Assembly: GCF_030848495.1 (NCBI RefSeq)
Contig: NZ_JAVDDT010000001.1
Coordinates: forward strand, 186,001-250,000
Length of the DNA: 64,000 nucleotides
Origin: Natronospira bacteriovora
GTDB taxonomy: Bacteria; Pseudomonadota; Gammaproteobacteria; Natronospirales; Natronospiraceae
Direction of reading: 5' to 3'
Position 1 is the stretch's first letter; the number at the start of each line of letters is the position of its first letter. A program made the translations under genes and the position numbers. Shown here piece by piece: positions 1-64,000 of this stretch. The notes under the pieces are model-generated. The model saw nothing but the letters and a program-made list of their open reading frames with translations. It was not told where the DNA came from and did no database searches.

Positions 1-666
1 GGCGGCAGAAATGCCGTCTGGGGCATCAACGCCCGCAACACCGAACAGAACTTCGCACTCAATCTGCTCATGGATCCGGAAGTGGATTTCGTCACCCTGC
101 TGGGTGCGGCCGGCACGGGCAAGACGCTGCTGACCCTGGCGGCTGCCCTGACCCAGACGCTGGAAGAGAACACCTACTCGGAGATCATCATGACCCGGGT
201 GACCGTTCCCCTGGGCGAAGACATCGGTTTCCTGCCGGGTACCGAGGAAGAGAAGATGACGCCCTGGATGGGGGCCCTGATGGACAACCTGGAAGTGCTC
301 ACCCGCTCGGAGGAAGGCGGCGAGTGGGGGCGTGCCGCCACCAACGATCTGCTCCAGAGCCGAATCAAGATCCGCTCATTGAACTTCATGCGCGGGCGTA
401 CCTTTCTGAACCGCTTCATCATCCTCGACGAAGCCCAGAACCTCACCCCCAAGCAGATGAAGACCCTGATCACCCGGGCCGGCCCGGGCAGCAAGATCGT
501 GTGCCTGGGCAACGTCGCCCAGATCGACACTCCCTATCTGACCGAAACCACCTCGGGCCTTACCTTCGTGGTGGATCGCTTCAAGGCCTGGGCCCACTCC
601 GGCCATATCACGCTGATGCGGGGTGAACGTTCGCGGCTGGCCGACTACGCCTCTGACGTACTCTGA
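1..666 (+). CDS. PhoH family ATPase, C-terminal part (5' end outside window)
   Basis: The frame is open from the first base, so the gene starts upstream; 221 C-terminal residues are visible. A Walker A motif GAAGTGKT lies at bases 103-126 and a Walker B-like FIILDEAQN at 415-441, followed by the GNVAQIDTPYL stretch typical of the PhoH ATPase domain. The family is a P-loop NTPase related to superfamily 1 helicases; longer members carry an N-terminal PIN RNase domain, which would be outside the window. The biological role is poorly defined (RNA metabolism or toxin-antitoxin-like in some bacteria). It converges on the perM gene with a 54 bp gap and no clear terminator. Confidence 0.9.
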   Translation, partial: GGRNAVWGINARNTEQNFALNLLMDPEVDFVTLLGAAGTGKTLLTLAAALTQTLEENTYSEIIMTRVTVPLGEDIGFLPGTEEEKMTPWMGALMDNLEVLTRSEEGGEWGRAATNDLLQSRIKIRSLNFMRGRTFLNRFIILDEAQNLTPKQMKTLITRAGPGSKIVCLGNVAQIDTPYLTETTSGLTFVVDRFKAWAHSGHITLMRGERSRLADYASDVL

Positions 667-720
667 TCCGCTCGACCCAGGCTGCCCTCACTGCCCCGCC
701 TTTCACGCTGAGAGCCTGCC

Positions 721-1803
721 TCACTCGCCGGCTGCCTCGGGCTCCTCATCGGCGGTTTCCTGCTGCCGAGGCCAGGCCTTGAGTACGGCCTGGGCCAGGA
801 TGGCCAGCGGAATGGCGAAGAAAACGCCCCAGAAGCCCCAGATGCCACCAAAAAACAGCACAGCGACAATGATGGCGATGGGGTGCAGATTGATCACCTC
901 AGAGAACAGAATCGGCACCAGGACGTTGCCGTCCAGCATCTGGATGATGCCGTAGGCCACCAGAATCCAGGCGAGCTCGGCACTCCAGCCAAACTGGAAA
1001 TACGCCACCAGAGCGACCGGAAAGGTCATCACGGCCGCACCAATGTAGGGAATAAGCACGGAGATCCCCACCAGGAAACCAAGCAGCATGGCAAAGTTCA
1101 GGCCCATGAAGAGGAAGGTGATATAGGTCACCACCCAGACGATCAGGATTTCCCAGAACTTGCCGCGCACAAAATTGCCAAGCTGGGCATCCACTTCCTG
1201 CCAGACGCGGGTTGCAAGACCACGCTGACGCGGCAGGTGGCCACGGGCCCAGTTCAGGATCGCATCCTTGTCCTTGAGAAAGAAAAAGACCAGCAGGGGC
1301 ATCAGGACGATGTAGACGATCAGCGTAATGACACCGACGACCGAGGACAGTGTCTGGCGCAGCATGGTATCTGTATAGCGGCCCGCCTCGCGCCGGATCT
1401 GATCCAGAAACTCCTCGATCTGGGTCTCGCTGAACAGGGCCGGGTAGCGCTCAGGCAGGGTGAGCACCAGGCGCTGCCCTTCAGTCAGCATGGCCGGCAC
1501 TTCCTGCAGCAGCTGGGTTGCCTGGCGGGTCAACATCGGGAACAGCCCGAAGAGGATGGCGAGCAGCACGATGAAGAAGATGATGAAAACCAGCCCCACC
1601 GCCAGAATGCGGGGGACGCCGATCCGCTGCAGGGGCTGGATGATGCCTTCCAGCAGGTAGGCGATGATCAGGCTGGCCAGCACCGGCGCAAGGTATTGCC
1701 CGGCAAAGATGATCCCGATGAAGCCGGCCAGCAGGAGCCCGGCCAGAATGACGACCTGGGGATCCGAGAAATGGCGTTGAAACCACTCTCTGACTACTTC
1801 CAT
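721..1803 (-). CDS. perM: AI-2E family transporter, PerM-like
   Basis: A 360-residue integral membrane protein with about eight hydrophobic segments: a pair near residues 18-50, one near 65-90, and a cluster from about 150 to 345. This length and pattern fit the AI-2E/PerM (UPF0118) permease family, whose members export small signalling or other molecules or act as cation antiporters; the substrate cannot be told from sequence. The polar region at about 95-145 is the usual cytoplasmic or periplasmic insert. The C-terminus ends in a short acidic tail (ADEEPEAAGE). In E. coli perM lies next to bepA, and here bepA is also close by, which supports the assignment. It is divergent from the FadL-type gene. 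Confidence 0.85.
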   Translation of the reverse strand: MEVVREWFQRHFSDPQVVILAGLLLAGFIGIIFAGQYLAPVLASLIIAYLLEGIIQPLQRIGVPRILAVGLVFIIFFIVLLAILFGLFPMLTRQATQLLQEVPAMLTEGQRLVLTLPERYPALFSETQIEEFLDQIRREAGRYTDTMLRQTLSSVVGVITLIVYIVLMPLLVFFFLKDKDAILNWARGHLPRQRGLATRVWQEVDAQLGNFVRGKFWEILIVWVVTYITFLFMGLNFAMLLGFLVGISVLIPYIGAAVMTFPVALVAYFQFGWSAELAWILVAYGIIQMLDGNVLVPILFSEVINLHPIAIIVAVLFFGGIWGFWGVFFAIPLAILAQAVLKAWPRQQETADEEPEAAGE

Positions 1804-1913
1804 GCTGCACGCCCCTTTGTGGAGATTTCCGGGAATCTTCCCTGTTTCCGACCCTGCTTGTAAAGGAAACCGTGATCGACCGAGCCGTCCGAGCGGGTCC
1901 GACGAGCCCCAGG

Positions 1914-1927
1914 CAAACGACCGTTTG
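1914..1927 (+). promoter_or_regulatory. PsrA-like operator palindrome
   Basis: The sequence CAAACGACCGTTTG is a perfect 6+6 inverted repeat and matches the published Pseudomonas PsrA form (C/G)AAAC-N2-4-GTTTG with N4. PsrA is a TetR-family regulator that senses long-chain fatty acyl groups. The site lies 74 bp before the FadL-type start codon and overlaps the TTGTTT hexamer that could act as a -35. That a PsrA homologue acts here is inference. Confidence 0.45.
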
Positions 1928-1956
1928 TTTTATTTTCCGTGGGCCTGTGCTTAAAT
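1925..1956 (+). promoter_or_regulatory. Candidate promoter of the FadL-type gene
   Basis: An AT-rich island in GC-rich sequence. TTGTTT at 1925-1930 could be a -35 and TGCTTAAAT at 1948-1956 looks like an extended -10; the 20 bp spacing is longer than ideal, so the extended -10 would carry most of the weight. It is the best promoter-like block in the 197 bp between perM and the FadL-type start. Confidence 0.3.
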
Positions 1957-2000
1957 CAGGCGCGAGGAGTTTTCCACTTCGACCGTCGAGGGAAGGAACA

Positions 2001-3353
2001 ATGATCCACAAGAATGCCAAACGCCGCTCTGCGGCAGTCCTGCTGGGTGCGGCCATGGCCGTGCCAATGACGGCCTCGGGCGCCGGTTTTTCCCTTATTG
2101 AACAAGGGGTTCGGGGCCTGGGCAATGCCTACGCCGGCGGCGCTGCCGTAGCCGACGACGCCAGCACCATCTATTTCAACCCGGCCGGCATGACCCGGCT
2201 GGATCGCCGCGAATGGACCGGTGGCGTCAGCGTCATCGACCTGCGGGGCGATTTCACCAAGGAAAGCGCCACCGATGCCATCGGCCAGCCGCTCAGCGGC
2301 GGCGAAGGCGGCAACATCGGCCATGGCGCCTCTCCAGTGCCGAATCTGTACTACCACACCAAGATCAACGACACGACGCATTTCGGCCTGGGCATCGGCG
2401 CACCCTTCGGCCTGGCCACCGATTACGAGGAAGATTCCATCTTCCGCTATCAGGCACGGCTGTCGGAGGTCGCCATTGTCAATATCAACCCGTCCATGGC
2501 CTGGAAGGTGCATGACAACTGGTCCGTGGGTGTTGGTCTGAATATTCAGTACATGCAGGTGGAGCTGAGCAACGCCGTTGATTTCGGCGCCGTCTGTTTC
2601 AGCCAGGTGGATCCCACCACCTGCTCGGCCCTCGGTCTGACGCCGCAGAACGCCGATGGCAGCGCCGTCATCGAAGGCAGCGGCATGGGTTATGGCTTCA
2701 ACATCGGTGTTCTCGGCGAACACGAAAACACCCGTGTGGGAATCCACTTCCGCAGCCAGGTCAAGCACGATCTGACCGGTGATGCCCGCTTCGAGGGGCG
2801 TCCGGCCATCTTCGCGGATCCGACCGCCGAGCATAACCCCTTCGACAACAGCCGAGTGGACGCCAGCTTCCGCGCGCCCTACTCCCTGTCCATGAGTTTT
2901 GCCCATGACATGACGGATCGTTTCACCCTTCTGGGTGATGCCACCTACATGGGCTGGAGCAGCTTCGACGAGCTGCGGGTGGAATACCGCAATCCGGCCC
3001 AGCCGGATACCGTGGAAGCCCAGAACTACAAGAATGACATGCGCTACGGCCTGGGCTTCAACTTCACGCACAGTGACCGCTGGATCCTGCGTGGTGGCAT
3101 TGCCTACGACGAAAGCCCGGTTCGTACCGAGCACCGCACGGCCCGCCTCCCCGATGATGATCGCACCTGGTTCTCCCTGGGTGCGACCTATCGCCATTCG
3201 GCCAACAGCGAGTTCGACTTTGCCTTTACCCATCTGATGCTGGATGACGAGATCCCGCTGGATCACACCGGGAGCCAGGGTGACCGGATCGTCGGCACCT
3301 ACGAGGTGTCTGCCAACATCGTGGGCATTCAGTGGCGCTACCTGTTCGACTGA
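2001..3353 (+). CDS. fadL: OmpP1/FadL family outer-membrane transporter
   Basis: A 450-residue precursor with a signal peptide (positive MIHKNAKRR, hydrophobic core to about residue 25, cleavage near ASG-A) and the FadL family N-terminal signature FSLIEQGVRGLGNAYAGGAA then FNPAGMTRL. The rest is alternating beta-strand sequence ending in an aromatic WRYLFD outer-membrane terminus. The family moves long-chain fatty acids or other hydrophobic compounds across the outer membrane by lateral diffusion. I chose the ATG at 2001, preceded by GGAAGGA, rather than the in-frame start at 1872, because it places the signal peptide at the N-terminus. It has its own terminator and a PsrA-like box upstream. 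The exact substrate is unknown. Confidence 0.88.
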   Translation: MIHKNAKRRSAAVLLGAAMAVPMTASGAGFSLIEQGVRGLGNAYAGGAAVADDASTIYFNPAGMTRLDRREWTGGVSVIDLRGDFTKESATDAIGQPLSGGEGGNIGHGASPVPNLYYHTKINDTTHFGLGIGAPFGLATDYEEDSIFRYQARLSEVAIVNINPSMAWKVHDNWSVGVGLNIQYMQVELSNAVDFGAVCFSQVDPTTCSALGLTPQNADGSAVIEGSGMGYGFNIGVLGEHENTRVGIHFRSQVKHDLTGDARFEGRPAIFADPTAEHNPFDNSRVDASFRAPYSLSMSFAHDMTDRFTLLGDATYMGWSSFDELRVEYRNPAQPDTVEAQNYKNDMRYGLGFNFTHSDRWILRGGIAYDESPVRTEHRTARLPDDDRTWFSLGATYRHSANSEFDFAFTHLMLDDEIPLDHTGSQGDRIVGTYEVSANIVGIQWRYLFD

Positions 3354-3392
3354 GGGAGCACCACGTGCCGGCATGTTTCCGGTAAAACGATC

Positions 3393-3425
3393 AAAGCCCG
3401 GTCAGACAACTGACCGGGCTTTTTT
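3393..3425 (+). terminator. Intrinsic terminator of the FadL-type gene
   Basis: A 12 bp perfect stem (3393-3404 with 3411-3422) around the loop GACAAC, followed by a T run. It lies 40 bp after the stop codon at 3353. Confidence 0.85.
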
Positions 3426-3532
3426 GATTCTTTGTCCCCGACATCGGGGATTGCTAGACTCGCTGAACCGGCGACCCTAAGGACTGTCCTAGAAGACAGC
3501 TGCCGGTATTCCGGCCATTTCTCGGGGACACC

Positions 3533-5044
3533 ATGGTAATGCGCCTGATCTACCGCCTGACCGCCATTCTGTTCGCCATGAGCCTGGGCTGGCTGGCCCT
3601 GGCAGGGCCGACTGTGGCCCAGGGTTTTGATACCAACCGCCTGCCGGATCTGGGCGATGCCAGCAGCACGGTATTCAGCCCCAGCGAGCAGGCCAGCATT
3701 GGCCGGGACATCGTTCGGCAGATCCGCGCCAGCGGGGCCATCCTGGAAGACCCGGATCTGGAGGAGTACATTCAGGGCCTCGGGCAGCACCTGGCTGCGC
3801 ACAGCTCGCGCCCCGGCGATCACTTTGACTTCTTCATCATCCGCAGTCCGGCCATCAATGCCTTCGCCCTTCCGGGCGGCTACATCGGCATCAATGCCGG
3901 CCTCATTCTCGCTGCCGACAATGAATCGGAGCTGGCAGGTGTCGTGGCTCATGAAATTGCCCACGTCACACAGCGCCACATCGCCCGCCAGATCGACGCC
4001 ATGCGAGGTACCGGGCTGGCAGCTCTGGGAGCCATGCTGGGTGCCATCCTCATTGCGGCGAACACCGGCCATGCGGATGCCGCAATGGCCACGGCAATTT
4101 CCGCCCAGGCCCTGACATTGCAACGGCAGATCAACTTCACCCGAGCCCATGAGTACGAAGCGGATCGAATCGGTATCAAGATGATGGCGGAAGCCGGGTT
4201 CGACCCGGAGGGCATGGCCACGTTCTTCGAGAAGCTTCAGCGAAGAACCCAGTATTCCGCGGGCCAGGGTGTGCCCGAGTATCTGAGAACCCACCCACTG
4301 ACCACCGCCCGAATCACCGAGGCCAGAAACCGGGCCCGTGATCTCCGTAGCGAGGACCATGAATCCAGCCGTCGTTTCTATCTCATGCGGGAACGACTCA
4401 ATGCAATGATTTCCGCCAGCGGCGGTCGGGAAGTCATCGCCCTGAACCCGGCACGATCGCCGATGGATATCGGGTTCACCGCCGACCTGGATGTCTATCG
4501 CCAGGCGGTGACCGCGCAGGTACGGGGACGCCATGAGGAAGCCGCACGGCTGTTTGGGAGCCTGCGCCGAAAATCACCAGACATCATCAGTTATTACATC
4601 GGTGAGGCCGAAAGCCTTCTGGCGAGCGGTAGAGAGACAGAAGCCCTGGAACTGTACCAGTCGGCCAGCGCCCTGTTCCCACGCAACCCAAGTCTGAGTG
4701 AGAGTCACGCACTGTCTCTGCTCGGGGCCGGGGAAGCCCAGCAAGCCCATGACAAGCTGTCGGCCATGGTCCGTCGCCAGGATGTTCCTGCCCGGTACCA
4801 TCGACATCTGGCTCAGGCAGCCAGCGACCTGGGAAATGAGGCCGAGTCCCATTTCCACATGGCGGGCTTCCATCTGGTGCAGGGGGATGTCTACAGCGCG
4901 ATGATTCAGATGCGTCTTGCGCTCGGATATCCGATCGCGGATTCCCGGCAACTGGCCCAGTTCAATGAACGGATGACGCGCATCAACATGAAATGGGAAC
5001 GGCTGCCCCGTGACGTTCAACAGGCACAGCGACCCGGGCAATGA
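3533..5044 (+). CDS. bepA: BepA-like M48 periplasmic metalloprotease with TPR domain
   Basis: A 503-residue protein with a signal peptide (cleavage after TVAQ near residue 30), an M48 peptidase domain with zinc motif HEIAH at residues 140-144 and the third ligand in HEYEADRIG near 205-212, and a C-terminal half made of TPR-like helices from about residue 320. This is the layout of BepA (YfgC), which degrades stalled LptD and BamA substrates and helps LptD disulfide maturation at the outer membrane. The start at 3533 has GGGGA five bases upstream. A perfect 7+7 inverted repeat (TCCCCGA-CA-TCGGGGA, 3435-3450) lies in the leader, function unknown. It converges on the M14 peptidase gene across a shared terminator. 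Confidence 0.88.
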   Translation: MVMRLIYRLTAILFAMSLGWLALAGPTVAQGFDTNRLPDLGDASSTVFSPSEQASIGRDIVRQIRASGAILEDPDLEEYIQGLGQHLAAHSSRPGDHFDFFIIRSPAINAFALPGGYIGINAGLILAADNESELAGVVAHEIAHVTQRHIARQIDAMRGTGLAALGAMLGAILIAANTGHADAAMATAISAQALTLQRQINFTRAHEYEADRIGIKMMAEAGFDPEGMATFFEKLQRRTQYSAGQGVPEYLRTHPLTTARITEARNRARDLRSEDHESSRRFYLMRERLNAMISASGGREVIALNPARSPMDIGFTADLDVYRQAVTAQVRGRHEEAARLFGSLRRKSPDIISYYIGEAESLLASGRETEALELYQSASALFPRNPSLSESHALSLLGAGEAQQAHDKLSAMVRRQDVPARYHRHLAQAASDLGNEAESHFHMAGFHLVQGDVYSAMIQMRLALGYPIADSRQLAQFNERMTRINMKWERLPRDVQQAQRPGQ

Positions 5045-5140
5045 CACCATGACGGGGGCACTTTGTTCTTGACGACGCGATTCCCGCACCGCCCCATGAT
5101 TCCGGACTGCACAGCTGGCGAACGGGTCAGCACCCAGTAA

Positions 5141-5168
5141 AAAGCCCCGCCGGTGGCGGGGCTTTTTT
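5141..5168. terminator. Bidirectional terminator between bepA and the M14 peptidase gene
   Basis: An 11 bp perfect stem AAAGCCCCGCC (5141-5151) with GGCGGGGCTTT (5155-5165), loop GGT. The A run on one side and T run on the other let it act on both strands between the two converging genes. Confidence 0.85.
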
Positions 5169-5185
5169 CTTGCTGCAAAACGGGC

Positions 5186-7774
5186 TCACTGACGGCTGGT
5201 GTGGTTGATCGCGCCGCTGAAATAAAGACTGTTCAGCAGCAGACGATTGGTTCCGAACCAGAAGGCCCTGAAGCTGGTGTTGTCCACGAACAGAATCACG
5301 GCTCCCTGCCCTACTCGATCCGCCATCAGTGACAGGCTGCCGCCCATCATGGCCAGATTCTCGTCGGAAACATAACCACTCATGAGCGGTTCATCAACGT
5401 AGCGGGCCACCTGCACATAGGGATTGTCTCCCGGCTCAAGGTACCGGGTACTGTTGCGAAAGACGGGCAGGCGTTCCCGGCTGTAGCCGAAGGCAAGGGG
5501 ATGCGTAAGATCCAGCTCCGTCTCGAAGATGGCGCCTCCGATCACCTGGGCGGCACGATCCGCTGCGAAGTCGTCATAAGGCAAGCGTTCGGATTCACCG
5601 CGCTCCCGCTGGCGGAACTCCAGATCATAAAGACCAGAATCGGCGACCCACTCCAGAGCATTCTTCTGAGCCACCAGTGTGCCACCCTGCCGTACCCAGT
5701 CATGAACGGCCTGTTTCTGCCCGTCGCTGAGCCGACGCCAGGGGCCATTGACCATGTAAAGGTGGGTGTAGCGGCTGAGATCGGCCGAATCCAGCTCCCC
5801 CCAGTTCAACAAGGTCACGGGAACCTCGTAACGGAAGTCCAGCAGGTGCCAGATTTCCCCGGCTTCCTGCATGTGCACACCGTCATCCACCAGAATTGCC
5901 GGGCGCACCGGCTCCACGGGGCGGAAATTGCGGCTGCCCAGGTCAACACCACTGCGAGAAAGCCCACCCTCAATGGCGGACACCGTGACCCCGTCTTCGC
6001 GGGCGTAGCGGCGGAGAATGCCCTCAATTCTCGAGGCCACGCCTTCTTCCTGGATTCCCACCGGGATCATGATGGTCCCGCGGGGGAATGAGCGGGTCTC
6101 ACCACCGGCAACAGGTGACTCGAAGGGCTGTTTGGCCACACGCACGCGGGCGCCGGCTTCCAGCAGGCGCTGGGTCATGCGTGGCGCGTAGTACGGTGCC
6201 CAGTCAAAGGCCCAGGCGACCAGGCGATCACTGTCGATATCGGCACGGCCGCCGAATGATGGCACCTCACTCAGGCGCTCGCCCATGGAGGCACGGCGTA
6301 GTTCCCGGGCTGAGAGGCTCGCCATCGGCATGTTGAAGGCCAGGGGCAGCGTCCAGGTGGACACATCGTAGAACCAGGTATCGGGGAACTCGAGCTGGCG
6401 CTCCATCATGGCCAGGATGAAGCGGTACTGGGGCTGCTCAAGCGGAATCAGCCAGGCCTCACCGGGACGGAAGGTATGGCCATCCGCCTCGATCTCCGCA
6501 CCCAGTTCGCGAACATCCACGTCCTGGCGGATCAGGATCTCCACCAGCTCGGCCGTCCGGGCACGATCCGTCGGGTCACCAATGACCAGGGCCTTGCGCC
6601 GATCCCGCGCGGCCTCCTCCATGGCTTCCTCATAAAAGCGCTGCTGGAAGCCCAACAGCTCATTCCTCAGATCATGGCTGGCCTGCAGGGTGGAGAAGGA
6701 AGTGAGAACCTGGTTCCGGATCGCCTCCGTGAAGCTGCGGTCGCCATGAATGGTCTCCCGCAGATGACCCCGGGCACTGGCCTGCTCGTACAGGATACCC
6801 ACACTGGCATTGATGTCGGGGAAGGTGGAACCCTTGCCGAAATAGTAATCGTCAAAGACTTCCTTGGTGAAATAGGGGACACCGTACTGATCCAGCAGAT
6901 CGGCGTGGTATTCGGCGATCTTTGCCGTAAGCTCGTAGTTGCGTTCCGGGGTTCTCGGATTGTTGCGATCCGGGTCACCTGGCTGGAAGAAATAGGTGCT
7001 GTTCCGGCCCATTTCATGCCAGTCACCCACTACATTCGGCTTCCATGCGTGAAACCCGGCGACACGGGCGCGCGATTCGGGGTGCTGAACGGGCAACCAG
7101 TCCCGGTTGAGATCGAACCAGTAGTGGTTGGTGCGTCCCCGCGGCCACACCTGGCGATGCTCGCGATTCTGCGGATCCCCCACCAGGGTCTGGCCACGGT
7201 GCATGTTGACCCAGCTGGCAAATCGCTGGACGCCATCCGGGTTCATGGCCGGTTCGATCAGAACAATGGTGTCTTCAAGCATTGCCAGGGTACGTTCGTC
7301 ACGCGCGGCGGCCAGATGCCAGGCCACCACCATGGAGGCATTGGCGCCGCTGGCCTCGTCACCATGGATGCTGTAGCCGAACCAGTTCACGACCGGATGA
7401 TCACGCAGATCCTCATCCGACCCCGGCTGCATGGCCGCCAGCCTTGCGGTACGAATCGCCTCCAGGTTCTCCTGATTTCCCGGCGAGGTGATGCGGGCGA
7501 CCAGCATCGGGCGCTGCTCATAGGTGCGCTCCTTCTCCACCAGGCTGACCCGATCCGAGGCATCCGCAAGGCGTTCGAAATAGCGAATCAGCTGATCGTG
7601 ACTCACATGCCACTCACCCACCTGGTAACCAAGCACTTCCTCCGGTGTCGGAATGCTCTGGTCATACTCCGCTGCCCAGGGCAGGAACCAGTCAAGCTCC
7701 ATGGTATCGGCTGCCAGGGGCAGGCTGAAGAAAAAGAGAAACAGGCCTGTCAGGCCATATCGGAATTTCATCAT
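5186..7774 (-). CDS. Secreted M14 zinc carboxypeptidase-like protein
   Basis: An 862-residue protein with a signal peptide (cleavage after ALAA-like LPLAAD near residue 22). The peptidase M14 domain carries zinc ligands in HGDEASG (H137, E140) and DWHEMG (H253), a substrate-arginine region NPDG then FDLNRDW, and a likely catalytic glutamate in GILYEQAS around residue 340. The C-terminal 450 residues contain a glutamine-amidotransferase-like fold region (LYMVNGPWRRLSDGQKQAV), seen in many large bacterial M14 proteins. It probably hydrolyses peptides or peptide cross-links in the periplasm or outside the cell; substrate unknown. It is a single-gene unit, divergent from mlaA. Two consecutive ATG codons leave the start uncertain by one residue. 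Confidence 0.82.
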   Translation of the reverse strand: MMKFRYGLTGLFLFFFSLPLAADTMELDWFLPWAAEYDQSIPTPEEVLGYQVGEWHVSHDQLIRYFERLADASDRVSLVEKERTYEQRPMLVARITSPGNQENLEAIRTARLAAMQPGSDEDLRDHPVVNWFGYSIHGDEASGANASMVVAWHLAAARDERTLAMLEDTIVLIEPAMNPDGVQRFASWVNMHRGQTLVGDPQNREHRQVWPRGRTNHYWFDLNRDWLPVQHPESRARVAGFHAWKPNVVGDWHEMGRNSTYFFQPGDPDRNNPRTPERNYELTAKIAEYHADLLDQYGVPYFTKEVFDDYYFGKGSTFPDINASVGILYEQASARGHLRETIHGDRSFTEAIRNQVLTSFSTLQASHDLRNELLGFQQRFYEEAMEEAARDRRKALVIGDPTDRARTAELVEILIRQDVDVRELGAEIEADGHTFRPGEAWLIPLEQPQYRFILAMMERQLEFPDTWFYDVSTWTLPLAFNMPMASLSARELRRASMGERLSEVPSFGGRADIDSDRLVAWAFDWAPYYAPRMTQRLLEAGARVRVAKQPFESPVAGGETRSFPRGTIMIPVGIQEEGVASRIEGILRRYAREDGVTVSAIEGGLSRSGVDLGSRNFRPVEPVRPAILVDDGVHMQEAGEIWHLLDFRYEVPVTLLNWGELDSADLSRYTHLYMVNGPWRRLSDGQKQAVHDWVRQGGTLVAQKNALEWVADSGLYDLEFRQRERGESERLPYDDFAADRAAQVIGGAIFETELDLTHPLAFGYSRERLPVFRNSTRYLEPGDNPYVQVARYVDEPLMSGYVSDENLAMMGGSLSLMADRVGQGAVILFVDNTSFRAFWFGTNRLLLNSLYFSGAINHTSRQ

Positions 7775-7896
7775 GGCTCCTCGCTTTGCTGTCTGAGATT
7801 ATGTGGATTTCCGGATGTCAACGATGCCGGCCCCTGATAACATGCTGGGCCAGACTGCTGCCAACACCGTCATACTGCGGACTGAGAGCCGAAACC

Positions 7897-8661
7897 GTGA
7901 GCCAGCCATTGCAGAGATACTTCAGAGGTATCGCCTCCATCCTGGTGGTCCTGTTCATTGCCACCGCCTGTACCACTACCCCCGATCCCGATCACAGGGA
8001 TCCGCGGGACCCCTTCGAGGGCTTCAATCGAAGCGTCTACGCCTTCAACGACACCATCGACAGGGCAGCCGTTCGGCCTGTTGCCGTGGCCTACAGGGAC
8101 AATATTCCCCAGCCGGTTCGCACCGGGGTTGGCAATTTTGTCAGCAATCTGTCCTATCCCATCGTCATTGTGAACAGTGCGCTGCAGGGAAAGTTCACTG
8201 ATGCCTTTTCCGATACCGGGCGCTTTCTCATCAATACCACCATTGGCATTGCCGGCATCTTCGACCCGGCCACGCTTGTGGGCCTTGAGGCCAATAATGA
8301 GGATTTTGGTCAGACTCTGGGGGTCTGGGGCTTCGGCCCGGGCCCCTATCTGATGCTGCCCGCCCTGGGCCCGTCAACCGTGCGAGATGCATCCGGCATG
8401 GCGGTGGCTACCTATGTGGATCCAACCTATTCCGCCATCCCGACGCCGGAGCGATACGGCCTGTATCTGATCCGGGCAGTGGATCTGCGGGCCGGCCTGC
8501 TGGAAGCCGACCGTTTTCTGGAAGATGAATTCGATCCCTATGTCGCGCTCAGGGAAGCATACCTGCAGAGGCGGCGGCACCTCATCTACGACGGGGACCC
8601 GCCTCCCGAGGAGATCGACTACGACGACTGGGACGATGAGGACGATGACTGGGAATGGTGA
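7897..8661 (+). CDS. mlaA: MlaA outer-membrane lipoprotein
   Basis: A 254-residue VacJ/MlaA family lipoprotein. From the chosen GTG start the N-terminus is a short positive segment, a hydrophobic stretch and the lipobox IATAC. The family core follows: DPFEGFNRSVYAFND, then FGQTLGVWGFGPGPYLMLPALGPST and DPTY. MlaA sits in the outer membrane with porins and removes mislocalised phospholipids from the outer leaflet for MlaC. The longer in-frame start at 7786 would put 37 unrelated residues before the signal, so I reject it. The C-terminus is unusually acidic and tryptophan-rich (DDWDDEDDDWEW). It converges on mlaB with a 16 bp gap, so the whole Mla system is clustered but on opposite strands. 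Confidence 0.88.
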   Translation: MSQPLQRYFRGIASILVVLFIATACTTTPDPDHRDPRDPFEGFNRSVYAFNDTIDRAAVRPVAVAYRDNIPQPVRTGVGNFVSNLSYPIVIVNSALQGKFTDAFSDTGRFLINTTIGIAGIFDPATLVGLEANNEDFGQTLGVWGFGPGPYLMLPALGPSTVRDASGMAVATYVDPTYSAIPTPERYGLYLIRAVDLRAGLLEADRFLEDEFDPYVALREAYLQRRRHLIYDGDPPPEEIDYDDWDDEDDDWEW

Positions 8662-8677
8662 GCGGAACGCCAACTGC

Positions 8678-8998
8678 TCATGCCGCCCCCAGTATGGCCT
8701 CGAGATCACTGATTCGGATGAGGCGTTGCAACTGAGCAGGCGGTGATTCCAGCACAAGGCGGTCGCCAGCCTGCTGACAGTGGCGCCAGTATTCCAGCAG
8801 TACCGCAAGGCCGGCACTGTCAATCTGTCGCAACTCCGACAGATCCATGTGGACCTTCGCCCCGTTTCCCACCAGACGATTCACCAGCGTCAGGGCGTGC
8901 GAGGCATTGCTGAAGCCCAGGCGCCCACTCAGTCGGTAGCGGCCCCCACCCAGCCCCTCAAGGTTGATGTCCGTCTCCGGCGCTGATTCATTCACCAT
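8678..8998 (-). CDS. mlaB: MlaB STAS-domain protein
   Basis: A 106-residue STAS domain with the conserved DLSELRQIDSAGLAVLLEYW segment (the serine of DSAG is the position that is phosphorylatable in anti-sigma-antagonist homologues). In the Mla system MlaB binds MlaF and stabilises and activates the MlaFEDB ABC complex. The ATG at 8998 overlaps the mlaC stop codon region by 11 bp, which fits translational coupling; the longer upstream extension of the frame runs inside mlaC and is not coding. It is the last gene of the leftward mlaFEDCB operon. Confidence 0.82.
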   Translation of the reverse strand: MVNESAPETDINLEGLGGGRYRLSGRLGFSNASHALTLVNRLVGNGAKVHMDLSELRQIDSAGLAVLLEYWRHCQQAGDRLVLESPPAQLQRLIRISDLEAILGAA

Positions 8999-9671
8999 CT
9001 TCAGACTGACCTTCCAGGGACTCTTCCAGCTCATCCGCCTTGCGACTCGCCCTCTCCTCCAGGCGCTCAATGACGGCATCCAGACCGCGCTGACGAATTT
9101 CACTGTCGAAGGAATTGCGATAATTGGTGACGTAGGAAACACCTTCAATGGTGACATCGAAGACCCGCCACTCACCGTCCCGGTACCGGAGGGTGTAATC
9201 CACCGGGATATTGCTGCCACCCGGACGAACGATCTGGGTGCGAACCCGTGTCCGATCCGGATTGAGTTCGCCACGCACCGGCTGAACCCTTATCTCGAGG
9301 TCATTGGGCGTATATTCGACCATGCCGTCGGCATAACTTCTTACCAGAAAGCGGTAGAAGGCCTCACCGAAAGCCCGGCGTTGTTCCGGACTGGCATCCC
9401 GACCATGCCGACCAAGAACCAGCCGGGTGCTGTAGGGAACATCAAAGACCGGCAGAAGAAGATCCTCCACGAATGCGTAGAGGGCCTCGGGATCATCCTT
9501 CATGGACTCACGACGTTCCTGCAGTGCCGCAATGATCTCATTGGCCGTTTCCTCCACCATCTGCGCGGGATCCGGCATCTGCTCCTCGGCCAAGGCCTGC
9601 AAGGGCAGCAGCAGAGTCAGTACCAGCCCGGCCACAAGAGACGTCAACGATTTGGAATTGCGATACCACAT
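8988..9671 (-). CDS. mlaC: MlaC periplasmic phospholipid-binding protein
   Basis: A 227-residue precursor with a clear signal peptide (hydrophobic core near residues 10-27, cleavage after ALAE-like ALA) and the MlaC/Ttg2D family body: FVEDLLLPVFDV, RRAFGEAFYRFLVRSYA, and WRVFDVTIEGVSYVTNYRNSF. MlaC shuttles phospholipid between the MlaA complex in the outer membrane and MlaFEDB in the inner membrane. The charged C-terminal tail (about 25 residues, rich in Glu and Arg) is a little longer than usual. It starts three bases after the mlaD stop and overlaps mlaB. Confidence 0.9.
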   Translation of the reverse strand: MWYRNSKSLTSLVAGLVLTLLLPLQALAEEQMPDPAQMVEETANEIIAALQERRESMKDDPEALYAFVEDLLLPVFDVPYSTRLVLGRHGRDASPEQRRAFGEAFYRFLVRSYADGMVEYTPNDLEIRVQPVRGELNPDRTRVRTQIVRPGGSNIPVDYTLRYRDGEWRVFDVTIEGVSYVTNYRNSFDSEIRQRGLDAVIERLEERASRKADELEESLEGQSEDGE

Positions 9672-9674
9672 GGC

Positions 9675-10133
9675 TCAGTCTCCCTGGGAGTAGAGGAACT
9701 GTCCGATCAGGTTCTCGAGAACCAGTGCGGACTGGGTATGGATGATCTCACTGCCATCGGCCAGCGACTCCACGTCACCACCCGGGTCGAGGGCTATGAA
9801 CTGCTCCCCGAGCAGTCCCGATGTGCGAATCGACGCAATGGTGTCCGCGGGAAGATTATCGTACCGCGAGCTGATGGTGATCGTCACCACCGCGTCCAGG
9901 CGGTCGTTATCGAAGCTGATGTCGCTCACACGTCCGAGCCGGACCCCGGCCATGGTGACGGGAGCGCGTACCCGCAGGCCGCCGATATCGTCAAATCGGG
10001 CGGTCACATCGTAGCCAGGTTCCGCACCGATTCCGCGCATGCCGGTGGTCTGGGTAACCAGGAAAAAAATGGCCAGAATACCGAGCAGCACGAACAGGCC
10101 CGTGCCGAAATCCATCGCCTTGTTATGACGCAT
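9675..10133 (-). CDS. mlaD: MlaD MCE-domain protein
   Basis: A 152-residue protein with one N-terminal transmembrane helix (residues 8-27) and an MCE domain (PGYDVTARFDDIGGLRVRAPVTMAGVRLGRV), then TSGLLGEQFIALDPGG. This is the MlaD size and layout; MlaD forms the hexameric ring on the periplasmic face of MlaFE through which lipid passes. It lies between mlaE and mlaC in the standard operon order, with a 23 bp gap to mlaE. Confidence 0.92.
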   Translation of the reverse strand: MRHNKAMDFGTGLFVLLGILAIFFLVTQTTGMRGIGAEPGYDVTARFDDIGGLRVRAPVTMAGVRLGRVSDISFDNDRLDAVVTITISSRYDNLPADTIASIRTSGLLGEQFIALDPGGDVESLADGSEIIHTQSALVLENLIGQFLYSQGD

Positions 10134-10156
10134 TGCTCAAACCCTCGCAGACGCGT

Positions 10157-10936
10157 TTAGTCGCCAACAATCATGGCAGTGATGAGGAAGTTGATGGCCA
10201 GAACGGCCACCGCCGTAATCACGATGGCCCGGGTTGTCGCCCGACTGACGCCTTCCGCCGTGGGCGGGGCGTTATAGCCCTCGTAGACGGCGATCAGGCT
10301 GGCGGCAATGCCGAAGGCCACACTCTTCCAGATGCCGCTCATGACATCGGTGCCCACCTGAACCGCGTTATTCATCTGGGACCAGAAGGGGCCGGCATCC
10401 ACACCCAGCAGCCCCACACCGACCACATAGCCACCGAAGATGCCCAGTGCACTGAAGATGGCCGCCAAAAACGGCATGGCAATCACACCGGCCAGAAAAC
10501 GCGGCATCACCACCCGTTTGACCGGATCCACGGCCATCATTTCCATGCCCGACAGCTGATCGGTGGCCCGCATGAGACCGATTTCCGATGCCAGGGAGGT
10601 ACCGGACCGCCCGGCAAACAGGATGGCCGTCAGAACCGGGCCGAGCTCACGCACCAAAGTCATCGCCACCATGACACCGAGCGATTCCGTGGCACCGAAC
10701 TGATTGAGTATATGGTAGCCCTGGAGCGCCAGAACCATGCCGACGAACACGGCGGAAATGCCGATGATCAGGAGGGAGTGCGCCCCCAGCCGATAGAGTT
10801 GCTGCCAGACCAGACCGAAGCGCAACAGGGCGGCAGGGGTCTCGGCCAGCAGGCGCAGAAAGAAACGGGTAACAGCACCCAGTGTTTCCACGAACTCGCG
10901 GGAGGCCTGGCGCAGGTCCTGCCACATACTGATCAC
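10157..10936 (-). CDS. mlaE: MlaE ABC transporter permease
   Basis: A 259-residue MlaE/YrbE family permease with five or six hydrophobic segments and the family stretch GLVLALQGYHILNQFGATESLG-type region, followed by RELGPVLTAILFAGRSGTSLASEIG and AFGIAASLIAVYEGYNA. It forms the membrane core of the MlaFEDB phospholipid transporter. The predicted GTG at 10936 overlaps the mlaF stop (GTGA); an ATG three codons in (10927) is an alternative start. Confidence 0.92.
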   Translation of the reverse strand: MISMWQDLRQASREFVETLGAVTRFFLRLLAETPAALLRFGLVWQQLYRLGAHSLLIIGISAVFVGMVLALQGYHILNQFGATESLGVMVAMTLVRELGPVLTAILFAGRSGTSLASEIGLMRATDQLSGMEMMAVDPVKRVVMPRFLAGVIAMPFLAAIFSALGIFGGYVVGVGLLGVDAGPFWSQMNNAVQVGTDVMSGIWKSVAFGIAASLIAVYEGYNAPPTAEGVSRATTRAIVITAVAVLAINFLITAMIVGD

Positions 10937-11763
10937 GGTTCAATCTCCATCAGGTCCTCGGCATAATCCCGAGCCGGGTAGTGGAAGGGAACCGGCCCGT
11001 CGGACATGCGATGCATGAACTGCCGGACCCAGGGGGACTCGTCCTGCTTCAGCTCATCCGGTGTGCCGCCGGACACGATTCGGCCGTCGGCAATGATCCA
11101 GGCCCAGTCCGCCACCTGGGAAACTTCCTCGATATCATGGGAAACGATGACACTGGTGAGACCAAGCGCCTGATTGATCTCGCGTATGAGGCGCACGATC
11201 ACCCCCATGGAAATGGGATCCAGGCCGGCAAATGGTTCGTCGTAGAGCACCAGTTCGGGATCCATGACCACGGCACGGGCCAGCCCGACACGCCGGGCCA
11301 TGCCGCCTGATAGTTCGGCGGGCATCAACCGTGCCGCCCCGCGCAGCCCCACCGAGTGCAGGCGCGTCATGACCAGATGATGGATCAGGGCTTCGGGCAA
11401 GCGGGTATGCTCGCGAAGGGGGAAGGCAACGTTCTCATAGACATCCAGGTCGGTCAGGAGTGCGCCGGCCTGAAAGAGATAACCCACCCGTTTGCGCAAT
11501 TGGTAAAGGGCCGTTCGGGAAAGCCCGGAGACTTCATGGCCATCAAGCTCCACAGTGCCCCGGTCGGCGATGAGCTGCCCGGTAATCAGGCGCAGGAGCG
11601 TCGTCTTCCCGGTGCCGCTGGGGCCCATGATGGCCGTGACCTTGCCACGGGGAATGGTCAGACTGACATCCCTGAAGATGAGACGATCGCCACGACTGAA
11701 GCTGACGCCATCAAGGCGAATATGCGGATCGGGTGATTGGCCCTGCCCCATGCTCATCTCCAT
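10933..11763 (-). CDS. mlaF: MlaF ABC transporter ATP-binding protein
   Basis: An ABC ATPase of 276 residues from the ATG at 11763. It has Walker A GPSGTGKTT, signature LSGGMARRVGLARA, Walker B LVLYDEPFAGLD and the H-loop SHDIEE. It powers phospholipid movement by MlaFEDB. ATGs at 11757 and 11751 are also possible; the one at 11751 has GGAG six bases upstream. The frame also extends to 11781, but that would run into the aldolase terminator hairpin, so a start at 11763 or later is preferred. No promoter fits in the 19 bp between that hairpin and the start, so expression either starts inside the aldolase gene or comes from read-through. Confidence 0.9.
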   Translation of the reverse strand: MEMSMGQGQSPDPHIRLDGVSFSRGDRLIFRDVSLTIPRGKVTAIMGPSGTGKTTLLRLITGQLIADRGTVELDGHEVSGLSRTALYQLRKRVGYLFQAGALLTDLDVYENVAFPLREHTRLPEALIHHLVMTRLHSVGLRGAARLMPAELSGGMARRVGLARAVVMDPELVLYDEPFAGLDPISMGVIVRLIREINQALGLTSVIVSHDIEEVSQVADWAWIIADGRIVSGGTPDELKQDESPWVRQFMHRMSDGPVPFHYPARDYAEDLMEIEP

Positions 11764-11779
11764 CACTGTTCCGGGACAC

Positions 11780-11810
11780 AAAAAACCCCGGAGCGACGGC
11801 CCCGGGGTTT
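11780..11810 (-). terminator. Intrinsic terminator of the aldolase gene
   Basis: Read leftward, a GC-rich 9 bp stem (AAACCCCGG, 11783-11791, with CCGGGGTTT, 11802-11810) is followed by six T residues. It begins 10 bp after the aldolase stop codon and ends about 17-20 bp before the mlaF start. Confidence 0.75.
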
Positions 11811-11819
11811 CTATTTCGA

Positions 11820-12869
11820 TCAGGCTGCCTGGTCTTTTTCCATGGCCTCGGACCAGTCGCCGGAACGGGCGGCGCTGTTGCAGCGAGCCCGATGGTAGAA
11901 GGCCTTCTGGGCCGCTTCGGCTTGTTCTTCCTTGCCGGCCCAGGCCTTGAGGGCCGGTGCCTGAAGGGCGCGGCCATAGGAGAAGCTCAGCTCCCAGGGG
12001 TGGGGGCCCAGGCGGTTCATCAGGTTCAGGTGCTCGGTGGCCAGCTCATCACTCTGGCCACCGGAAAGGAAGACGATGCCCGGAACAGCCGCCGGCACAT
12101 GCCGTTTGAGACAGCGCACGGTGGCTTCCGCCACTTCCTGGGCGGCGGCCTGGCGGTCTGCCTTCTTGCCGGCAATGACCATGTTCGGCTTGAGCAGGAT
12201 ACCCTCGAGCAGCACACCGTGCTCGTAGAGGGCATTGAATACCTTGTTCAGAGCCCGGGCAGTGACGGCCTCACAGACTTCGATGCTGTTGTCACCGTCC
12301 ATCAGCACTTCCGGTTCCACGATGGGCACCAGACCGGCTTCCTGGCACAGGGCCGCGTAGCGGGCCAGGGCATGGGCGTTGGCGTCCAGACAGAACTCGC
12401 TCGGCATGCCGTTGGCGGTATCAATGGTGATCACCGCACGCCACTTGGCAAACTGGGCACCCAGATCCACGTATTCGCTGAGACGATCCCGCAGGCCATC
12501 AAGACCCTCGGTCACCTTCTCGCCGGGATGGCCGGCCAGTTCCTTCGCACCCGCGTCCACCTTGATGCCCGGAATCACACCCAGAGACTTGAGATGCTCC
12601 GGAAACGGCGTGCCGGAACGGGTGGACTGGCGCAGGGTCTCGTCAAACAGGATCACGCCACTGATGAATTCCTCGGCACCCGGGGTGGTGAAGAGAATCT
12701 CGCGGTAACGGCGCCGGTTCTCTTCCGTGGATTCCACACCCACGGAGTCCAGGCGCTTGGCAATGGTGCCAGTGCTTTCATCGGCCGCCAGAATCCCCTT
12801 GCCGGGCGCGACCAGCTCGCGAGCCACCTGCCGGAGCTGAGCTGCCTTGCTGTCAAACTGCGCGTTCAT
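11820..12869 (-). CDS. Class I fructose-bisphosphate aldolase
   Basis: A 349-residue protein of the vertebrate-type class I aldolase family: LVAPGKGILAADESTGTIAKR near the N-terminus, WRAVITIDTANGMPSE, VPIVEPEVLMDGDN, and the Schiff-base lysine in LLKPNMV (about residue 225), then GIVFLSGGQSDE. It interconverts fructose 1,6-bisphosphate with dihydroxyacetone phosphate and glyceraldehyde 3-phosphate in glycolysis and gluconeogenesis, without a metal. The start has a strong GGGAGGAA. It is bounded by terminators on both sides and is functionally unrelated to its mla and che neighbours. Confidence 0.93.
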   Translation of the reverse strand: MNAQFDSKAAQLRQVARELVAPGKGILAADESTGTIAKRLDSVGVESTEENRRRYREILFTTPGAEEFISGVILFDETLRQSTRSGTPFPEHLKSLGVIPGIKVDAGAKELAGHPGEKVTEGLDGLRDRLSEYVDLGAQFAKWRAVITIDTANGMPSEFCLDANAHALARYAALCQEAGLVPIVEPEVLMDGDNSIEVCEAVTARALNKVFNALYEHGVLLEGILLKPNMVIAGKKADRQAAAQEVAEATVRCLKRHVPAAVPGIVFLSGGQSDELATEHLNLMNRLGPHPWELSFSYGRALQAPALKAWAGKEEQAEAAQKAFYHRARCNSAARSGDWSEAMEKDQAA

Positions 12870-12989
12870 GCTTTCCTCCCGAAACGATAGGCCGTGCCGC
12901 GTCCGCCACGGCCGACCTTGAGTCCGGGCGAGACGCCGTTGATGGTTGATCCGGGTAGTTTATCAGAACCCTGGCCGTCGTCGGAACTG

Positions 12990-13027
12990 AAAAAGGCCGT
13001 GCCCGCTCAGGCCGACCGGGCACGGCC
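12990..13027 (-). terminator. Intrinsic terminator overlapping the 3' end of cheB
   Basis: Read leftward, an 11 bp perfect stem (13017-13027 with 12995-13005) around an 11-base loop is followed by TTTTT (12990-12994). The first arm codes for the last residues of CheB and the cheB stop codon (13007-13009) sits in the loop, so termination and the coding end are superimposed. Confidence 0.8.
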
Positions 13028-14113
13028 ATTGGCCGCGAACTGCATCATGCGGGCAGGGATCTGCTCCAGCGAGAGTATTTCGTCCGCCGCCCCGAGACTG
13101 ACTGCCGCCCCCGGCATCCCCCACACGGTGGAACTGGCCTCGTCCTGGACAATGGTCGCCGCACCGGATGCCTTCATTCTGGCCAGACCCTCGGCCCCGT
13201 CCCGGCCCATGCCGGTGAGCAACACACCTACCGCTTCGCTGCCCGCGGATTCGGCCACGGAGTCGAACATCACGTCCACACTCGGGCGATGCCGGTTCAC
13301 GGTTTCAGACTGGTCGATCCGGCAGATCAGCCGGGCACCGTCCCGCTGCACCCGCAAATGCCAGTCGCCCGGCGCCACGTAGGCATGGCCCGGCATGATC
13401 GGAGCACGGTCCGTGGCCTCCTTCACCGTGAGACTCGTCACACTGTTCAGGCGCTCGGCGAAGGGGCCACTGAAACTCGCGGGAATGTGCTGACTGATGA
13501 CGATGGGCGGGGAATCGGGCGGCAGGCATTCCAGCACACGCCGGATGGCCTCCGTACCACCGGTGGAGGCCCCGATGGCTACCAGCCTCTGGCGGGTACC
13601 CGCGCTACGGGCCTCGTAGGCTCCGGCCTCGCGCAGCGACTCTTTCACCCGCTCCCGAAAGGCTTCCCGCTCCGTTCCACTGAAATTGGTCAGGGGCCTG
13701 ATGGTTGCCCGGGCCGCCGCCTTGACCTTGGCGACCACTTCGGCCGCATAGTCTTCCAGCTTCACGGACAGCTCCCGGGCGGGCTTGGTGACGAAATCCA
13801 CGGCCCCCAGCTCCAGCGCCTGAAGCGTGACCTTGGCCCCGTCATGGGTAAGGGAGGAGACCATGACCACTGGCATGGGTCGCAGACGCATGAGGTTTTC
13901 CAGAAAGGTAATACCATCCATGCGCGGCATTTCCACATCCAGCGTGATCACATCGGGATCGAGCCGCTTGATCTGATCACGGGCCGCATAGGGGTCGGGA
14001 GCCGCACCGACCACCTCGATCCCCGGATCGGACTCCAGCATCCGGGTGAGCAGCTTGCGCACCAGGGCCGAATCATCCACGACGATGACGCGAATCTTGC
14101 CATTCGTACTCAA
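13007..14113 (-). CDS. cheB: CheB protein-glutamate methylesterase/deamidase
   Basis: A 368-residue two-domain protein. The receiver domain (about 1-125) has the acidic pocket VVDDS and the phosphoacceptor D59 in [12 protein letters not shown]. The methylesterase domain (about 170-360) carries the catalytic triad motifs [16 protein letters not shown] and [12 protein letters not shown]. It removes methyl groups from chemoreceptors and deamidates glutamines when phosphorylated by CheA. The interdomain linker of roughly 45 residues is a normal length. Its ATG overlaps the cheD stop (ATGA). Unlike Pseudomonas, cheB is not beside cheA but in a separate unit with mcp, cheR and cheD. Confidence 0.95.
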
Positions 14114-14697
14114 ACCACCCTCCTCCGCACCCCGCCGGGTGTTGCTGAATCGCTGATCAGGCGGCCCGGAACCACTTTCTGGCGGGACCCCCCACGCTGA
14201 ACACGAACCTGTCCGCTGGCAGTCAGGAAACGAATGACCCGATGTTCACTGCCACCGACATCGCTCGCCTGAATCGGGATACCGAGCGCCTGCAGGCACC
14301 GTTCGGCAAATTCGATGTTGTGCCTGCCCACCGGCCGCAACTGGGTCAGCATCTCCGAGCCCCCGAACAATTTGGCCACAATACGCCCCGGGCGGGCACC
14401 CATGAGCGCCATTCCGTCCACCAGGGCATGAATGGCCGGGGCCCCGTAACGGCAATCGGCCACCGATTCATCCAGTCGGACGGGGCCTTCACCGGGCAAC
14501 AGGAAGTGATTCATGCCGGCGATGCCAGCCTCACTGTCCCGCAGACACACCGTGATGCAGGAGCCGAGCAAGGTACTGATGATGGTGTCGCCGTCAACGA
14601 TGCAATAACCGCCTGCATGGATCCGGGTGATTTCCCGATCCAGCAGCGGATCGTGGCTGACAAAGCCATCCGATGTACCGCCAAACACTCGTCGCAC
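14110..14697 (-). CDS. cheD: CheD chemoreceptor glutamine deamidase
   Basis: A 195-residue CheD protein with the catalytic cysteine in [10 protein letters not shown] and the histidine in GMNHFLLP, followed by [18 protein letters not shown] and [15 protein letters not shown]. CheD deamidates receptor glutamines and, in some bacteria, stimulates the phosphatase CheC; no cheC is seen in this window. The start is GTG with AGGAGG nine bases upstream. It sits between cheR and cheB and overlaps cheB by four bases. Confidence 0.92.
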
Positions 14698-14764
14698 CGA
14701 TCGTTACCTCCTGCGCCCGGCCCCCAATCTGCTGTCCCTCATGCGAAAACCGGCATGCCCGCTG

Positions 14765-15604
14765 TCACCGCAGGCGATAGATGGTCTGCCCGATCAGTCG
14801 ATATCGGTTGGTCAGACCGTGCAAGGACTCCGAGTGCCCCAGAAACAGGTGTCCGACCGGACGCAGGTGTTCGGAGAAACCTTCGACGACCTGGCCCTTG
14901 TGACTGCGGTCGAAATAGATGATGACATTGCGGCAGAAAATCGCATCAAAACGATTACGGACCGGCCATTTCTCGATCAGGTTCACCCGCTCGAACTGCA
15001 CCAGATCCCTGAGCGTCTTGCCGACTCTCGCCTTGCCTTCATTGGGGCCACTGCCCTTGAGAAAGAAACGACGCAGACGGTCTCTCGAGACCTGTTTGAG
15101 GCGATCGATGGAGTAAACACCCTCCTCGGCCTGACGCAGAATGGCGCCGTCCACATCGGTTGCCCAGACCTCGCCTTTCCATCCCGGGTGACGATCGAGG
15201 AACTCGGCGAGCACAATGGCAATGGAATAGGGCTCCTCACCACTGGAGCAGCCGGCAGACCAGATACGGATAACCTTGTCCCTGCTGCCTTCACCGATCA
15301 CCTCGGGCAGCATTCGGCTCATCAGGTATTCGAAATGGTGCGCTTCACGAAAGAACTGGGTCACGTTCGTGGTCATGGCATTGACCAGCTCGGCCAGTTC
15401 CTCTTCATCGCCCCTGCGGAGCAATGCCAGGTATTCGGCAAAGGAAGAAAGACCTCGGGCTCTCAGGCGTCGGGAAACCCGGCTATAGACCAGATCCCGT
15501 TTGCCATCTGACAATGCGATGCCGACACGGTCGCCGATGATACGGCGCAACTCATCGTATTCCTCGCCTGAGAAGCTGTATTCCTTGATCAACGGCCTGT
15601 TCAT
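14765..15604 (-). CDS. cheR: CheR chemoreceptor methyltransferase
   Basis: A CheR-type S-adenosylmethionine-dependent methyltransferase, 279 residues from the ATG at 15604. It has the N-terminal helical domain (RIIGDRVGIALSDGKRDLVYSRVSRRLR), the conserved TTNVTQFFRE, the SAM-binding IWSAGCSSGEEPYSIA and FCRNVIIYFD. It methylates receptor glutamates. An upstream in-frame start at 15643 adds 13 unlikely residues. The MCP gene upstream ends in a tethering pentapeptide, suggesting this CheR binds it through its beta-subdomain. Confidence 0.93.
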   Translation of the reverse strand: MNRPLIKEYSFSGEEYDELRRIIGDRVGIALSDGKRDLVYSRVSRRLRARGLSSFAEYLALLRRGDEEELAELVNAMTTNVTQFFREAHHFEYLMSRMLPEVIGEGSRDKVIRIWSAGCSSGEEPYSIAIVLAEFLDRHPGWKGEVWATDVDGAILRQAEEGVYSIDRLKQVSRDRLRRFFLKGSGPNEGKARVGKTLRDLVQFERVNLIEKWPVRNRFDAIFCRNVIIYFDRSHKGQVVEGFSEHLRPVGHLFLGHSESLHGLTNRYRLIGQTIYRLR

Positions 15605-15746
15605 GTCCCCGAATATGCTCCTCGACCTTGGAAAAGGGCACATTGCGCCAGGCAGGTACCCGAAAACCGCCCCGAGCAGCCAGACAGACCATCCACCCTC
15701 AATGGTTGCCCTCCCCCAAACCTAGCTCACGGACCGAATAAAGCAA

Positions 15747-15783
15747 AAGGCAGCGGCCCCTCGAATGGAGAAACCGCTGCCTT
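15747..15783 (-). terminator. Probable terminator after the MCP gene
   Basis: Read leftward, a 10 bp perfect stem AAGGCAGCGG/CCGCTGCCTT (15774-15783 with 15747-15756) with a 17-base loop is followed by a T-rich stretch (TTTTGCTTTATT). It lies about 65 bp after the MCP stop and would lower, or separate, expression of cheR-cheD-cheB. Confidence 0.6.
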
Positions 15784-15846
15784 CATCATAAGCGACATGC
15801 TGCGCAGTGCGCGCCGAACAAAGCCGGCCAAACCAACTGACCGGTA

Positions 15847-17619
15847 TCAGAATTCCTCCCAATGGTCGTCACTGCTGCCGCGCGAAGCCGGACGCGGTTG
15901 CTCGCTTGCCGAGCGCTGGCTGTGCGGTGTCGATTCGCGGCCTGGTGTTGCCCGGCTGGCCGGCGCACCATCCGCCCTGCCCGCTTCACCACGGGACGCG
16001 GGGGCGTGTGTCTGCGCACCCTGCTGCTGCACCAACGTCCCGGTGTCACTGCCTCCATCCATGACACGATCATCATCACCCAGCTGGAAGAACGCCATGC
16101 GTTTGAGGAGTATCGCTGCCTGCTCCTGCATGGAGCGACTGGCGGCCGCGGTCTCTTCCACCAATGAGGCATTCTGCTGGGTCACTTCGTCCATCTGCAT
16201 GACGGCCCGATTGACCTGGTCAATGCCAGAGGCCTGCTCATTGCTGGCCGCGGCGATCTCTGCCACGATTTCAGTCACCCGGCGGACATTCTCAACAATC
16301 CCTTCCAGGGTCTTGCCGGATTCTTCCACCAGCTCGGAACCGTTCTTGATCTTGCCCACGCTGTCGTTGATCAGGTCCTTGATCTCCTTGGCCGCCTTGG
16401 CACTGCGCTGGGCCAGATTGCGCACCTCCGTGGCCACCACGGCAAAACCCCGTCCCTGCTCACCGGCGCGTGCGGCCTCCACCGCGGCGTTGAGGGCCAG
16501 CAGATTGGTCTGGAAGGCAATCTCGTCGATCACCGAAATGATCTCGACGATCTTGCCACTGCTTTCATCAATATCCCGCATGGCGGTCACGGCACGCTTG
16601 ACCACCTCACCGCCACGCTCGGCCTCCTGCCGGGTACCGGAGGCCAGCTGATTGGCCTCCTGGGCATTGTCGGCGTTGTTCTTCACCGTGGAGGTCATTT
16701 CCTCCATGCTGGACGCCGTTTCTTCGATGGACGATGCCTGTTCCTGGGTTCGCTGGGCGAGATCGTCTGTGCCCGCGGCAATCTCCTGGGCGGCACTGTC
16801 CACCGAATTGGCGGCATCACGCACCTGTTGAACGATGCTACTGAGTTTCTGGTCCATTTCGGCCAGATCCTCGATCATCAGCCCGATCTCGTCGCGGATC
16901 TCGACCTTGGTACGGTTACTGAGGTGCCCGTCGGAGATACGCTCCACCAGCTTGCTGGCCTTGTCCAGTGCCGCACGCACATTGGCCAGTGTGGTCCAGC
17001 CAATGATGACGGTAATCAGCAGACCGGCCACGATGACGAAAATGGCAATTCGGTTGAGACGCTGCATGCGAGCAGTAATGCGTTCGGTCACACGGTCGGC
17101 CCGTTCCACCTGGAACTGGACCAGATTCTCGGCCCCGCTTTCCACCATGGCGGCCGCGGGCGCCAGCTGGTTCTGTTCAAGGCGAATGGCCAGTCCCGTG
17201 TTTTCATCCCAGAGGGCATCAAAGACTGACTGAATGGCGCGTTCCTGCTGTCCGCGAGCAGCTTGCCACTCCTCGGCGAAGGCGGCCTCTTCACCGACGA
17301 GCTCGCGATCATCCAAATAGGCCTGCCAGAGCCGATCCAATTCATCGCTGCGTTCCTCGATGGCCTGCTCGGCGCGCTCGATTCCCCGCGGTGACGGGTC
17401 GATCAGCGCTTCGTAGACATCCAGGCGCTGGTCCTGTTCCAGGTTCGCGATCTGGTTGACAATGATCAGTCTTGCGGCGACTTCGTCACGGAACTCTTCC
17501 GCAGCCACGAGCCCGGCCCGGTTGCCCTGAAGACCGACGAAGCCGATGACCAGTACCATGATGGCGGCTACGGCAATCAGTATGATCAGTCTTGCCTTGA
17601 TGGACAGCTTCATCTTCAT
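15847..17619 (-). CDS. Methyl-accepting chemotaxis protein with C-terminal HWEEF tether
   Basis: A 590-residue transmembrane chemoreceptor: TM1 at about residues 10-30, a four-helix periplasmic domain of about 155 residues, TM2 near 190-210 ([18 protein letters not shown]), a HAMP domain to about 265, then the cytoplasmic hairpin with the signalling tip [20 protein letters not shown] and [16 protein letters not shown] flexible, Ala/Ser/Arg-rich linker of about 45 residues leads to the final HWEEF, matching the xWxxF pentapeptide that recruits CheR and CheB. The ligand is not predictable. It follows cheW by 54 bp and precedes cheR. Confidence 0.94.
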
Positions 17620-17673
17620 TTCAAACCCCTGAGTCTGGTCATTCAGCTCGCCATTGAACTTCCGGCTCTGTCG

Positions 17674-18201
17674 TCATTGCTCACCCAGTGAACGCAACTC
17701 TTCCAGCTCCCAGCCGCGAAACAGTCTGGGCGCATCCAGCAGCATCAACATGCCGTCGCCCTGCGGGGCAATCCCTTCCAGGTATTCGGTATCCACGTTG
17801 CCACCCATCCGGGGGGCGTTGCGAATACCATCCTCCGGGACGCCCACCACATCGGCCACTTCGTCGACCACGATCCCCACATCCTGGGCATTCTCATCCA
17901 GCCCGAGATTGAGGATGATGATCACATTGCGATCCGTGCCTTCAGTGACGTCCAGACCAAAACGCAGTCGCATGTCGACGATGGGAATCACCGCACCGCG
18001 CAGCTTGAGCATGCCCAGAATCCAGGCCGGCGCCCCGGGAATCTTGCGCACCTCGGACCAGCCACGGATTTCCTGGATTCGGGCAATGTCGATGCCGTAA
18101 TCCTCGCCACCCAGACGGAAACTCAGAAACTGCCGCCCGTCTTCTTCGAAACCGGCCAGCATGGAGTGATCCGTCTGATCCCAGCTGTCTTGCTCAGCCA
18201 T
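17674..18201 (-). CDS. cheW: CheW coupling protein (MCP-linked copy)
   Basis: A 175-residue CheW domain protein from the ATG at 18201 (preceded by GGAGCCGAGAGG). Typical CheW segments are FLSFRLGGEDYGIDIARIQEI, APAWILGMLKLRGAVIPIVDMRLRFG and VGIVVDEVADVV. It couples receptors to CheA in signalling arrays. This is the second cheW of the window and differs from the one at 21123-21671; it is co-directional with mcp and probably shares a transcript and the sigma-28 promoter upstream. The frame extends to 18318 without family similarity. Confidence 0.92.
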   Translation of the reverse strand: MAEQDSWDQTDHSMLAGFEEDGRQFLSFRLGGEDYGIDIARIQEIRGWSEVRKIPGAPAWILGMLKLRGAVIPIVDMRLRFGLDVTEGTDRNVIIILNLGLDENAQDVGIVVDEVADVVGVPEDGIRNAPRMGGNVDTEYLEGIAPQGDGMLMLLDAPRLFRGWELEELRSLGEQ

Positions 18202-18526
18202 CCTCTCGGCTCCTGATCCGGGGCATTCCGCGGTCGCTTCGCGAGATTCGGTGATTCTCTCGTCCCGTATCAATGCTTGACGGCAATAAACGGAAATCCT
18301 TGAGCTTTTGGCCGCCAAAAACCCGTCGATCGGGGGTGCCGCCGCCGTTTGAGAAAGAATCAGCAGGATTCATGCCAAATCACGCGGGAATGCCGGTGTC
18401 ATGATGGTGTCGAATCCATTGTATCCCTTCATCGGCAGGGGGAACCATGCGCATCGGGATGAGGGGGGTAATTGTCCCGGCGAGCGGGCTGCTATGCTTC
18501 CGGGGAATCGGCGGGAACAGAAAGGT
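18202..18526. other. Intergenic region between cheW and the FliK-like gene
   Basis: A 325 bp divergent intergenic region. It contains a candidate sigma-28 promoter for cheW-mcp. No convincing promoter for the rightward FliK-like gene and no RNA gene was recognised; open frames that cross it lack coding character. Confidence 0.6.
18277..18303 (-). promoter_or_regulatory. Candidate sigma-28 (FliA) promoter of cheW-mcp
   Basis: Read leftward: TCAAGGAT, 11 bases, GCCGTCAA. This compares with the E. coli FliA consensus TAAAGTTT-N11-GCCGATAA: the spacing is exact, with five of eight and six of eight bases matching. The expected transcript start is about 70 nt before the cheW ATG. Confidence 0.5.
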
Positions 18527-19918
18527 ATGAGTGACATTCGCATTTCCGACCTGCTTGCGGGTCGGGCCGGGGCAGATAAACCGCATCGCGGCGTGGCAGG
18601 CCTGCGGGCTGGCCAGGTGGTTGCTGCGAGGCTGGTTCAGCAAGGAGAGCAGATCCTGCTGCAGATCGGTCGGGACCGTCTTCCCATCCAGGCGATGACC
18701 GACAGCAGTCAGGCCATCGTCCGGGCCACGGCGCCGACAGGCGGACAGATCCCCGGGGCTGCACCACTCCATCCACCGGCGGGAACGCGGCTGGTCCTGG
18801 AGGTGCTCAACACCGGGCAGACACTGGACATGCGGGTGCTTGAGGCCCGCCCGCCACTTTCTCCTGGCGCCGCCTCTCCTGCACATGAAACTTCCCCATC
18901 AAGCACCCGTGACATTGACGCACGCCTGCGACGGCTGCCGTTACTGCTGAACCAGCAATCGGACAGCCGTGCCCTGCTGAACAGTCTGCGCGCGCTGATG
19001 CGCGCACCGGCCACACCGGATCAGCGCCTGACTGCCCTGCGCGAAGCGCTGGCCCCGATGATGCAGGCGCTCAGAACACCCACCGAGCTCTCCACCCCGG
19101 CGGGCGTTTCAAGCGCTGTTGCAGACAGCGGCCTGAACACGGAAAAACGCCTGATGGCCGCCATTGCCCAGTCACGTGGTGCCCAGGGTCCGGCCTCCGA
19201 CCCATTGACGAGGGACTGGAAGGCCGCGCTGGGCCGCAGCCTCATGAACCTGCACACCGCGGAAAGAGAGGGGCGCCTGCCACCACCACGGGTGAATGCC
19301 ACCCGGCCTGGCAGCGAACGTCCCCAGACATCGCCACCGGGTCGGGACTGGTTCCAGGGCAATCCGTCAGCCACCACACCCCGTGGTTCGACCACATCGG
19401 CGGCGGCACAGGCCACAACGGCCGGCATGCAGGGCGCCCTGCTTCGAGACCTGCCCGAGGCCTTGCGCATCATCGTCCGCCAGATTGAAGGGGCCATGGC
19501 GCGCAGTGAACTGCACCAGCTGGCCTCCAGCAACCCGGAAAGCGAGAGCGGGCGCAGTCAACTCTGGTTCGAAATCCCGGTATCCCGTCAGAACAGTGAT
19601 GACATCTGGCAGTTTCTGCTGGAAGAAAGGCGGCGCAAGGACAGCGATGAAATGGAGAGCTGGACGGTAACCGTTGGTGTGACGATCCCCGAGCTGGGCC
19701 CCTTCCATGCACGCCTGCGACTCAGGGGCGAACGCATTTCCATCCACCTCTACGCCCATCGGACCGAAACGCTGGAAACCATGCGCCAGTCACTGGATCA
19801 CTTTCGCGAAAGGCTGAGAGACGCCGGCCTGACCCTGGAACGCCTTCAGCTCAGTGCCGGCAGCCCCTCCCTGCCGGACGCCCCCTTTCCCCACAGCAGC
19901 TTCAGGGGTCGCGCATGA
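18527..19918 (+). CDS. Second FliK-like hook-length control protein
   Basis: A 463-residue protein. The middle (about residues 90-330) is low-complexity and rich in Ala, Pro, Arg and Ser. The C-terminal part from about 325 (LRIIVRQIEGAMARSELHQL, then WFEIPVSRQNSDDIWQFLLEE and IPELGPFHARLRLRGERISIHLYAH) resembles the FliK C-terminal/FlgD-like domain. FliK proteins bind the FlhB C-domain to switch export specificity. This copy is separate from fliK at 39295-40476 and is paired, with a four-base overlap, with a stand-alone FlhB C-domain gene. The start at 18527 has AAAGG upstream. It is one of only two rightward genes in the flagellar region. Its function is inferred from context. Confidence 0.7.
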   Translation: MSDIRISDLLAGRAGADKPHRGVAGLRAGQVVAARLVQQGEQILLQIGRDRLPIQAMTDSSQAIVRATAPTGGQIPGAAPLHPPAGTRLVLEVLNTGQTLDMRVLEARPPLSPGAASPAHETSPSSTRDIDARLRRLPLLLNQQSDSRALLNSLRALMRAPATPDQRLTALREALAPMMQALRTPTELSTPAGVSSAVADSGLNTEKRLMAAIAQSRGAQGPASDPLTRDWKAALGRSLMNLHTAEREGRLPPPRVNATRPGSERPQTSPPGRDWFQGNPSATTPRGSTTSAAAQATTAGMQGALLRDLPEALRIIVRQIEGAMARSELHQLASSNPESESGRSQLWFEIPVSRQNSDDIWQFLLEERRRKDSDEMESWTVTVGVTIPELGPFHARLRLRGERISIHLYAHRTETLETMRQSLDHFRERLRDAGLTLERLQLSAGSPSLPDAPFPHSSFRGRA

Positions 19919-20229
19919 GTCATCGCGGCAAGGACAAGAGCGCACCGGTGGCCGTGGCCCTGCATTACGATGGCAGCGAGGCACCGGAGGTGACCGCCAG
20001 CGGACAGCGCCTGCTGGCCGAGGAGATTCTCGCCATTGCCGAAAGCCACGGTGTTCCCATCCACAAGGATCCGGACCTTGTCCGATTCCTGGCAAGACTG
20101 GAGGTGGGGGAAAGAATTCCGAGAGAACTCTACGTGGCCGTGGCCGAGGTGATCGCCTTCGCCTACTGGCTATCGGGGAGAATGCCACCAGCAAGCGATG
20201 AGCCGGAGAATCAGGGACGCTCGCCGTGA
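19915..20229 (+). CDS. FlhB2/FlhX: stand-alone FlhB C-terminal domain
   Basis: A 104-residue soluble protein that aligns with the part of FlhB following its NPxH cleavage site: VAVALHYDGSEAPEV matches FAVALRYEPTRSDAP of the full FlhB here, and IPRELYVAVAEVIAFAYWL matches IPAQLYRAVAEVLGWVFQL. It has no membrane segments and no NPxH site of its own. Such FlhX/FlhB2 proteins can substitute for or interact with the FlhB export-gate domain. The gene overlaps the FliK-like gene by four bases (ATGA) and its 3' end overlaps the DUF2802 gene on the other strand by 19 bp. Confidence 0.85.
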   Translation: MSHRGKDKSAPVAVALHYDGSEAPEVTASGQRLLAEEILAIAESHGVPIHKDPDLVRFLARLEVGERIPRELYVAVAEVIAFAYWLSGRMPPASDEPENQGRSP

Positions 20230-20606
20230 ATGGCAACAACCAGTTTCGCCTCGCTCTGCCCCAGACCACACTGGCGTGACAGTTCCTCCGGTGTGGCTCC
20301 CGCCTTGGCCATGCGAATGGCACTGTCGTAATCGGGCCCTGAGCGGGCCTGGGATTCCACCTGTGCCTGTCGGTCGCTCAGGTGACTCATGCGACGTTCG
20401 ATGGCCCCGAGACGCTCTCCCAGTTGCAAGGCATAGGGTTGCAGCTCCGAGGTTTCGCGACGCAGCGTCTCCATGTCAGCCCGCAGTTCACGGCTCAGGG
20501 CCTCGGCAAGCCGAACCCGCCGGATTCCCACCCAGGCAAGCCCCAGCCCCAGCGCCAGGACGGCGATTACCGCGCCCCACAGCAAAACAGTAAGGTCAAA
20601 ACTCAT
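20211..20606 (-). CDS. DUF2802 family membrane-anchored protein
   Basis: A 131-residue protein: an N-terminal transmembrane helix (about residues 7-27), a coiled-coil stretch (LAEALSRELRADMETLRRE..., about 32-90), and a C-terminal motif AIRMAKAGATPEELSRQCGLGQSEAKLVVAIHG that looks like a small helix-turn-helix-type fold. This matches DUF2802, a family encoded next to cheW in polar-flagellum loci of Pseudomonas and Vibrio. Function is unknown; the position suggests a role with the chemotaxis array or the flagellar pole. Its 3' end overlaps flhB2. Confidence 0.8.
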   Translation of the reverse strand: MSFDLTVLLWGAVIAVLALGLGLAWVGIRRVRLAEALSRELRADMETLRRETSELQPYALQLGERLGAIERRMSHLSDRQAQVESQARSGPDYDSAIRMAKAGATPEELSRQCGLGQSEAKLVVAIHGERP

Positions 20607-20629
20607 GCCAGCTTCCTTCAGGGCGCCGC

Positions 20630-20851
20630 TCAGACATATTCATCGATATGCGGCCCATCATCGTCCTGATCCGGCCGATCCCGAGAGCCATCGGTATCGT
20701 CCGGTTCGGGCTCCGAAGGCTCTCGCTCCGCCTTCTCGCGGCGCTGCCGTCGCTCTTCCGCGCGACGACGACGTTCTTCATCACTCAATCCGGGATGAGT
20801 GGGATGTGTCGGCGTCACCGGCCCGGTCGGGGTCACATTATCAGCAGCCAT
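20630..20851 (-). CDS. Small highly charged protein of unknown function
   Basis: A 73-residue protein starting at 20851 with GGAGGT upstream. It consists of a Thr/Pro-rich N-terminus, a strongly charged helix (LSDEERRRRAEERRQRREKA, residues about 22-43) and an acidic tail ending in PHIDEYV. No known domain is recognised. It sits between DUF2802 and cheW genes in the same direction, a place where other polar-flagellum loci also have a small gene. The frame extends to 21154, but the upstream part has no start signal or coding character. Confidence 0.6.
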   Translation of the reverse strand: MAADNVTPTGPVTPTHPTHPGLSDEERRRRAEERRQRREKAEREPSEPEPDDTDGSRDRPDQDDDGPHIDEYV

Positions 20852-21122
20852 ATCCAAGAAACCTCCGATAAAGCGTTCGCGCCCGCCGTTGGCACCGAAA
20901 CGTCGGATACAGGGCCCATTGTGCCGCACAGTAGCCTCTGGGCCATGGTCAGGCAATGCACAAACGCGTCTGGAACGCACTTGAACTGACAGCGGCACGC
21001 GCCAGGCCCGAAAGGTAGAGGATACGGGCGGCCCGAGTGACACCGGAGCAGTCGCCCTCAGAGCGCGCCTCGCGAGAAAACTCCGGCTGGCTGCGACCAC
21101 GGATGAATGAACCAGAGAGGTT

Positions 21123-21671
21123 CTAAACCGCCTGCTTCCTGTCCTTTTCTTCATTGGGCATGAGGCGACGTACGTCCACCAGAACCGTCAGACCGTCTTC
21201 CCGTCGCACCACACCCAGAATATGCCTCGACACCTGGTTGTTCTCGAACTGCGGCGCCGGCTCGATCTCGCTGGGCCGGATATCGATGACCTCATCCACA
21301 TCATCCACCATCAGCCCCAGAACCTGATCCTCGGTTTCCAGCACGATTACCTGATGGATGCATTCCTGATCCGGCTCATCCAGCGCAAAGCGCAAACGGG
21401 TATCGATGACGGTCACGATATTGCCACGCAGATTGATCACACCCAGCACGAAATGCTCCGCGCCGGGTACAGGCGTGATGTTTCCAGCCTTGAGGATCTC
21501 CTGCACATGGGTGGCCTGAATGGCGTAGCGCTCACGCCCGAGGCGAAAGCTGACCCACTGTTCCCGGGGTTCCTGTTTGCGCTCGGCCCGCCGAGCGCTT
21601 TTCTTGCGGGCGGGAGCAGGCCTGGCTTCGGAGGCCCGGTGCTCCTGTCTGTCTTCTTCAGACATGCTCAA
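21123..21671 (-). CDS. cheW: CheW coupling protein (main operon copy)
   Basis: A 182-residue CheW protein with a basic N-terminal extension of about 38 residues (RPAPARKKSARRAERK), then the CheW core: WVSFRLGRERYAIQATHVQEIL, EHFVLGVINLRGNIVTVIDTRLRF, VLGLMVDDVDEVIDI. It links CheA and receptors in the polar array. Its ATG overlaps the parP stop by four bases. The basic extension is longer than in E. coli CheW. Confidence 0.94.
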   Translation of the reverse strand: MSMSEEDRQEHRASEARPAPARKKSARRAERKQEPREQWVSFRLGRERYAIQATHVQEILKAGNITPVPGAEHFVLGVINLRGNIVTVIDTRLRFALDEPDQECIHQVIVLETEDQVLGLMVDDVDEVIDIRPSEIEPAPQFENNQVSRHILGVVRREDGLTVLVDVRRLMPNEEKDRKQAV

Positions 21672-22249
21672 TCTCCTTGCTGACTCTCAATCGCCGCCAG
21701 CAGGCCAGGGATATCAAGCACCACCATGCTGCGATTCATGATCGTGCCGGCCAGCCAGGGGCGGCTTCCAGGCTCCTGGCGCCAGCGTACCTCATCGGCC
21801 TCCAGACTGACGGGCAAGGGCTCGGATCCCGCAATCAGAGTGAGATCACCGTCCGCCAGGTGCACAAGCCCACTGGCCCGCTCGGAGAGCGGCGGCAAAG
21901 AGCGGCGATGCGCCTCTGGCAGAATCAGACAGGCGGGATCCACGATCACCCGCGACTCTCCCTGCAGCCGGTGACGCCCCTGAAGCAGGCGATCACTGAG
22001 CCAATCCATGCCGACGGGTATCTCGTCCGTCACGGAGCGTACCTGTTCGCCGGGCAGCACCAGAATCAGATGGGCGACACCAAAGCCCCACCAATCCACC
22101 TGCGAAGGACGATCCACCCTGGTGGACTCCGGGGCCACCGGCACCGGCGCTTCCATCATCTCCACGGTCTCGTTCACCGCGCCCTCGTCATCGGCAAGCA
22201 TGTCCGCAAGATAACGGGCCAGTGGATCCTCTGGGTGGTGATCATTCAC
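21668..22249 (-). CDS. parP: ParP-like CheW-domain protein
   Basis: A 193-residue protein whose C-terminal part (from about residue 50: VDWWGFGVAHLILVLPGEQV ... RPWLAGTIMNRSMVVLDIPGLL) is a divergent CheW-like fold. In Vibrio the protein in this position, ParP, uses such an AIF domain to bind CheA, receptors and ParC and so holds chemotaxis arrays at the pole. The N-terminal 45 residues are acidic and probably disordered; known ParP proteins have longer N-termini. The gene is coupled by four-base overlaps to both parC and cheW. Assignment rests on the domain plus synteny. Confidence 0.75.
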   Translation of the reverse strand: MNDHHPEDPLARYLADMLADDEGAVNETVEMMEAPVPVAPESTRVDRPSQVDWWGFGVAHLILVLPGEQVRSVTDEIPVGMDWLSDRLLQGRHRLQGESRVIVDPACLILPEAHRRSLPPLSERASGLVHLADGDLTLIAGSEPLPVSLEADEVRWRQEPGSRPWLAGTIMNRSMVVLDIPGLLAAIESQQGD

Positions 22250-23040
22250 GAAGCCACCTCCCGCAATTGCTTGTCACTGCTCATCAAGTCCCGACAGAGG
22301 GCGTCGTAGGCCCTGGCGCCCCGGGCCTCCGGTGACAGCGTGGTCAGCGGCCGCCCCAGCCGGCTGGCTTCGCGGAAACGGGTATCCACCGGAATGACCT
22401 GTTCCCAGACGTGGGGCGCAAATTCATCACGCAGGGTATACAGACTCTGAAGGGAAGCGCGTGTACGGCGATCGAACTGGGTGGGAACGATGAGGTAATC
22501 GGGAACCACGCCGCGTGATCGGCCGATCATTTCCAGGGTGCGCAACATGCGCCGTAGACCATTGAGGGCGAGAAACTCCGTCTGCACGGGAATGACCAGC
22601 TGGTCACAGGCGGCCAGGGCATTGACCATGAGAATGCCCAGCATGGGCGGGCAGTCCAGGATGACATGATCCCATTCACCCTTCAGCCCCCCGAGACCCC
22701 GCTGCAAGACCACCCCCATTCCCGTTCGGGTGCCATACTTGCGATCCAGCACAGCCAGGGCCGGGCTGGCCGGCAGGATATCAATATCATCCGCGCCGGT
22801 GTGGCGAACCCGTGGCCCCCCGTTGACGGGCGCCTCCCCCACCGCCTTCAGAAACAGCGAATAGACACCGTCATCCGTCTGTTCCGGATCCAGGCCGAGA
22901 TAGCTACTCAGGGACGCATGGGGATCCAGGTCCACCACCAGTACGCGCTCGCCACGCTGCCTCAGAGCCCCGGCCAGGCTGATGACGGTGGTGGTCTTGC
23001 CCACGCCACCCTTCTGATTGGCGACCGCCCAGATCGTCAC
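22246..23040 (-). CDS. parC: ParC, ParA-like ATPase for polar array positioning
   Basis: A 264-residue ParA/Soj family ATPase with the deviant Walker A KGGVGKTTT at residues 10-18, the A' motif VLVVDLDPHASLS and Walker B DHVILDCPPM. In Vibrio and Pseudomonas the orthologue (ParC/Soj) next to the che genes recruits chemotaxis arrays to the flagellated pole through ParP. Four-base overlaps with motD upstream and parP downstream show one translation-coupled unit. Confidence 0.88.
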   Translation of the reverse strand: MTIWAVANQKGGVGKTTTVISLAGALRQRGERVLVVDLDPHASLSSYLGLDPEQTDDGVYSLFLKAVGEAPVNGGPRVRHTGADDIDILPASPALAVLDRKYGTRTGMGVVLQRGLGGLKGEWDHVILDCPPMLGILMVNALAACDQLVIPVQTEFLALNGLRRMLRTLEMIGRSRGVVPDYLIVPTQFDRRTRASLQSLYTLRDEFAPHVWEQVIPVDTRFREASRLGRPLTTLSPEARGARAYDALCRDLMSSDKQLREVAS

Positions 23041-23993
23041 TGCTCGCCTCCTTCATCCGGCTGGCCGGCTTCGATATCCTCGGGCAGGATGGACTCTTCC
23101 TCCTCGCCTTCCTCGAACAACTCGGTCATTTCCTGCAGACCATCCGCACCGTCGACACCACTGCCTTCGACGAACCAGCGCTCCTGGATGCGCGGATCAG
23201 CCAGCACCGTGAGCACCACCCGACGATTGCGGTTTCGGCCTTCCGGCGTTTCGTTCGTGGCCACCGGACGATGCTCACCCAGGCCAACCACGGCAAGACG
23301 CATGGGCTCAATGCCCGCATCCCGGAAGATGTGCACCACACTGGCTGCCCTGGCCGAAGACAACTCCCAGTTGGACGGAAAGCGCTCCGTGGAAATGGGC
23401 ACATTATCCGTGTGCCCTTCCACCTGGACCGGATTGGGGAATGGCAGCAACACCTCCGCGATCCGCTGGAGAATGGGTACCGCCCCGTCCGAGAGCCGGG
23501 CAACGCCACTGGGAAAGAGGATGTCGGCCTTGATCTCCACTTCGATATAGAATTCCGAGCCGCGTATCTCGATCAGATCGTCGTCAATGAGCATGGCCAT
23601 GGCCTCGCGCATTTCCTGAGCGATCTGTTCGAGGCTGGCCTGCATGGCCGAGGCCTCGTTGTAGAAATCCTGTGGCAGACCATCCGGCGGCGCCATTCCC
23701 TCCGACGCCCAGTCAATGGCACTGGTGGGCTCCTGGATCAGATCCACTTCGAAGCGAGTCTCGGATTCCGCTCGCTGATGCTCCCCGAATTGAACGGGCT
23801 GGATGGTCATGGGCTCACCCCGGAAGGCAGCCGCCAGGGACGAAGAGAGCACCCGATACTTGCCTTCATTCACCGAGGAGATGGAATACATCACCACGAA
23901 AAAGGCCAGCAGCAACACCAGCATGTCCGCATAGGGAATCGCCCAGGCTTCGTGGTTGATATGGTCTTCATGCTTTTTCTTTCGGCGAGCCAT
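23037..23993 (-). CDS. motD: MotD (MotB-type) flagellar stator protein
   Basis: A 318-residue MotB-family protein. It has a basic N-terminus (MARRKKKH), one transmembrane helix with the proton-binding aspartate in YADMLVLLLAFFVVMYS (D23), a plug/linker region, and an OmpA-type peptidoglycan-binding domain (VEGHTDNVPI, NWELSSARAASVV) around residues 180-270. The C-terminal 45 residues are very acidic. With MotC it forms an ion-conducting stator unit; the residues here fit a MotCD-type pair, and whether the ion is H+ or Na+ is not decided by this sequence. Confidence 0.9.
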   Translation of the reverse strand: MARRKKKHEDHINHEAWAIPYADMLVLLLAFFVVMYSISSVNEGKYRVLSSSLAAAFRGEPMTIQPVQFGEHQRAESETRFEVDLIQEPTSAIDWASEGMAPPDGLPQDFYNEASAMQASLEQIAQEMREAMAMLIDDDLIEIRGSEFYIEVEIKADILFPSGVARLSDGAVPILQRIAEVLLPFPNPVQVEGHTDNVPISTERFPSNWELSSARAASVVHIFRDAGIEPMRLAVVGLGEHRPVATNETPEGRNRNRRVVLTVLADPRIQERWFVEGSGVDGADGLQEMTELFEEGEEEESILPEDIEAGQPDEGGEQ

Positions 23994-24027
23994 CGGCGAC
24001 CTGCCTCCTGCCCCAAAAGGGCTTGAT

Positions 24028-24768
24028 TCAATTCAGGTAGCCCTGAAGCTTGGTCTCGATATTGCGCGGGTTCTCCCCTTCGGCAATGGAAATCAGACCG
24101 TCAATGAACATCTCCCGCGTCTGAGTCTGGTCCTTGATGGCCCGATCCAGCTTGCCGGCCATGGGGAGGAACAGCAGGTTGGCAGACGCAATGCCGTAAA
24201 TCGTGGCGACGAAGGCCGCGGCGATACCCGGCCCCAGCTTGTCCGGTTCCGCAAGGTTCTGCATCACGGCCATCAGGCCCATGACGGCCCCCACGATGCC
24301 CAGCGTCGGGGCATAGATCCCCAGGTTCTCGTAGACCTTGACCGCCTGCTTGTCGAACTCCTCGGTGGCATCCAGATCCACTTCGAGAATGCCCCGGATC
24401 ACATCCGGTTCCCCGCCATCCACCAGCAGCTGCAGCCCCTTTCTGGTGAAGGGATCCTTTTCCTCCTCGACCACGGCTTCAAGGCCGAGCAGCCCTTCCT
24501 TTCGGGCCACCTGGCTCCAGTCGACGATCTTCTGGATCAGTTTCCGACGGTCTTCCTGGGGCGGACTGAACAGCCAGATGAAGACCTTCCCGGCACGCAG
24601 GAGTGCACGCAGGGGTGTCTGAACCATCATCGCACCGAATGTACCGATGATCACGATGACGAACGCGGCACCGTTCCAGAGATTGCCAATCTCGGCACCC
24701 TTGGCGATAACACCGCCAAATACGGCGAACAGCCCGAATAGAATGCCAAGTATGGTGAGGATATCCAT
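24028..24768 (-). CDS. motC: MotC (MotA-type) flagellar stator protein
   Basis: A 246-residue MotA/ExbB-family protein with four membrane segments (about 5-22, 33-50, 147-170, 182-205) and a cytoplasmic loop carrying charged residues that contact FliG. Conserved stretches are ILGIVGAVMGLMAVMQNL and IAAAFVATIYGIASANLLFLPMAGKL. It is followed by motD after 33 bp and lies 16 bp after cheA. No other mot genes are in the window. Confidence 0.92.
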   Translation of the reverse strand: MDILTILGILFGLFAVFGGVIAKGAEIGNLWNGAAFVIVIIGTFGAMMVQTPLRALLRAGKVFIWLFSPPQEDRRKLIQKIVDWSQVARKEGLLGLEAVVEEEKDPFTRKGLQLLVDGGEPDVIRGILEVDLDATEEFDKQAVKVYENLGIYAPTLGIVGAVMGLMAVMQNLAEPDKLGPGIAAAFVATIYGIASANLLFLPMAGKLDRAIKDQTQTREMFIDGLISIAEGENPRNIETKLQGYLN

Positions 24769-24784
24769 CTGCTACGCCTCGGCC

Positions 24785-26974
24785 TCAGGATGCCTTCCGG
24801 CTTTCCATGCTCTGTGATTTGACCAGGATCGGCACGTCCAGAATCAGTGCGATGCGCCCGTCACCCGTGATGGTTGCGCCCGCGTACCCGGCCATGCCTC
24901 TCAAGTAGGCGCCCAGGGGCTTGATCACCACTTCTTCCCTCCCGAGCACATCATCCACCACCAGACCCAATTGCTGACCGCCCACTTCGACAATGACCAC
25001 CTGGCGGTCGTCCTCGCGATCCGGGGCATTGCTTCCGGACAGCCACTGTCTCAGGTAGACAAGCGGAAGGGTGCGGTTTCTCACTCGAATCACCTGCCGT
25101 CCGTCCACCCGATGAGCGGTCTTCTCGTCCAGGTAGATGACCTCCCGGATATTCGACAGGGGCAGCGCGAAGATCGAGCCATCGAGCGTGACCATCAGGG
25201 TGGGCAGAATGGCCAGCGTCAGAGGCACCCGGATCTGGATTTCGGAACCCCGCCCCGGCCTTGAATCGATCTCGATGGTGCCATTGAGCTGGGCAATTCT
25301 GGTCTTGACCACATCCATGCCCACACCGCGACCGGATACGTCCGAAATCTGCTCCTTGGTGCTGAAACCCGGCCGGAAGATCAGATTGAAGGCCTCCCGA
25401 TCATCCAGGCGTTCGGCCTCGTCCATTTCCATCAGGCCCTTGTCCACGGCCTTGCGGCGCAGGGCATCGGGGTTCATGCCCGCCCCGTCATCACGAATCG
25501 TCAGCAGAACCTGATCGCCTTCCTGTTCGGCCGACAGCACGACCGTTCCCGTCTCATTCTTTCCGGCCTGACGCCGGATGTCCGGTGACTCGATGCCATG
25601 ATCGACGGCATTGCGAACCAGATGAACCAGGGGATCCGCCAGCGCCTCCACCAGGTTCTTGTCCAGGTCGGTGTCCTCTCCGTGCAGCTCCAGCTTCACC
25701 TGTTTCTCGAGATTGCGGGCCAGATCCCTCGCCACGCGCGGGAAACGGGAAAAGACCTTCTTCACCGGCTGCATGCGGGTATGCATCACCGCGCCCTGCA
25801 GGTCGGATGTCACCAGATCCAGCTCGCTCACCGCATTCGCGGTTGCTTCATCCTGAGCCTGGTCACCACCCAGCGTGACCAAGCGGTTGCGGATCAGCAC
25901 CAGCTCGCCCACCAGATTCATGATGGAATCCAGCCGGCTGGTATCCACACGCACCGTGGTCTCCGCGGACATGGCGGCCGCTGCCGGGCTGGCCGGCTTG
26001 GCCGGCTGCCGGCTGTCCGGCTTGCTTACATCCTTCTGGCTGGCTGGCTTGTCGCTCACCGGGGAGGCCGTCGCCTCAGGGGCAGACTGAACCGCCCCCG
26101 CATCCTTCTCTTGCGGGGACTCGGGCCGGGCAGCCGCCGAAGGACCGCGGCCCTTGCCGTGAAGGTCATCCATCAGGGCCTCGAATTCATCGTCACTGAT
26201 GAACGCCTCGCCCTGATTTCCCGCCGTGTCGCCTGCAGCCGCCGAAGAGGGCTTGCCGGGCGCGGCCTTGCTGCCATGCAATTCATCCAGCAGGGATTCA
26301 AACTCGTCTTCCGTGATTTCATCGCCGGACGCAGCCGCCACGCCCGGCCCGCTTCCCTGACCGTGCAGTTCGTCAAGCAGGCCCTCGAACTCCTCTTCGC
26401 TGATCTCGTCACCCCCGGCGGGAGTATCCGGCATTGACGGCGAACCGCTGTCATTTCCCGCCGACAACATGGCCTCGAATTCGTCGTCCGTCGCGTCTCT
26501 GGCAGCCTCTACCGGGGCGGGCACTGAGTCCGGCTCGATGGTTTCAGCGGCTGCGGCGACGGGCCCATCCCCGGATTCGCCATTCTGGCCGTCGATGCGG
26601 CTGCGCAGGGAGTCAATCAGTGACTGGGGAGCTTGGGACAGGGGCTTCGATTCACGCACCTCGGCAAACATGGTGTGCAGCCAATCCAGAGTGGACAGGG
26701 CATCGTCCATCAAACCCTGGGTGACGGAGATGTCACCGGCGCGCAGCACGTCAAACACGTCTTCGGCGCTGTGGCAGAGATCCACCATTTCCTTCAGGCT
26801 CAGGAAGCTGGCACCCCCCTTGATGGTGTGAAAACCACGGAAGATGGTGTTGAGCAGGTCCGTGTCATCCGGCCGCTGTTCCAGCTCGACCAGCTGTTCA
26901 CCAAGCTCTTCGAGGATTTCTCCGGCTTCCACCAGGAAATCGGCCAACAGCTCCTGATCCACTTCGAAGCTCAT
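24785..26974 (-). CDS. cheA: CheA chemotaxis histidine kinase
   Basis: A 729-residue CheA from the ATG at 26974 (GGAGGGGA upstream; the ATG at 26986 lies in that Shine-Dalgarno region). Domains: P1 Hpt with H49 in FRGFHTIKGGASFLSL; a long acidic linker (about 130-335) holding three tandem DEFExLLDELHG-type repeats; P3 dimerisation (about 336-410); P4 ATPase with HLVRNAVDHGIE, DDGAGM and GRGVGMDVV; and P5 CheW-like domain at the C-terminus. There is no clear CheY-binding P2 domain of the E. coli kind. It phosphorylates CheY and CheB. Confidence 0.95.
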   Translation of the reverse strand: MSFEVDQELLADFLVEAGEILEELGEQLVELEQRPDDTDLLNTIFRGFHTIKGGASFLSLKEMVDLCHSAEDVFDVLRAGDISVTQGLMDDALSTLDWLHTMFAEVRESKPLSQAPQSLIDSLRSRIDGQNGESGDGPVAAAAETIEPDSVPAPVEAARDATDDEFEAMLSAGNDSGSPSMPDTPAGGDEISEEEFEGLLDELHGQGSGPGVAAASGDEITEDEFESLLDELHGSKAAPGKPSSAAAGDTAGNQGEAFISDDEFEALMDDLHGKGRGPSAAARPESPQEKDAGAVQSAPEATASPVSDKPASQKDVSKPDSRQPAKPASPAAAAMSAETTVRVDTSRLDSIMNLVGELVLIRNRLVTLGGDQAQDEATANAVSELDLVTSDLQGAVMHTRMQPVKKVFSRFPRVARDLARNLEKQVKLELHGEDTDLDKNLVEALADPLVHLVRNAVDHGIESPDIRRQAGKNETGTVVLSAEQEGDQVLLTIRDDGAGMNPDALRRKAVDKGLMEMDEAERLDDREAFNLIFRPGFSTKEQISDVSGRGVGMDVVKTRIAQLNGTIEIDSRPGRGSEIQIRVPLTLAILPTLMVTLDGSIFALPLSNIREVIYLDEKTAHRVDGRQVIRVRNRTLPLVYLRQWLSGSNAPDREDDRQVVIVEVGGQQLGLVVDDVLGREEVVIKPLGAYLRGMAGYAGATITGDGRIALILDVPILVKSQSMESRKAS
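26156..26488 (-). repeat. Tandem LHG-type repeats inside CheA
   Basis: In-frame repeats in the CheA linker: a degenerate copy DDEFEAML at residues 163-170 and three fuller copies, EISEEEFEGLLDELHG (about 190-205), EITEDEFESLLDELHG (219-234) and FISDDEFEALMDDLHG (258-273). Each predicts a short acidic amphipathic helix, separated by Gly/Ala/Pro-rich spacers. Confidence 0.8.
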
Positions 26975-27035
26975 GCTCCCCTCCATTCAAACCCGTTTCA
27001 CGATGGTGAAACAGGGCGCCCGCACCGGGGGCCGC

Positions 27036-27809
27036 TCAGAAACCCAGGCTGGACAAAAGATCATCAACCTCATCCTGGCCCTGGGCCACATCCCCTGCCT
27101 GATCGGAGGGAGTTGCCGGGCCATGCCCGCGAGAATCGGACTTCTCCGGCTTCTTCTCTTCCTTATCGGCCACTTGCGGCTCAGACTTGAGCTGTTTTCC
27201 ACCGGCGACCCGGAGCAGATCCACCATGCCCTCTTCCAGTTCCTGCACCATGCTGATCACTCGGCTGATGATCTGCCCGGTCAGGTCCTGATACTCCTGG
27301 GCCATCAGAATCTCGGTGAGCCCGCCTCGAATGCTTTCCACATCACTGTCGGCGGCCCCCAGAAAGGTCTGCAATCGGCGCGCCACCTGGCGGAACTCGT
27401 CCGCGGCCATGTTGCGAGCGAGAAAACGTTCCCAGTCGGCGGCCAGTGTCCTGGCCTCGCTGCCCATGGATTCCGCCCGTGGCAACAGGGATTCCACCGT
27501 TTCCAGGGTGGTGTGGGCGGCCTTCTCGGTCATTTCCACCACGTAGTTGAGACGATCACGCGCATCCGGCATTTCCTTCTCGGCCAGCTCCGCCAGCCGA
27601 AAATCCATGCGGAAACTCTTGAGCGCGTCGTGCAGCTCCCGGGTCAGCTTGCCGACCTCCACGAACAGCTCCTTCTCGCGGATATGGGTCAGCTCATCCA
27701 GCTCCTCGTTGAAGATGCGCTCGTCGCCGCTTTCCAGGGCCTGCGCCATGCGCTGCACCCGCTCGCGGTAGTCATCAGCCCGCTTTTGATCATCAAATGC
27801 CATGGTCAT
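27036..27809 (-). CDS. cheZ: CheZ CheY-P phosphatase
   Basis: A 257-residue CheZ: a long helical body (about 1-200), the catalytic segment LMAQEYQDLTGQIISRVISM containing the conserved Asp-x-x-Gln-type pair, and a C-terminal CheY-binding helix DEVDDLLSSLGF joined by a flexible charged linker. It removes the phosphate from CheY. The ATG at 27809 has GGGAG five bases upstream. It lies between cheY and cheA as in Pseudomonas and Vibrio. Confidence 0.93.
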   Translation of the reverse strand: MTMAFDDQKRADDYRERVQRMAQALESGDERIFNEELDELTHIREKELFVEVGKLTRELHDALKSFRMDFRLAELAEKEMPDARDRLNYVVEMTEKAAHTTLETVESLLPRAESMGSEARTLAADWERFLARNMAADEFRQVARRLQTFLGAADSDVESIRGGLTEILMAQEYQDLTGQIISRVISMVQELEEGMVDLLRVAGGKQLKSEPQVADKEEKKPEKSDSRGHGPATPSDQAGDVAQGQDEVDDLLSSLGF

Positions 27810-27838
27810 TCTGTCTCCCGTCGCGGCACGTGAAGGCG

Positions 27839-28225
27839 TCAGCCCTCCAGGCGTTCAAAGATCTTCTCGATCTTCTCCTTCAGCGTGGCTGCCGTGAAGG
27901 GCTTGATGATGTAGCCGTTGACGCCGGCCTGGGCCGCCTCGACGATCTGATCCCGCTTGGCTTCAGCGGTGACCATGAGTACCGGCATGGAACTCAGCTT
28001 CTCGTCGGCGCGAATCTCCTTGAGCAGATCCAGACCGGTCATGCCCGGCATGTTCCAGTCGGTGACGACGAAATCGAAATCACCGTTCTTGAGCAGTGGC
28101 AGGGCCGTCTTGCCGTCATCAGCCTCCTGGGTATTGTTGAACCCAAGATCCCGCAAGAGATTCTTGATGATTCGTCGCATGGTGGAGAAATCATCCACCA
28201 CCAGAATCTTCATGTTCTTGTCCAA
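27839..28225 (-). CDS. cheY: CheY response regulator
   Basis: A 128-residue single-domain receiver with the acidic pocket VVDD, phosphoacceptor in [12 protein letters not shown], the conserved Thr/Ala region MVTAEAK and the Lys in [10 protein letters not shown]. Phospho-CheY binds FliM and FliN to change motor direction. The predicted start is TTG with GGAGG five bases upstream, giving [11 protein letters not shown], which matches the NKNMKIL start of Vibrio CheY; an ATG at 28213 would give MKILVVDD as in Pseudomonas. Confidence 0.95.
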
Positions 28226-28263
28226 GCCAACCTCCCGATTCCTAGTTGCTGATCAAGTGTCAT

Positions 28264-28282
28264 GGAACCTCTCTAAGGTTCC
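28264..28282 (-). repeat. Short inverted repeat between fliA and cheY
   Basis: GGAACCT, five bases, AGGTTCC: a perfect 7 bp hairpin in the 65 bp between the fliA stop and the cheY start. It has no T run, so it is not a standard terminator; it may pause or stabilise the transcript. Confidence 0.4.
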
Positions 28283-28290
28283 CAGCGCAA

Positions 28291-29019
28291 TCACTCCAGC
28301 CAGTCCGACAACCGCGCCCGGGTTCGGGTCATGGCCTGCCCGTGGATCTGGCAAACCCGGGACTCACTGACCCCCAGAACCTCTCCGATTTCCCGGAGGT
28401 TCAGCTCCTGTTCATAGTAAAGGGACATGACCAGTTTCTCCCGCTCAGGGAGCCCTTCAATCACCGTGGCCAGTGAACGACGAAAATCCTCGGATTCCAC
28501 CGCGGAATCCGGGTGTTCGGTCTCAGACTCCATGCCGGGCAAACCATCCTCCTGCCCGGGTGCGAGCTCGTCGAGACTGAAAAGACGGCAGCGCACCGCA
28601 TCCTGCATCACGCGGTGATAGTCCTGCATGCTCAGTCCGACGGCTTCGGCCACATCGCGATCCCGCGCATCCCGCCCCGTCTCGTTTTCAATGCGGCGTA
28701 TCGCCTCGCTGACTTCCCGGTAAGCACGGTGAACCGAACGGGGCGTCCAGTCCGACTTTCGGATCTCATCCAGCATGGCACCACGGATCCGGATTCCGGC
28801 GTAGGTTTCGAAGCTGGCACCGCGATCATCGCTGTACTGGCTGCCGGCCTCCAGAAGACCAACCATGCCGGCCTGAATCAGATCCTCCACATCCACCGTG
28901 GCGGGAAGACGCGCCGCCAGATGATAGGCAATGCGCTTGACCAGACCCGCGTGCCGGAGCACCAGGTCATCACCACCCGAATCACGAACCTGCTCGTAAC
29001 GGGAGGTGGCATCCATCAC
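28291..29019 (-). CDS. fliA: FliA, flagellar sigma-28 factor
   Basis: A 242-residue sigma-70 family factor of the FliA class. Region 2 contains LVKRIAYHLAARLPATVDVEDLIQAGMVGLLEA, followed by FETYAGIRIRGAMLDEIRKSDW; region 4 is REKLVMSLYYEQELNLREIGEVLGVSESRVCQIH-like. It directs late flagellar and chemotaxis promoters; candidate targets here are fliC and cheW-mcp. Its ATG overlaps the fleN stop by four bases. The anti-sigma factor gene flgM is not in the window. Confidence 0.96.
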   Translation of the reverse strand: MMDATSRYEQVRDSGGDDLVLRHAGLVKRIAYHLAARLPATVDVEDLIQAGMVGLLEAGSQYSDDRGASFETYAGIRIRGAMLDEIRKSDWTPRSVHRAYREVSEAIRRIENETGRDARDRDVAEAVGLSMQDYHRVMQDAVRCRLFSLDELAPGQEDGLPGMESETEHPDSAVESEDFRRSLATVIEGLPEREKLVMSLYYEQELNLREIGEVLGVSESRVCQIHGQAMTRTRARLSDWLE

Positions 29020-29888
29020 GCGATGCCCCCTCCATCGGAGGCAGCGGCATTACCGCCGATCAGGCGCTCCACGAAAAACTCGAGATTGCCGCGCGGCCCA
29101 TCCGGAACCGGCCAGCGCCCCACCTCTTCGGCCAGATTTCTAAAGGCCAGTGCGGCGCGGCTGCGGGGGAAGGCCTCCACCACCGCATTCTGTTTCTGCA
29201 CGGCCTTGCGAAGCTGTTCATCGAAGGGAATGGCACCGATGTATTCCAGATTCACATCCAGAAAGCGCTCGGCAACGCTGGAGATCTTGCCGAACAGGGT
29301 GCGTCCGTGATGGCTGGTCTGAGTCATGTTCGCCAGTACCCGGAAATGGCGAATACCGTGCTCCCGTGACAGCACCTTGATCATGGCATAGGCATCCGTG
29401 ATGGAGGCGGGCTCATCGCAGACCACGAGGATCGCGTGCTGGGCCGCCTGGGTGAAACTCACCACACCATCGGCAATCCCGGCGGCCGTATCCACGACGA
29501 GCACGTCCAGATCGTCGCCCAGATCACTGAAGGCACGAATGAGGCCGGCATTCTCGGACGGGGTCAGCTCCGCCATGCGCTTGGTGCCGGAAGAGGCCGG
29601 CACCACCTTCATTCCGGCCGGGCCATCCAGCAGAATCTCCTCCAGGCCACACTCGCCGTCAATCACATGAGAAAGATTCCTGCGCGGCTGCAGGCCCAGC
29701 ACCACATCCACATTGGCCAGACCGAGATCGGCATCGAACAGCATGACTTTCTTGCCGGCCACGCCCATGGCGGCCGCCAGATTGACGGAGATATTGGTCT
29801 TGCCCACCCCGCCCTTGCCGGAGGTCACGGCAATCACCTGAACCGGCTTTGGCTTGTTCATCCGTCGCAGTCCTGCGGCCTGATCCAT
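29016..29888 (-). CDS. fleN: FleN/FlhG, MinD-like flagellar number regulator
   Basis: A 290-residue ParA/MinD-type ATPase from the ATG at 29888 (GGGAG eight bases upstream, 13 bp after flhF). It has Walker A VTSGKGGVGKTNISVNLA, VMLFDADLGLANVDVVLGL and VLVVDTAAGI. FleN antagonises FleQ and, with FlhF, restricts cells to one polar flagellum. Its N-terminal QAAGLRRM resembles the DQAxGLR motif that stimulates FlhF GTPase, here at residues 2-8. The frame continues to 29957 inside flhF but that extension is not convincing. Confidence 0.93.
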   Translation of the reverse strand: MDQAAGLRRMNKPKPVQVIAVTSGKGGVGKTNISVNLAAAMGVAGKKVMLFDADLGLANVDVVLGLQPRRNLSHVIDGECGLEEILLDGPAGMKVVPASSGTKRMAELTPSENAGLIRAFSDLGDDLDVLVVDTAAGIADGVVSFTQAAQHAILVVCDEPASITDAYAMIKVLSREHGIRHFRVLANMTQTSHHGRTLFGKISSVAERFLDVNLEYIGAIPFDEQLRKAVQKQNAVVEAFPRSRAALAFRNLAEEVGRWPVPDGPRGNLEFFVERLIGGNAAASDGGGIA

Positions 29889-29901
29889 CAACACCACTCC
29901 C

Positions 29902-31377
29902 TCATGCAATGCTGTCTGCGGCCACCCCGCCAAAGCGTGCGGCCAGCTCCGATTCATCCACCCGTCGCGGACGCTGCCGCTGCAGCTGTACCGCCCGGCT
30001 TACCAGACGGTGACTGCGGGCCGGCTGAATATCCTCGGGCACCCGCTGCCCGTCGGCGATGTAGCCAATGGGCAGATTATGTCGCACAGCCACCGAGATC
30101 GCCCCGCCCAGACCGGTGGCCTCGTCCAGCTTGGTCAGGATGCAGCCATCCAGATCCTCGGGCCCGTAGGCCCGGACGATCTCTTCCAGGGTCGGCGCCG
30201 GGCTGTCAGCGGACAGCACCAGATTGATCCTGAGGGCCTCACCCTGAACTTCCCGAAGCATTCCAAGCTGGGCCGGAATGCGATTGTCACGTTGACTCAT
30301 GCCGGCACAATCCACCAGCACGAGCCGCTTGTTCTCCAATTCCTGCAAGGTCTCGCGCAATTCCTGCGGACTGTCCACCGAGTAGACAGGCACCCCCAGT
30401 ATACGACCGTAACTGTGAAGCTGCTCCTGTCCGCCAACCCGGTAATGATCAGTCGTGACCAGGGCCACATGGCGCTTGCCGTGACGCAGGGCGAAGCGGG
30501 CGGCCAGTTTGGCAATGGTGGTGGTCTTTCCCACTCCGGTGGGCCCCACCAGGGCAATCCGCCCCCCCTTCTCCAGAATCTCGTCACTACCCACCGGAAT
30601 ACGCTGGGCCAGCATGCCCAGAGGCAGACGCCAGGCCTGCTGGGGATCGCCCAGCACCGGCATGGCCTTGAGAATATCCCGCGCCAGGTCAGGCTCTATG
30701 CCCATGGCGCTCAATTCCCTCAGCACACCCGCCTTGACCGGCCGCTCGCGGGAAAGCCGATCCCAGGCCAGGCTGGAAAACTGGTTCTCCAGCATGCTGC
30801 GAACACTGCTCAGTTCCCGCCGCACCTCCATGAGGTTGGGCTCCTGGGACCAGACGATTCGGGCGTTTCCATCCAGGCCGGCATTCGGCGAAAGCGCATC
30901 GCCGACATCCCGCTCCGGGTTCCGACTCAGGCGACTTGGCCGCCGGGGCTGGTATCCCGGAAGGTCATCGTCACTCGGTCCTTCATCTTCATCAAGGGCC
31001 TCGGCCGCCGCGGCCAGACGAGCGGCGAATTCATCCTCCTCCGCGGTATCGCTATCGTCGTCGACACCTTCCAGCCAGCTGCGCTCATCTTCCATTGCTT
31101 CCGGCGATGACCCGGCATCCGCGTCCCGATAGGCGGCCAGCGGGGATTCGTCAGAATTCCGTCGCCTCGACGTTTCCTCGCGACCACGATGAACGGAATC
31201 CCGGCTCCGCCCCAGGGCCTGATTGACCAGGGCCTCGTCGTAATCCACCGCCGCGATGATCTCGATGCCACCGTTGATGGAACGATTGGAAAGGATGACC
31301 GCATCCGGTCCCTGATCCTCCCGTACCTGGCGGATCGCCGTACGCATGTCGGGTGCAACGAATCGCTTGATTTTCAT
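29902..31377 (-). CDS. flhF: FlhF, SRP-type GTPase for polar flagellum placement
   Basis: A 491-residue FlhF: N-terminal B domain MKIKRFVAPDMRTAIRQVREDQGPDAVILSN, a long acidic and probably disordered linker (about 70-190), an N domain, and the SRP54-like G domain with GPTGVGKTTTIAKLAARFA, VTTDHYRVGG, VDCAGMSQRD and LTKLDEATGLGGAIS. It marks the pole where the flagellum is built. Gene order flhA-flhF-fleN-fliA is as in Pseudomonas. The 89 bp after flhA holds short hairpins but no clear terminator. Confidence 0.95.
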   Translation of the reverse strand: MKIKRFVAPDMRTAIRQVREDQGPDAVILSNRSINGGIEIIAAVDYDEALVNQALGRSRDSVHRGREETSRRRNSDESPLAAYRDADAGSSPEAMEDERSWLEGVDDDSDTAEEDEFAARLAAAAEALDEDEGPSDDDLPGYQPRRPSRLSRNPERDVGDALSPNAGLDGNARIVWSQEPNLMEVRRELSSVRSMLENQFSSLAWDRLSRERPVKAGVLRELSAMGIEPDLARDILKAMPVLGDPQQAWRLPLGMLAQRIPVGSDEILEKGGRIALVGPTGVGKTTTIAKLAARFALRHGKRHVALVTTDHYRVGGQEQLHSYGRILGVPVYSVDSPQELRETLQELENKRLVLVDCAGMSQRDNRIPAQLGMLREVQGEALRINLVLSADSPAPTLEEIVRAYGPEDLDGCILTKLDEATGLGGAISVAVRHNLPIGYIADGQRVPEDIQPARSHRLVSRAVQLQRQRPRRVDESELAARFGGVAADSIA

Positions 31378-31466
31378 CTCTTTTCCTCCCGGTCGGCCCC
31401 GGTCCGAACCGGACCCTGCCGCCGTGAAACCCGCCGTTCACCGGGGTTTTCACCCCGATCACGGCC

Positions 31467-33614
31467 TCACTCGCCGCTGATTGATGCCACCAGTCGAACC
31501 TTCCGACTGTCCGGTACCTCGTTGTAGGAGAGTACGCTCAGCCCCGGCACCGCCTGCCTCAGGAACCGTGCCAGCCAGCCCCGGATCGCCGGGGAGACCA
31601 GCAGGATGGCCGGCTCGCCCAGACTCTCCTGCTTGCGGGTGGCTTCCGCCAGGCCCTGCTGCAAACGCTCCGCGAGACCCGGTTCCACACTGCCGGCGCC
31701 ACCCTGGCGAATGGCATCCTGCAATATCTGTTCCAACTGTGGGTCCAGGGTGATCACGGGCACTTCCTCCCGGCTGCCGGCCACTTCCTGGATGATGGTT
31801 CTGGCCAGTGCCTCGCGCACATGACCGAGCAATTCTTCCGGATCCTGGGTCTGGGTGCCGTGTTCGGCCAGGCTCTCGGCGATGCTGCGCAGATTGCGGA
31901 TGGGTACCCGCTCTTCCAGCAGGCGCTGCAGCACTTTCACCACCCGGCTGAGCGGCATCACATCCGGAACCAGGCTCTCCACCAGCTTCTTGTCGGTCTG
32001 CTTGAGCATGTCCAGCAGCTTCTGGACTTCCTCGTGACCCAGCAACTCATGACCATGGCTCTGGATCACATGGCTCAGGTGGGTGGCCACCACGGTACTG
32101 GGATCCACCACCGTGTATCCCAGTGTCTGGGCGTTGTCCCTCTGCTCGGGATCAATCCAGACCGCCTCCAGGCCGAAGGCGGGATCACGGGTCTCGATGC
32201 CCTTGATCCGCCCGTGCACCTGTCCGGGGTTGATGGCCATCTCCCGATCCGGGTGAATTTCTGCCTCACCCACCGGATCCCCCATCAGGGTGATGCGGTA
32301 ATGATTGGGCGGAAGTTCCAGGTTGTCCCGGATATGCACGGACTGGACGAGAAACCCCAACTCCCGCGACAGTTTCTTCCTCACCCCGCGTATCCGGGTC
32401 ATGAGTTCACCGCCCTGCTTGCGATCCACCAGGGGAATCAGGCGATAACCGACTTCAAGGCCCAGCAGATCACTCTGGGTCACGTCCTCCCAGCGCAGTT
32501 CACCCAGCTCTTCGCCGCCGCCCGGTTCCACGGTTCGACCCGGCCGCGCTTCGGCCTCGCCGGCCTTGCCGGGACGACCACCAGCCGCCACCGCGGCCCC
32601 TTCTTCCTCGTCTCCGGTGAGTACCTCGCCCTCCCGGCTCACCTTCCAGGCCATGTAACCGGTGATGGCGGCCAGAGTGAGGAAGGCCATGTTCGGCATG
32701 CCCGGAATCACGCCCAGAGTGAGCAGCACGCCGGAGGCAACACCCAGCACCCGGCCATTGCCGACCAGCTGACGGATGATCTGCTCGCCCATGTCCTGGC
32801 TGCGGGACATGCGCGTCACGATAATGGCAACCGAGGTGGACAAAAGGAGGGCCGGGATCTGAGCCACCAGACCGTCACCAATGGTCAGCAGGGTGTAGTT
32901 GCGGCCGGCCTCGGCCAGGCTCAGGCTGTGCTGCACGGTGCCGATGATCAGACCGCCAACGATGTTGATGAGCATGATCAGGATGCCAGCAATGGCATCA
33001 CCGCGCACGAACTTGGACGCACCATCCATGGAGCCGTAGAAATCCGCTTCTTCACGAATCTCCTGGCGCCGATCCCTTGCCTGATCATCAGTAATGAGGC
33101 CGGCATTGAGGTCGGCATCAATGGCCATCTGCTTGCCGGGCATGGCATCCAGGGTAAAGCGGGCGGTCACTTCCGACACCCGCGTGGCGCCTTTCGTGAT
33201 CACGACGAAATTGATGATCACCAGAATGGTGAACACGATCAGGCCGACGGCATAATTGCCCCCGACAACGAATTCACCGAAGGCCTCGATGACACGCCCG
33301 GCCGCCGCTGTCCCGGTATGCCCTTCCAGCAGGATGACGCGGGTGGAAGCGATGTTGAGTGCCAGTCGCAGTACGGTGGCGGCCAGCAGAACGGTGGGGA
33401 AAACGCCCAGATCCAGGGGCCGCGCGATGTAGATCACCGCGAGCACCACCACCAGCGCCAACGCGATGTTGAAAGTAAAGAACATGTCCAGGGCGATCGG
33501 CGGCAGCGGCACGATTACCATGGCCAGCACCGCGATCAGCAATACCGGCACACCAAGCCCTGAGCGCATGGCGCTCCGAAAGCCGTCCAACAGCATTGCC
33601 TGTCCCGTTGCCAT
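31467..33614 (-). CDS. flhA: FlhA flagellar export gate protein
   Basis: A 715-residue FlhA: eight membrane helices in the first 330 residues with the FHIPEP family signature region (RVSEVTARFTLDAMPGKQMAIDADLNAG), then a linker (about 330-385) longer and more Gly/Glu-rich than in E. coli, and the cytoplasmic domain (YRLIPLVDRKQGGELMTRIRGVRKKLSRELGFL) that docks chaperone-substrate complexes and forms the nonameric ring. It begins 14 bp after flhB in a continuous operon. Confidence 0.96.
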   Translation of the reverse strand: MATGQAMLLDGFRSAMRSGLGVPVLLIAVLAMVIVPLPPIALDMFFTFNIALALVVVLAVIYIARPLDLGVFPTVLLAATVLRLALNIASTRVILLEGHTGTAAAGRVIEAFGEFVVGGNYAVGLIVFTILVIINFVVITKGATRVSEVTARFTLDAMPGKQMAIDADLNAGLITDDQARDRRQEIREEADFYGSMDGASKFVRGDAIAGILIMLINIVGGLIIGTVQHSLSLAEAGRNYTLLTIGDGLVAQIPALLLSTSVAIIVTRMSRSQDMGEQIIRQLVGNGRVLGVASGVLLTLGVIPGMPNMAFLTLAAITGYMAWKVSREGEVLTGDEEEGAAVAAGGRPGKAGEAEARPGRTVEPGGGEELGELRWEDVTQSDLLGLEVGYRLIPLVDRKQGGELMTRIRGVRKKLSRELGFLVQSVHIRDNLELPPNHYRITLMGDPVGEAEIHPDREMAINPGQVHGRIKGIETRDPAFGLEAVWIDPEQRDNAQTLGYTVVDPSTVVATHLSHVIQSHGHELLGHEEVQKLLDMLKQTDKKLVESLVPDVMPLSRVVKVLQRLLEERVPIRNLRSIAESLAEHGTQTQDPEELLGHVREALARTIIQEVAGSREEVPVITLDPQLEQILQDAIRQGGAGSVEPGLAERLQQGLAEATRKQESLGEPAILLVSPAIRGWLARFLRQAVPGLSVLSYNEVPDSRKVRLVASISGE

Positions 33615-33628
33615 TGCCTAGTTCACCC

Positions 33629-34786
33629 TCATGAACGCCTGCGTCTGCCATCCGGGCCGGGATCCATATCCGGATCCACGTCCGGGCTCGGTGCCTTCGG
33701 GCGCGGCCCACCCCGGCTTCGCTGGCGGCGCAGCTGGAAGACCCAGCCCAGGACTTCCGCCACCGCCCGGTACAACTGCGCCGGAATCTCGTCACCCAGC
33801 TCAGTGCTTGCATGCAAGGCGCGGGCCAACGGCGGAGCCTCGAGGATGGGCACCTCGTTCTCCGTGGCAATTTCGCGGATTCTCAGAGCCACGCGATCGG
33901 TACCCTTGGCCACCACCACCGGCGCATCAGAGCGCGTGGGTTCATAGCGCAGGGCCACGGCAAAATGGCTGGGGTTGGTAACCACCACATCCGCCTTGGG
34001 CACCGCTTCCATCATCCGCTGCCGCGACATTTCCTGCTGGGTCTCGCGGATCTTGCGCTTGACCTCGGGCTTGCCCTCCGTCTCCTTCATCTCATCCTTG
34101 ACTTCCTGCTTGGTCATCTTGAGTTTTTTGGTGTTGTCCCAGATCTGGTAGGGCACATCGATGGCCGCCACCACGATCAGGGCGGTGGTAAACACCAGAA
34201 AGCAGATCGCCACCAGCTGCCCGGCCTCGAACAGACCACGCGGCAGGGGCACACTGCCCAGGGCCAGAAAGCGATCCCTGAAGAGCCAGAACATGACGGC
34301 CGCGACCACGGCCACCATGCCGAACTTGCCGATGGCCTTGAGCAGTTCAATCAATGCCTTGGTGCCGAAAATCCGTTTGAAGCCGCTGACCGGGTTGAGC
34401 TTGCTGGGTTTGGGTTGAAGCGCCTGCAGACTGAAGGACCAGCCCCCGATCAATGTGGGTGCGGCCAGTGCGGCGATGAACAACACCCCCATGATGGGCA
34501 GCACCACCTTGATACCCTCCATGACCGCAAGACGGAAATACAGGGGCAGATGCTGGCTGGTCATGACTGCCTCACGGTCGTAGCTGAGCCCTTGCCGCAG
34601 GATATCCGCCACATTGCCGGCCATGATCGGACCAAAACCAATCAGAAAGATCGCCCCGGTCATCATGACCAGCATCGCGCTCAGCTCCCGGGACCGGGGA
34701 ACCTGCCCCTTCTTCTTGGCGTCCTGGAGCCGTTTGGGTGTGGGCTGTTCTGTTTTTTCCTGGCTGCTGTCCTGATTCTCGGCCAT
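33629..34786 (-). CDS. flhB: FlhB flagellar export switch protein
   Basis: A 385-residue FlhB with four membrane segments (about 35-55, 90-110, 155-172, 190-210), a charged linker and a C-terminal domain. The autocleavage site, NPTH in most FlhB, reads NPSH here (residues 271-274, in VVVTNPSHFAVALRYEP). Cleavage between Asn and Pro sets the switch from rod/hook to filament export together with FliK. After about residue 360 there is an Arg/Pro/Asp-rich tail. It lies between fliR and flhA. Confidence 0.95.
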   Translation of the reverse strand: MAENQDSSQEKTEQPTPKRLQDAKKKGQVPRSRELSAMLVMMTGAIFLIGFGPIMAGNVADILRQGLSYDREAVMTSQHLPLYFRLAVMEGIKVVLPIMGVLFIAALAAPTLIGGWSFSLQALQPKPSKLNPVSGFKRIFGTKALIELLKAIGKFGMVAVVAAVMFWLFRDRFLALGSVPLPRGLFEAGQLVAICFLVFTTALIVVAAIDVPYQIWDNTKKLKMTKQEVKDEMKETEGKPEVKRKIRETQQEMSRQRMMEAVPKADVVVTNPSHFAVALRYEPTRSDAPVVVAKGTDRVALRIREIATENEVPILEAPPLARALHASTELGDEIPAQLYRAVAEVLGWVFQLRRQRSRGGPRPKAPSPDVDPDMDPGPDGRRRRS

Positions 34787-34803
34787 GTGCTGCTACCTCT
34801 CGA

Positions 34804-35583
34804 TCAGGCACCCGCCGCAATATTGCGAACGGTGGAAAAGGCGGACTGCAACAGGCTGGTAATGGCCGGCCGCATATAGGGCAGGGTCACCATCAGAATC
34901 AGAAAGCCAAGCGTCATGGCGGCCGGGAAGCCCACGGCGAAGAGATTCATGGTGGGCGCCGCCCGGCTCATGACCCCGAAGGCGATCAGTACGGTCTGCA
35001 GGGCGACCACGGCCGGCAATGCGATCTGGATGGCACCGCGGAACATGTCGCTGCCGAACATCACCAGACTCCAGAAATCATCCCTGACCAGACCAGCCTG
35101 CCCCACGGGCATGCTGTGAAAACTGTCCACCAGCACCTGAATCAGCATCAGATGCCCATCCATGGCCAGGTACAGCAATGTGGCCATGATGAGGAGAAAC
35201 TGCCCCACGATGGGCACGGAGACACCCCGCTGGGCGTCCACCATGAAGGCGAAACCCAGGCCCATGCTCATGGCAATGGTCTGCCCGGCAATGACCACGG
35301 CATCGAAGACCATCTGAACCAGAAACCCGATCAGCACACCGATCAGGATCTGCTGAACGGTGATAAGCAGTCCCTGAAAACTGAGAATTTCCACCGCCGG
35401 AGGTGACGCCAGCATGGGCGCCACGGCAACCGTCAGTGCCACCGCCATCAGAATTCGGGCCTGAACCGGAATGAATGACGCACCGAATACGGGTGCCACC
35501 ATGATCATCCCGGCGATCCGGCAGAAGGGCCAGAAATAATGGCCAATCAGGCCTCCGATCTCGGCGGCGGTGAAAGTGAGCAT
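34804..35583 (-). CDS. fliR: FliR flagellar export apparatus protein
   Basis: A 259-residue membrane protein with about six hydrophobic segments and FliR family features: VFGASFIPVQARILMAVALTVAVAP, VQMVFDAVVIAGQTIAMSMGLGFA, QIALPAVVALQTVLIAFGVMSRAAPTMNLFAVGFP. FliR forms part of the FliPQR pore of the type III export gate. It follows fliQ by 16 bp and precedes flhB by 17 bp. Confidence 0.94.
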   Translation of the reverse strand: MLTFTAAEIGGLIGHYFWPFCRIAGMIMVAPVFGASFIPVQARILMAVALTVAVAPMLASPPAVEILSFQGLLITVQQILIGVLIGFLVQMVFDAVVIAGQTIAMSMGLGFAFMVDAQRGVSVPIVGQFLLIMATLLYLAMDGHLMLIQVLVDSFHSMPVGQAGLVRDDFWSLVMFGSDMFRGAIQIALPAVVALQTVLIAFGVMSRAAPTMNLFAVGFPAAMTLGFLILMVTLPYMRPAITSLLQSAFSTVRNIAAGA

Positions 35584-35599
35584 CGGCCCGCTCCGCCGG

Positions 35600-35875
35600 T
35601 CAACCGCCGCCCAGCAGCAAGGGAATACTGCGGATCAGGCTGGTGGTGAACTCCATGATGGTAGACAGCATCCAGCTGCTGAAAAAACCCAGGGACACCA
35701 CCAGCACCAGCAGTTTGGGAATGAAGCTCAGGGTCATTTCGTTGATCTGGGTGGCGGCCTGGAACATGCCCACCAGTAGACCCATGGCCAGGGCGGAGAC
35801 CAGCATGGGGGCGGCGATCAGTGCCGTCACCTTGAGTGCCTCCTGGCCGATTGTCACTGCCATTTCAGGACTCAT
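35600..35875 (-). CDS. fliQ: FliQ flagellar export apparatus protein
   Basis: A 91-residue protein with two membrane helices and the FliQ family sequence MLVSALAMGLLVGMFQAATQINEMTLSFIPKLL. It belongs to the FliP5Q4R1 core of the export gate. Standard length and gene position between fliP and fliR. Confidence 0.94.
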   Translation of the reverse strand: MSPEMAVTIGQEALKVTALIAAPMLVSALAMGLLVGMFQAATQINEMTLSFIPKLLVLVVSLGFFSSWMLSTIMEFTTSLIRSIPLLLGGG

Positions 35876-35884
35876 CGCGACCTC

Positions 35885-36625
35885 CTAGACGAAAAAACTG
35901 GATGCCAGTGTCCCGATGACCAGGGACCAGCCATCCACCAGCACGAACAACATGATCTTGAACGGGAGTGACACCAGCATGGGTGAAAGCATGAGCATCC
36001 CCATGGACATCAGCGTACTGGCCACCACCAGATCAATGATCACGAAGGGGATATACAGCAGGAAACCGATGATGAACGCCGTCTTCAGCTCGCTGGTAAT
36101 GAAGGCCGGAACCAGCACGGCCATGGGTACTTCTTCCGGACCGTTGAAACTTTCATAGCCACCCATGCGGGCAAACACCGCAATATCGTTCTCCCGAACC
36201 TGATTCATCATGAAGGCGCGCACTGGCTGGATAACGTTATCAATGGCATCTTCAGCCACCATTTCGCCATCCAGATAGGGGCGAACACCATCGTCATAGG
36301 CCTGATCCAGCACCGGGGCCATGACGAAGAAGGTCAAAAACAGGGCAAGACCGATCAGCACCTGATTGGGTGGTGTCTGGGGAGTGCCCATGGCCTGGCG
36401 AAGTATGGCCAGAACGATGACAATGCGCGTGAACGAGGTCATCATCAGAAGCAGCGCCGGCAGCACGGTCAGTGCCGTCATCAACACCAGAATCTGAAGA
36501 GTGACCGAATAGGTCTGGGCACCGTCGTCGCCCATCTCCACGGTCACGGCCGGCAGGCCCGGCTGGGCAAGGGAAAGGCCGGGCAAAAGCAAGAGAATCA
36601 GCAGTGACATCCACCGCCACATCAC
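35885..36625 (-). CDS. fliP: FliP flagellar export apparatus protein
   Basis: A 246-residue FliP with a cleavable signal sequence (cleavage after SLAQ near residue 21) and four membrane helices. Family stretches are TALTVLPALLLMMTSFTRIVIVLAILRQAMGTPQTPPNQVLIGLALFLT and LVPAFITSELKTAFIIGFLLYIPFVIIDLVVASTLMSMGMLMLSP. It forms the main ring of the export pore. ATGA overlap with fliO. Confidence 0.96.
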   Translation of the reverse strand: MMWRWMSLLILLLLPGLSLAQPGLPAVTVEMGDDGAQTYSVTLQILVLMTALTVLPALLLMMTSFTRIVIVLAILRQAMGTPQTPPNQVLIGLALFLTFFVMAPVLDQAYDDGVRPYLDGEMVAEDAIDNVIQPVRAFMMNQVRENDIAVFARMGGYESFNGPEEVPMAVLVPAFITSELKTAFIIGFLLYIPFVIIDLVVASTLMSMGMLMLSPMLVSLPFKIMLFVLVDGWSLVIGTLASSFFV

Positions 36626-37044
36626 TGCTGTACCCCGCCCCGTTTCAGGCTTTCCATCAGGCGTTCACGGAAGCTTTCCCCCGTGGCGGATGATTCGGAC
36701 TCCAGCGGTTCGTCCAGCACATGCAGGGTTCGGATTCCGCCCGGGCTGACACCCAGCAGCAACTGCTGCCTTCCCACTTCCACCAGCATCAGGCGCTCGC
36801 GTGTGGATAGTGGCAACTGGGCGATGACTTTCATGCCATTGCCGCGACCGCCACCGTAGCCCTGCATGCGCCGCATGGCCCAGGCCAGACCGAAGACCAC
36901 CGCCAGCACGATGATCAGCGACAGCATGACATTCAGCAGCCCGGATACGCCCTGGAAATCCTCGGGGGAGGCCGTTTCCGCCAGCGCGGGCAGTACCGGC
37001 AGTGACAGTATCAGGGAAAGTGCGATCCGACGCATCGACATCAT
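36622..37044 (-). CDS. fliO: FliO export gate assembly protein
   Basis: A 140-residue FliO: a signal-like N-terminus (to about residue 22), a transmembrane helix at about 34-54 (LLNVMLSLIIVLAVVFGLAWAMRR) and a cytoplasmic domain with VIAQLPLSTRERLMLVEVGRQQLLLGVSPGGI. FliO helps FliP assemble into the export gate. It overlaps fliN and fliP by four bases each. Confidence 0.9.
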   Translation of the reverse strand: MMSMRRIALSLILSLPVLPALAETASPEDFQGVSGLLNVMLSLIIVLAVVFGLAWAMRRMQGYGGGRGNGMKVIAQLPLSTRERLMLVEVGRQQLLLGVSPGGIRTLHVLDEPLESESSATGESFRERLMESLKRGGVQQ

Positions 37045-37469
37045 CTCAGCTTCTTGATGCGTTCGGAGGGGCTGACCACGTCGGTGAGGCGGATACCGAA
37101 CTTCTCGTTCACCACCACCACTTCGCCGTGGGCTACCAATGTGCCGTTGACCAGCACATCCAGGGGCTCACCGGCAAATCGGTCCAGCTCCACCACCGAC
37201 CCCTGGCTGAGCTGCAGCAGGTTGCGGATACTGATCTTGGTACGTCCCACTTCCATGGCCAGGTTCACGTTCAGATCGAGAATCATGTCGAGATTCACAT
37301 CCTCGGAACCACTGCCGCCGCCCTTGCCGCCGAGATCATCGAAGCTGGCCCTTTCCACGGACTCGCCAGCCGTATCCGATTCACCCTCCTGCTGGGCCGC
37401 CTCCATTGCCTCGATCTGACGGCGCTCGTCCTCGCTCAGACCATCCTGTTTCTTGTCGTCATCACTCAT
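37041..37469 (-). CDS. fliN: FliN motor switch C-ring protein
   Basis: A 142-residue FliN: an acidic N-terminal region (about 1-55) and the SpoA domain LDLNVNLAMEVGRTKISIRNLLQLSQGSVVELDRFAGEPLDVLVNGTLVAHGEVVVVNEKFGIRLTDVVSP. It forms the bottom of the C-ring and helps dock the FliHI complex. Four-base overlaps with fliM and fliO. Confidence 0.96.
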   Translation of the reverse strand: MSDDDKKQDGLSEDERRQIEAMEAAQQEGESDTAGESVERASFDDLGGKGGGSGSEDVNLDMILDLNVNLAMEVGRTKISIRNLLQLSQGSVVELDRFAGEPLDVLVNGTLVAHGEVVVVNEKFGIRLTDVVSPSERIKKLR

Positions 37470-38512
37470 GACTGCTTCCTCGCGCTCGCCTTACGCTCTT
37501 GATTACCTGACTGTTTCACGCCAGCGTTTGCTGTCGAATTCCTTTCCTGCTTGACCCAGCTCTTGAGCTGAACGGCATTGTGGCCTTCGGAAACACCGAA
37601 TCGCCCGCGAAACAGGGGCAGATCCCCTTCCGCGACCACCAGCACATCCTCCGGAATATCAATCGGAATGATGTCGCCGGCCTTCAGCTTGAGCAGGCTT
37701 CGAATGTCCATTTCCGCCTCGGCCAGCGTGGCCGAAAGCTCCACCCGGGCATCCTTCACTTCATCCCGCAGGGCCTGGGTCCAGCGCTCATCCTTTTCCA
37801 CCCGGTCACTCTGCACACCGGTATCCAGCAGTTCCTTGATGGGCTCGATCATGGAATAGGGCATGGTGATGTGGAACTCGCCGCTGCCCCCTTCCAGCTC
37901 CACCGTGAAGGTGCTTACCACGACCACTTCACTGGGGCTGACGATGTTGGCGAACTGTGGATTGACCTCGGACTCGAGAAAGGTGAAATCCAGGTCCATC
38001 ACCGGTGACCAGGCTTCCTTGAGATCCTCGAAGGCATCGTGCAGGAGTTTCTGGATGATGCGGTTCTCGGCCGGCGTGAATTCCCGGCCCTCGATCTTGG
38101 TATAGAAGCGACCGTCACCACCGAAGAAGTTGTCCACCACCACGAAGACCAGTTTGGGATCGATGATGAACAGAGCCATCCCCCGCAATGGATCCGCCCG
38201 AACCAGGTTCAGGCTCGTGGGGACGTACAGGGAGTGGACATATTCGGAGAACTTGAGCATGTCCACCCCACCCACCGAAATCTCGGCGGAGCGGCGCAGC
38301 ATGTTGAAAAGACTGATTCTCAGGTAACGGGCAAAACGCTCGTTGATCATCTCCAGAGTCGGCAGGCGACCCCGGACGATGCGATCCTCCCGGGTGAAGT
38401 CATAGGGCCGGGTTTCACCGGGATCCCTGGCCTCCTCCTCGGTATCCACATCGCCGCCCTGCACACCATGCATGAGGGCATCGATTTCTTCCTGTGAGAG
38501 TACGTCGCTCAC
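37466..38512 (-). CDS. fliM: FliM motor switch C-ring protein
   Basis: A 348-residue FliM: the N-terminal CheY-P binding motif LSQEEIDALMHG (residues 5-16), a CheC-like middle domain with the FliG-contact loop GGDGRFYTKIEGREFTPAE, and a C-terminal SpoA domain (VLVVAEGDLPLFRGRFGVSEG). A basic and polar tail of about 30 residues follows. It transmits CheY-P binding to rotor reversal. Four-base overlap with fliN. Confidence 0.96.
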   Translation of the reverse strand: MSDVLSQEEIDALMHGVQGGDVDTEEEARDPGETRPYDFTREDRIVRGRLPTLEMINERFARYLRISLFNMLRRSAEISVGGVDMLKFSEYVHSLYVPTSLNLVRADPLRGMALFIIDPKLVFVVVDNFFGGDGRFYTKIEGREFTPAENRIIQKLLHDAFEDLKEAWSPVMDLDFTFLESEVNPQFANIVSPSEVVVVSTFTVELEGGSGEFHITMPYSMIEPIKELLDTGVQSDRVEKDERWTQALRDEVKDARVELSATLAEAEMDIRSLLKLKAGDIIPIDIPEDVLVVAEGDLPLFRGRFGVSEGHNAVQLKSWVKQERNSTANAGVKQSGNQERKASARKQS

Positions 38513-38524
38513 GGCTGTCCCCGG

Positions 38525-38992
38525 TCACTGCATCACGAAGTTGGTGAAGAAGAGCGCTTCAATGTCGGATGGCTCCTCTTCCTCTTCAAGCAGCTCCACG
38601 ATCTGGCGCAGGGCCTCGTCCTGAAGCGCTTCCCGTCCCGCGGCACTGCGGGCCTTTTCGAACTCCACGTCGCTGAACAGCATCAGCAGGCGGTTCCGAA
38701 CCCTCGGCATGTGGCGCTCCACCGCATCCAGGCTGGCCTGATCCCGGGACATGAGCTCCACCTTGACCTGCAGGTAACGCACGCGGCGCTCTGCTTCCAC
38801 ATTCACGACGAATGCCGGCTCGATGGCGTAATAGATCGGCGGCTGACGCATTTCTTCCACCGCCGCCGGTACCGCGTTCTCGGCACCGCCATTGCCATTG
38901 CCGTCCAGGGCGCCGGCCAGGAACAGGCCGGTGCCGAGGCCGATCAACAGAACCAGCACGATGCCAATACCTCCAAGAATCCATGCCTTCAT
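38525..38992 (-). CDS. fliL: FliL stator-associated membrane protein
   Basis: A 155-residue single-pass protein: transmembrane helix at about residues 5-27, a short linker, and the periplasmic FliL domain (YYAIEPAFVVNVEAERRVRYLQVKVELMSRD ... PRVRNRLLMLFSDVEFEKARSAAGREALQDEAL). FliL rings surround and activate stator units. First gene of the long fliLMNOPQR-flhBA operon, 41 nt after a predicted sigma-54 start site. Confidence 0.93.
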   Translation of the reverse strand: MKAWILGGIGIVLVLLIGLGTGLFLAGALDGNGNGGAENAVPAAVEEMRQPPIYYAIEPAFVVNVEAERRVRYLQVKVELMSRDQASLDAVERHMPRVRNRLLMLFSDVEFEKARSAAGREALQDEALRQIVELLEEEEEPSDIEALFFTNFVMQ

Positions 38993-39044
38993 CCGCTTGT
39001 CTCCTCATGTCTGAACGGGCGGACGATCTTCTGCCAGAACCAAG

Positions 39045-39060
39045 GCAAGTGCCGTGCCAC
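39045..39060 (-). promoter_or_regulatory. Sigma-54 promoter of the fliL operon
   Basis: Read leftward: GTGGCACGGCACTTGC. It matches the RpoN consensus TGGCACG-N4-TTGC, with the invariant GG and GC separated by exactly 10 bases. The predicted start site is about 41 nt before the fliL ATG. Confidence 0.82.
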
Positions 39061-39221
39061 CCTTGAGAACAATGAAATATTTCTTTACCAACAGCATGTT
39101 ACAGGATGCCGATCAATGCCGGATGCCAGTTCGCCCGGCCAGACAGACCGACTGTCGGGATTTTGGCACTCCAGGGGGGCGGCGCTGCAGGCGAATATCG
39201 CCGAAGGATAGGGCAAGGATC

Positions 39222-39242
39222 GGCCGGGACTAGGGCCCGGCC
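39222..39242 (-). terminator. GC-rich hairpin after fliK, possible terminator
   Basis: GGCCGGG (39222-39228) pairs with CCCGGCC (39236-39242) around a 7-base loop, 53 bp after the fliK stop. There is no T run downstream on the leftward transcript, so termination would be weak or factor-dependent. Confidence 0.35.
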
Positions 39243-39294
39243 GGGGAAGGCACAAAGAGGGGATGCGTCAGCCTGGCGGAATCGAGGCCGACAC

Positions 39295-40476
39295 TCAGGC
39301 GTATTCGTCCAGCAGGCCGATGCGAAGCTCCAGCACCGCTTCCCCGTCCGGGACCGTAGCCGCGTCACCGTTCAGACTTCGCTGGTTCTGGTTCAGCATG
39401 GCCTGGCGGCTCGCCTCCCCGTTCCGCTCGCGGCCATCGCTGACATCCGCCTGGGCCAGATCCAGGCCCTTTTCCTGCAGCATTTCACGCAGACGCGGAA
39501 GAGCCTGCTCCAGAGCATCCCGTGTCTGGGCATGATGGCTGCTCAGGGTCAGGGTGGCCTGATCCTGGGTCACGGTCATGCGAATTTCCAGGGGCCCAAG
39601 GTGGGGCGGGTGCAATTTGATCTCGGCACGATCCATGCCCTGACCGGCCATCATGACGACGCGCTGACCCAGGGCATGGTTCCAGTTCTGGCCACCCACG
39701 GGCATCTGCATCGGCGGCAGCCGGTTCATGCTGGAGGATTCGCCACTCTGGCTGGCAGTGGAGAACAGTGCCGCCAGCTGCTGCGGTGACGCCGGCTGAA
39801 CCAGCTGGCCGCGTCCATCGGCCTGACGGAGGACGCCGTCCAGACTGGGCTGGCGTTCGCCCCCCTCCTCCGCACGCCCGACAGCCAATGCCTGATGCAG
39901 GAGATTGAGGCGCTCTGGCAGTACGATACGCTGGCTGTCGGGCGCCTCGCGGCCGCTCAGGGACAACAGCGTCTCCTGAATCGTGGCAGGCGGCGCCGAC
40001 GCATTGGGGGTCAATCGGATATCACGGTTTTCCAGCGAGGCCGCACCATCGCCCCCGGGCCGCGCCAGTGCTTCGCGCATGGCCTGCAGCAGCCGCTGCC
40101 CGGCCTGACCTGTCGCCAGGCTCTGTCCGGCGGAACCATCGTTCTCGGTACCTGCCATTCCCAAGGCCGACTGCAGAACCGCCTCGACATTCTCTTCGAC
40201 AAGGGGCGAACCCGCATCACCCTCGTCGGCTGCCAGCAGGCGCAACGGCTGCGATGCCTTGCCGTCCAGCGGCAAATCCTTGCCGCTTCTCAGCGCGACC
40301 AGATCCTCGGGATGGATGCGCAACCCCTGCTCGGCAAAGGCACTGTCCAGCAGATCGGCGAAATCCGACAAGGCCTTCTGCCCGTCTCCCTGGGTCAGAA
40401 AATCCGCGAGGCCGCCATTTCGGCGGTCTGAGGCCTCGGGCAAGGCGTCGAGCAGGGAAAGGATGTTCTGAATCAC
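39295..40476 (-). CDS. fliK: FliK flagellar hook-length control protein
   Basis: A 393-residue FliK. The N-terminal two thirds are low in conservation and rich in Ala, Gln, Gly and Leu; the C-terminal domain (about 270-360) has the family core WNHALGQRVVMMAGQGMDRAEIKLHPPHLGPLEIRMTVTQDQATLTLSSHHAQTRDALEQALPRLREML. It measures hook length and triggers the FlhB substrate switch. The start is GTG with GGAG eight bases upstream. Last gene of the fliE-K run; a second FliK-like gene lies at 18527. Confidence 0.9.
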   Translation of the reverse strand: MIQNILSLLDALPEASDRRNGGLADFLTQGDGQKALSDFADLLDSAFAEQGLRIHPEDLVALRSGKDLPLDGKASQPLRLLAADEGDAGSPLVEENVEAVLQSALGMAGTENDGSAGQSLATGQAGQRLLQAMREALARPGGDGAASLENRDIRLTPNASAPPATIQETLLSLSGREAPDSQRIVLPERLNLLHQALAVGRAEEGGERQPSLDGVLRQADGRGQLVQPASPQQLAALFSTASQSGESSSMNRLPPMQMPVGGQNWNHALGQRVVMMAGQGMDRAEIKLHPPHLGPLEIRMTVTQDQATLTLSSHHAQTRDALEQALPRLREMLQEKGLDLAQADVSDGRERNGEASRQAMLNQNQRSLNGDAATVPDGEAVLELRIGLLDEYA

Positions 40477-40612
40477 GGTGCAATCTCCGCGTCATCGGTG
40501 GCGAGCCGCCTGGCCCTGCCACCACTCCAGCCGGAGCCACTCTCCGGTGTTCGAAGGAAGATTTGCAGAAAGCGTGCCAGCCCCGGCGAAGCAGACCACC
40601 GGGCAAGCGGTT

Positions 40613-41059
40613 TCAGTCCCGGCGGCCGCGGTGCTGGCTGAGATCGTCCTGCTCCTTCTGTTCCCGTCGATCCTGGTCGCGGGATTCCACTCGCCGATAG
40701 CGATCGGCCGCCCGATCCAGGGCATTGACGCGACTGCGAGCCTCGATCCAGCCCTCCCGCTGCTGCTCATAGGCCTGCATGTTCGCCTCCACCACGGATT
40801 CCTGCTGGCGAATCACTTCGTCAAGCTTGGCGAGAAAAGCACGCTCGTCCCGCAGACGACGCGGGTCAACGGAGCGCTGTCCATCACCGTCGAACATGGC
40901 ACGGTATTCCGCACGATACTGACGCAACTGCTCCAGGCGGGCTTCCTGCTCGGACAGAGCCTGCTGACTCCTGCCAAGCTCCACGGAGGCATCCTTTTCG
41001 CCGCGGTCGGCCAGCTTCTGCACCGGCTTGAGTCGCTCCGAACGCTTCTTGGCTGCCAT
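40613..41059 (-). CDS. fliJ: FliJ flagellar export chaperone
   Basis: A 148-residue, almost entirely helical coiled-coil protein (heptads across about 10-130) rich in Arg, Glu and Gln, with the FliJ size and place between fliI and fliK. FliJ resembles the gamma subunit of F-ATPase; it connects the FliI hexamer to FlhA and recycles chaperones. ATG at 41059; a TTG one codon earlier is also possible. A 136 bp gap separates it from fliK. Confidence 0.85.
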   Translation of the reverse strand: MAAKKRSERLKPVQKLADRGEKDASVELGRSQQALSEQEARLEQLRQYRAEYRAMFDGDGQRSVDPRRLRDERAFLAKLDEVIRQQESVVEANMQAYEQQREGWIEARSRVNALDRAADRYRRVESRDQDRREQKEQDDLSQHRGRRD

Positions 41060-41137
41060 CAACGTCCAACTCCCTGTGTTCCGATCTTCAATTATGGATT
41101 ATTTTCCGGCGCAGGCCGCAACAAACACCACGTTGCC

Positions 41138-42610
41138 CTACTGGCCACCGGCGCCGGTATAGGCCCGTTTGGCCTGTTGTCCACTGGCCGCCGGGGCCGG
41201 CTCGGCATCACGCCGGATTCCACTCTGCCGGGTGGCGCCTTCAGCCGGCTGGCGCAACAGCCCCTGCAGCTCGCTCAGACTGCCCTCGAAGGAGACCCGT
41301 TCATTCATGCCCTGGCGCAGGAACTGCTGGATGCGGGGCCAGTAGGCAACCGCCTCGTCCAGTCGTGGGTCACTGCCGCGACGATAGGCACCGACGCTGA
41401 TCAGGTCCTGGTTCTGACGGTAGAGCGAGTACAGTTGCCGGAAGCGTTTCACCAGATCCTGCTGCTCCTCATCCGTGATGCCGGTCATGGCCCTGGAGAC
41501 GGATGCCTCCACGTCAATCGCCGGGAACAATCCGGACTCGGCGATCTGGCGAGACAAAACCACATGCCCGTCAAGAATGGCCCTGGCGGAGTCGGCCACC
41601 GGATCGTTCTGGTCATCGCCCTCCACCAGAACGGTGTAGAAGGCGGTAATGGAACCCTGCCCCTGATCGCCATTGCCGGCCCGCTCCACCAGCTGCGGCA
41701 GCTTGGCAAAGACCGAGGGCGGATACCCCTTGGTGGCCGGTGGCTCACCGATGGAAAGGGCCACTTCCCGCTGTGCCTGGGCGAAGCGGGTCAATGAGTC
41801 CATCAGCAGCAGCACCTTGCGGCCCTGATCTCGAAAATGCTCGGCAATGCGCGTGGACAGCCAGGCACCCTGCAGGCGCATGAGCGGCGGATTGTCCGCC
41901 GGGGTGGCAACCACCACGGCCCGGCGCATACCCTCTGCGCCCAGTGTTTCCTGGACGAACTCGTTCACCTCACGGCCACGTTCGCCGATCAGCCCCACCA
42001 CGATCACATCCGCCTCGGTGAAGCGGGTCATCATGCCCAGCAGCACACTCTTGCCCACCCCGCTACCCGCGAACAGGCCCATGCGCTGGCCACGCCCCAC
42101 CGTCAACAGGGAATTAATGGTCCGGATGCCCACATCCAGCGGCTCATCAATCGGCTGGCGCGCCAGCGGATTGATCAGACGACCGGTCATCGATACCTCT
42201 TCCCCGGTCTGCAGGGGGCCGGCCCCGTCCAGGGGCCGCCCGGTACCATCCAGCACACGTCCCAGCAACCCATCACCAACTGGTACGCGGGAGGTCTTGC
42301 CAGTGGGGATCACGCGCGCATTGGGTACCAGGCCAGCCAGCTCGCCAGTCGGCATGAGATAGATGGAGTCACCGGAAAATCCCACGACTTCGGCATCAAT
42401 GAAGCCGCCATCGGCGGTTTCAACCCGGCAATGGGAGCCCACCGGTGCACGGCAGCCCACGGCCTCGATGGTCAGGCCGACCACGCGCCGCAACACACCC
42501 TCCACCAGCGGCTGGGATTCATGCCGATCAAGGCGCTGGCGATAACGCCCGAGACGCTCCTGCAGGCGCTCCCTACGATGTTGCTTGATGGTCTCAGGCG
42601 AGAGGCTCAT
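41138..42610 (-). CDS. fliI: FliI flagellar export ATPase
   Basis: A 490-residue F1-beta-like ATPase with Walker [12 protein letters not shown], Walker [18 protein letters not shown], and family stretches [11 protein letters not shown] and [25 protein letters not shown]. It energises or improves export with FliH and FliJ. The ATG at 42610 (GGGGAG upstream) is chosen; the frame extends to 42712 inside fliH with no family similarity. About 40 C-terminal residues (from [21 protein letters not shown]) are an unconserved low-complexity tail. Confidence 0.95.
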
Positions 42611-43466
42611 CATCCTGCTCCCCAGGGGCGTCACCCCTGGTGTCGGAAGGCCCGCCATCACCGGATTCACTCCCGGTTCCGGGCGACTCCTGCTCGTTCG
42701 CGTTGCCGGCACGGGATGTCACCGCCGGGTCGTCCTGCTCCGGGCCGTGCGGTTCGCCGGCCTCCACATCCTCCGTCTCCATTTCCCCGGGAACCTCGCG
42801 CCCGTCACCGAGCATGCTGGACAGGACACGACCAATGCGATGCTCAAGACGTGCGTCCACGGTGGAATTGCGGTCGGAAACGATGCAGCCGCCCCGGCTC
42901 AGGCTGGGATCCTCGACCAGCTCCCAACGGGCATCCTGACCACCGGCGCCGGTCAGCTCGCGGATCAGCCGGGCGTCTTCCGGGTGCAACTGCACGTGGA
43001 TACGGCGATCACTGCTGGGCAGCGCGTTGACGGCCTCGCGCACCACGGCAACGATCTGATCCGGGGCGGTGCGAAGCTCCCGGCGAATGAGTTTTCGGGC
43101 GATGATGCAGACCAGATCCACCATTTCCCTTTCAAGGGCGTCATCCATGGCTTGCAGGGGCTCGGCCATGGCGTCCAGCAACGCGGCCACGGCGTCGGCC
43201 TGATGGCGCGCCGCCTCGCGGCCGGCTTCAAGCCCCTCTTCGTGACCTTTCTGCCAGGCTTCCTCATAGGCCGCTTCCTGGATGGATTCAATCTCCGCCG
43301 CAGTCACCGGCGGATCATGAGGGCGGCGACTTTGCGGGCTCGCGCTCTTGCCCCTGGGTCGGGCCGTCTTGCCCCCCCTGGCGGAGGCACTGCCATCACG
43401 GCTCTTGCCCACGGTGGGCGCCTCCCAGCGGCGCCACCCTTGCCTGGGATCAGGGGCCTCAGACAT
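42594..43466 (-). CDS. fliH: FliH, negative regulator of FliI, with long acidic C-terminal tail
   Basis: A 290-residue FliH from the ATG at 43466. The N-terminus ([16 protein letters not shown]) carries tryptophans of the type that bind FliN and FlhA. It has a basic low-complexity stretch, the GxxxG run GHEEGLEAG (about 74-82), and a C-terminal domain through [10 protein letters not shown] (about 220). Residues about 225-290 form an acidic Glu/Asp/Gly/Ser-rich tail not usual in the family. It overlaps fliG by 8 bp and fliI by 17 bp. FliH holds FliI at the C-ring and inhibits its ATPase. Confidence 0.88.
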
Positions 43467-44469
43467 ATTCTTCGCCCTTGCCGCCAAGACTCAGGCGGCC
43501 GGCATCGGCCATGGCACGTGCCGTGGCCAGGATTTCCTTCTGGGCCGACTCCACGTCGCTGATCTTCACCGGCCCCATGGCCTCGATGTCCTCCTTGAGC
43601 ATCTCCGCGGCCCGCCGGGACATATTGCGGAAGATCTTGTCCTGAACCCCCTGGTCGGCGCCCTTCATGGCGATGCCCAGCTGATCCGAGGCCACTTCCC
43701 GCAGCAGCTGCTGAATGCCGCGGTCGTCGATGTCCACCAGATTGTCGAACACGAACATCAGTTCCTGGATGCGATCACCCAGCACTTCATCGTGTTCACG
43801 GATAATTTCCATGATGGACTCCTCGTCGGAGGAGTCCAGGAAGTTGAGCATGTCGGCCGCCACCTTGGCGCCGCCCACGTCGGAGGACTTGATGTTGGAA
43901 TTGCCGGAGAACTGTTTCTCCATGATGGCGTCCAGCTCCTTGATGGCCGAGGGCTGGATGCCGTCCAGGCTGGCAATGCGCATGATGACGTCGGGCCGGA
44001 TGCGGTCGGAAAGCTGCCCCAGCACTTCGGCGGCCTGATCGCTGTCGAGGTGGGAAAGGACGATGGCGATGATCTGCGGGTGTTCGAGGCGGATGATTTC
44101 CGCCACTGCCCGGGCATCCATCCATTTGAGGGCATCCAGCCCCTGGGTGGTCCCGCCCACGACAATCCGGTCCATGAGGCTGTTGGCCTTGTCTTCACCC
44201 AGGGCATTGATCAACGTCTTGCGCAGGTACTCATCACCACCGACACCCAGCGCGGTCTGGTCACCCAGCTCCGTCATGAAATCGTCCATGACAGACTGCG
44301 CCTGTTCCATGGTGATATTGCTGAGCGTGGCCATGGCGGCGCCGACCTTCTGCACCTCGCGGGCATTCATGTGCTTCATGACCTGCGCGGCTTCCTCCTC
44401 GCCCAGGCTCATCAGCAGTATCGCCGCCCGTTCCGGGCCATCCAGTCGTGCGCTCATGTCAGACTTCAT
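43459..44469 (-). CDS. fliG: FliG motor switch protein
   Basis: A 336-residue FliG with N-terminal FliF-binding, middle FliM-binding (EHPQIIAIVLSHLDSDQAAEVL) and C-terminal torque domains (MFVFDNLVDIDDRGIQQLLREVASDQLGIAMKGADQGVQDKIFRNMSRRAAEMLKEDIEAMGPVKISDVE), the last with the charged residues that face the stators. The ATG at 44469 overlaps the fliF stop (ATGA). Confidence 0.97.
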   Translation of the reverse strand: MKSDMSARLDGPERAAILLMSLGEEEAAQVMKHMNAREVQKVGAAMATLSNITMEQAQSVMDDFMTELGDQTALGVGGDEYLRKTLINALGEDKANSLMDRIVVGGTTQGLDALKWMDARAVAEIIRLEHPQIIAIVLSHLDSDQAAEVLGQLSDRIRPDVIMRIASLDGIQPSAIKELDAIMEKQFSGNSNIKSSDVGGAKVAADMLNFLDSSDEESIMEIIREHDEVLGDRIQELMFVFDNLVDIDDRGIQQLLREVASDQLGIAMKGADQGVQDKIFRNMSRRAAEMLKEDIEAMGPVKISDVESAQKEILATARAMADAGRLSLGGKGEEYV

Positions 44470-46148
44470 TCCTTGATCCAGTTCCGGACCACCTGGGCCA
44501 CCCGTTTCGGGTCCTCGGACACCGCGGTCTTGGCCGCGGCCACCTTCTGATCATAATCCTGCGGTTTGGACAACTGGAAGGCCAGTTTGGCTTCCTGATC
44601 CACTTCCTCGCCACCCGCGCTCGCTTGATGGCGCAGCTGGCCGGCCGCATCACCCCGGGCGGCGTGAGCGTCCCGGCTACTGCGCCGGGCTGCCGCCAGA
44701 CTGCGAACACCGGGCTTGATCACGCCAAAGATCACCGCCAGCACCAGTATGGCGCCCAACAACTGACGCATGAGCTCGCTGAACCAGGGTTGCTGCCAGA
44801 AACCAGGCTCTTCCAGTTCCTCGGCCTCCTCGATGATGAAGCCCTGATTGACCACGCTGAGGGAATCCCCGCGCTCATCACTGAAGCCGATGGCCTCGCG
44901 CACCAGGTTCTCGATGCGAGCGATCTCGGCTTCGGACAGGGGTTCACGGATCGGTTCACCCTCTTCCGTCACCGCATCACGGTCGTCCACAACCACGGCC
45001 ACCGACAGCCGCTGGATGCGTCCCAGTGCCTGGACCGTATGGGATACGGAGCGATCCACCTCATAGTTGCGAATGATGCGACGGGCCACGGGTGCCGGAA
45101 TGCCAGCCAGTTCGGCCTCCTGCGCCAGCTCTTCCTCGTCGATCAGGCCGGGGGGCTGATTGGTCAACGCCCCCGGCACGCCCTGGGCACCGCGGCCGGG
45201 CCGCGGATCTTCGCTTTCCTGCTCACTGCGCACGGCAATGGTGTCGGGGTCATAGCTTTCCCGGGTTTCCTCGAAGCGCGTGAAATCCAGATCGGCCGTC
45301 ACCTGTGCACGCACCCGATTGCTGCCGATGATTGGCCGAAGAATGTCCTCGATGCGCTCCACGTAGGCCCGCTCCAGGCGCCGGGCATGATCAAACTGGG
45401 CCTGAGTGCCGGCACGATCGGAATCCCGGGCCTGATCCGACAGCAGTCGCCCGCGCTGATCCACCACGGTCACGCGCTCGGCCGGCATGTCCGGAATACT
45501 GGATGACACCATGTGAACGATGGCCGCCACCTGGGGCTCACTCAGACTGCGGCCACGATAGAGATTGAGGAATACAGAAGCCGAAGGCTGGCGGCGGTCA
45601 CGAACGAACACGCTGTCTTCGGGAATGGCCAGATGCACGCGCGAGGACTGAACCGCGTCCAGGCTGTTGATGGTGCGGGAAAGCTCGGTCTGCAGAGCGC
45701 TGTGATAGCGGGCCCGCTCCATGAACTGGCTGACGCCAAAACCGCTTTCATCGTCCATCATCTCAAAACCGACCCCGGCACCACGGGGCAGGCCCTCGCT
45801 GGCCAGCTGCAGCCGTGCCGCATGCAGATCATCATGGGGCACTTCCACCGCACCGGTGGCCGGATTGATGCGATAGCGAATGCCGGCGCCATCCAGCGCC
45901 TGTACCACCTGGGCGGCATCACGGTCATCCAGGTCGCCATACAGCGTGCGGTAGCTGGGGCTCTGTGACCAGAGGAAGGCCACCACGGCAATGGCAATGG
46001 CGGCCGCCACGAGAACCACAATGCCCAGCTGCCGACCGGCCTGCCCCTGAACCAGGTCCTGGAGCTGCTGGTTGGCACTGCGCGGTGCATCCTGTTCGCG
46101 CTCCGCCGGCAGATTGCCCGTGCCTGTATCCGTTGCCTGCACTGCCAT
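44466..46148 (-). CDS. fliF: FliF MS-ring protein
   Basis: A 560-residue FliF with TM1 at about 38-57 (LGIVVLVAAAIAIAVVAFLW), ring-building motifs RIGYRINPATGAVEVPHDD-like and LSRTINSLDAVQSSRVHLAIPEDSVFVRD, a disordered periplasmic loop, TM2 near 465-485 (LLGAILVLAVIFGVIKPG) and a cytoplasmic FliG-binding C-terminus (PKRVAQVVRNWIKE). It nucleates the flagellar base. Confidence 0.96.
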   Translation of the reverse strand: MAVQATDTGTGNLPAEREQDAPRSANQQLQDLVQGQAGRQLGIVVLVAAAIAIAVVAFLWSQSPSYRTLYGDLDDRDAAQVVQALDGAGIRYRINPATGAVEVPHDDLHAARLQLASEGLPRGAGVGFEMMDDESGFGVSQFMERARYHSALQTELSRTINSLDAVQSSRVHLAIPEDSVFVRDRRQPSASVFLNLYRGRSLSEPQVAAIVHMVSSSIPDMPAERVTVVDQRGRLLSDQARDSDRAGTQAQFDHARRLERAYVERIEDILRPIIGSNRVRAQVTADLDFTRFEETRESYDPDTIAVRSEQESEDPRPGRGAQGVPGALTNQPPGLIDEEELAQEAELAGIPAPVARRIIRNYEVDRSVSHTVQALGRIQRLSVAVVVDDRDAVTEEGEPIREPLSEAEIARIENLVREAIGFSDERGDSLSVVNQGFIIEEAEELEEPGFWQQPWFSELMRQLLGAILVLAVIFGVIKPGVRSLAAARRSSRDAHAARGDAAGQLRHQASAGGEEVDQEAKLAFQLSKPQDYDQKVAAAKTAVSEDPKRVAQVVRNWIKE

Positions 46149-46230
46149 TGACTTGTTCCTCTCGCTCAGAAGCCCGACCGGCGTCGTCTACGGCGCTGCC
46201 GTCACGGCCGCAACCCGCTCGCCGTCACCC

Positions 46231-46551
46231 TCAGACCTGCATTCTCATGACTTCCTGATAGGCCTCGACCAGACGATTGCGTACCTCGGACATGGCCTGG
46301 AAGCTGACCCCGGCCTTCTGCACTGCCAGCATGACCTCGGTCAGCTCCACGTTCTGGTCGCCGGCGGAAAAGGCATTCGCCAGCTTGCTCGCCGCCTGCT
46401 GGGTCTCATTGACCTGATCCAGGGAGGCCTTGAGCATCTCCCCGAAATTGGGTCCGTTGCCGGCGGCCCGCTCCGGCGCCGCCGTGGCGCTGGCTTCACT
46501 GGAGAGCTGACGCATCTGCGCCAGAACACTCTGAATGTGAACATCGCTCAT
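46231..46551 (-). CDS. fliE: FliE basal-body MS-ring/rod junction protein
   Basis: A 106-residue FliE with the family core NFGEMLKASLDQVNETQQAASKLANAFSAGDQNVELTEVMLAVQKAGVSFQAMSEVRNRLVEAYQEVMRMQV. It joins the MS ring and the proximal rod and is the first rod component exported. First gene of the fliEFGHIJK operon, about 48 nt after a predicted sigma-54 start site inside the end of fleR. Confidence 0.94.
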   Translation of the reverse strand: MSDVHIQSVLAQMRQLSSEASATAAPERAAGNGPNFGEMLKASLDQVNETQQAASKLANAFSAGDQNVELTEVMLAVQKAGVSFQAMSEVRNRLVEAYQEVMRMQV

Positions 46552-46606
46552 GTGCTCACCCTCTATTGCTCGTCAAAGGCTCGTCAGCGAGCCACCCGAA
46601 AAGAAA

Positions 46607-47995
<1,389 letters not shown>

Positions 47996-48001
47996 GCTCC
48001 C

Positions 48002-49222
48002 TTACTGATCCCGGCCGGACTGCCCGGAACGGCTGGAAACCGCTCTCAGGGTCACGGCGGGCAGACTGAGAATGAATTCGGCCCCGCCAACCTTTGGCGT
48101 GGCAAGAAGGAGTTCACCGTTGTGGGCTTCCGCCACCGAACGCACCACGGCCAGACCCAGGCCGGTGCCCTGGGGGCGGGTGGTGTAGAAAGGCTCGAAA
48201 ATTCGCTCGCGGAGTTCGCGGGGGACACCCTTGCCGTTGTCGCGTACGCGAATCAGAACTCGATGGTCGCCAACCGCTTCCGCCCTGAGACGTACGTGGG
48301 CATCCGCCGCTTCATGAATCTGAACCGCCTCGGCGGCATTGTTGAGCAGATTGGTGATGGCACCGAGCACGGCCACGCGGCTGCCGCGAATGGCCAGGCC
48401 GCGACCGCCTTCGACCTTGAGCTGGATGTGCCGGCGCCAGCGGGTCATCACCTGCCCCGCTGCTTCCGCGAATAGTTCGTCCAGACGCAGTACCTCGTCA
48501 TCCCGGCGTCCGCCACCGGCGAACATCAGCATGTCCCCGATCATTCCCTCGATCTGGCGCAGGCGCCCGGCCACCCGGGCCGCCAGCTTGGGCAGGCGTT
48601 CCTCGCTGACCTGCCCTGCCTCCAACTGCCCGGCATACAGCAGGGCCGCCGACAGGGGGGTACGAATCTGATGGGCCAGGCGGGCTGCCATCTCGCCCAT
48701 GGCGGAGAGGCGCTGGTGACGATCCACCAACTCCTGCAGCGCACGGGTCTCGGAGACATCGGTGAGCAGAATGATGCGCCCCTGTTCGGCTTCCAGACTG
48801 CGCTGGGAAAGGGAAACGCGACGGCCGGTCCGCAGGGTCACCTCCCCCGTACCACCGGTGTCATCGATAAAGGCACGCCGGCGAATGTCTTCCCAGCGCT
48901 CCCCTTCCAGGGGATTGCCCAGCAGGGACACGGCACCGGGATTCGCGTCACGGATCCGCCCCTGACCGTCAATCACCATCACCCCGCCGGGCAGGGCCTC
49001 CAGCAACTGCTCCAGACGCCGCCCAATGCGTTCCTTCTCGGCCAGCTCCTGCAGGCGCGCACTGCGGGCCGCGGCCAGCTCCTGACTGAGCTGGCTGACC
49101 TGGCTTTCCAGCTCGGCGTAGGAATCGGACAGCTGGCGGGAGGTGCGGGTAAAGACCTCGAAGGCCTTCTCCAGCTCCTCCATCCGCTGCTCATCACGCT
49201 GCTCCGTGGATGATTGGCTCAC
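48002..49222 (-). CDS. fleS: FleS/FlrB sensor histidine kinase
   Basis: A 406-residue soluble kinase without membrane segments: a coiled-coil N-terminus (about 5-70), a PAS-like domain (about 70-175, LLEALPGGVMVIDGQGRIRDANPGAVSLLG), the H-box MGEMAARLAHQIRTPLSAALLYAGQL with the phosphoacceptor histidine near 205, and the ATPase with NLLNNAAEAVQ and RDNGKGVPRELRERIFEPFYTTRPQGTGLGLAVV. It phosphorylates FleR. The predicted start is GTG with GGAG nine bases upstream. Confidence 0.93.
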   Translation of the reverse strand: MSQSSTEQRDEQRMEELEKAFEVFTRTSRQLSDSYAELESQVSQLSQELAAARSARLQELAEKERIGRRLEQLLEALPGGVMVIDGQGRIRDANPGAVSLLGNPLEGERWEDIRRRAFIDDTGGTGEVTLRTGRRVSLSQRSLEAEQGRIILLTDVSETRALQELVDRHQRLSAMGEMAARLAHQIRTPLSAALLYAGQLEAGQVSEERLPKLAARVAGRLRQIEGMIGDMLMFAGGGRRDDEVLRLDELFAEAAGQVMTRWRRHIQLKVEGGRGLAIRGSRVAVLGAITNLLNNAAEAVQIHEAADAHVRLRAEAVGDHRVLIRVRDNGKGVPRELRERIFEPFYTTRPQGTGLGLAVVRSVAEAHNGELLLATPKVGGAEFILSLPAVTLRAVSSRSGQSGRDQ

Positions 49223-49271
49223 TGCATTCTGCTCCGTCGGGGTTTTGACAGTCTGCTCCGATGGAGGCTAC

Positions 49272-49288
49272 TGCAAATGCCGTGCCGG
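49272..49288 (-). promoter_or_regulatory. Sigma-54 promoter of fleSR
   Basis: Read leftward: CCGGCACGGCATTTGCA. It fits YTGGCACGRNNNTTGCW with one change in the -24 block and exact GG-N10-GC spacing. The start site would be about 39 nt before the fleS GTG. Confidence 0.8.
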
Positions 49289-49431
49289 GATTGTTTATTT
49301 TCTTATTTTCAGGTGTTTACAAAATTCTTCGGCGGGAAAAAACTGGATTGTCGGAATACCGACACAGTGGATATCGAACACAGATGCGGTCCCTTCGACA
49401 CGCCCCGCGCTCACCACGCCGCCGGCCAACA

Positions 49432-49469
49432 CCCCCTGTAGGCGCGGATGAATCCGCGCCTACAGAGGG
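49432..49469. repeat. REP-like palindrome between fleQ and fleS
   Basis: CTGTAGGCGCGGAT (49436-49449) and ATCCGCGCCTACAG (49452-49465) form a perfect 14 bp hairpin with a 2-base loop, flanked by CCCC and AGGGG. The form (TAGGCGCGGAT...ATCCGCGCCTA) is like dispersed REP elements of several gammaproteobacteria. It could protect or end the fleQ message, but lacks a T run. Confidence 0.7.
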
Positions 49470-49499
49470 GTAGTGAGACGGATAGGGGCAGCCGGCGGA

Positions 49500-50898
49500 T
49501 CAGGACGATTCAGGTTGCAGACCGTATTTGCGCAGTTTCTCCACCAGGGTGGTGCGGCGCATCTGCAGCAGGCGGGCAGCCTGGGCGACCACCCCGTCGG
49601 TGCGCTCCAGGGCCTGGCGGATCAGGCTCTGCTCCATGTCCGCCATGTGTTCACGCAGATCCAGACCCTGCTCCGGCAGAACCATGGGGTCGACCGTGGG
49701 CAGGGAGACGCTGGCAGGCGCCTCCGCTTGCGGCTCCTCCCATTGCAGGCTGTCCGGGTCACCGGGGTTATCGCCATAGCGACCGGGCAGGTCTTCCAGG
49801 TCCACCACCCCGCCGGGCTTGATGATGGCCAGACGCTCCATGAGATTGGCCAGTTCACGCACATTGCCAGGCCATTCGTAGGCGCACAGGGCAGCCATCG
49901 CACGCCGCGTCAGACGCACACCGGGGCGGTCCTGCTCGCGCATGCCGGCATTCATCAGGCGCACCAGTTCGGGCAGATCTTCGTGACGATCCCGCAGGGC
50001 GGGCATCTCGATGGGAAAGACATTCAGGCGGTAGAACAGGTCCTCGCGGAAATCCCCCTCCGCGATCATGCTCTCCAGGTTCCGGTGGGTGGCGGCGATG
50101 ATGCGCACATTGCACTCCAGGGGGCGGTTGCTGCCCACCCGCTCGAATGTGCGCTCCTGCAGCACCCGCAGCAGCTTGACCTGCATGGGCTGGGGCATGT
50201 CCCCGATTTCGTCCAGGAACAGGGTGCCGCCCTCGGCAATCTCGAAGCGGCCCTTGCGGGCCGTGATGGCGCCGGTGAAGGCGCCCTTCTCGTGCCCGAA
50301 CAGCTCGCTTTCCAGCAACTCTCCGGGAATGGCCCCGCAGTTCACCGGCACGAAAGGCTGCTCGGCCCGGCTCGAGGCATTGTGCACCTCCCGCGCCACC
50401 ACTTCCTTGCCCGTGCCGGACTCGCCGAGAATCAGTACATTGGTATCGAAGGGAGCGACCTGCTCGATCAGGCCGCGAACCTGACGAATGGGTTCCGACT
50501 GGCCTGCCGGACGGCGGGCCCGCCGCCGGGTCAGGCGATCACGGAATTCGTCGATCTGGCGCAGAACCTCGGTGAGATCGGCGTGTTTGACCGGGAAACT
50601 GAGCTGGGCGCAGGCCCCTTCCGAGAGCTCCTCGGCCAGCACCCGCCCGTTTTCATCCGCGAGCGTCACCAGCGGCACCTGTTGCCCCAGACGTCGCAAG
50701 GCCTCCAGGTTCGAGCCCCCCCGGTCCGTCCCCGACGTCGCCCACGACAATGGCGTGCCAGGGCACCCCGTTCTCGGCTTCGGCCTCCGGCCACTGATCC
50801 AGCAGCTTGGGCGGATAATCCACCGCGCCCAGAACGGCTTCAAGGGCACGGGCCCGGTCGGGATTCCGTTCAAGGACCAGGATCTGCGGCTCAAGCAT
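49500..50898 (-). CDS. fleQ: FleQ/FlrA flagellar master regulator, split by a frameshift at a G7 tract
   Basis: A sigma-54 activator of the FleQ family. The AAA+ domain has [21 protein letters not shown] and [31 protein letters not shown]; the Fis-type HTH is [31 protein letters not shown]. The N-terminal regulatory domain (ATG at 50898, AAGGGG upstream; [20 protein letters not shown]) is in another frame, open only to codon 80 or so. Removing one G from the G7 run at 50716-50722 joins it to [22 protein letters not shown] and restores a 465-residue FleQ. The second frame alone is open up to 50894 but its first 60 residues are unrelated to FleQ. This may be a sequencing error, a mutation or a slippage switch. 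FleQ normally starts the flagellar cascade and is restrained by FleN and c-di-GMP. Confidence 0.85.
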
Positions 50899-51119
50899 TA
50901 TGGCTACCCCTTCTGCTGGCGCGGTCGTTATGTTGAATGAGCCAGAAGTTCGCCAACCGGCCTCTTGGCAGGCTTCGGTCAGCCGATGTGTCGAGAATAT
51001 GTCACATGATGGGATTTTGCCACCCTGATCGGGCGGAAGCGAGAGTCACGGGGGGCCATTGGACGGCGAATTGGCACCGCTCACGGATTCGACAGGGGCT
51101 TGAAGGCAGGCCCGGCCGC

Positions 51120-51689
51120 TCAGGCTTCGCCGGAGCGGCTACCGGCAATGGCCCGACGGTGATGGCGGAACACGAATTTCTCCAGAGCGTCGGTCACGGT
51201 GTCATTGACGCCATAGAACTCGGCCAGCACGGCCTCGCCATGCTCCCAGTGGCCGCGGCCACGAATGGTGGCCGGCAAAGTCAGGGGCTGGGCCGCGTAG
51301 GCCGCCAGGGAAAGCTCGATGCGCCCCTGTTTGCAGTCCCGGGCCTGAAAGCGTTCACGCGGCCACCAGACCAGACCGGCGGCAGCCAGCTCCACGGTGA
51401 CGCTGGGCGGAACCAGATCGGATGCCGCCCGAATCTGCCCCACCAGGGTGAGAATCAGATCCAGCTTGGCCTCCAGCCGCTGCACTTCCGGGAGGGGCAG
51501 CCCCTGGCTGCCTTCCTGGGATTCCACATGACGTTCTTCCAGGGCGGCCACGGCTCGCAGGAGCGCCAGATTCTGTTCATTCAGGCTGGCCAGCTGCCCG
51601 GCATCAAGCGGCTCCTCGGAGCCGGTCCATCGAAGGGGTAATTCAGAGCGGAAGCTGACCCGGTCCGCAAAAAAGGATTGGATATCCAT
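51120..51689 (-). CDS. PilZ-like (atypical, tPilZ-type) protein
   Basis: A 189-residue protein: an N-terminal strand (VSFRSELPLRW), a long helix with heptad pattern (about 28-90, SLNEQNLALLRAVAALEERH ... VQRLEAKLDLILTLVGQI), then a beta-barrel-like region (VTVELAAAGLVWWPRERFQARDCKQGRIELSLA ... PLTLPATIRGRGHWEHGEAVLAEF). This layout resembles the tetrameric atypical PilZ proteins of Xanthomonas type. The RxxxR and D/NxSxxG c-di-GMP motifs are not obvious, so binding is uncertain. It sits between fliT and fleQ in the flaG-fliDST direction, 29 bp after fliT. The assignment is by pattern only. Confidence 0.55.
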   Translation of the reverse strand: MDIQSFFADRVSFRSELPLRWTGSEEPLDAGQLASLNEQNLALLRAVAALEERHVESQEGSQGLPLPEVQRLEAKLDLILTLVGQIRAASDLVPPSVTVELAAAGLVWWPRERFQARDCKQGRIELSLAAYAAQPLTLPATIRGRGHWEHGEAVLAEFYGVNDTVTDALEKFVFRHHRRAIAGSRSGEA

Positions 51690-51718
51690 GTCGAACTCCG
51701 GATCAGTTGACGAAAGAA

Positions 51719-52081
51719 TCAGCCCTCGGCGTGGCGGGTGTAGGCATCCACCGCCCGCTGGCCGCGGCGCAGGCTGCCCAGTTCCACACCCAGACGATCG
51801 CGTTCCCGTGCCACCCGATCCACCAGGGCACGGTCTTCCTCGATCAGGCGACGGGTCACTTCCGCCAGGGCCTCGCCCTCTTCACCGGAGAGGCTGTCCA
51901 GGTTGCGGTAGAGCTGGTGCAGCTTGCCGGCCCGCTGGCGCTCCAATTCGCTGGTTCGAACCCAGTCGCCACCGGCGGCTGCCTCGGCAATCTCCGTCTG
52001 CAACTCGGCCACGCGTTCAAGCAGCGCCCGTCGCGGCAAGGGCAGGCGTTCCAGCCACTCCTGCTCGAATACCGCCGCCAT
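51719..52081 (-). CDS. fliT: FliT-like export chaperone
   Basis: A 120-residue all-helical protein with heptads (LERVAELQTEIAEAAAGGDWVRTSELERQRAGKLHQLY), no transmembrane segment, in the fliT position immediately after fliS. FliT proteins are chaperones of the filament cap FliD. Sequence conservation in this family is low, so the call depends mainly on length, helix pattern and synteny. The ATG at 52081 overlaps the fliS stop (TGATG); a GTG one codon upstream is possible. Confidence 0.68.
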   Translation of the reverse strand: MAAVFEQEWLERLPLPRRALLERVAELQTEIAEAAAGGDWVRTSELERQRAGKLHQLYRNLDSLSGEEGEALAEVTRRLIEEDRALVDRVARERDRLGVELGSLRRGQRAVDAYTRHAEG

Positions 52082-52524
52082 CACTCGCCTGACTCCGTAT
52101 CGGACTGGCGCCGGGCGATGGCCTCTTCCACCGCCTCGGCCGGAATGCCGTCCCAGCCGGCCTTGAGCTCCTTCATCAGGCGCAGGACTTCGTCCAGGCG
52201 GTCGACGTCATTGTGCAGATTGGCCTCCGCCAGGCGCCGCCCCATGTAGTCGTAGAGCTGCTCCAGGCGCTCGGCCAGTTCTTCCGACTGAGCCGGATCC
52301 AGGGACAGACGCAGGCCCTCGAGAATGCTGATGGCGCGACTGATCTGCTCCCCCTTGGGGCTGATCTCGCCACGGCTCATGTGGCCCTTGGCACGGGCCA
52401 CCCGATCCAGCACGCCTTCCATCAGCATCTGGATCAGGCGGTGGGGATTGGCCTCGTCCAGACCACTGCGCACCCCCACTTCCTGGTAGGCATTGAGCGC
52501 GGCAGTCTTGTTCGGCATGTACAT
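52081..52524 (-). CDS. fliS: FliS flagellin export chaperone
   Basis: A 147-residue FliS with the family N-terminus ALNAYQEVGVRSGLDEANPHRLIQMLMEGVLDRVARAKGHM and the helical body ISRAISILEGLRLSLDP ... LEQLYDYMGRRLAEANLHNDVDRLDEVLRLMKELKAGWDGI. It binds the C-terminus of flagellin to stop early polymerisation. The C-terminal 20 residues are polar and variable. It follows fliD by 23 bp. Confidence 0.93.
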   Translation of the reverse strand: MYMPNKTAALNAYQEVGVRSGLDEANPHRLIQMLMEGVLDRVARAKGHMSRGEISPKGEQISRAISILEGLRLSLDPAQSEELAERLEQLYDYMGRRLAEANLHNDVDRLDEVLRLMKELKAGWDGIPAEAVEEAIARRQSDTESGE

Positions 52525-52547
52525 GGTCTGTCCCCTGATGTGAAAGC

Positions 52548-53939
52548 TTAACGGCGATTGGCGCCGGGTCGCGGCAGATTGGCCAGCTGATCGGTGAGAA
52601 AGTCCCCCTGGGCACGCAGATTGGCCACCAGGGCATCCATGGCCGAGAACTGGGAAGTGTAGCGGGCCTCGACACTCTGCATGCGCCGGTCGAGGCGCTC
52701 CTGCTGCCGCTCCAGATCACCGAGACGGTTCTGCAGGCTGCTGGTGCGTCCGTCCAGAATACCACCGAAACTGGTGTACTCCCCGGCCAGGTTGTCCATG
52801 CGCCGGGCCAGGCCGTTCTCACCGCCGAACAGGCGGCCCACCGCATCGAAATTGTTGTTGAGGGCATCGTCCAGACGGTCATCATCGATCTGCAGGGTGC
52901 CGTCCTGGCGGGTGATGATGCCGATCTCGGCCAGGGTCGAGAAGGGTCCGCCGGTGTCGGCCACCGGCGCGTTCATTTCATTGCGCAGCTGGTTGACGAT
53001 GCGCCGGGTGGAGGAGTCTCCCTGCAGGGCACCGGCCTCGCCTGTTTCGGGGTTATAGGCGGTCAGCTCATTGACCGAGCGCATGAAGCTGTTGAAGCGG
53101 GCCACGAAGCTGGTCACCGCCTCTCGGGCCGCATCCTGATCCAGACTCACGTCCAGGCTTTCCAGCTGGCCGGGGTTGGCCGACTTCAGATTGATGGTCA
53201 CCCCGTCAATCACGCCGGTGATGGTGTTGGTGGCGCTCTGATGCTCGAAGCCGTTGATGAAGACCTGGGCATCCTGGGCGGCCTGGGTCCGGTTCATGGC
53301 CGAACCGTCCGGATCCTCCGGGTCGAAGGTGAGCGCCTGCAGGCCGCCGTCACCACCGGTGGCGGTGATGCTGGCCGCATTCTCCTCGCCGGTCTTGCGG
53401 CTATTGATCACCAGGCGGGCGCCTTCGCTGGTATTGATGATGCTGGCGGTCACGCCCTTGCCATCCGCCGCCTCGTTGATGGCATCGCGGATGCCGGCCA
53501 GGCTGTTGTTGGCGGAGTCGATGTTGACGGAGAAGTTCACGTCTCCGGCACTGATGTTGAGGGTGCCGGTGCCCACCGTGCTGTCCGGGTTGTCAAAGGC
53601 CGAGGAGGCCAGGGACTGGGCCTTGGCCAGCTGCTCCACCTGCACGTTGTAACTGCTTTCGGCCGCCTGTCGGGTGGCGGTGGCGGTGAAACTCTCGGGA
53701 TTGCTGCTGATGGCCTGGCGGCTGCGGAAGGCGGAGGCGTCCCGCAGGGAGGACATGCCGGTACGCAGCTCGGACATGACGCTCTTGAGCTTGCCCAGAG
53801 CCGAAATCTGCGCCTCGAAGCGTTCCTTGCTGCGATCGATGCGCTGCTGGGCCGGTGCCCGTTCCGCCGCCACCAGCTGGCGGACGATATCACCGATATC
53901 CAGTCCGGAACCGATACCCTGTGCGCTGATTATGGACAT
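52548..53939 (-). CDS. fliD: FliD filament cap protein
   Basis: A 463-residue FliD: N-terminal D0 coiled coil (IISAQGIGSGLDIGDIVRQLVAAERAPAQQRID), a flagellin-IN-type motif (TLNISAGDVNFSVNIDSANNSLAGIRDAINEAADGKGVTASIINT), and C-terminal helices with coiled-coil heptads (LQNRLGDLERQQERLDRRMQSVEARYTSQFSAMDALVANL). It caps the filament and folds flagellin at the tip. It follows flaG by 41 bp. Confidence 0.94.
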   Translation of the reverse strand: MSIISAQGIGSGLDIGDIVRQLVAAERAPAQQRIDRSKERFEAQISALGKLKSVMSELRTGMSSLRDASAFRSRQAISSNPESFTATATRQAAESSYNVQVEQLAKAQSLASSAFDNPDSTVGTGTLNISAGDVNFSVNIDSANNSLAGIRDAINEAADGKGVTASIINTSEGARLVINSRKTGEENAASITATGGDGGLQALTFDPEDPDGSAMNRTQAAQDAQVFINGFEHQSATNTITGVIDGVTINLKSANPGQLESLDVSLDQDAAREAVTSFVARFNSFMRSVNELTAYNPETGEAGALQGDSSTRRIVNQLRNEMNAPVADTGGPFSTLAEIGIITRQDGTLQIDDDRLDDALNNNFDAVGRLFGGENGLARRMDNLAGEYTSFGGILDGRTSSLQNRLGDLERQQERLDRRMQSVEARYTSQFSAMDALVANLRAQGDFLTDQLANLPRPGANRR

Positions 53940-53980
53940 GCTCTGCCTCCAGGCCCCGGAAACCCGACCGCCGCTGGCGG

Positions 53981-54388
53981 TCAGGCGCGGGTGCGAATCA
54001 GGCTGATTTCACTCAAATCGCCATTGCTGCCCAGTTCTCGCAACAAGTGTGCCAACCTGAGTGCCTCTTCCGGCGGAATCTGCCGGATAATCTCCTCCGT
54101 CTCCGGATGATAGACCGTAATCACGGTTCTGCCCGAGACTTCGTCGACCTTGAACTCCAGTTCCGGGCGGAACAGCGACTGGGCGCTGTCCAGTTCCCGG
54201 GCGGCCCGTTCGGCCAGGGCTTCCAGCGCGCGGCTGTCCAGCTCGGCTTCACGGATCGGTTCCACGCTCTTCAGCGGCCTGCTTTCAGGCGCCGTCGAGT
54301 CCTTTGACCGGCCAGCCCTTGCCTCGTTCGACGGCAAGGCATTGCCGCCAGGCAGACTGGGTCTGATGCCATTCATCTCGTAAGACAT
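53981..54388 (-). CDS. flaG: FlaG protein
   Basis: A 135-residue protein from the ATG at 54388 (GGAGGG upstream). The C-terminal FlaG domain (about 70-125) has LEFKVDEVSGRTVITVYHPETEEIIRQIPPEEALRLAHLLREL. The N-terminal 65 residues are polar and probably disordered. FlaG affects filament length in several polar flagellates. It lies between fliC and fliD as in Pseudomonas and Vibrio. The longer frame up to 54490 is not supported. Confidence 0.9.
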   Translation of the reverse strand: MSYEMNGIRPSLPGGNALPSNEARAGRSKDSTAPESRPLKSVEPIREAELDSRALEALAERAARELDSAQSLFRPELEFKVDEVSGRTVITVYHPETEEIIRQIPPEEALRLAHLLRELGSNGDLSEISLIRTRA

Positions 54389-54480
54389 GGCTCCCTCCAG
54401 TTGGCCCATCCCACTGGGCCCGGATCGGGCCGGAGTGGCCCATCCCCCTCTTGTCCTCTCCTGCTCCCCGCAACGGGCGA

Positions 54481-54512
54481 AAGCGGGCAAGGCGCCAAGG
54501 CCCTGCCCGCTT
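54481..54512 (-). terminator. Probable terminator of fliC
   Basis: A 9 bp perfect stem AAGCGGGCA (54481-54489) with TGCCCGCTT (54504-54512), loop of 14 bases, about 50 bp after the fliC stop. On the leftward transcript only TTT follows, so efficiency may be moderate. Confidence 0.5.
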
Positions 54513-54562
54513 CCATCCCAGCCCTGTTGTCGGGGCCGTTCATGTCACATCCCGGTGACCGA

Positions 54563-55954
54563 TTACTGCAGCAGACCCAGGACCGTCTGCGGGACGGCAT
54601 TGGCCTGCGACAGAATCGAGGTACCAGCCTGCTGCAGGATCTGGGCCCGGGTCAGGGCAGCCGTCTCCTGGGCGAAGTCGGCGTCCTGGATCCGCGAGCG
54701 GGCGGCCTGCAGGTTCTCCGAACCCACACTCAGGTTGGAGATGGTGGCCTCGAAGCGGTTCTGGATGGCACCCAGCTCGGACCGCAGGCCGGAGACCTGC
54801 TGCAGGGCGAAGTCCATGGTCCGGATGGCGTCGTTGGCCTCGTCGCGGGTCAGCACACTGGTGCCGGCCACGGAGAAGGTCTCGGTATTGGTGCCGGAAC
54901 CATCAAAGGCGGCGATCCCGAGCAGAGTGGCATCACCACCGGCCGTGGTGATGGTGTCACCAATATCCGTGGACAGTTCGATGCCGCGGAAGATGGTGTC
55001 CTCAGTCTCACCACCGAACGCCAGATCACCACTGCCAGTGATCGCGAAGGAAATATCAGCGTCGGAAGAGAAGGTGATATTGGTACCATCCTCAGTCGCA
55101 GTGACACCGGTCTGCGAGGACACCGCATTGATCGCAGCCGTTACATCGGCAATGTCATCACCTGCGCTAACGGCGATTTGCACCCCATTCAATTCCAGGG
55201 TATTTCCGTCGGTACCACCAGGTGCTGTGAATGCAAGCGCCTGTTCCACGCTATCAGCACGGGATGCCTGGACGTTGGTATCACCAAAGACATTGTTGAT
55301 GGCGGCAACCACATCCGACATGCTCTCGGCGCCATCCAGATCAATGGCAATACCGTTGATGGTCAGGTCATCAGCCAGCGTGGCGAAGTTAGCACCCACC
55401 GCACTTTCCAGTACAGCGTCACCTTCACCGATCTCGGCACCCAGCTGGGAGGTGCGGGAATCCACGCCCTGAACCGTAATGGTCTGGCCGCGGTTGGCGC
55501 CCACCTGGAAGATCAGCTCTTCAAGGCTGCCGTCCAGCACGTTCTGGTCGTTGAACTGGGTGGAAGCGGCGATACGGTTCATTTCCGCAACCGCCTGCTC
55601 CACTTCCTGGTTCAGGGCGCGGCGGTCGGAAGCGGAGTTGGTGTCGTTGGCCGACTGCACCGCGAGCTCACGCACACGCTGCATCAGGTTGGACACCTCT
55701 TCCAGGGCACCTTCCGCCGTCTGGGCGAAGGAGATGCCGTCGTTGGAGTTACGCACCGCCTGGTTGAGGCCGTTGATCTGAGCGGTGAAGCGCTCGGAAA
55801 TGGCCAGGCCGGCGGCGTCGTCACGGGCGCTGTTGATACGCAGGCCCGAAGACAGTCGCTCAAGGGACTGCGCCAGGGCACCCTGGGACTTGCCAAGGTT
55901 GCGCTGGGCATTGATCGACATGATGTTGGTGTTAATGACTGAACCCAAGCTCAT
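54563..55954 (-). CDS. fliC: Flagellin FliC
   Basis: A 463-residue flagellin with conserved D0/D1 ends: INTNIMSINAQRNLGKSQGALAQSLERLSSGLRINSARDDAAGLAIS at the N-terminus and ALTRAQILQQAGTSILSQANAVPQTVLGLLQ at the C-terminus. The middle (about 195-335) holds two flagellin-IN-type units (LTINGIAIDLDGAESMSDVVAAIN and LELNGVQIAVSAGDDIADVTAAIN). It is the only flagellin gene in the window. A strong AGAGGAG precedes the ATG, and a sigma-28 promoter lies about 110 nt upstream. Confidence 0.97.
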   Translation of the reverse strand: MSLGSVINTNIMSINAQRNLGKSQGALAQSLERLSSGLRINSARDDAAGLAISERFTAQINGLNQAVRNSNDGISFAQTAEGALEEVSNLMQRVRELAVQSANDTNSASDRRALNQEVEQAVAEMNRIAASTQFNDQNVLDGSLEELIFQVGANRGQTITVQGVDSRTSQLGAEIGEGDAVLESAVGANFATLADDLTINGIAIDLDGAESMSDVVAAINNVFGDTNVQASRADSVEQALAFTAPGGTDGNTLELNGVQIAVSAGDDIADVTAAINAVSSQTGVTATEDGTNITFSSDADISFAITGSGDLAFGGETEDTIFRGIELSTDIGDTITTAGGDATLLGIAAFDGSGTNTETFSVAGTSVLTRDEANDAIRTMDFALQQVSGLRSELGAIQNRFEATISNLSVGSENLQAARSRIQDADFAQETAALTRAQILQQAGTSILSQANAVPQTVLGLLQ

Positions 55955-56069
55955 GATGTTTCTCCTCTAGGTTTCCCGTCCTGAAGTGATCCGGGCCGGG
56001 ACCCGGGCTTCAAGCCCAGCGCCGGGCCCCAGGGTTTGTGATGGACCGATTGCGGCGCTGTCAGGGGGC

Positions 56070-56096
56070 TTAACGGCGATGGGGAGGAGAACTTTA
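56070..56096 (-). promoter_or_regulatory. Sigma-28 (FliA) promoter of fliC
   Basis: Read leftward: TAAAGTTC, 11 bases, GCCGTTAA. It matches TAAAGTTT-N11-GCCGATAA at seven of eight bases in each block with exact spacing. The start site is about 109 nt before the fliC ATG. Confidence 0.88.
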
Positions 56097-56197
56097 GGGG
56101 CTGTGGGGTGATTTTTTCGCCAGCCGACGGGCGGGGGGTTTTGGGGGATGGGCGGTGCTGGGGGTTTCGATATGGCGGCGTGCCAGGATCGGGATTG

Positions 56198-56222
56198 AAA
56201 TCGCGGCTAAAGCCGCTCCCAC
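56198..56222. repeat. REP-like palindrome upstream of fliC
   Basis: The core GCGGCT-AA-AGCCGC (56203-56216), read leftward within GTGGGAGCGGCTTTAGCCGC, is of the kind dispersed in many pseudomonad and xanthomonad-like genomes. It differs in sequence from the palindrome at 49432. Confidence 0.55.
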
Positions 56223-56247
56223 GGTGCCATTCGTGAGCCTTGGGGGT

Positions 56248-56324
56248 TTGCTCCTTGCTCCTTGCTCCTTGCTCCTTGCTCCTTGCTCCTTGCTCCTTGC
56301 TCCTTGCTCCTTGCGTCTTGCTCC
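56248..56324. repeat. Heptanucleotide tandem repeat next to flgL
   Basis: Eleven contiguous TTGCTCC units (leftward: GGAGCAA). Units 1-9 and 11 are perfect; unit 10 is TTGCGTC. The array ends four bases before the flgL stop codon (56329-56331), so it lies just outside the coding sequence. Confidence 0.95.
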
Positions 56325-56328
56325 TTAA

Positions 56329-57522
56329 TTACAGGAAATTAAACAGGCTCAGGCCCTGGACGCGGACGTAGGCCTGCTGGGCGGCCTGCAGGCCCACCTG
56401 CTGCTGGTTCAGGCGGGTGATGGCTTCGGCGTAGTCCAGATCTTCCAGCTCGGAGCGGGTGGTGGTGAGATTGAGCTTGGTGCCTTCATTCACCTCGCGC
56501 TGGTCGTCAACGGCCTTGAGGCGGGCACCGGTCTCGGCGCGCACTTCCAGCACGCGATTGAGCACCTGATCCAGGTCTTCCAGGGAACGGTTGAGTTCAT
56601 TCAGCTGCAGGGCCCGGTCACGCGGGTTCTCCACGCGCATTTCCAGACCCTCGATGAGGCGGTCCAGGGTGACGAACATGCCCTGATTGCGGCTGGGCTC
56701 GATGTTGAAACTGTCACCCTCTTCCGGGTTGCCCTCGATGATGAATTCGATGCCGTTGACGCTGATGGCCTCACCGGCACGGTAATCACCCGCAGCAATG
56801 ACGTTGTCATCCTCATCCAGGATTTCGTACTCGCTGTCCGCCAGGATTTCCACCCGCAACGGCTCGCCCGTCCACTGCTGCAGATCGCGAATGCTGGTGT
56901 TCTTGACCACCGCCGTGCCCTGATTGCCGGTATCGGCCTCGACGATGAACACGCCATTGCCCTGGCGAATCTGCTGAAACACCTCGGAGCCGGGATTGCC
57001 GTCGGTGACATTGCGGTTGGGGCCGATCTGCAGGGCCCGCTTGCCGTCATCGCCGCGATACTCCACACCATTCGGGGTGGTCACGAAGGGCTGACTGTTG
57101 CTCTGGAAACCGGCGAAAAGGTACTGGTCGGCGCTGTCCTGGGAGTTGGCCAGCTCCAGCAGGGAGGCACGCAGCTCCCGCAGTTCCTGGGCAATGAACT
57201 TGCGGCTGTCATTACCCTGGCTGCCATTGGCCCCCTGCACCGTCAGTTCACGGGCACGCTGCACCAGATTGCCGGCCTCCACCAACACACTCTCCTGGAG
57301 ATTGAGGCGGTTCTGGGCAATATTGGCATTGCGCTGGAACTGCTCGGTCTTGTCCAGGGCCCGGCCAAGCTCCAGGGCCCGAACCGAGGAGATGGGGTCA
57401 TCCGAGGGGCGCACGACCCGCTTGCCCGAGGCGATCTGTTCCTGGGTGCGCGACAGCTTGAACTGCTGCTCCTGCATCTGCAGGACCGAACTCATGTGCC
57501 ACCAGGCTGTGGATACGCGCAT
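56329..57522 (-). CDS. flgL: FlgL hook-filament junction protein
   Basis: A 397-residue FlgL with flagellin-like ends: RVSTAWWHMSSVLQMQEQQFKLSRTQEQIASGKRVVRPSDDPISSVRALELG and ETGARLKAVDDQREVNEGTKLNLTTTRSELEDLDYAEAITRLNQQQVGLQAAQQAYVRVQGLSLFNFL. It joins FlgK to the filament. It follows flgK by six bases. Only four bases separate its stop codon from a heptamer repeat array. Confidence 0.95.
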   Translation of the reverse strand: MRVSTAWWHMSSVLQMQEQQFKLSRTQEQIASGKRVVRPSDDPISSVRALELGRALDKTEQFQRNANIAQNRLNLQESVLVEAGNLVQRARELTVQGANGSQGNDSRKFIAQELRELRASLLELANSQDSADQYLFAGFQSNSQPFVTTPNGVEYRGDDGKRALQIGPNRNVTDGNPGSEVFQQIRQGNGVFIVEADTGNQGTAVVKNTSIRDLQQWTGEPLRVEILADSEYEILDEDDNVIAAGDYRAGEAISVNGIEFIIEGNPEEGDSFNIEPSRNQGMFVTLDRLIEGLEMRVENPRDRALQLNELNRSLEDLDQVLNRVLEVRAETGARLKAVDDQREVNEGTKLNLTTTRSELEDLDYAEAITRLNQQQVGLQAAQQAYVRVQGLSLFNFL

Positions 57523-57528
57523 GACGAA

Positions 57529-59412
57529 TTACCTCTGGAAGGCGCCGATCAGTGTCTGGAAGATGGTGTCGGCCACACGCACGGCCTGGGCCGAGGCCTG
57601 AAAGGCCTGCTGGTACTTGAGCAGGTTGGCGGCCTCTTCATCCAGGTTGACCCCGGATACCGCCTCCATGGATTCCATGGCCTGGTTGCGCAGCACCTTC
57701 TGGGCATCGCGGTTGGATTCGGCCTGGGCCGTCACCGAACCCACATCGGCAATGATTTCACCCAGGGCATCCTGAAAGGAGGTGGTGCCGCCATCCAGCA
57801 CCCGGGCGTCCACCAGATCGGCCAGGCGACGGGCATTGCGGTTGTCACCGGTACCACCGATGTTGGGGTCGACCGAGAAGGTATCCCCGGCCTCCACGCT
57901 GCCGGTAATGGTCACCCGCCAGCCGTTGTACTCGATGGCTTCGCCGGAGGTGTAGGCGAAGCTGTTGCCGTCGATCTCGAAGGTGTTCGCATCAATGAAC
58001 TCGATGGTCACCGGCTCCATCAGATCCGGGTCATCGATATCCACCACCTCGCCCAGGGAAATGGTGGCGGTACCCAGGTTGTCGGTGCTGGCCGAACCGA
58101 TGATGGGAGCGGCCGCCGCCACTTCTCGCGGATTGCTGATCACCGTGTCAAAACGGCCGATGACGTCCCGGTTGGGGCGGACAATGAACTCGTCACCGTC
58201 ATCCGGCGCACCGTCCACCACCACGGACAGGCCATCGAAGACGAAGGGGTCCCCGGCGCTGCCATCCCCGCTGGGGGTGATGGCCTCGCCGGTGTCCAGG
58301 CGGTTGATGGTCCACGTGCCCCCATCAAATCGCAGGCGGTAATCGGCCTGAGTCAATGCGCCGGTATCGATCACTTCGGCACTCAGCTCGGCACCGCCGG
58401 TGTTGTTGACCCGCGGGCTGACCTGGGGATCCGGCACGGCGAAGAAATCACCACCAAAGGCGCCATTGAGATCCAGGCCTTCACGGTGGACGGCGTTGAC
58501 GTTCTCGGTGATGCCACGGGCCAGCCGGCCCAGGCCGTTGCGCGTGCTGTCCAGCACCTCATCCCGGAAGGCCAGCACCCCACCCAGCTTGCCGCCGGAG
58601 ATGGCGCTGCTGACATTGCCGGTGGGGGCCGAGCCGGCCACGGCCACCTCCTGGCGTGAAGGATCAAAGGGGTTCTGGCGCGCTTCCAGATTGCGTGACT
58701 CGTTACCCAGTACCAGGGTCGGCCCGTTGCCGAGGAACACATTGATGGAGCCATCGTCCTGCATCTGGGTGTCGATATTCACGATCTCGGAAAGCTGCTG
58801 GATCTTGTGATCGCGCTGGTCAAGCAGATCGTTTGGCTCGCCCCGCCCCTGGCCACGGACTCGGGAGATCTCCTCGTTCAGGCGTGCGATGGCCTCGGTC
58901 AGGCCATTGATCTGCTTGACCGAGTCCCGGATCAGGCCGTTGATCTCCGACTCGATGTCGCTCAGGCGATTGTTGAGATTGTCGAAACGGCTGGTGAGCG
59001 CCTCGGCCTCGCTCAGCAGTACCTGGCGGGCCGGAATCGACGCCGGATCGTCCGCCACTTCCTGCATGGCATTGAAGAATCGCTGCATGGAGGGGGTGAG
59101 GCCGGCATCCGAGTCCGCCATCAGATCATCCACGCGACGGGCGAGGCTGTGGAAGGTATCGAGCTTCTCGAAGGCATTGCCGGAATTGCGCAGCTGCTCG
59201 GCCAGGAAGGTGTCGTACATCCGGCGGATGTCGGTCACCTGGGTGCCCTGACCCTGGAATCCGGCCCCCGAGGCCTGTGGCGGGCGTGTACCCTGCTCGA
59301 CCCGCTGGCGGTTGTAGCCATCGGTGTTGGCATTGGCGATGTTGTGCCCGGTGGTGGTCAGGCCGCGCTGGGCGGCCAGAAGACCGGAAACACTGTTGCT
59401 GAGCAGACTCAT
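57529..59412 (-). CDS. flgK: FlgK hook-filament junction protein
   Basis: A 627-residue FlgK with the rod/hook N-terminal motif SVSGLLAAQRGLTTTGHNIANANTDGYNRQRVEQG, the conserved coiled-coil region LNEEISRVRGQGRGEPNDLLDQRDHKIQQLSEIVNI, and a C-terminus with GVNLDEEAANLLKYQQAFQASAQAVRVADTIFQTLIG. Two duplicated beta domains in the centre each end in GDxFxVxPN-like motifs. It follows flgJ by 40 bp. Confidence 0.96.
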   Translation of the reverse strand: MSLLSNSVSGLLAAQRGLTTTGHNIANANTDGYNRQRVEQGTRPPQASGAGFQGQGTQVTDIRRMYDTFLAEQLRNSGNAFEKLDTFHSLARRVDDLMADSDAGLTPSMQRFFNAMQEVADDPASIPARQVLLSEAEALTSRFDNLNNRLSDIESEINGLIRDSVKQINGLTEAIARLNEEISRVRGQGRGEPNDLLDQRDHKIQQLSEIVNIDTQMQDDGSINVFLGNGPTLVLGNESRNLEARQNPFDPSRQEVAVAGSAPTGNVSSAISGGKLGGVLAFRDEVLDSTRNGLGRLARGITENVNAVHREGLDLNGAFGGDFFAVPDPQVSPRVNNTGGAELSAEVIDTGALTQADYRLRFDGGTWTINRLDTGEAITPSGDGSAGDPFVFDGLSVVVDGAPDDGDEFIVRPNRDVIGRFDTVISNPREVAAAAPIIGSASTDNLGTATISLGEVVDIDDPDLMEPVTIEFIDANTFEIDGNSFAYTSGEAIEYNGWRVTITGSVEAGDTFSVDPNIGGTGDNRNARRLADLVDARVLDGGTTSFQDALGEIIADVGSVTAQAESNRDAQKVLRNQAMESMEAVSGVNLDEEAANLLKYQQAFQASAQAVRVADTIFQTLIGAFQR

Positions 59413-59452
59413 CCGTACTCACCTCGTCACGCCGAGACGTCTCGCCTCGTTA

Positions 59453-60436
59453 TCATTCATACGGCCGATTCGGGAAATCCTTTAGGCCATTTCCACCCGC
59501 CGCATTGTCGCCGGAGGCACCGTTGCCCACCGTTCGCAGCAATGGGCTACGGGCCACTCGCTGAATCTTCTCCGCATAGGCCGGGTCGGTGGCATAACCC
59601 CCGGCCTGCAGGGCCTGCCCGAAGGCGGCCGCGTCATCGCCCTGCCCCAGGGCCTGTTGATAACGGGGCGACCGGGACAGGAATCGGGCGTAATCGTTGA
59701 TGGATTCTTCCAGCGAGCCGTAGGCACGAAAACGATCCACACGGCGCACCGGCAGGCCATCCTCAAACTCCAGCGTTGGCACGCTCATTTGCTGGCCCTG
59801 CCAGCCATTGCCCGCCTTGATGCCAAACAGATTGAAACTGTTGCGACCGGACTCGTCGCGGATCATGTGCTGACCCCAGCCCGTTTCCAGCGCGGCCTGG
59901 GCCAGGATGAGCTGAGGCGCCACCCCCAGGCGATTGGCGGCCCGCCGGGCCAGTGGCAACAGCTTCTGCACGAACTCCTGCGGGCCTTCCGGGCTGAAAT
60001 CGTCCCTGTCACTGTCCGCTGCCCCTGCCGTTTCGCTCGCCCTCACCGACGCGCCGTTCTCGACCACCGGCATGGCGCGGGCCCGCAGGGCCTCCAGGGT
60101 GTCCCGCATACCTGATCCACCCTGCCCCGGCCCGGCCACCGACTCGCCGCCCAGCTGGCGCACGATCAGGTCGGCCAGTCCCAGGCCCTGTCCCTGGGAC
60201 ATCTCCACCGCAATCTGCTGATCGAACATGTCGCGGTAGAAATCCATTTGATAACCGCCGGTGAGATCATCACCGAAACTGGCCGCCCGCATGCTCTTGA
60301 GCATCATGTGGGTGAACAGGGATTCGAAATGACGCGCCACTTCACGCAGGGCCTCGGGATCGTCCCGCCGGGCTTTTCCCCGCAGGCCCTCGAGGCTGTG
60401 AAGATCCGTGAAGACAGGCTTGTCACCGGAGATCAT
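59453..60436 (-). CDS. flgJ: FlgJ rod assembly protein with peptidoglycan hydrolase domain
   Basis: A 327-residue two-domain FlgJ. The N-terminal rod-capping domain has EVARHFESLFTHMMLKSMRAASFGDDLTGGYQMDFYRDMFDQQIAVEMSQGQGLGLADLI. The C-terminal GH73-type glucosaminidase domain (about 160-305) has LGVAPQLILAQAALETGWGQH with the catalytic glutamate. It opens the peptidoglycan for the rod. Two bases separate it from flgI. Confidence 0.95.
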   Translation of the reverse strand: MISGDKPVFTDLHSLEGLRGKARRDDPEALREVARHFESLFTHMMLKSMRAASFGDDLTGGYQMDFYRDMFDQQIAVEMSQGQGLGLADLIVRQLGGESVAGPGQGGSGMRDTLEALRARAMPVVENGASVRASETAGAADSDRDDFSPEGPQEFVQKLLPLARRAANRLGVAPQLILAQAALETGWGQHMIRDESGRNSFNLFGIKAGNGWQGQQMSVPTLEFEDGLPVRRVDRFRAYGSLEESINDYARFLSRSPRYQQALGQGDDAAAFGQALQAGGYATDPAYAEKIQRVARSPLLRTVGNGASGDNAAGGNGLKDFPNRPYE

Positions 60437-60438
60437 GG

Positions 60439-61605
60439 TCAGATCACCACCAACTGGGCCTGCAGGGCACCGGCCCGGTCCAGGGCCTCGAGAATGGCCA
60501 CCAGGTCACCCGGCGCGGCCCCGACCTGATTCACCGCTTCCACGATCTGATCCAGGCCCACACCCGGGTCGAACAGAAACATGCGGGAATCTTCCGGTTC
60601 CTCGATCTCGATGTCGGTACGCGGCAGCACGATGGTCTCACCCGGCGCAAAGGGCGAGGGCTGAACCACGAAGGGCCGCTCGCGGATGCGCACAGTCAGC
60701 GAACCATGGCTGACCGCGGCCGCCCCCACGCGCACATTGGCGCCGATGACCACCGTGCCCGTGCGGGAATTGACGATGACCCGGGCCGGCCCCTCGCCCG
60801 GCTCCACCTTCAGGTTCTCCAGCACGGATATGAAGGCAACGCGCTGGCTGGGGTCGGCCGGAGCCTCAACCCGAACCGAGGTGGAATCCAGGGGAATGGC
60901 CGTATGCTCGCCGAAGTTGTCGTTGATGGTCTGCGTCAGACGATGGGCCGTGGTGAAATCCGAGGTATTGAGATTGAGCGTGATGAACTCTTCCTCAATG
61001 AAGGTATTGGGCACTTCGCGCTCAACCGTGGCGCCATTGGGAATTCGCCCGGCACTGGGCACATTCACGGCCACCCGGGAACCGTCCTGGCCTTCCACGC
61101 CAAAGCCGCTGACCACCACATTGCCCTGGGCCATGCCATAGACCTGGCTGTCCGCACCCAGCAGTGGCGTCATGATCAGCGTGCCGCCACGCAGACTGCT
61201 GGCATTGCCGATGGACGACACCGTGACGTCGATCTGCTGACCGGGCTTGGCGAAGGGCGGAAGATCCGCGGTCAGTGACACCGCGGCCACGTTGCGCAAC
61301 TGGGGATTCACATTGCGGGGCACTTCCACCCCGTAGGTGGACAACATGTTCCGGATGCTCTGGATGGTGAACGGTGTCTGCGAGGTCTGATCCCCCGTGC
61401 CATCCAGACCCACCACCAGGCCGTAACCGGTGAGCTGGTTGGGGCGCACACCACTCACCGAGGCCAGATCCTTGATGCGGTCACCGCGCTGATTGTTCTG
61501 CATCAACTCGCCGAGCATTTCCTGTGCCGGGAGGGCAAGGCTGCTCAGCCCGAGGGTCAGACCCAGAATCCAGGCTAGTCCGTGATGGCGATTCATGATG
61601 CTCAC
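60439..61605 (-). CDS. flgI: FlgI P-ring protein
   Basis: A 388-residue precursor with a signal peptide (cleavage after LPAQ near residue 28) and the FlgI body: [38 protein letters not shown], and [32 protein letters not shown]. It polymerises around the rod in the peptidoglycan layer. It follows flgH by three bases. Confidence 0.96.
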
Positions 61606-61608
61606 TCC

Positions 61609-62331
61609 TCAGAAAGGCTGCAGGGGTGACTGGAAGAAACGGGTCAGCCAGCCAGGGCGGTTGGCATCGGCCAGGGTGCCGCGGCCGCTGTAGGTAATGC
61701 GGGCATCCGCCACACGGTTGGAGGCCACGGAATTGTCCGGAGAAATATCCTGGGGCCGGACGATGCCGGCAATGCGCACCATTTCCTCGCCCTGGTTCAG
61801 AGTCAGCCATTTCTCCCCCTGAACCATGAGATTGCCGTTGGGCAGGCGCCGCGCCACGGTGACGGTGATCTCGCCTTCCAGGCGGTTGCTCTGGCTGCTG
61901 CCACCCTCGCCTTCGAAGGAACGGCTGCTGCCCATGTCCACGTCCAGAATGGGCAGGCCGCGATGGGTCACGCCCCGTCCGAAGACGGTGGGCGGATTGA
62001 TGGTGGTGTTGCTTTCACGACTGGAGTTGGTGCTGGCCGACTTGCTGGCGTCGGTCCGTTCCACCAGGCGTATGGTGAGAATGTCACCCACCCGGCGCGC
62101 CCGGCGATCCTCCACCAGAGAACCGGCGTATTCGGGCTGGAAGATGCTGCCACTGACGCGCTGGGCCTGCTGCGGCTCCAGCGGCATCACCGGCTCATAG
62201 CTGCGATCCTCGTCCCGCGGCGCGTAGCCGCCACCGCAGGCACTCAGGCCGGCGAGGATGATCAGGCTTGCCAGGGCGGCAAACAGTTGCCGCCCCTTGC
62301 CTGCCCAGTCGTTCGATGCGTTCATTTTCAT
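61609..62331 (-). CDS. flgH: FlgH L-ring lipoprotein
   Basis: A 240-residue FlgH with a lipobox (ILAGLSAC, Cys about residue 32), then SGSIFQPEYAGSLVEDRRARRVGDILTIRLVERTDASKSASTNSSRESN and the C-terminal GIVRPQDISPDNSVASNRVADARITYSGRGTLADANRPGWLTRFF. It forms the outer-membrane ring. ATG at 62331; a second ATG two codons in is also possible. It follows flgG by 24 bp. Confidence 0.95.
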   Translation of the reverse strand: MKMNASNDWAGKGRQLFAALASLIILAGLSACGGGYAPRDEDRSYEPVMPLEPQQAQRVSGSIFQPEYAGSLVEDRRARRVGDILTIRLVERTDASKSASTNSSRESNTTINPPTVFGRGVTHRGLPILDVDMGSSRSFEGEGGSSQSNRLEGEITVTVARRLPNGNLMVQGEKWLTLNQGEEMVRIAGIVRPQDISPDNSVASNRVADARITYSGRGTLADANRPGWLTRFFQSPLQPF

Positions 62332-62355
62332 GGCGCTACCCCATGTCCTCTCGGC

Positions 62356-63141
62356 TTACAGCGTCTGGTTGGTGAACTGCAGCATCTGGTCGGCGCTGGA
62401 GATGGCCTTGGAATTGATCTCGTAGGCCCGCTGGGTCTCGATCATGTTCACCAGCTCCTCCACCACGTTGACGTTGGAGCTTTCCAGCATCCCCTGCTGC
62501 AGCATGCCCAGGCCGTCAAAACCCGGGGTACCGGGCTGCGGCGGGCCACTGGAGGCAGACTCCAGGTAGAGATTCTCGCCGCGCGGCTGCAGGCCACCCG
62601 GGTTGATGAAACGGGTCAGCTGGATCTCGCCCAGCTGAACCACATCGGCCTGCCCGGGCAGCCTGGCACTGACGGTGCCGTCGGAACCGATGGTGACCCC
62701 CTGGGCATCCGGGGGAATCTGAATACCCGGCTCAAGGGCATAGCCACTGGAGGTCACGACCTCGCCTTCCGAGTTGAGCTGGAAAGAGCCATCCCGTGTA
62801 AAAGCCTGCGAGCCATCCGGAAGACGGATTTCAAAGAAACCATTGCCTTCGATGGCTATGTCCAGGGGATTCTCGGTCTGGATCATGTTGCCCTGGTTAA
62901 ACATCTTTTCGGTGGAAACCACCTTGACGCCAGTACCCTTGCTCAAACCCGAGGGGCTCTGGGTTTCCTGGGTGGTCTGGCCGCCCACCTGACGCACGTT
63001 CTGGTACATCAGGTCCTCGAAGGCGGCACGACCGCGCTTGAAGGCCGTGGTATTGGAGTTGGCCAGGTTGTTGGACACCACATTCATGCGCGTCTGCTGC
63101 GCATCCAGTCCGGTCTTGGCGACCCACAGTGCTGAATTCAT
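62356..63141 (-). CDS. flgG: FlgG distal rod protein
   Basis: A 261-residue FlgG: N-terminal ALWVAKTGLDAQQTRMNVVSNNLANSNTTAFKRGRAAFEDLMYQ and C-terminal GLGMLQQGMLESSNVNVVEELVNMIETQRAYEINSKAISSADQMLQFTNQTL. It builds the distal rod on which the P and L rings assemble. The 79 bp gap to flgF contains nothing recognisable beyond the leader. Confidence 0.97.
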   Translation of the reverse strand: MNSALWVAKTGLDAQQTRMNVVSNNLANSNTTAFKRGRAAFEDLMYQNVRQVGGQTTQETQSPSGLSKGTGVKVVSTEKMFNQGNMIQTENPLDIAIEGNGFFEIRLPDGSQAFTRDGSFQLNSEGEVVTSSGYALEPGIQIPPDAQGVTIGSDGTVSARLPGQADVVQLGEIQLTRFINPGGLQPRGENLYLESASSGPPQPGTPGFDGLGMLQQGMLESSNVNVVEELVNMIETQRAYEINSKAISSADQMLQFTNQTL

Positions 63142-63220
63142 CGTTCTCTCTCCTCCGGGCGGTGACGGTGATCGGTCACCGGCGCCTCATCAATATTCGC
63201 TGCAAGATCAGTGCCAGTTC

Positions 63221-63964
63221 CTAGGCCTGGCTACGCAACAGCTGTGACGCCGAACGGGCATTCTCGTCGGCGTTCTGAATCATCTTGACCTGGGTCTCGT
63301 ACTGCCGGGCCAGCTGGATCATGTTCACCATGGCGGTGGTGATGTTGACGTTGCTGCCCTCCAGCACTCCGCTGGCCAGCCGTACACCGGCATCCGCTTC
63401 CGCTTCCAGGCCATCGGCCATGCGGATCAGTCCGTCCATGCCCTTCTCCATTTGCTCCAGATCCGGGTTGACCAGCTTGATACGATCCACCACCGCCATG
63501 GCCTGGGCTTCCTGACCCTGGGGCACGATGCTGATGGTGCCGTCGTTGCCGATCATCATCTTGTCGTGGGGCGGCACGGCTACCGGGCCGCCGTCTCCGA
63601 TGACGGGATGCCCGGTGCCGGTCACCAGGTTGCCGTTGGCGGTGAGGCGAAGATCACCCGCCCGGGTGTAGGCCTCGCCACCATCGGGCGCCTGCACGGC
63701 AATCCAGCCCTGACCCTGTACCGCGACATCCATTTCGCGGCCGGTGGTCTGCATGGTGCCGGGGGTGAAATCCACCCCCAGGCCCCGGCTCACGGCGTTG
63801 ACGCGACTGGCATAGCCCGGCCCCCGCACCGGCTCCGGCGCGAAGGCATGCAGATCCGCCCGGAAACCCGCCGTATTGGCATTGGCCAGGTTGTGGCTGT
63901 TGGCGGCCTGGGCCTGCATGGTCTGCTTGGCCCCGGTCATCCCCAGATAGATCATGCGGTCCAT
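63221..63964 (-). CDS. flgF: FlgF proximal rod protein
   Basis: A 247-residue rod protein with N-terminal MIYLGMTGAKQTMQAQAANSHNLANANTAGFRADLHAF and C-terminal ASGVLEGSNVNITTAMVNMIQLARQYETQVKMIQNADENARSASQLLRSQ. The length and place beside flgG fit FlgF. The remaining 36 bases to the window edge lie upstream of its start, where flgE would be expected in the next window. Confidence 0.95.
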   Translation of the reverse strand: MDRMIYLGMTGAKQTMQAQAANSHNLANANTAGFRADLHAFAPEPVRGPGYASRVNAVSRGLGVDFTPGTMQTTGREMDVAVQGQGWIAVQAPDGGEAYTRAGDLRLTANGNLVTGTGHPVIGDGGPVAVPPHDKMMIGNDGTISIVPQGQEAQAMAVVDRIKLVNPDLEQMEKGMDGLIRMADGLEAEADAGVRLASGVLEGSNVNITTAMVNMIQLARQYETQVKMIQNADENARSASQLLRSQA

Positions 63965-64000
63965 GTCAGTACTCCTGCGTCAATGCCGCGTGGCTTAGCG

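Follow-up and report, generated by a model that had tools for sequence, protein, structure and literature searches.

Tandem helix repeats at the P2 position of a gammaproteobacterial CheA class: candidate docking motifs for CheY

Background

In Escherichia coli the alpha4-beta5-alpha5 face of CheY binds the N-terminus of FliM, the C-terminus of CheZ and the P2 domain of the kinase CheA. The FliM N-terminus and the CheZ C-terminus are CheY-binding peptides, whereas P2, in E. coli as in Thermotoga maritima, is one folded domain placed between P1 and P3. According to extracts of a CheA census, about half of the CheAs have no detectable P2, and the stretch found there is unstructured (PMC10782961); the words motif and repeat are absent from the census text. 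An extract of a Pseudomonas putida study describes CheA as a five-domain protein with a CheY-binding part (PMC11978298). A further region, CheA-LID, was reported in Vibrio by Ringgaard et al. (2014), as cited in PMC5706961 and PMC7534058, the relevant extracts of which place it between P2 and P3, have it bound by ParP-AIF and describe it as occurring only in CheAs accompanied by ParC/ParP.

In this work we analysed a window of 64,000 nucleotides (positions 186,001 to 250,000 of contig NZ_JAVDDT010000001.1, assembly GCF_030848495.1) from Natronospira bacteriovora. A first-pass annotation of this stretch had noticed tandem repeats in the CheA linker, beside parC and parP, and had proposed that they could serve ParP, CheY or some other component of the array as multivalent docking sites. 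The four repeat strings were not found by a text search of open PMC papers. We compared the repeat-bearing CheA with its relatives, and the comparison makes CheY a better first candidate than ParP.

Methods

CheA loci were obtained by searching 232 class-level genomes and 199 phylum-level genomes, and by one scan of named genomes, from which the best 80 of 594 loci were considered. From the class-level genomes 30 + 80 loci were taken, partial matches and most lower-ranked paralogs being skipped, and from the phylum-level genomes 30 loci were taken out of 48 rows. Frames with 120 or more residues ahead of P3 numbered 219; after those with identical last 300 residues had been merged, 211 distinct CheAs made up the comparison set.

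A strict repeat pattern was dropped in favour of profile counts because it gave zero copies in several orthologs; these had Q or Y instead of H, lacked LHG, or had frames cut at contig ends. P2-like domains were searched with a profile built on eight paralogs and widened in two rounds. The Pfam P2 models gave no match in 29 paralogs either and hence provided no control. The label P2-like rests on position, size and the ferredoxin-like fold of P2. Structures were predicted with AF2, the model of the window CheA covering residues 1-340 and using an alignment of 82 orthologous N-termini.

Results and discussion

Tandem repeats in the linker of the window CheA

The cheA gene lies in a minus-strand flagellar and chemotaxis cluster, fliM-fliN ... 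flhB-flhA ... flhG-fliA-cheY-cheZ-cheA-motA-motB-parC-parP-cheW, in which some genes were named from sequence and order (Table 1). The order flhG-fliA-cheY-cheZ-cheA ... motA-motB-parC-parP-cheW is also present elsewhere, for example at locus L053. A cheB methylesterase domain is encoded far from cheA (13049-13582, minus strand). In several relatives cheA and motA are separated by a frame of about 360 residues, which is absent from the window.

Translation of the minus strand at 26156-26488 gives the repeat-bearing stretch, inside the CheA frame, and confirms the tandem repeats first annotated there. The unit, [DE]I[ST][DE][DE]EFExLLDxLHG, has 16 residues and occurs as three strong copies and one weak copy in an otherwise low-complexity P1-P3 linker. 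The best self-match of 16 residues within the linker scored 70, against at most 44 in shuffled linkers, none of 500 reaching 70. With a repeat profile on the window's genome, the three strong copies had E-values between 3.5e-13 and 3.3e-12. The weak copy came next at E 0.31, nearly level with an unrelated match at 0.35, and alone is not significant in this search. Tandem Repeats Finder missed the protein repeats and returned only three overlapping low-complexity rows within 25976-26024. The same genome has two more CheA genes, known here as partial sequences (L001 and L003), which gave no match to the strict pattern and, before P3, none to the repeat profile.

Table 1. Coordinates of the repeats and of the genes discussed, in positions of the window
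Feature	Coordinates	Strand	Remarks
cheA, 733 aa	24785..26986	minus	P1 (Hpt, res. 12-111), linker with repeats, P3, P4, P5
Repeat copy 1, DATDDEFEAMLSAGND	26450..26497, res. 164-179	minus	weak, no LHG; AF2 helix 165-178
Repeat copy 2, EISEEEFEGLLDELHG	26360..26407, res. 194-209	minus	AF2 helix 197-205, low confidence
Repeat copy 3, EITEDEFESLLDELHG	26273..26320, res. 223-238	minus	AF2 helix 226-237
Repeat copy 4, FISDDEFEALMDDLHG	26156..26203, res. 262-277	minus	AF2 helix 265-275
cheY	27839..28225	minus	Response_reg 6.2e-33; proposed repeat partner
cheZ	27036..27809	minus	PF04344 2.5e-71; C-terminus QDEVDDLLSSLGF repeat-like in sequence
fliM	37466..38512	minus	N-terminus VLSQEEIDALMHG repeat-like; pattern match 38471-38500
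parC (ParA-like ATPase)	22246..23040	minus	AAA_31 1.8e-42; orthologs near repeat-bearing CheAs
parP, 193 aa, divergent	21668..22249	minus	VRWR...RPWLAG kept; from alignment with 11 relatives and synteny
cheW	21123..21671	minus	PF01584 2.3e-36

Short conserved helices in a disordered linker

The AF2 model of the window CheA consists of a confident P1 followed by a low-confidence chain in which, past residue 132, there are only four helices, one per repeat. In blocks of ten residues, pLDDT is 66-79 at copies 1, 3 and 4 and about 56-59 at copy 2. There is no folded P2 between P1 and P3 in this model. Foldseek found P1 structures and nothing readable as P2 apart from P1 itself, the top row, 2lp4 (a P1-CheY/P2 entry), having an rmsd of 23. 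Pfam matched Hpt, H-kinase_dim, HATPase_c and CheW in the window CheA, and no P2. Of the columns past residue 130 that are at least 90% conserved, ten out of 12 lie in copies 3 and 4.

Copies were counted in 142 CheAs with an intact P1, made up of those with at least 50% core identity and of L108. They were present in 141 of the 142, amounting to 410 copies at a median spacing of 41 residues, with the middle Phe in 404, the following [DE] in 401 and the two Leu in 365 and 394. Three copies are the commonest number (71 CheAs), followed by four (33), two (28) and one (9); the sole CheA with zero copies, L232, comes from a betaproteobacterial bin and lies outside the class defined below. In the CheA of locus L058 all three copies read ITDDEFEALL and have lost LHG. 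That locus (3029-5167) contains three near-identical longer units, LPEGVDPDG[ED]ITDDEFEALLNQRD, and because of this near-identity its repeats may have been homogenised recently, as the sequence suggests.

The weak copy had been annotated as degenerate. A weak copy does exist, but decay is not required, as a tail-less first copy is common to four-copy CheAs: an LHG-like tail ([HYQ]G) is missing from copy 1 in 33/33 of them and kept in 96 of the 99 copies at positions 2-4, which makes the first copy look like an old, distinct type.

Repeats and P2-like domains exclude each other

The class of the window CheA was set at a core (P3-P5) identity to it of at least 53%, a threshold chosen after the spread had been seen, and comprised 143 of the 211 CheAs. 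It is probably the class F6, a label used here in the sense of PMC7184735. The profile (E up to 0.1) detected the repeat in 142 of the 143 members, and the last one, L222, has a divergent copy, LDDLDFDSLLDAFHG, recognised by eye. No member had a P2-like domain by profile search, nor a long C-terminal extension, by which we mean more than 90 residues beyond the core, whether or not these form a receiver domain. Among the other 68 CheAs, 22 had a P2-like domain, 22 a long C-terminal extension and 21 neither, while three (L088, L089 and L108) had the repeat and neither of these.

Repeat and P2-like domain did not occur together in any of the 211 CheAs, the 22 with a P2-like domain being without repeats. 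Six loci (L075, L086, L089, L210, L211 and L222) contain both types of CheA, and neither type carries the module of the other there. When the threshold was relaxed to E 1, the P2-like paralog L112 gave a partial repeat match at 0.98. As to the nature of the P2-like domain, a PDB search with an alignment of 21 of the 22 members gave no match at E 0.01, and the stretch of one member gave only beta-lactamase matches, from E 0.39 upwards. AF2 predicts a small alpha/beta fold for one member (pLDDT 86.6); ribosomal S6 and PII are the top PDB matches of this model, with no CheA P2 chain among the 50 matches listed. The repeats lie between P1 and P3, where E. coli CheA has P2, and no P2 was found there by AF2, with the P2-like profile or with the Pfam models, which provided no control.

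The repeat-bearing CheAs amounted to 155 rows, duplicates included and L222 counted; 43 of these carry a class label, in all cases Gammaproteobacteria, and 112 carry none. Their genera include Pseudomonas, Vibrio, Shewanella, Marinobacter and Colwellia. Viral contigs gave 581 pattern matches, none of them a relative. The repeats are characteristic of the entire orthologous class within this sample. The cheA of L067 (genome G154) is interrupted upstream of P3, either through an assembly error or as a pseudogene. A CheA of this class, accompanied by ParC, is also encoded on a metagenome-bin contig labelled Klebsiella pneumoniae (L207); it clusters with L062 from a different genome, and the contig is probably mis-binned.

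The repeats accompany ParC and ParP and persist without them

Considering only CheAs with at least 6 kb of downstream sequence, the locus encoded ParC for 66 of the 80 repeat-bearing CheAs versus 1 of the 47 CheAs without a profile-detected repeat, the single exception being L222, which itself has a divergent copy. A ParP match of at least 60 bits was present in 59 of the 80 loci. The suspected association of the repeats with parC/parP therefore holds across CheAs, and other ParP-linked CheAs devoid of repeats were not seen. The co-occurrence is strong, yet both features mark the same class.

Such co-occurrence would be expected if the repeats were the CheA-LID itself, that is, putative docking sites for ParP-AIF that tether CheA to the pole and have no role towards CheY. 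The LID belongs to the same kind of CheA and to the same linker upstream of P3, and, going by the extracts cited above, a ParP-bound region confined to CheAs with ParC/ParP fits the locus counts. Since the repeats hold almost all the conserved linker columns, a ParP-bound region should include or touch them, and the two probably overlap. CheAs without ParC in the locus also have fewer copies, 31 in 14 (mean 2.2, leaving out L232, which is outside the class and has no copies) versus a mean of 3.03 in 65, which is what a partial role in binding ParP would predict. The window ParP retains two tryptophans, both invariant among 12 aligned ParPs. This ParP is short and without Pfam match, still with its VRWR and RPWLAG signatures, while CheW (PF01584) is matched in 11/11 of its aligned relatives.

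The loci without ParC speak against this reading. Within 6 kb downstream, 14 repeat-bearing loci had no ParC; whole-genome searches found neither ParC nor ParP for nine of them, ParC elsewhere for three, ParP only for one (L042) and an uncertain result for one (L200, a metagenome bin). ParC lies elsewhere in the genome for L041 and L078. The ParP of L042 (genome G161) was found at 94 bits with no ParC ortholog in that genome, and may work without ParC. With L069, a short locus, added as the tenth, and G154 excluded for its broken CheA frame, ten repeat-bearing CheAs come from genomes in which neither ortholog was found: L055, L058, L064, L069, L084, L085, L089, L202 (Allochromatium palmeri), L211 (Dyella acidisoli) and L214 (Hydrocarboniphaga). 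L108 had also been considered as such a case and was dropped, as its genome has both genes elsewhere. In the ten genomes the best ParA-like match reached at most 149 bits, versus at least 197 for ParC orthologs, with borderline best matches in G020/G152 (148 bits, 36%), and the ParP search gave at most 37 bits, the match probably being CheW. The absence of ParP is least sure for Dyella, because the ParP score is likewise low (29 bits) in G147, which has ParC and clusters with Stenotrophomonas. Genome completeness is 91-100% for seven of the ten, the records of L202, L211 and L214 containing no figure. L089 has divergent copies and L214 a single one. On a tree of 92 CheA cores (82 with ParC, 10 without; a quick method, several long branches, the window's own CheA left out because the locus taken for it did not extend as far as ParC), the label of ParC absence must change 8 times or more, and well-supported (starred) branches force 4 of these changes.

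Because these ten CheAs, from several lineages, keep the repeats where ParC and ParP were not found, ParP docking alone does not explain them. The repeats seem to be maintained by something besides ParP, and ParP may use them too. Unlike the LID as described in those extracts, which is limited to ParC/ParP CheAs, the repeats persist without these proteins; this counts against the LID reading only if LID and repeats are the same thing. We consider an exclusive ParP role rather unlikely. As regards the multivalent docking first proposed, short conserved helices, in every sampled class member, on a disordered linker with hardly any other conserved column lend it indirect support; ParP is unlikely to be the only partner.

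The repeats might also bind CheW-like (SH3-like) domains in general, those of CheW, CheV, P5 and ParP, and thereby link neighbouring core units. ParP-AIF is CheW-like, 11 of the 12 aligned sequences matching PF01584, and a CheW match is present in 8 of 9 listed loci of the ParC/ParP-negative genomes (not in L214), so that this reading accommodates the LID data and the ParP-less genomes together. However, loci of P2-like CheAs have CheW matches as well and their CheAs have no repeats, and the resemblance to FliM described below is left unexplained. We regard this general binding as improbable.

Resemblance to CheY-binding peptides

A fixed pattern, made after the repeats had been seen, matched only the three strong repeats and the FliM N-terminus in the six frames of the window. 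A matrix built on 191 copies and substitution-smoothed was scored on 1,095 non-CheA ORFs, a background made of the ORFs of chemotaxis and FliM loci plus the window and not of a random proteome. The 22 FliM-labelled ORFs among them, left from 30 FliM loci plus others after longest-first ORF picking, had a median rank of 37/1,095, and the best window was N-terminal in 20 of the 22; out of 300 column-permuted matrices, two reached the rank of 37 and none the count of 20/22. As the 22 FliMs are related to each other, this support is closer to one case than to 22. With the first, unsmoothed matrix two other ORFs were on top, and CheZ and FliM windows were among the first ten. The window FliM gave no match up to E 10 with the repeat profile on five whole genomes.

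For CheZ, the best window of the repeat matrix was at the C-terminus in 12 of 63 proteins, which 14 of 300 permutations reached, and internal in 39 of 63. The internal match is a helix located about 117 residues from the C-terminal end or nearby, for example ELSADEFRSLVHDIDG and EMTAEEFRQLVKEIEA in the CheZ proteins encoded at L039 2319-3098 and L047 2370-3116. CheZ was not found in loci L084, L085 and L088 and therefore does not seem to be an obligate partner of the repeats.

In the reverse direction, a FliM N-terminal matrix placed the class CheAs at a median rank of 137.5/1,174, which 13 of 100 permuted matrices equalled, and had its best window inside a repeat in 52 of 72 CheAs, which 2 of 100 permutations reached. 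The CheZ C-terminal matrix did so in 44 of 72 (6/100 permutations; 19/100 for rank). The FliM matrix ranked the CheZ C-termini first, and the CheZ matrix ranked the FliM N-termini near the top, as expected of two known CheY ligands; for the CheA repeats both gave moderate support only. The repeats appear to have in common with both peptides a cap residue, an acidic stretch and E-hydrophobic-[DE]-x-L-L, as a short helix in a flexible segment. They differ by the central residue, which is Phe (404/410) and not Ile/Val, and by being multiple, inside the linker of a kinase and followed by the LHG tail. The resemblance to the FliM N-terminus is suggestive, not proof.

A less specific likeness has to be weighed against it, since the repeat pattern is, in sequence, close to a common N-capped acidic helix. 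The Pfam matches listed for the 82 orthologous N-termini cover the 25 commonest of 55 families and include SHOCT in 72 (best E 4.4e-9) and GemA in 25 (best 1.9e-6). The repeats might thus be bound by some other partner, or form a generic SHOCT-like helical spacer that sets linker length or self-association. They resemble SHOCT (PF09851) by the IT-xEEFE helix start, and one CheA of Pseudomonas, L173, passes the cut-off (27.6 versus 27), also over half the length. A PDB search with one repeat matched only troponin C, at E 3.7, in keeping with a pattern similar to an EF-hand helix. The window match, by contrast, scores 17.4 bits versus the cut-off of 27, covers model positions 14-27 of 28 only and lies mid-protein, so that the window CheA does not match the whole 28-residue model above the gathering score. 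Moreover, E-F-[DE]-x-L-L-D is conserved across 410 copies while the remainder of the linker drifts, which is more than would be required of a spacer. Another partner or a spacer is, in our view, distinctly unlikely.

CheY is a better first candidate than ParP because the repeats sit at the place of P2, exclude P2-like domains and resemble the FliM N-terminus. An extract of work on CheYs that moved from CheA-F6 to CheA-F7 reports changes in three P2-facing and five P1-facing residues (PMC7184735), which, as far as that extract goes, point the same way as the repeat position and the exclusion of P2.

Conclusions

We tentatively favour, at just under an even chance, that in this CheA class the folded P2 is replaced by a series of short linear docking motifs, the repeats, as putative CheY binders. 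A single copy would form a short amphipathic helix and bind the alpha4-beta5-alpha5 receiver face of CheY, the one used in E. coli by FliM, CheZ and P2. Several weak sites on a flexible linker would keep CheY, and perhaps CheB, near phospho-P1, and CheY would then be released to the motor. CheY as the partner, the face used and the effect on phosphotransfer are what we infer. The proposed job, CheY docking near P1, and the place between P1 and P3 would be those of P2; the difference is that P2 is one folded domain and the repeats are one to four short helices on a disordered linker. In lineages with ParC/ParP the same region is perhaps also the CheA-LID bound by ParP, and docking of CheY, with docking of ParP as a second, lineage-bound use, is the most likely mechanism.

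A broader version, possible though leaning towards doubtful, is that a major gammaproteobacterial CheA class found in Pseudomonas, Vibrio, Shewanella and relatives is P2-less and captures CheY by one to four FliM-like motifs, that kinase, motor and phosphatase compete for one CheY face, that copy number tunes CheY retention at the array and that ParP borrowed the sites later. If CheY docking is true, P2-less CheAs of this class would recruit CheY by repeated linear motifs, and the described restriction of the ParP-binding region to CheAs with ParC/ParP would have to be qualified. Kinase, motor and CheZ would compete directly for CheY, and the repeats would offer a concrete mutable site for the study of chemotaxis in Pseudomonas and Vibrio.
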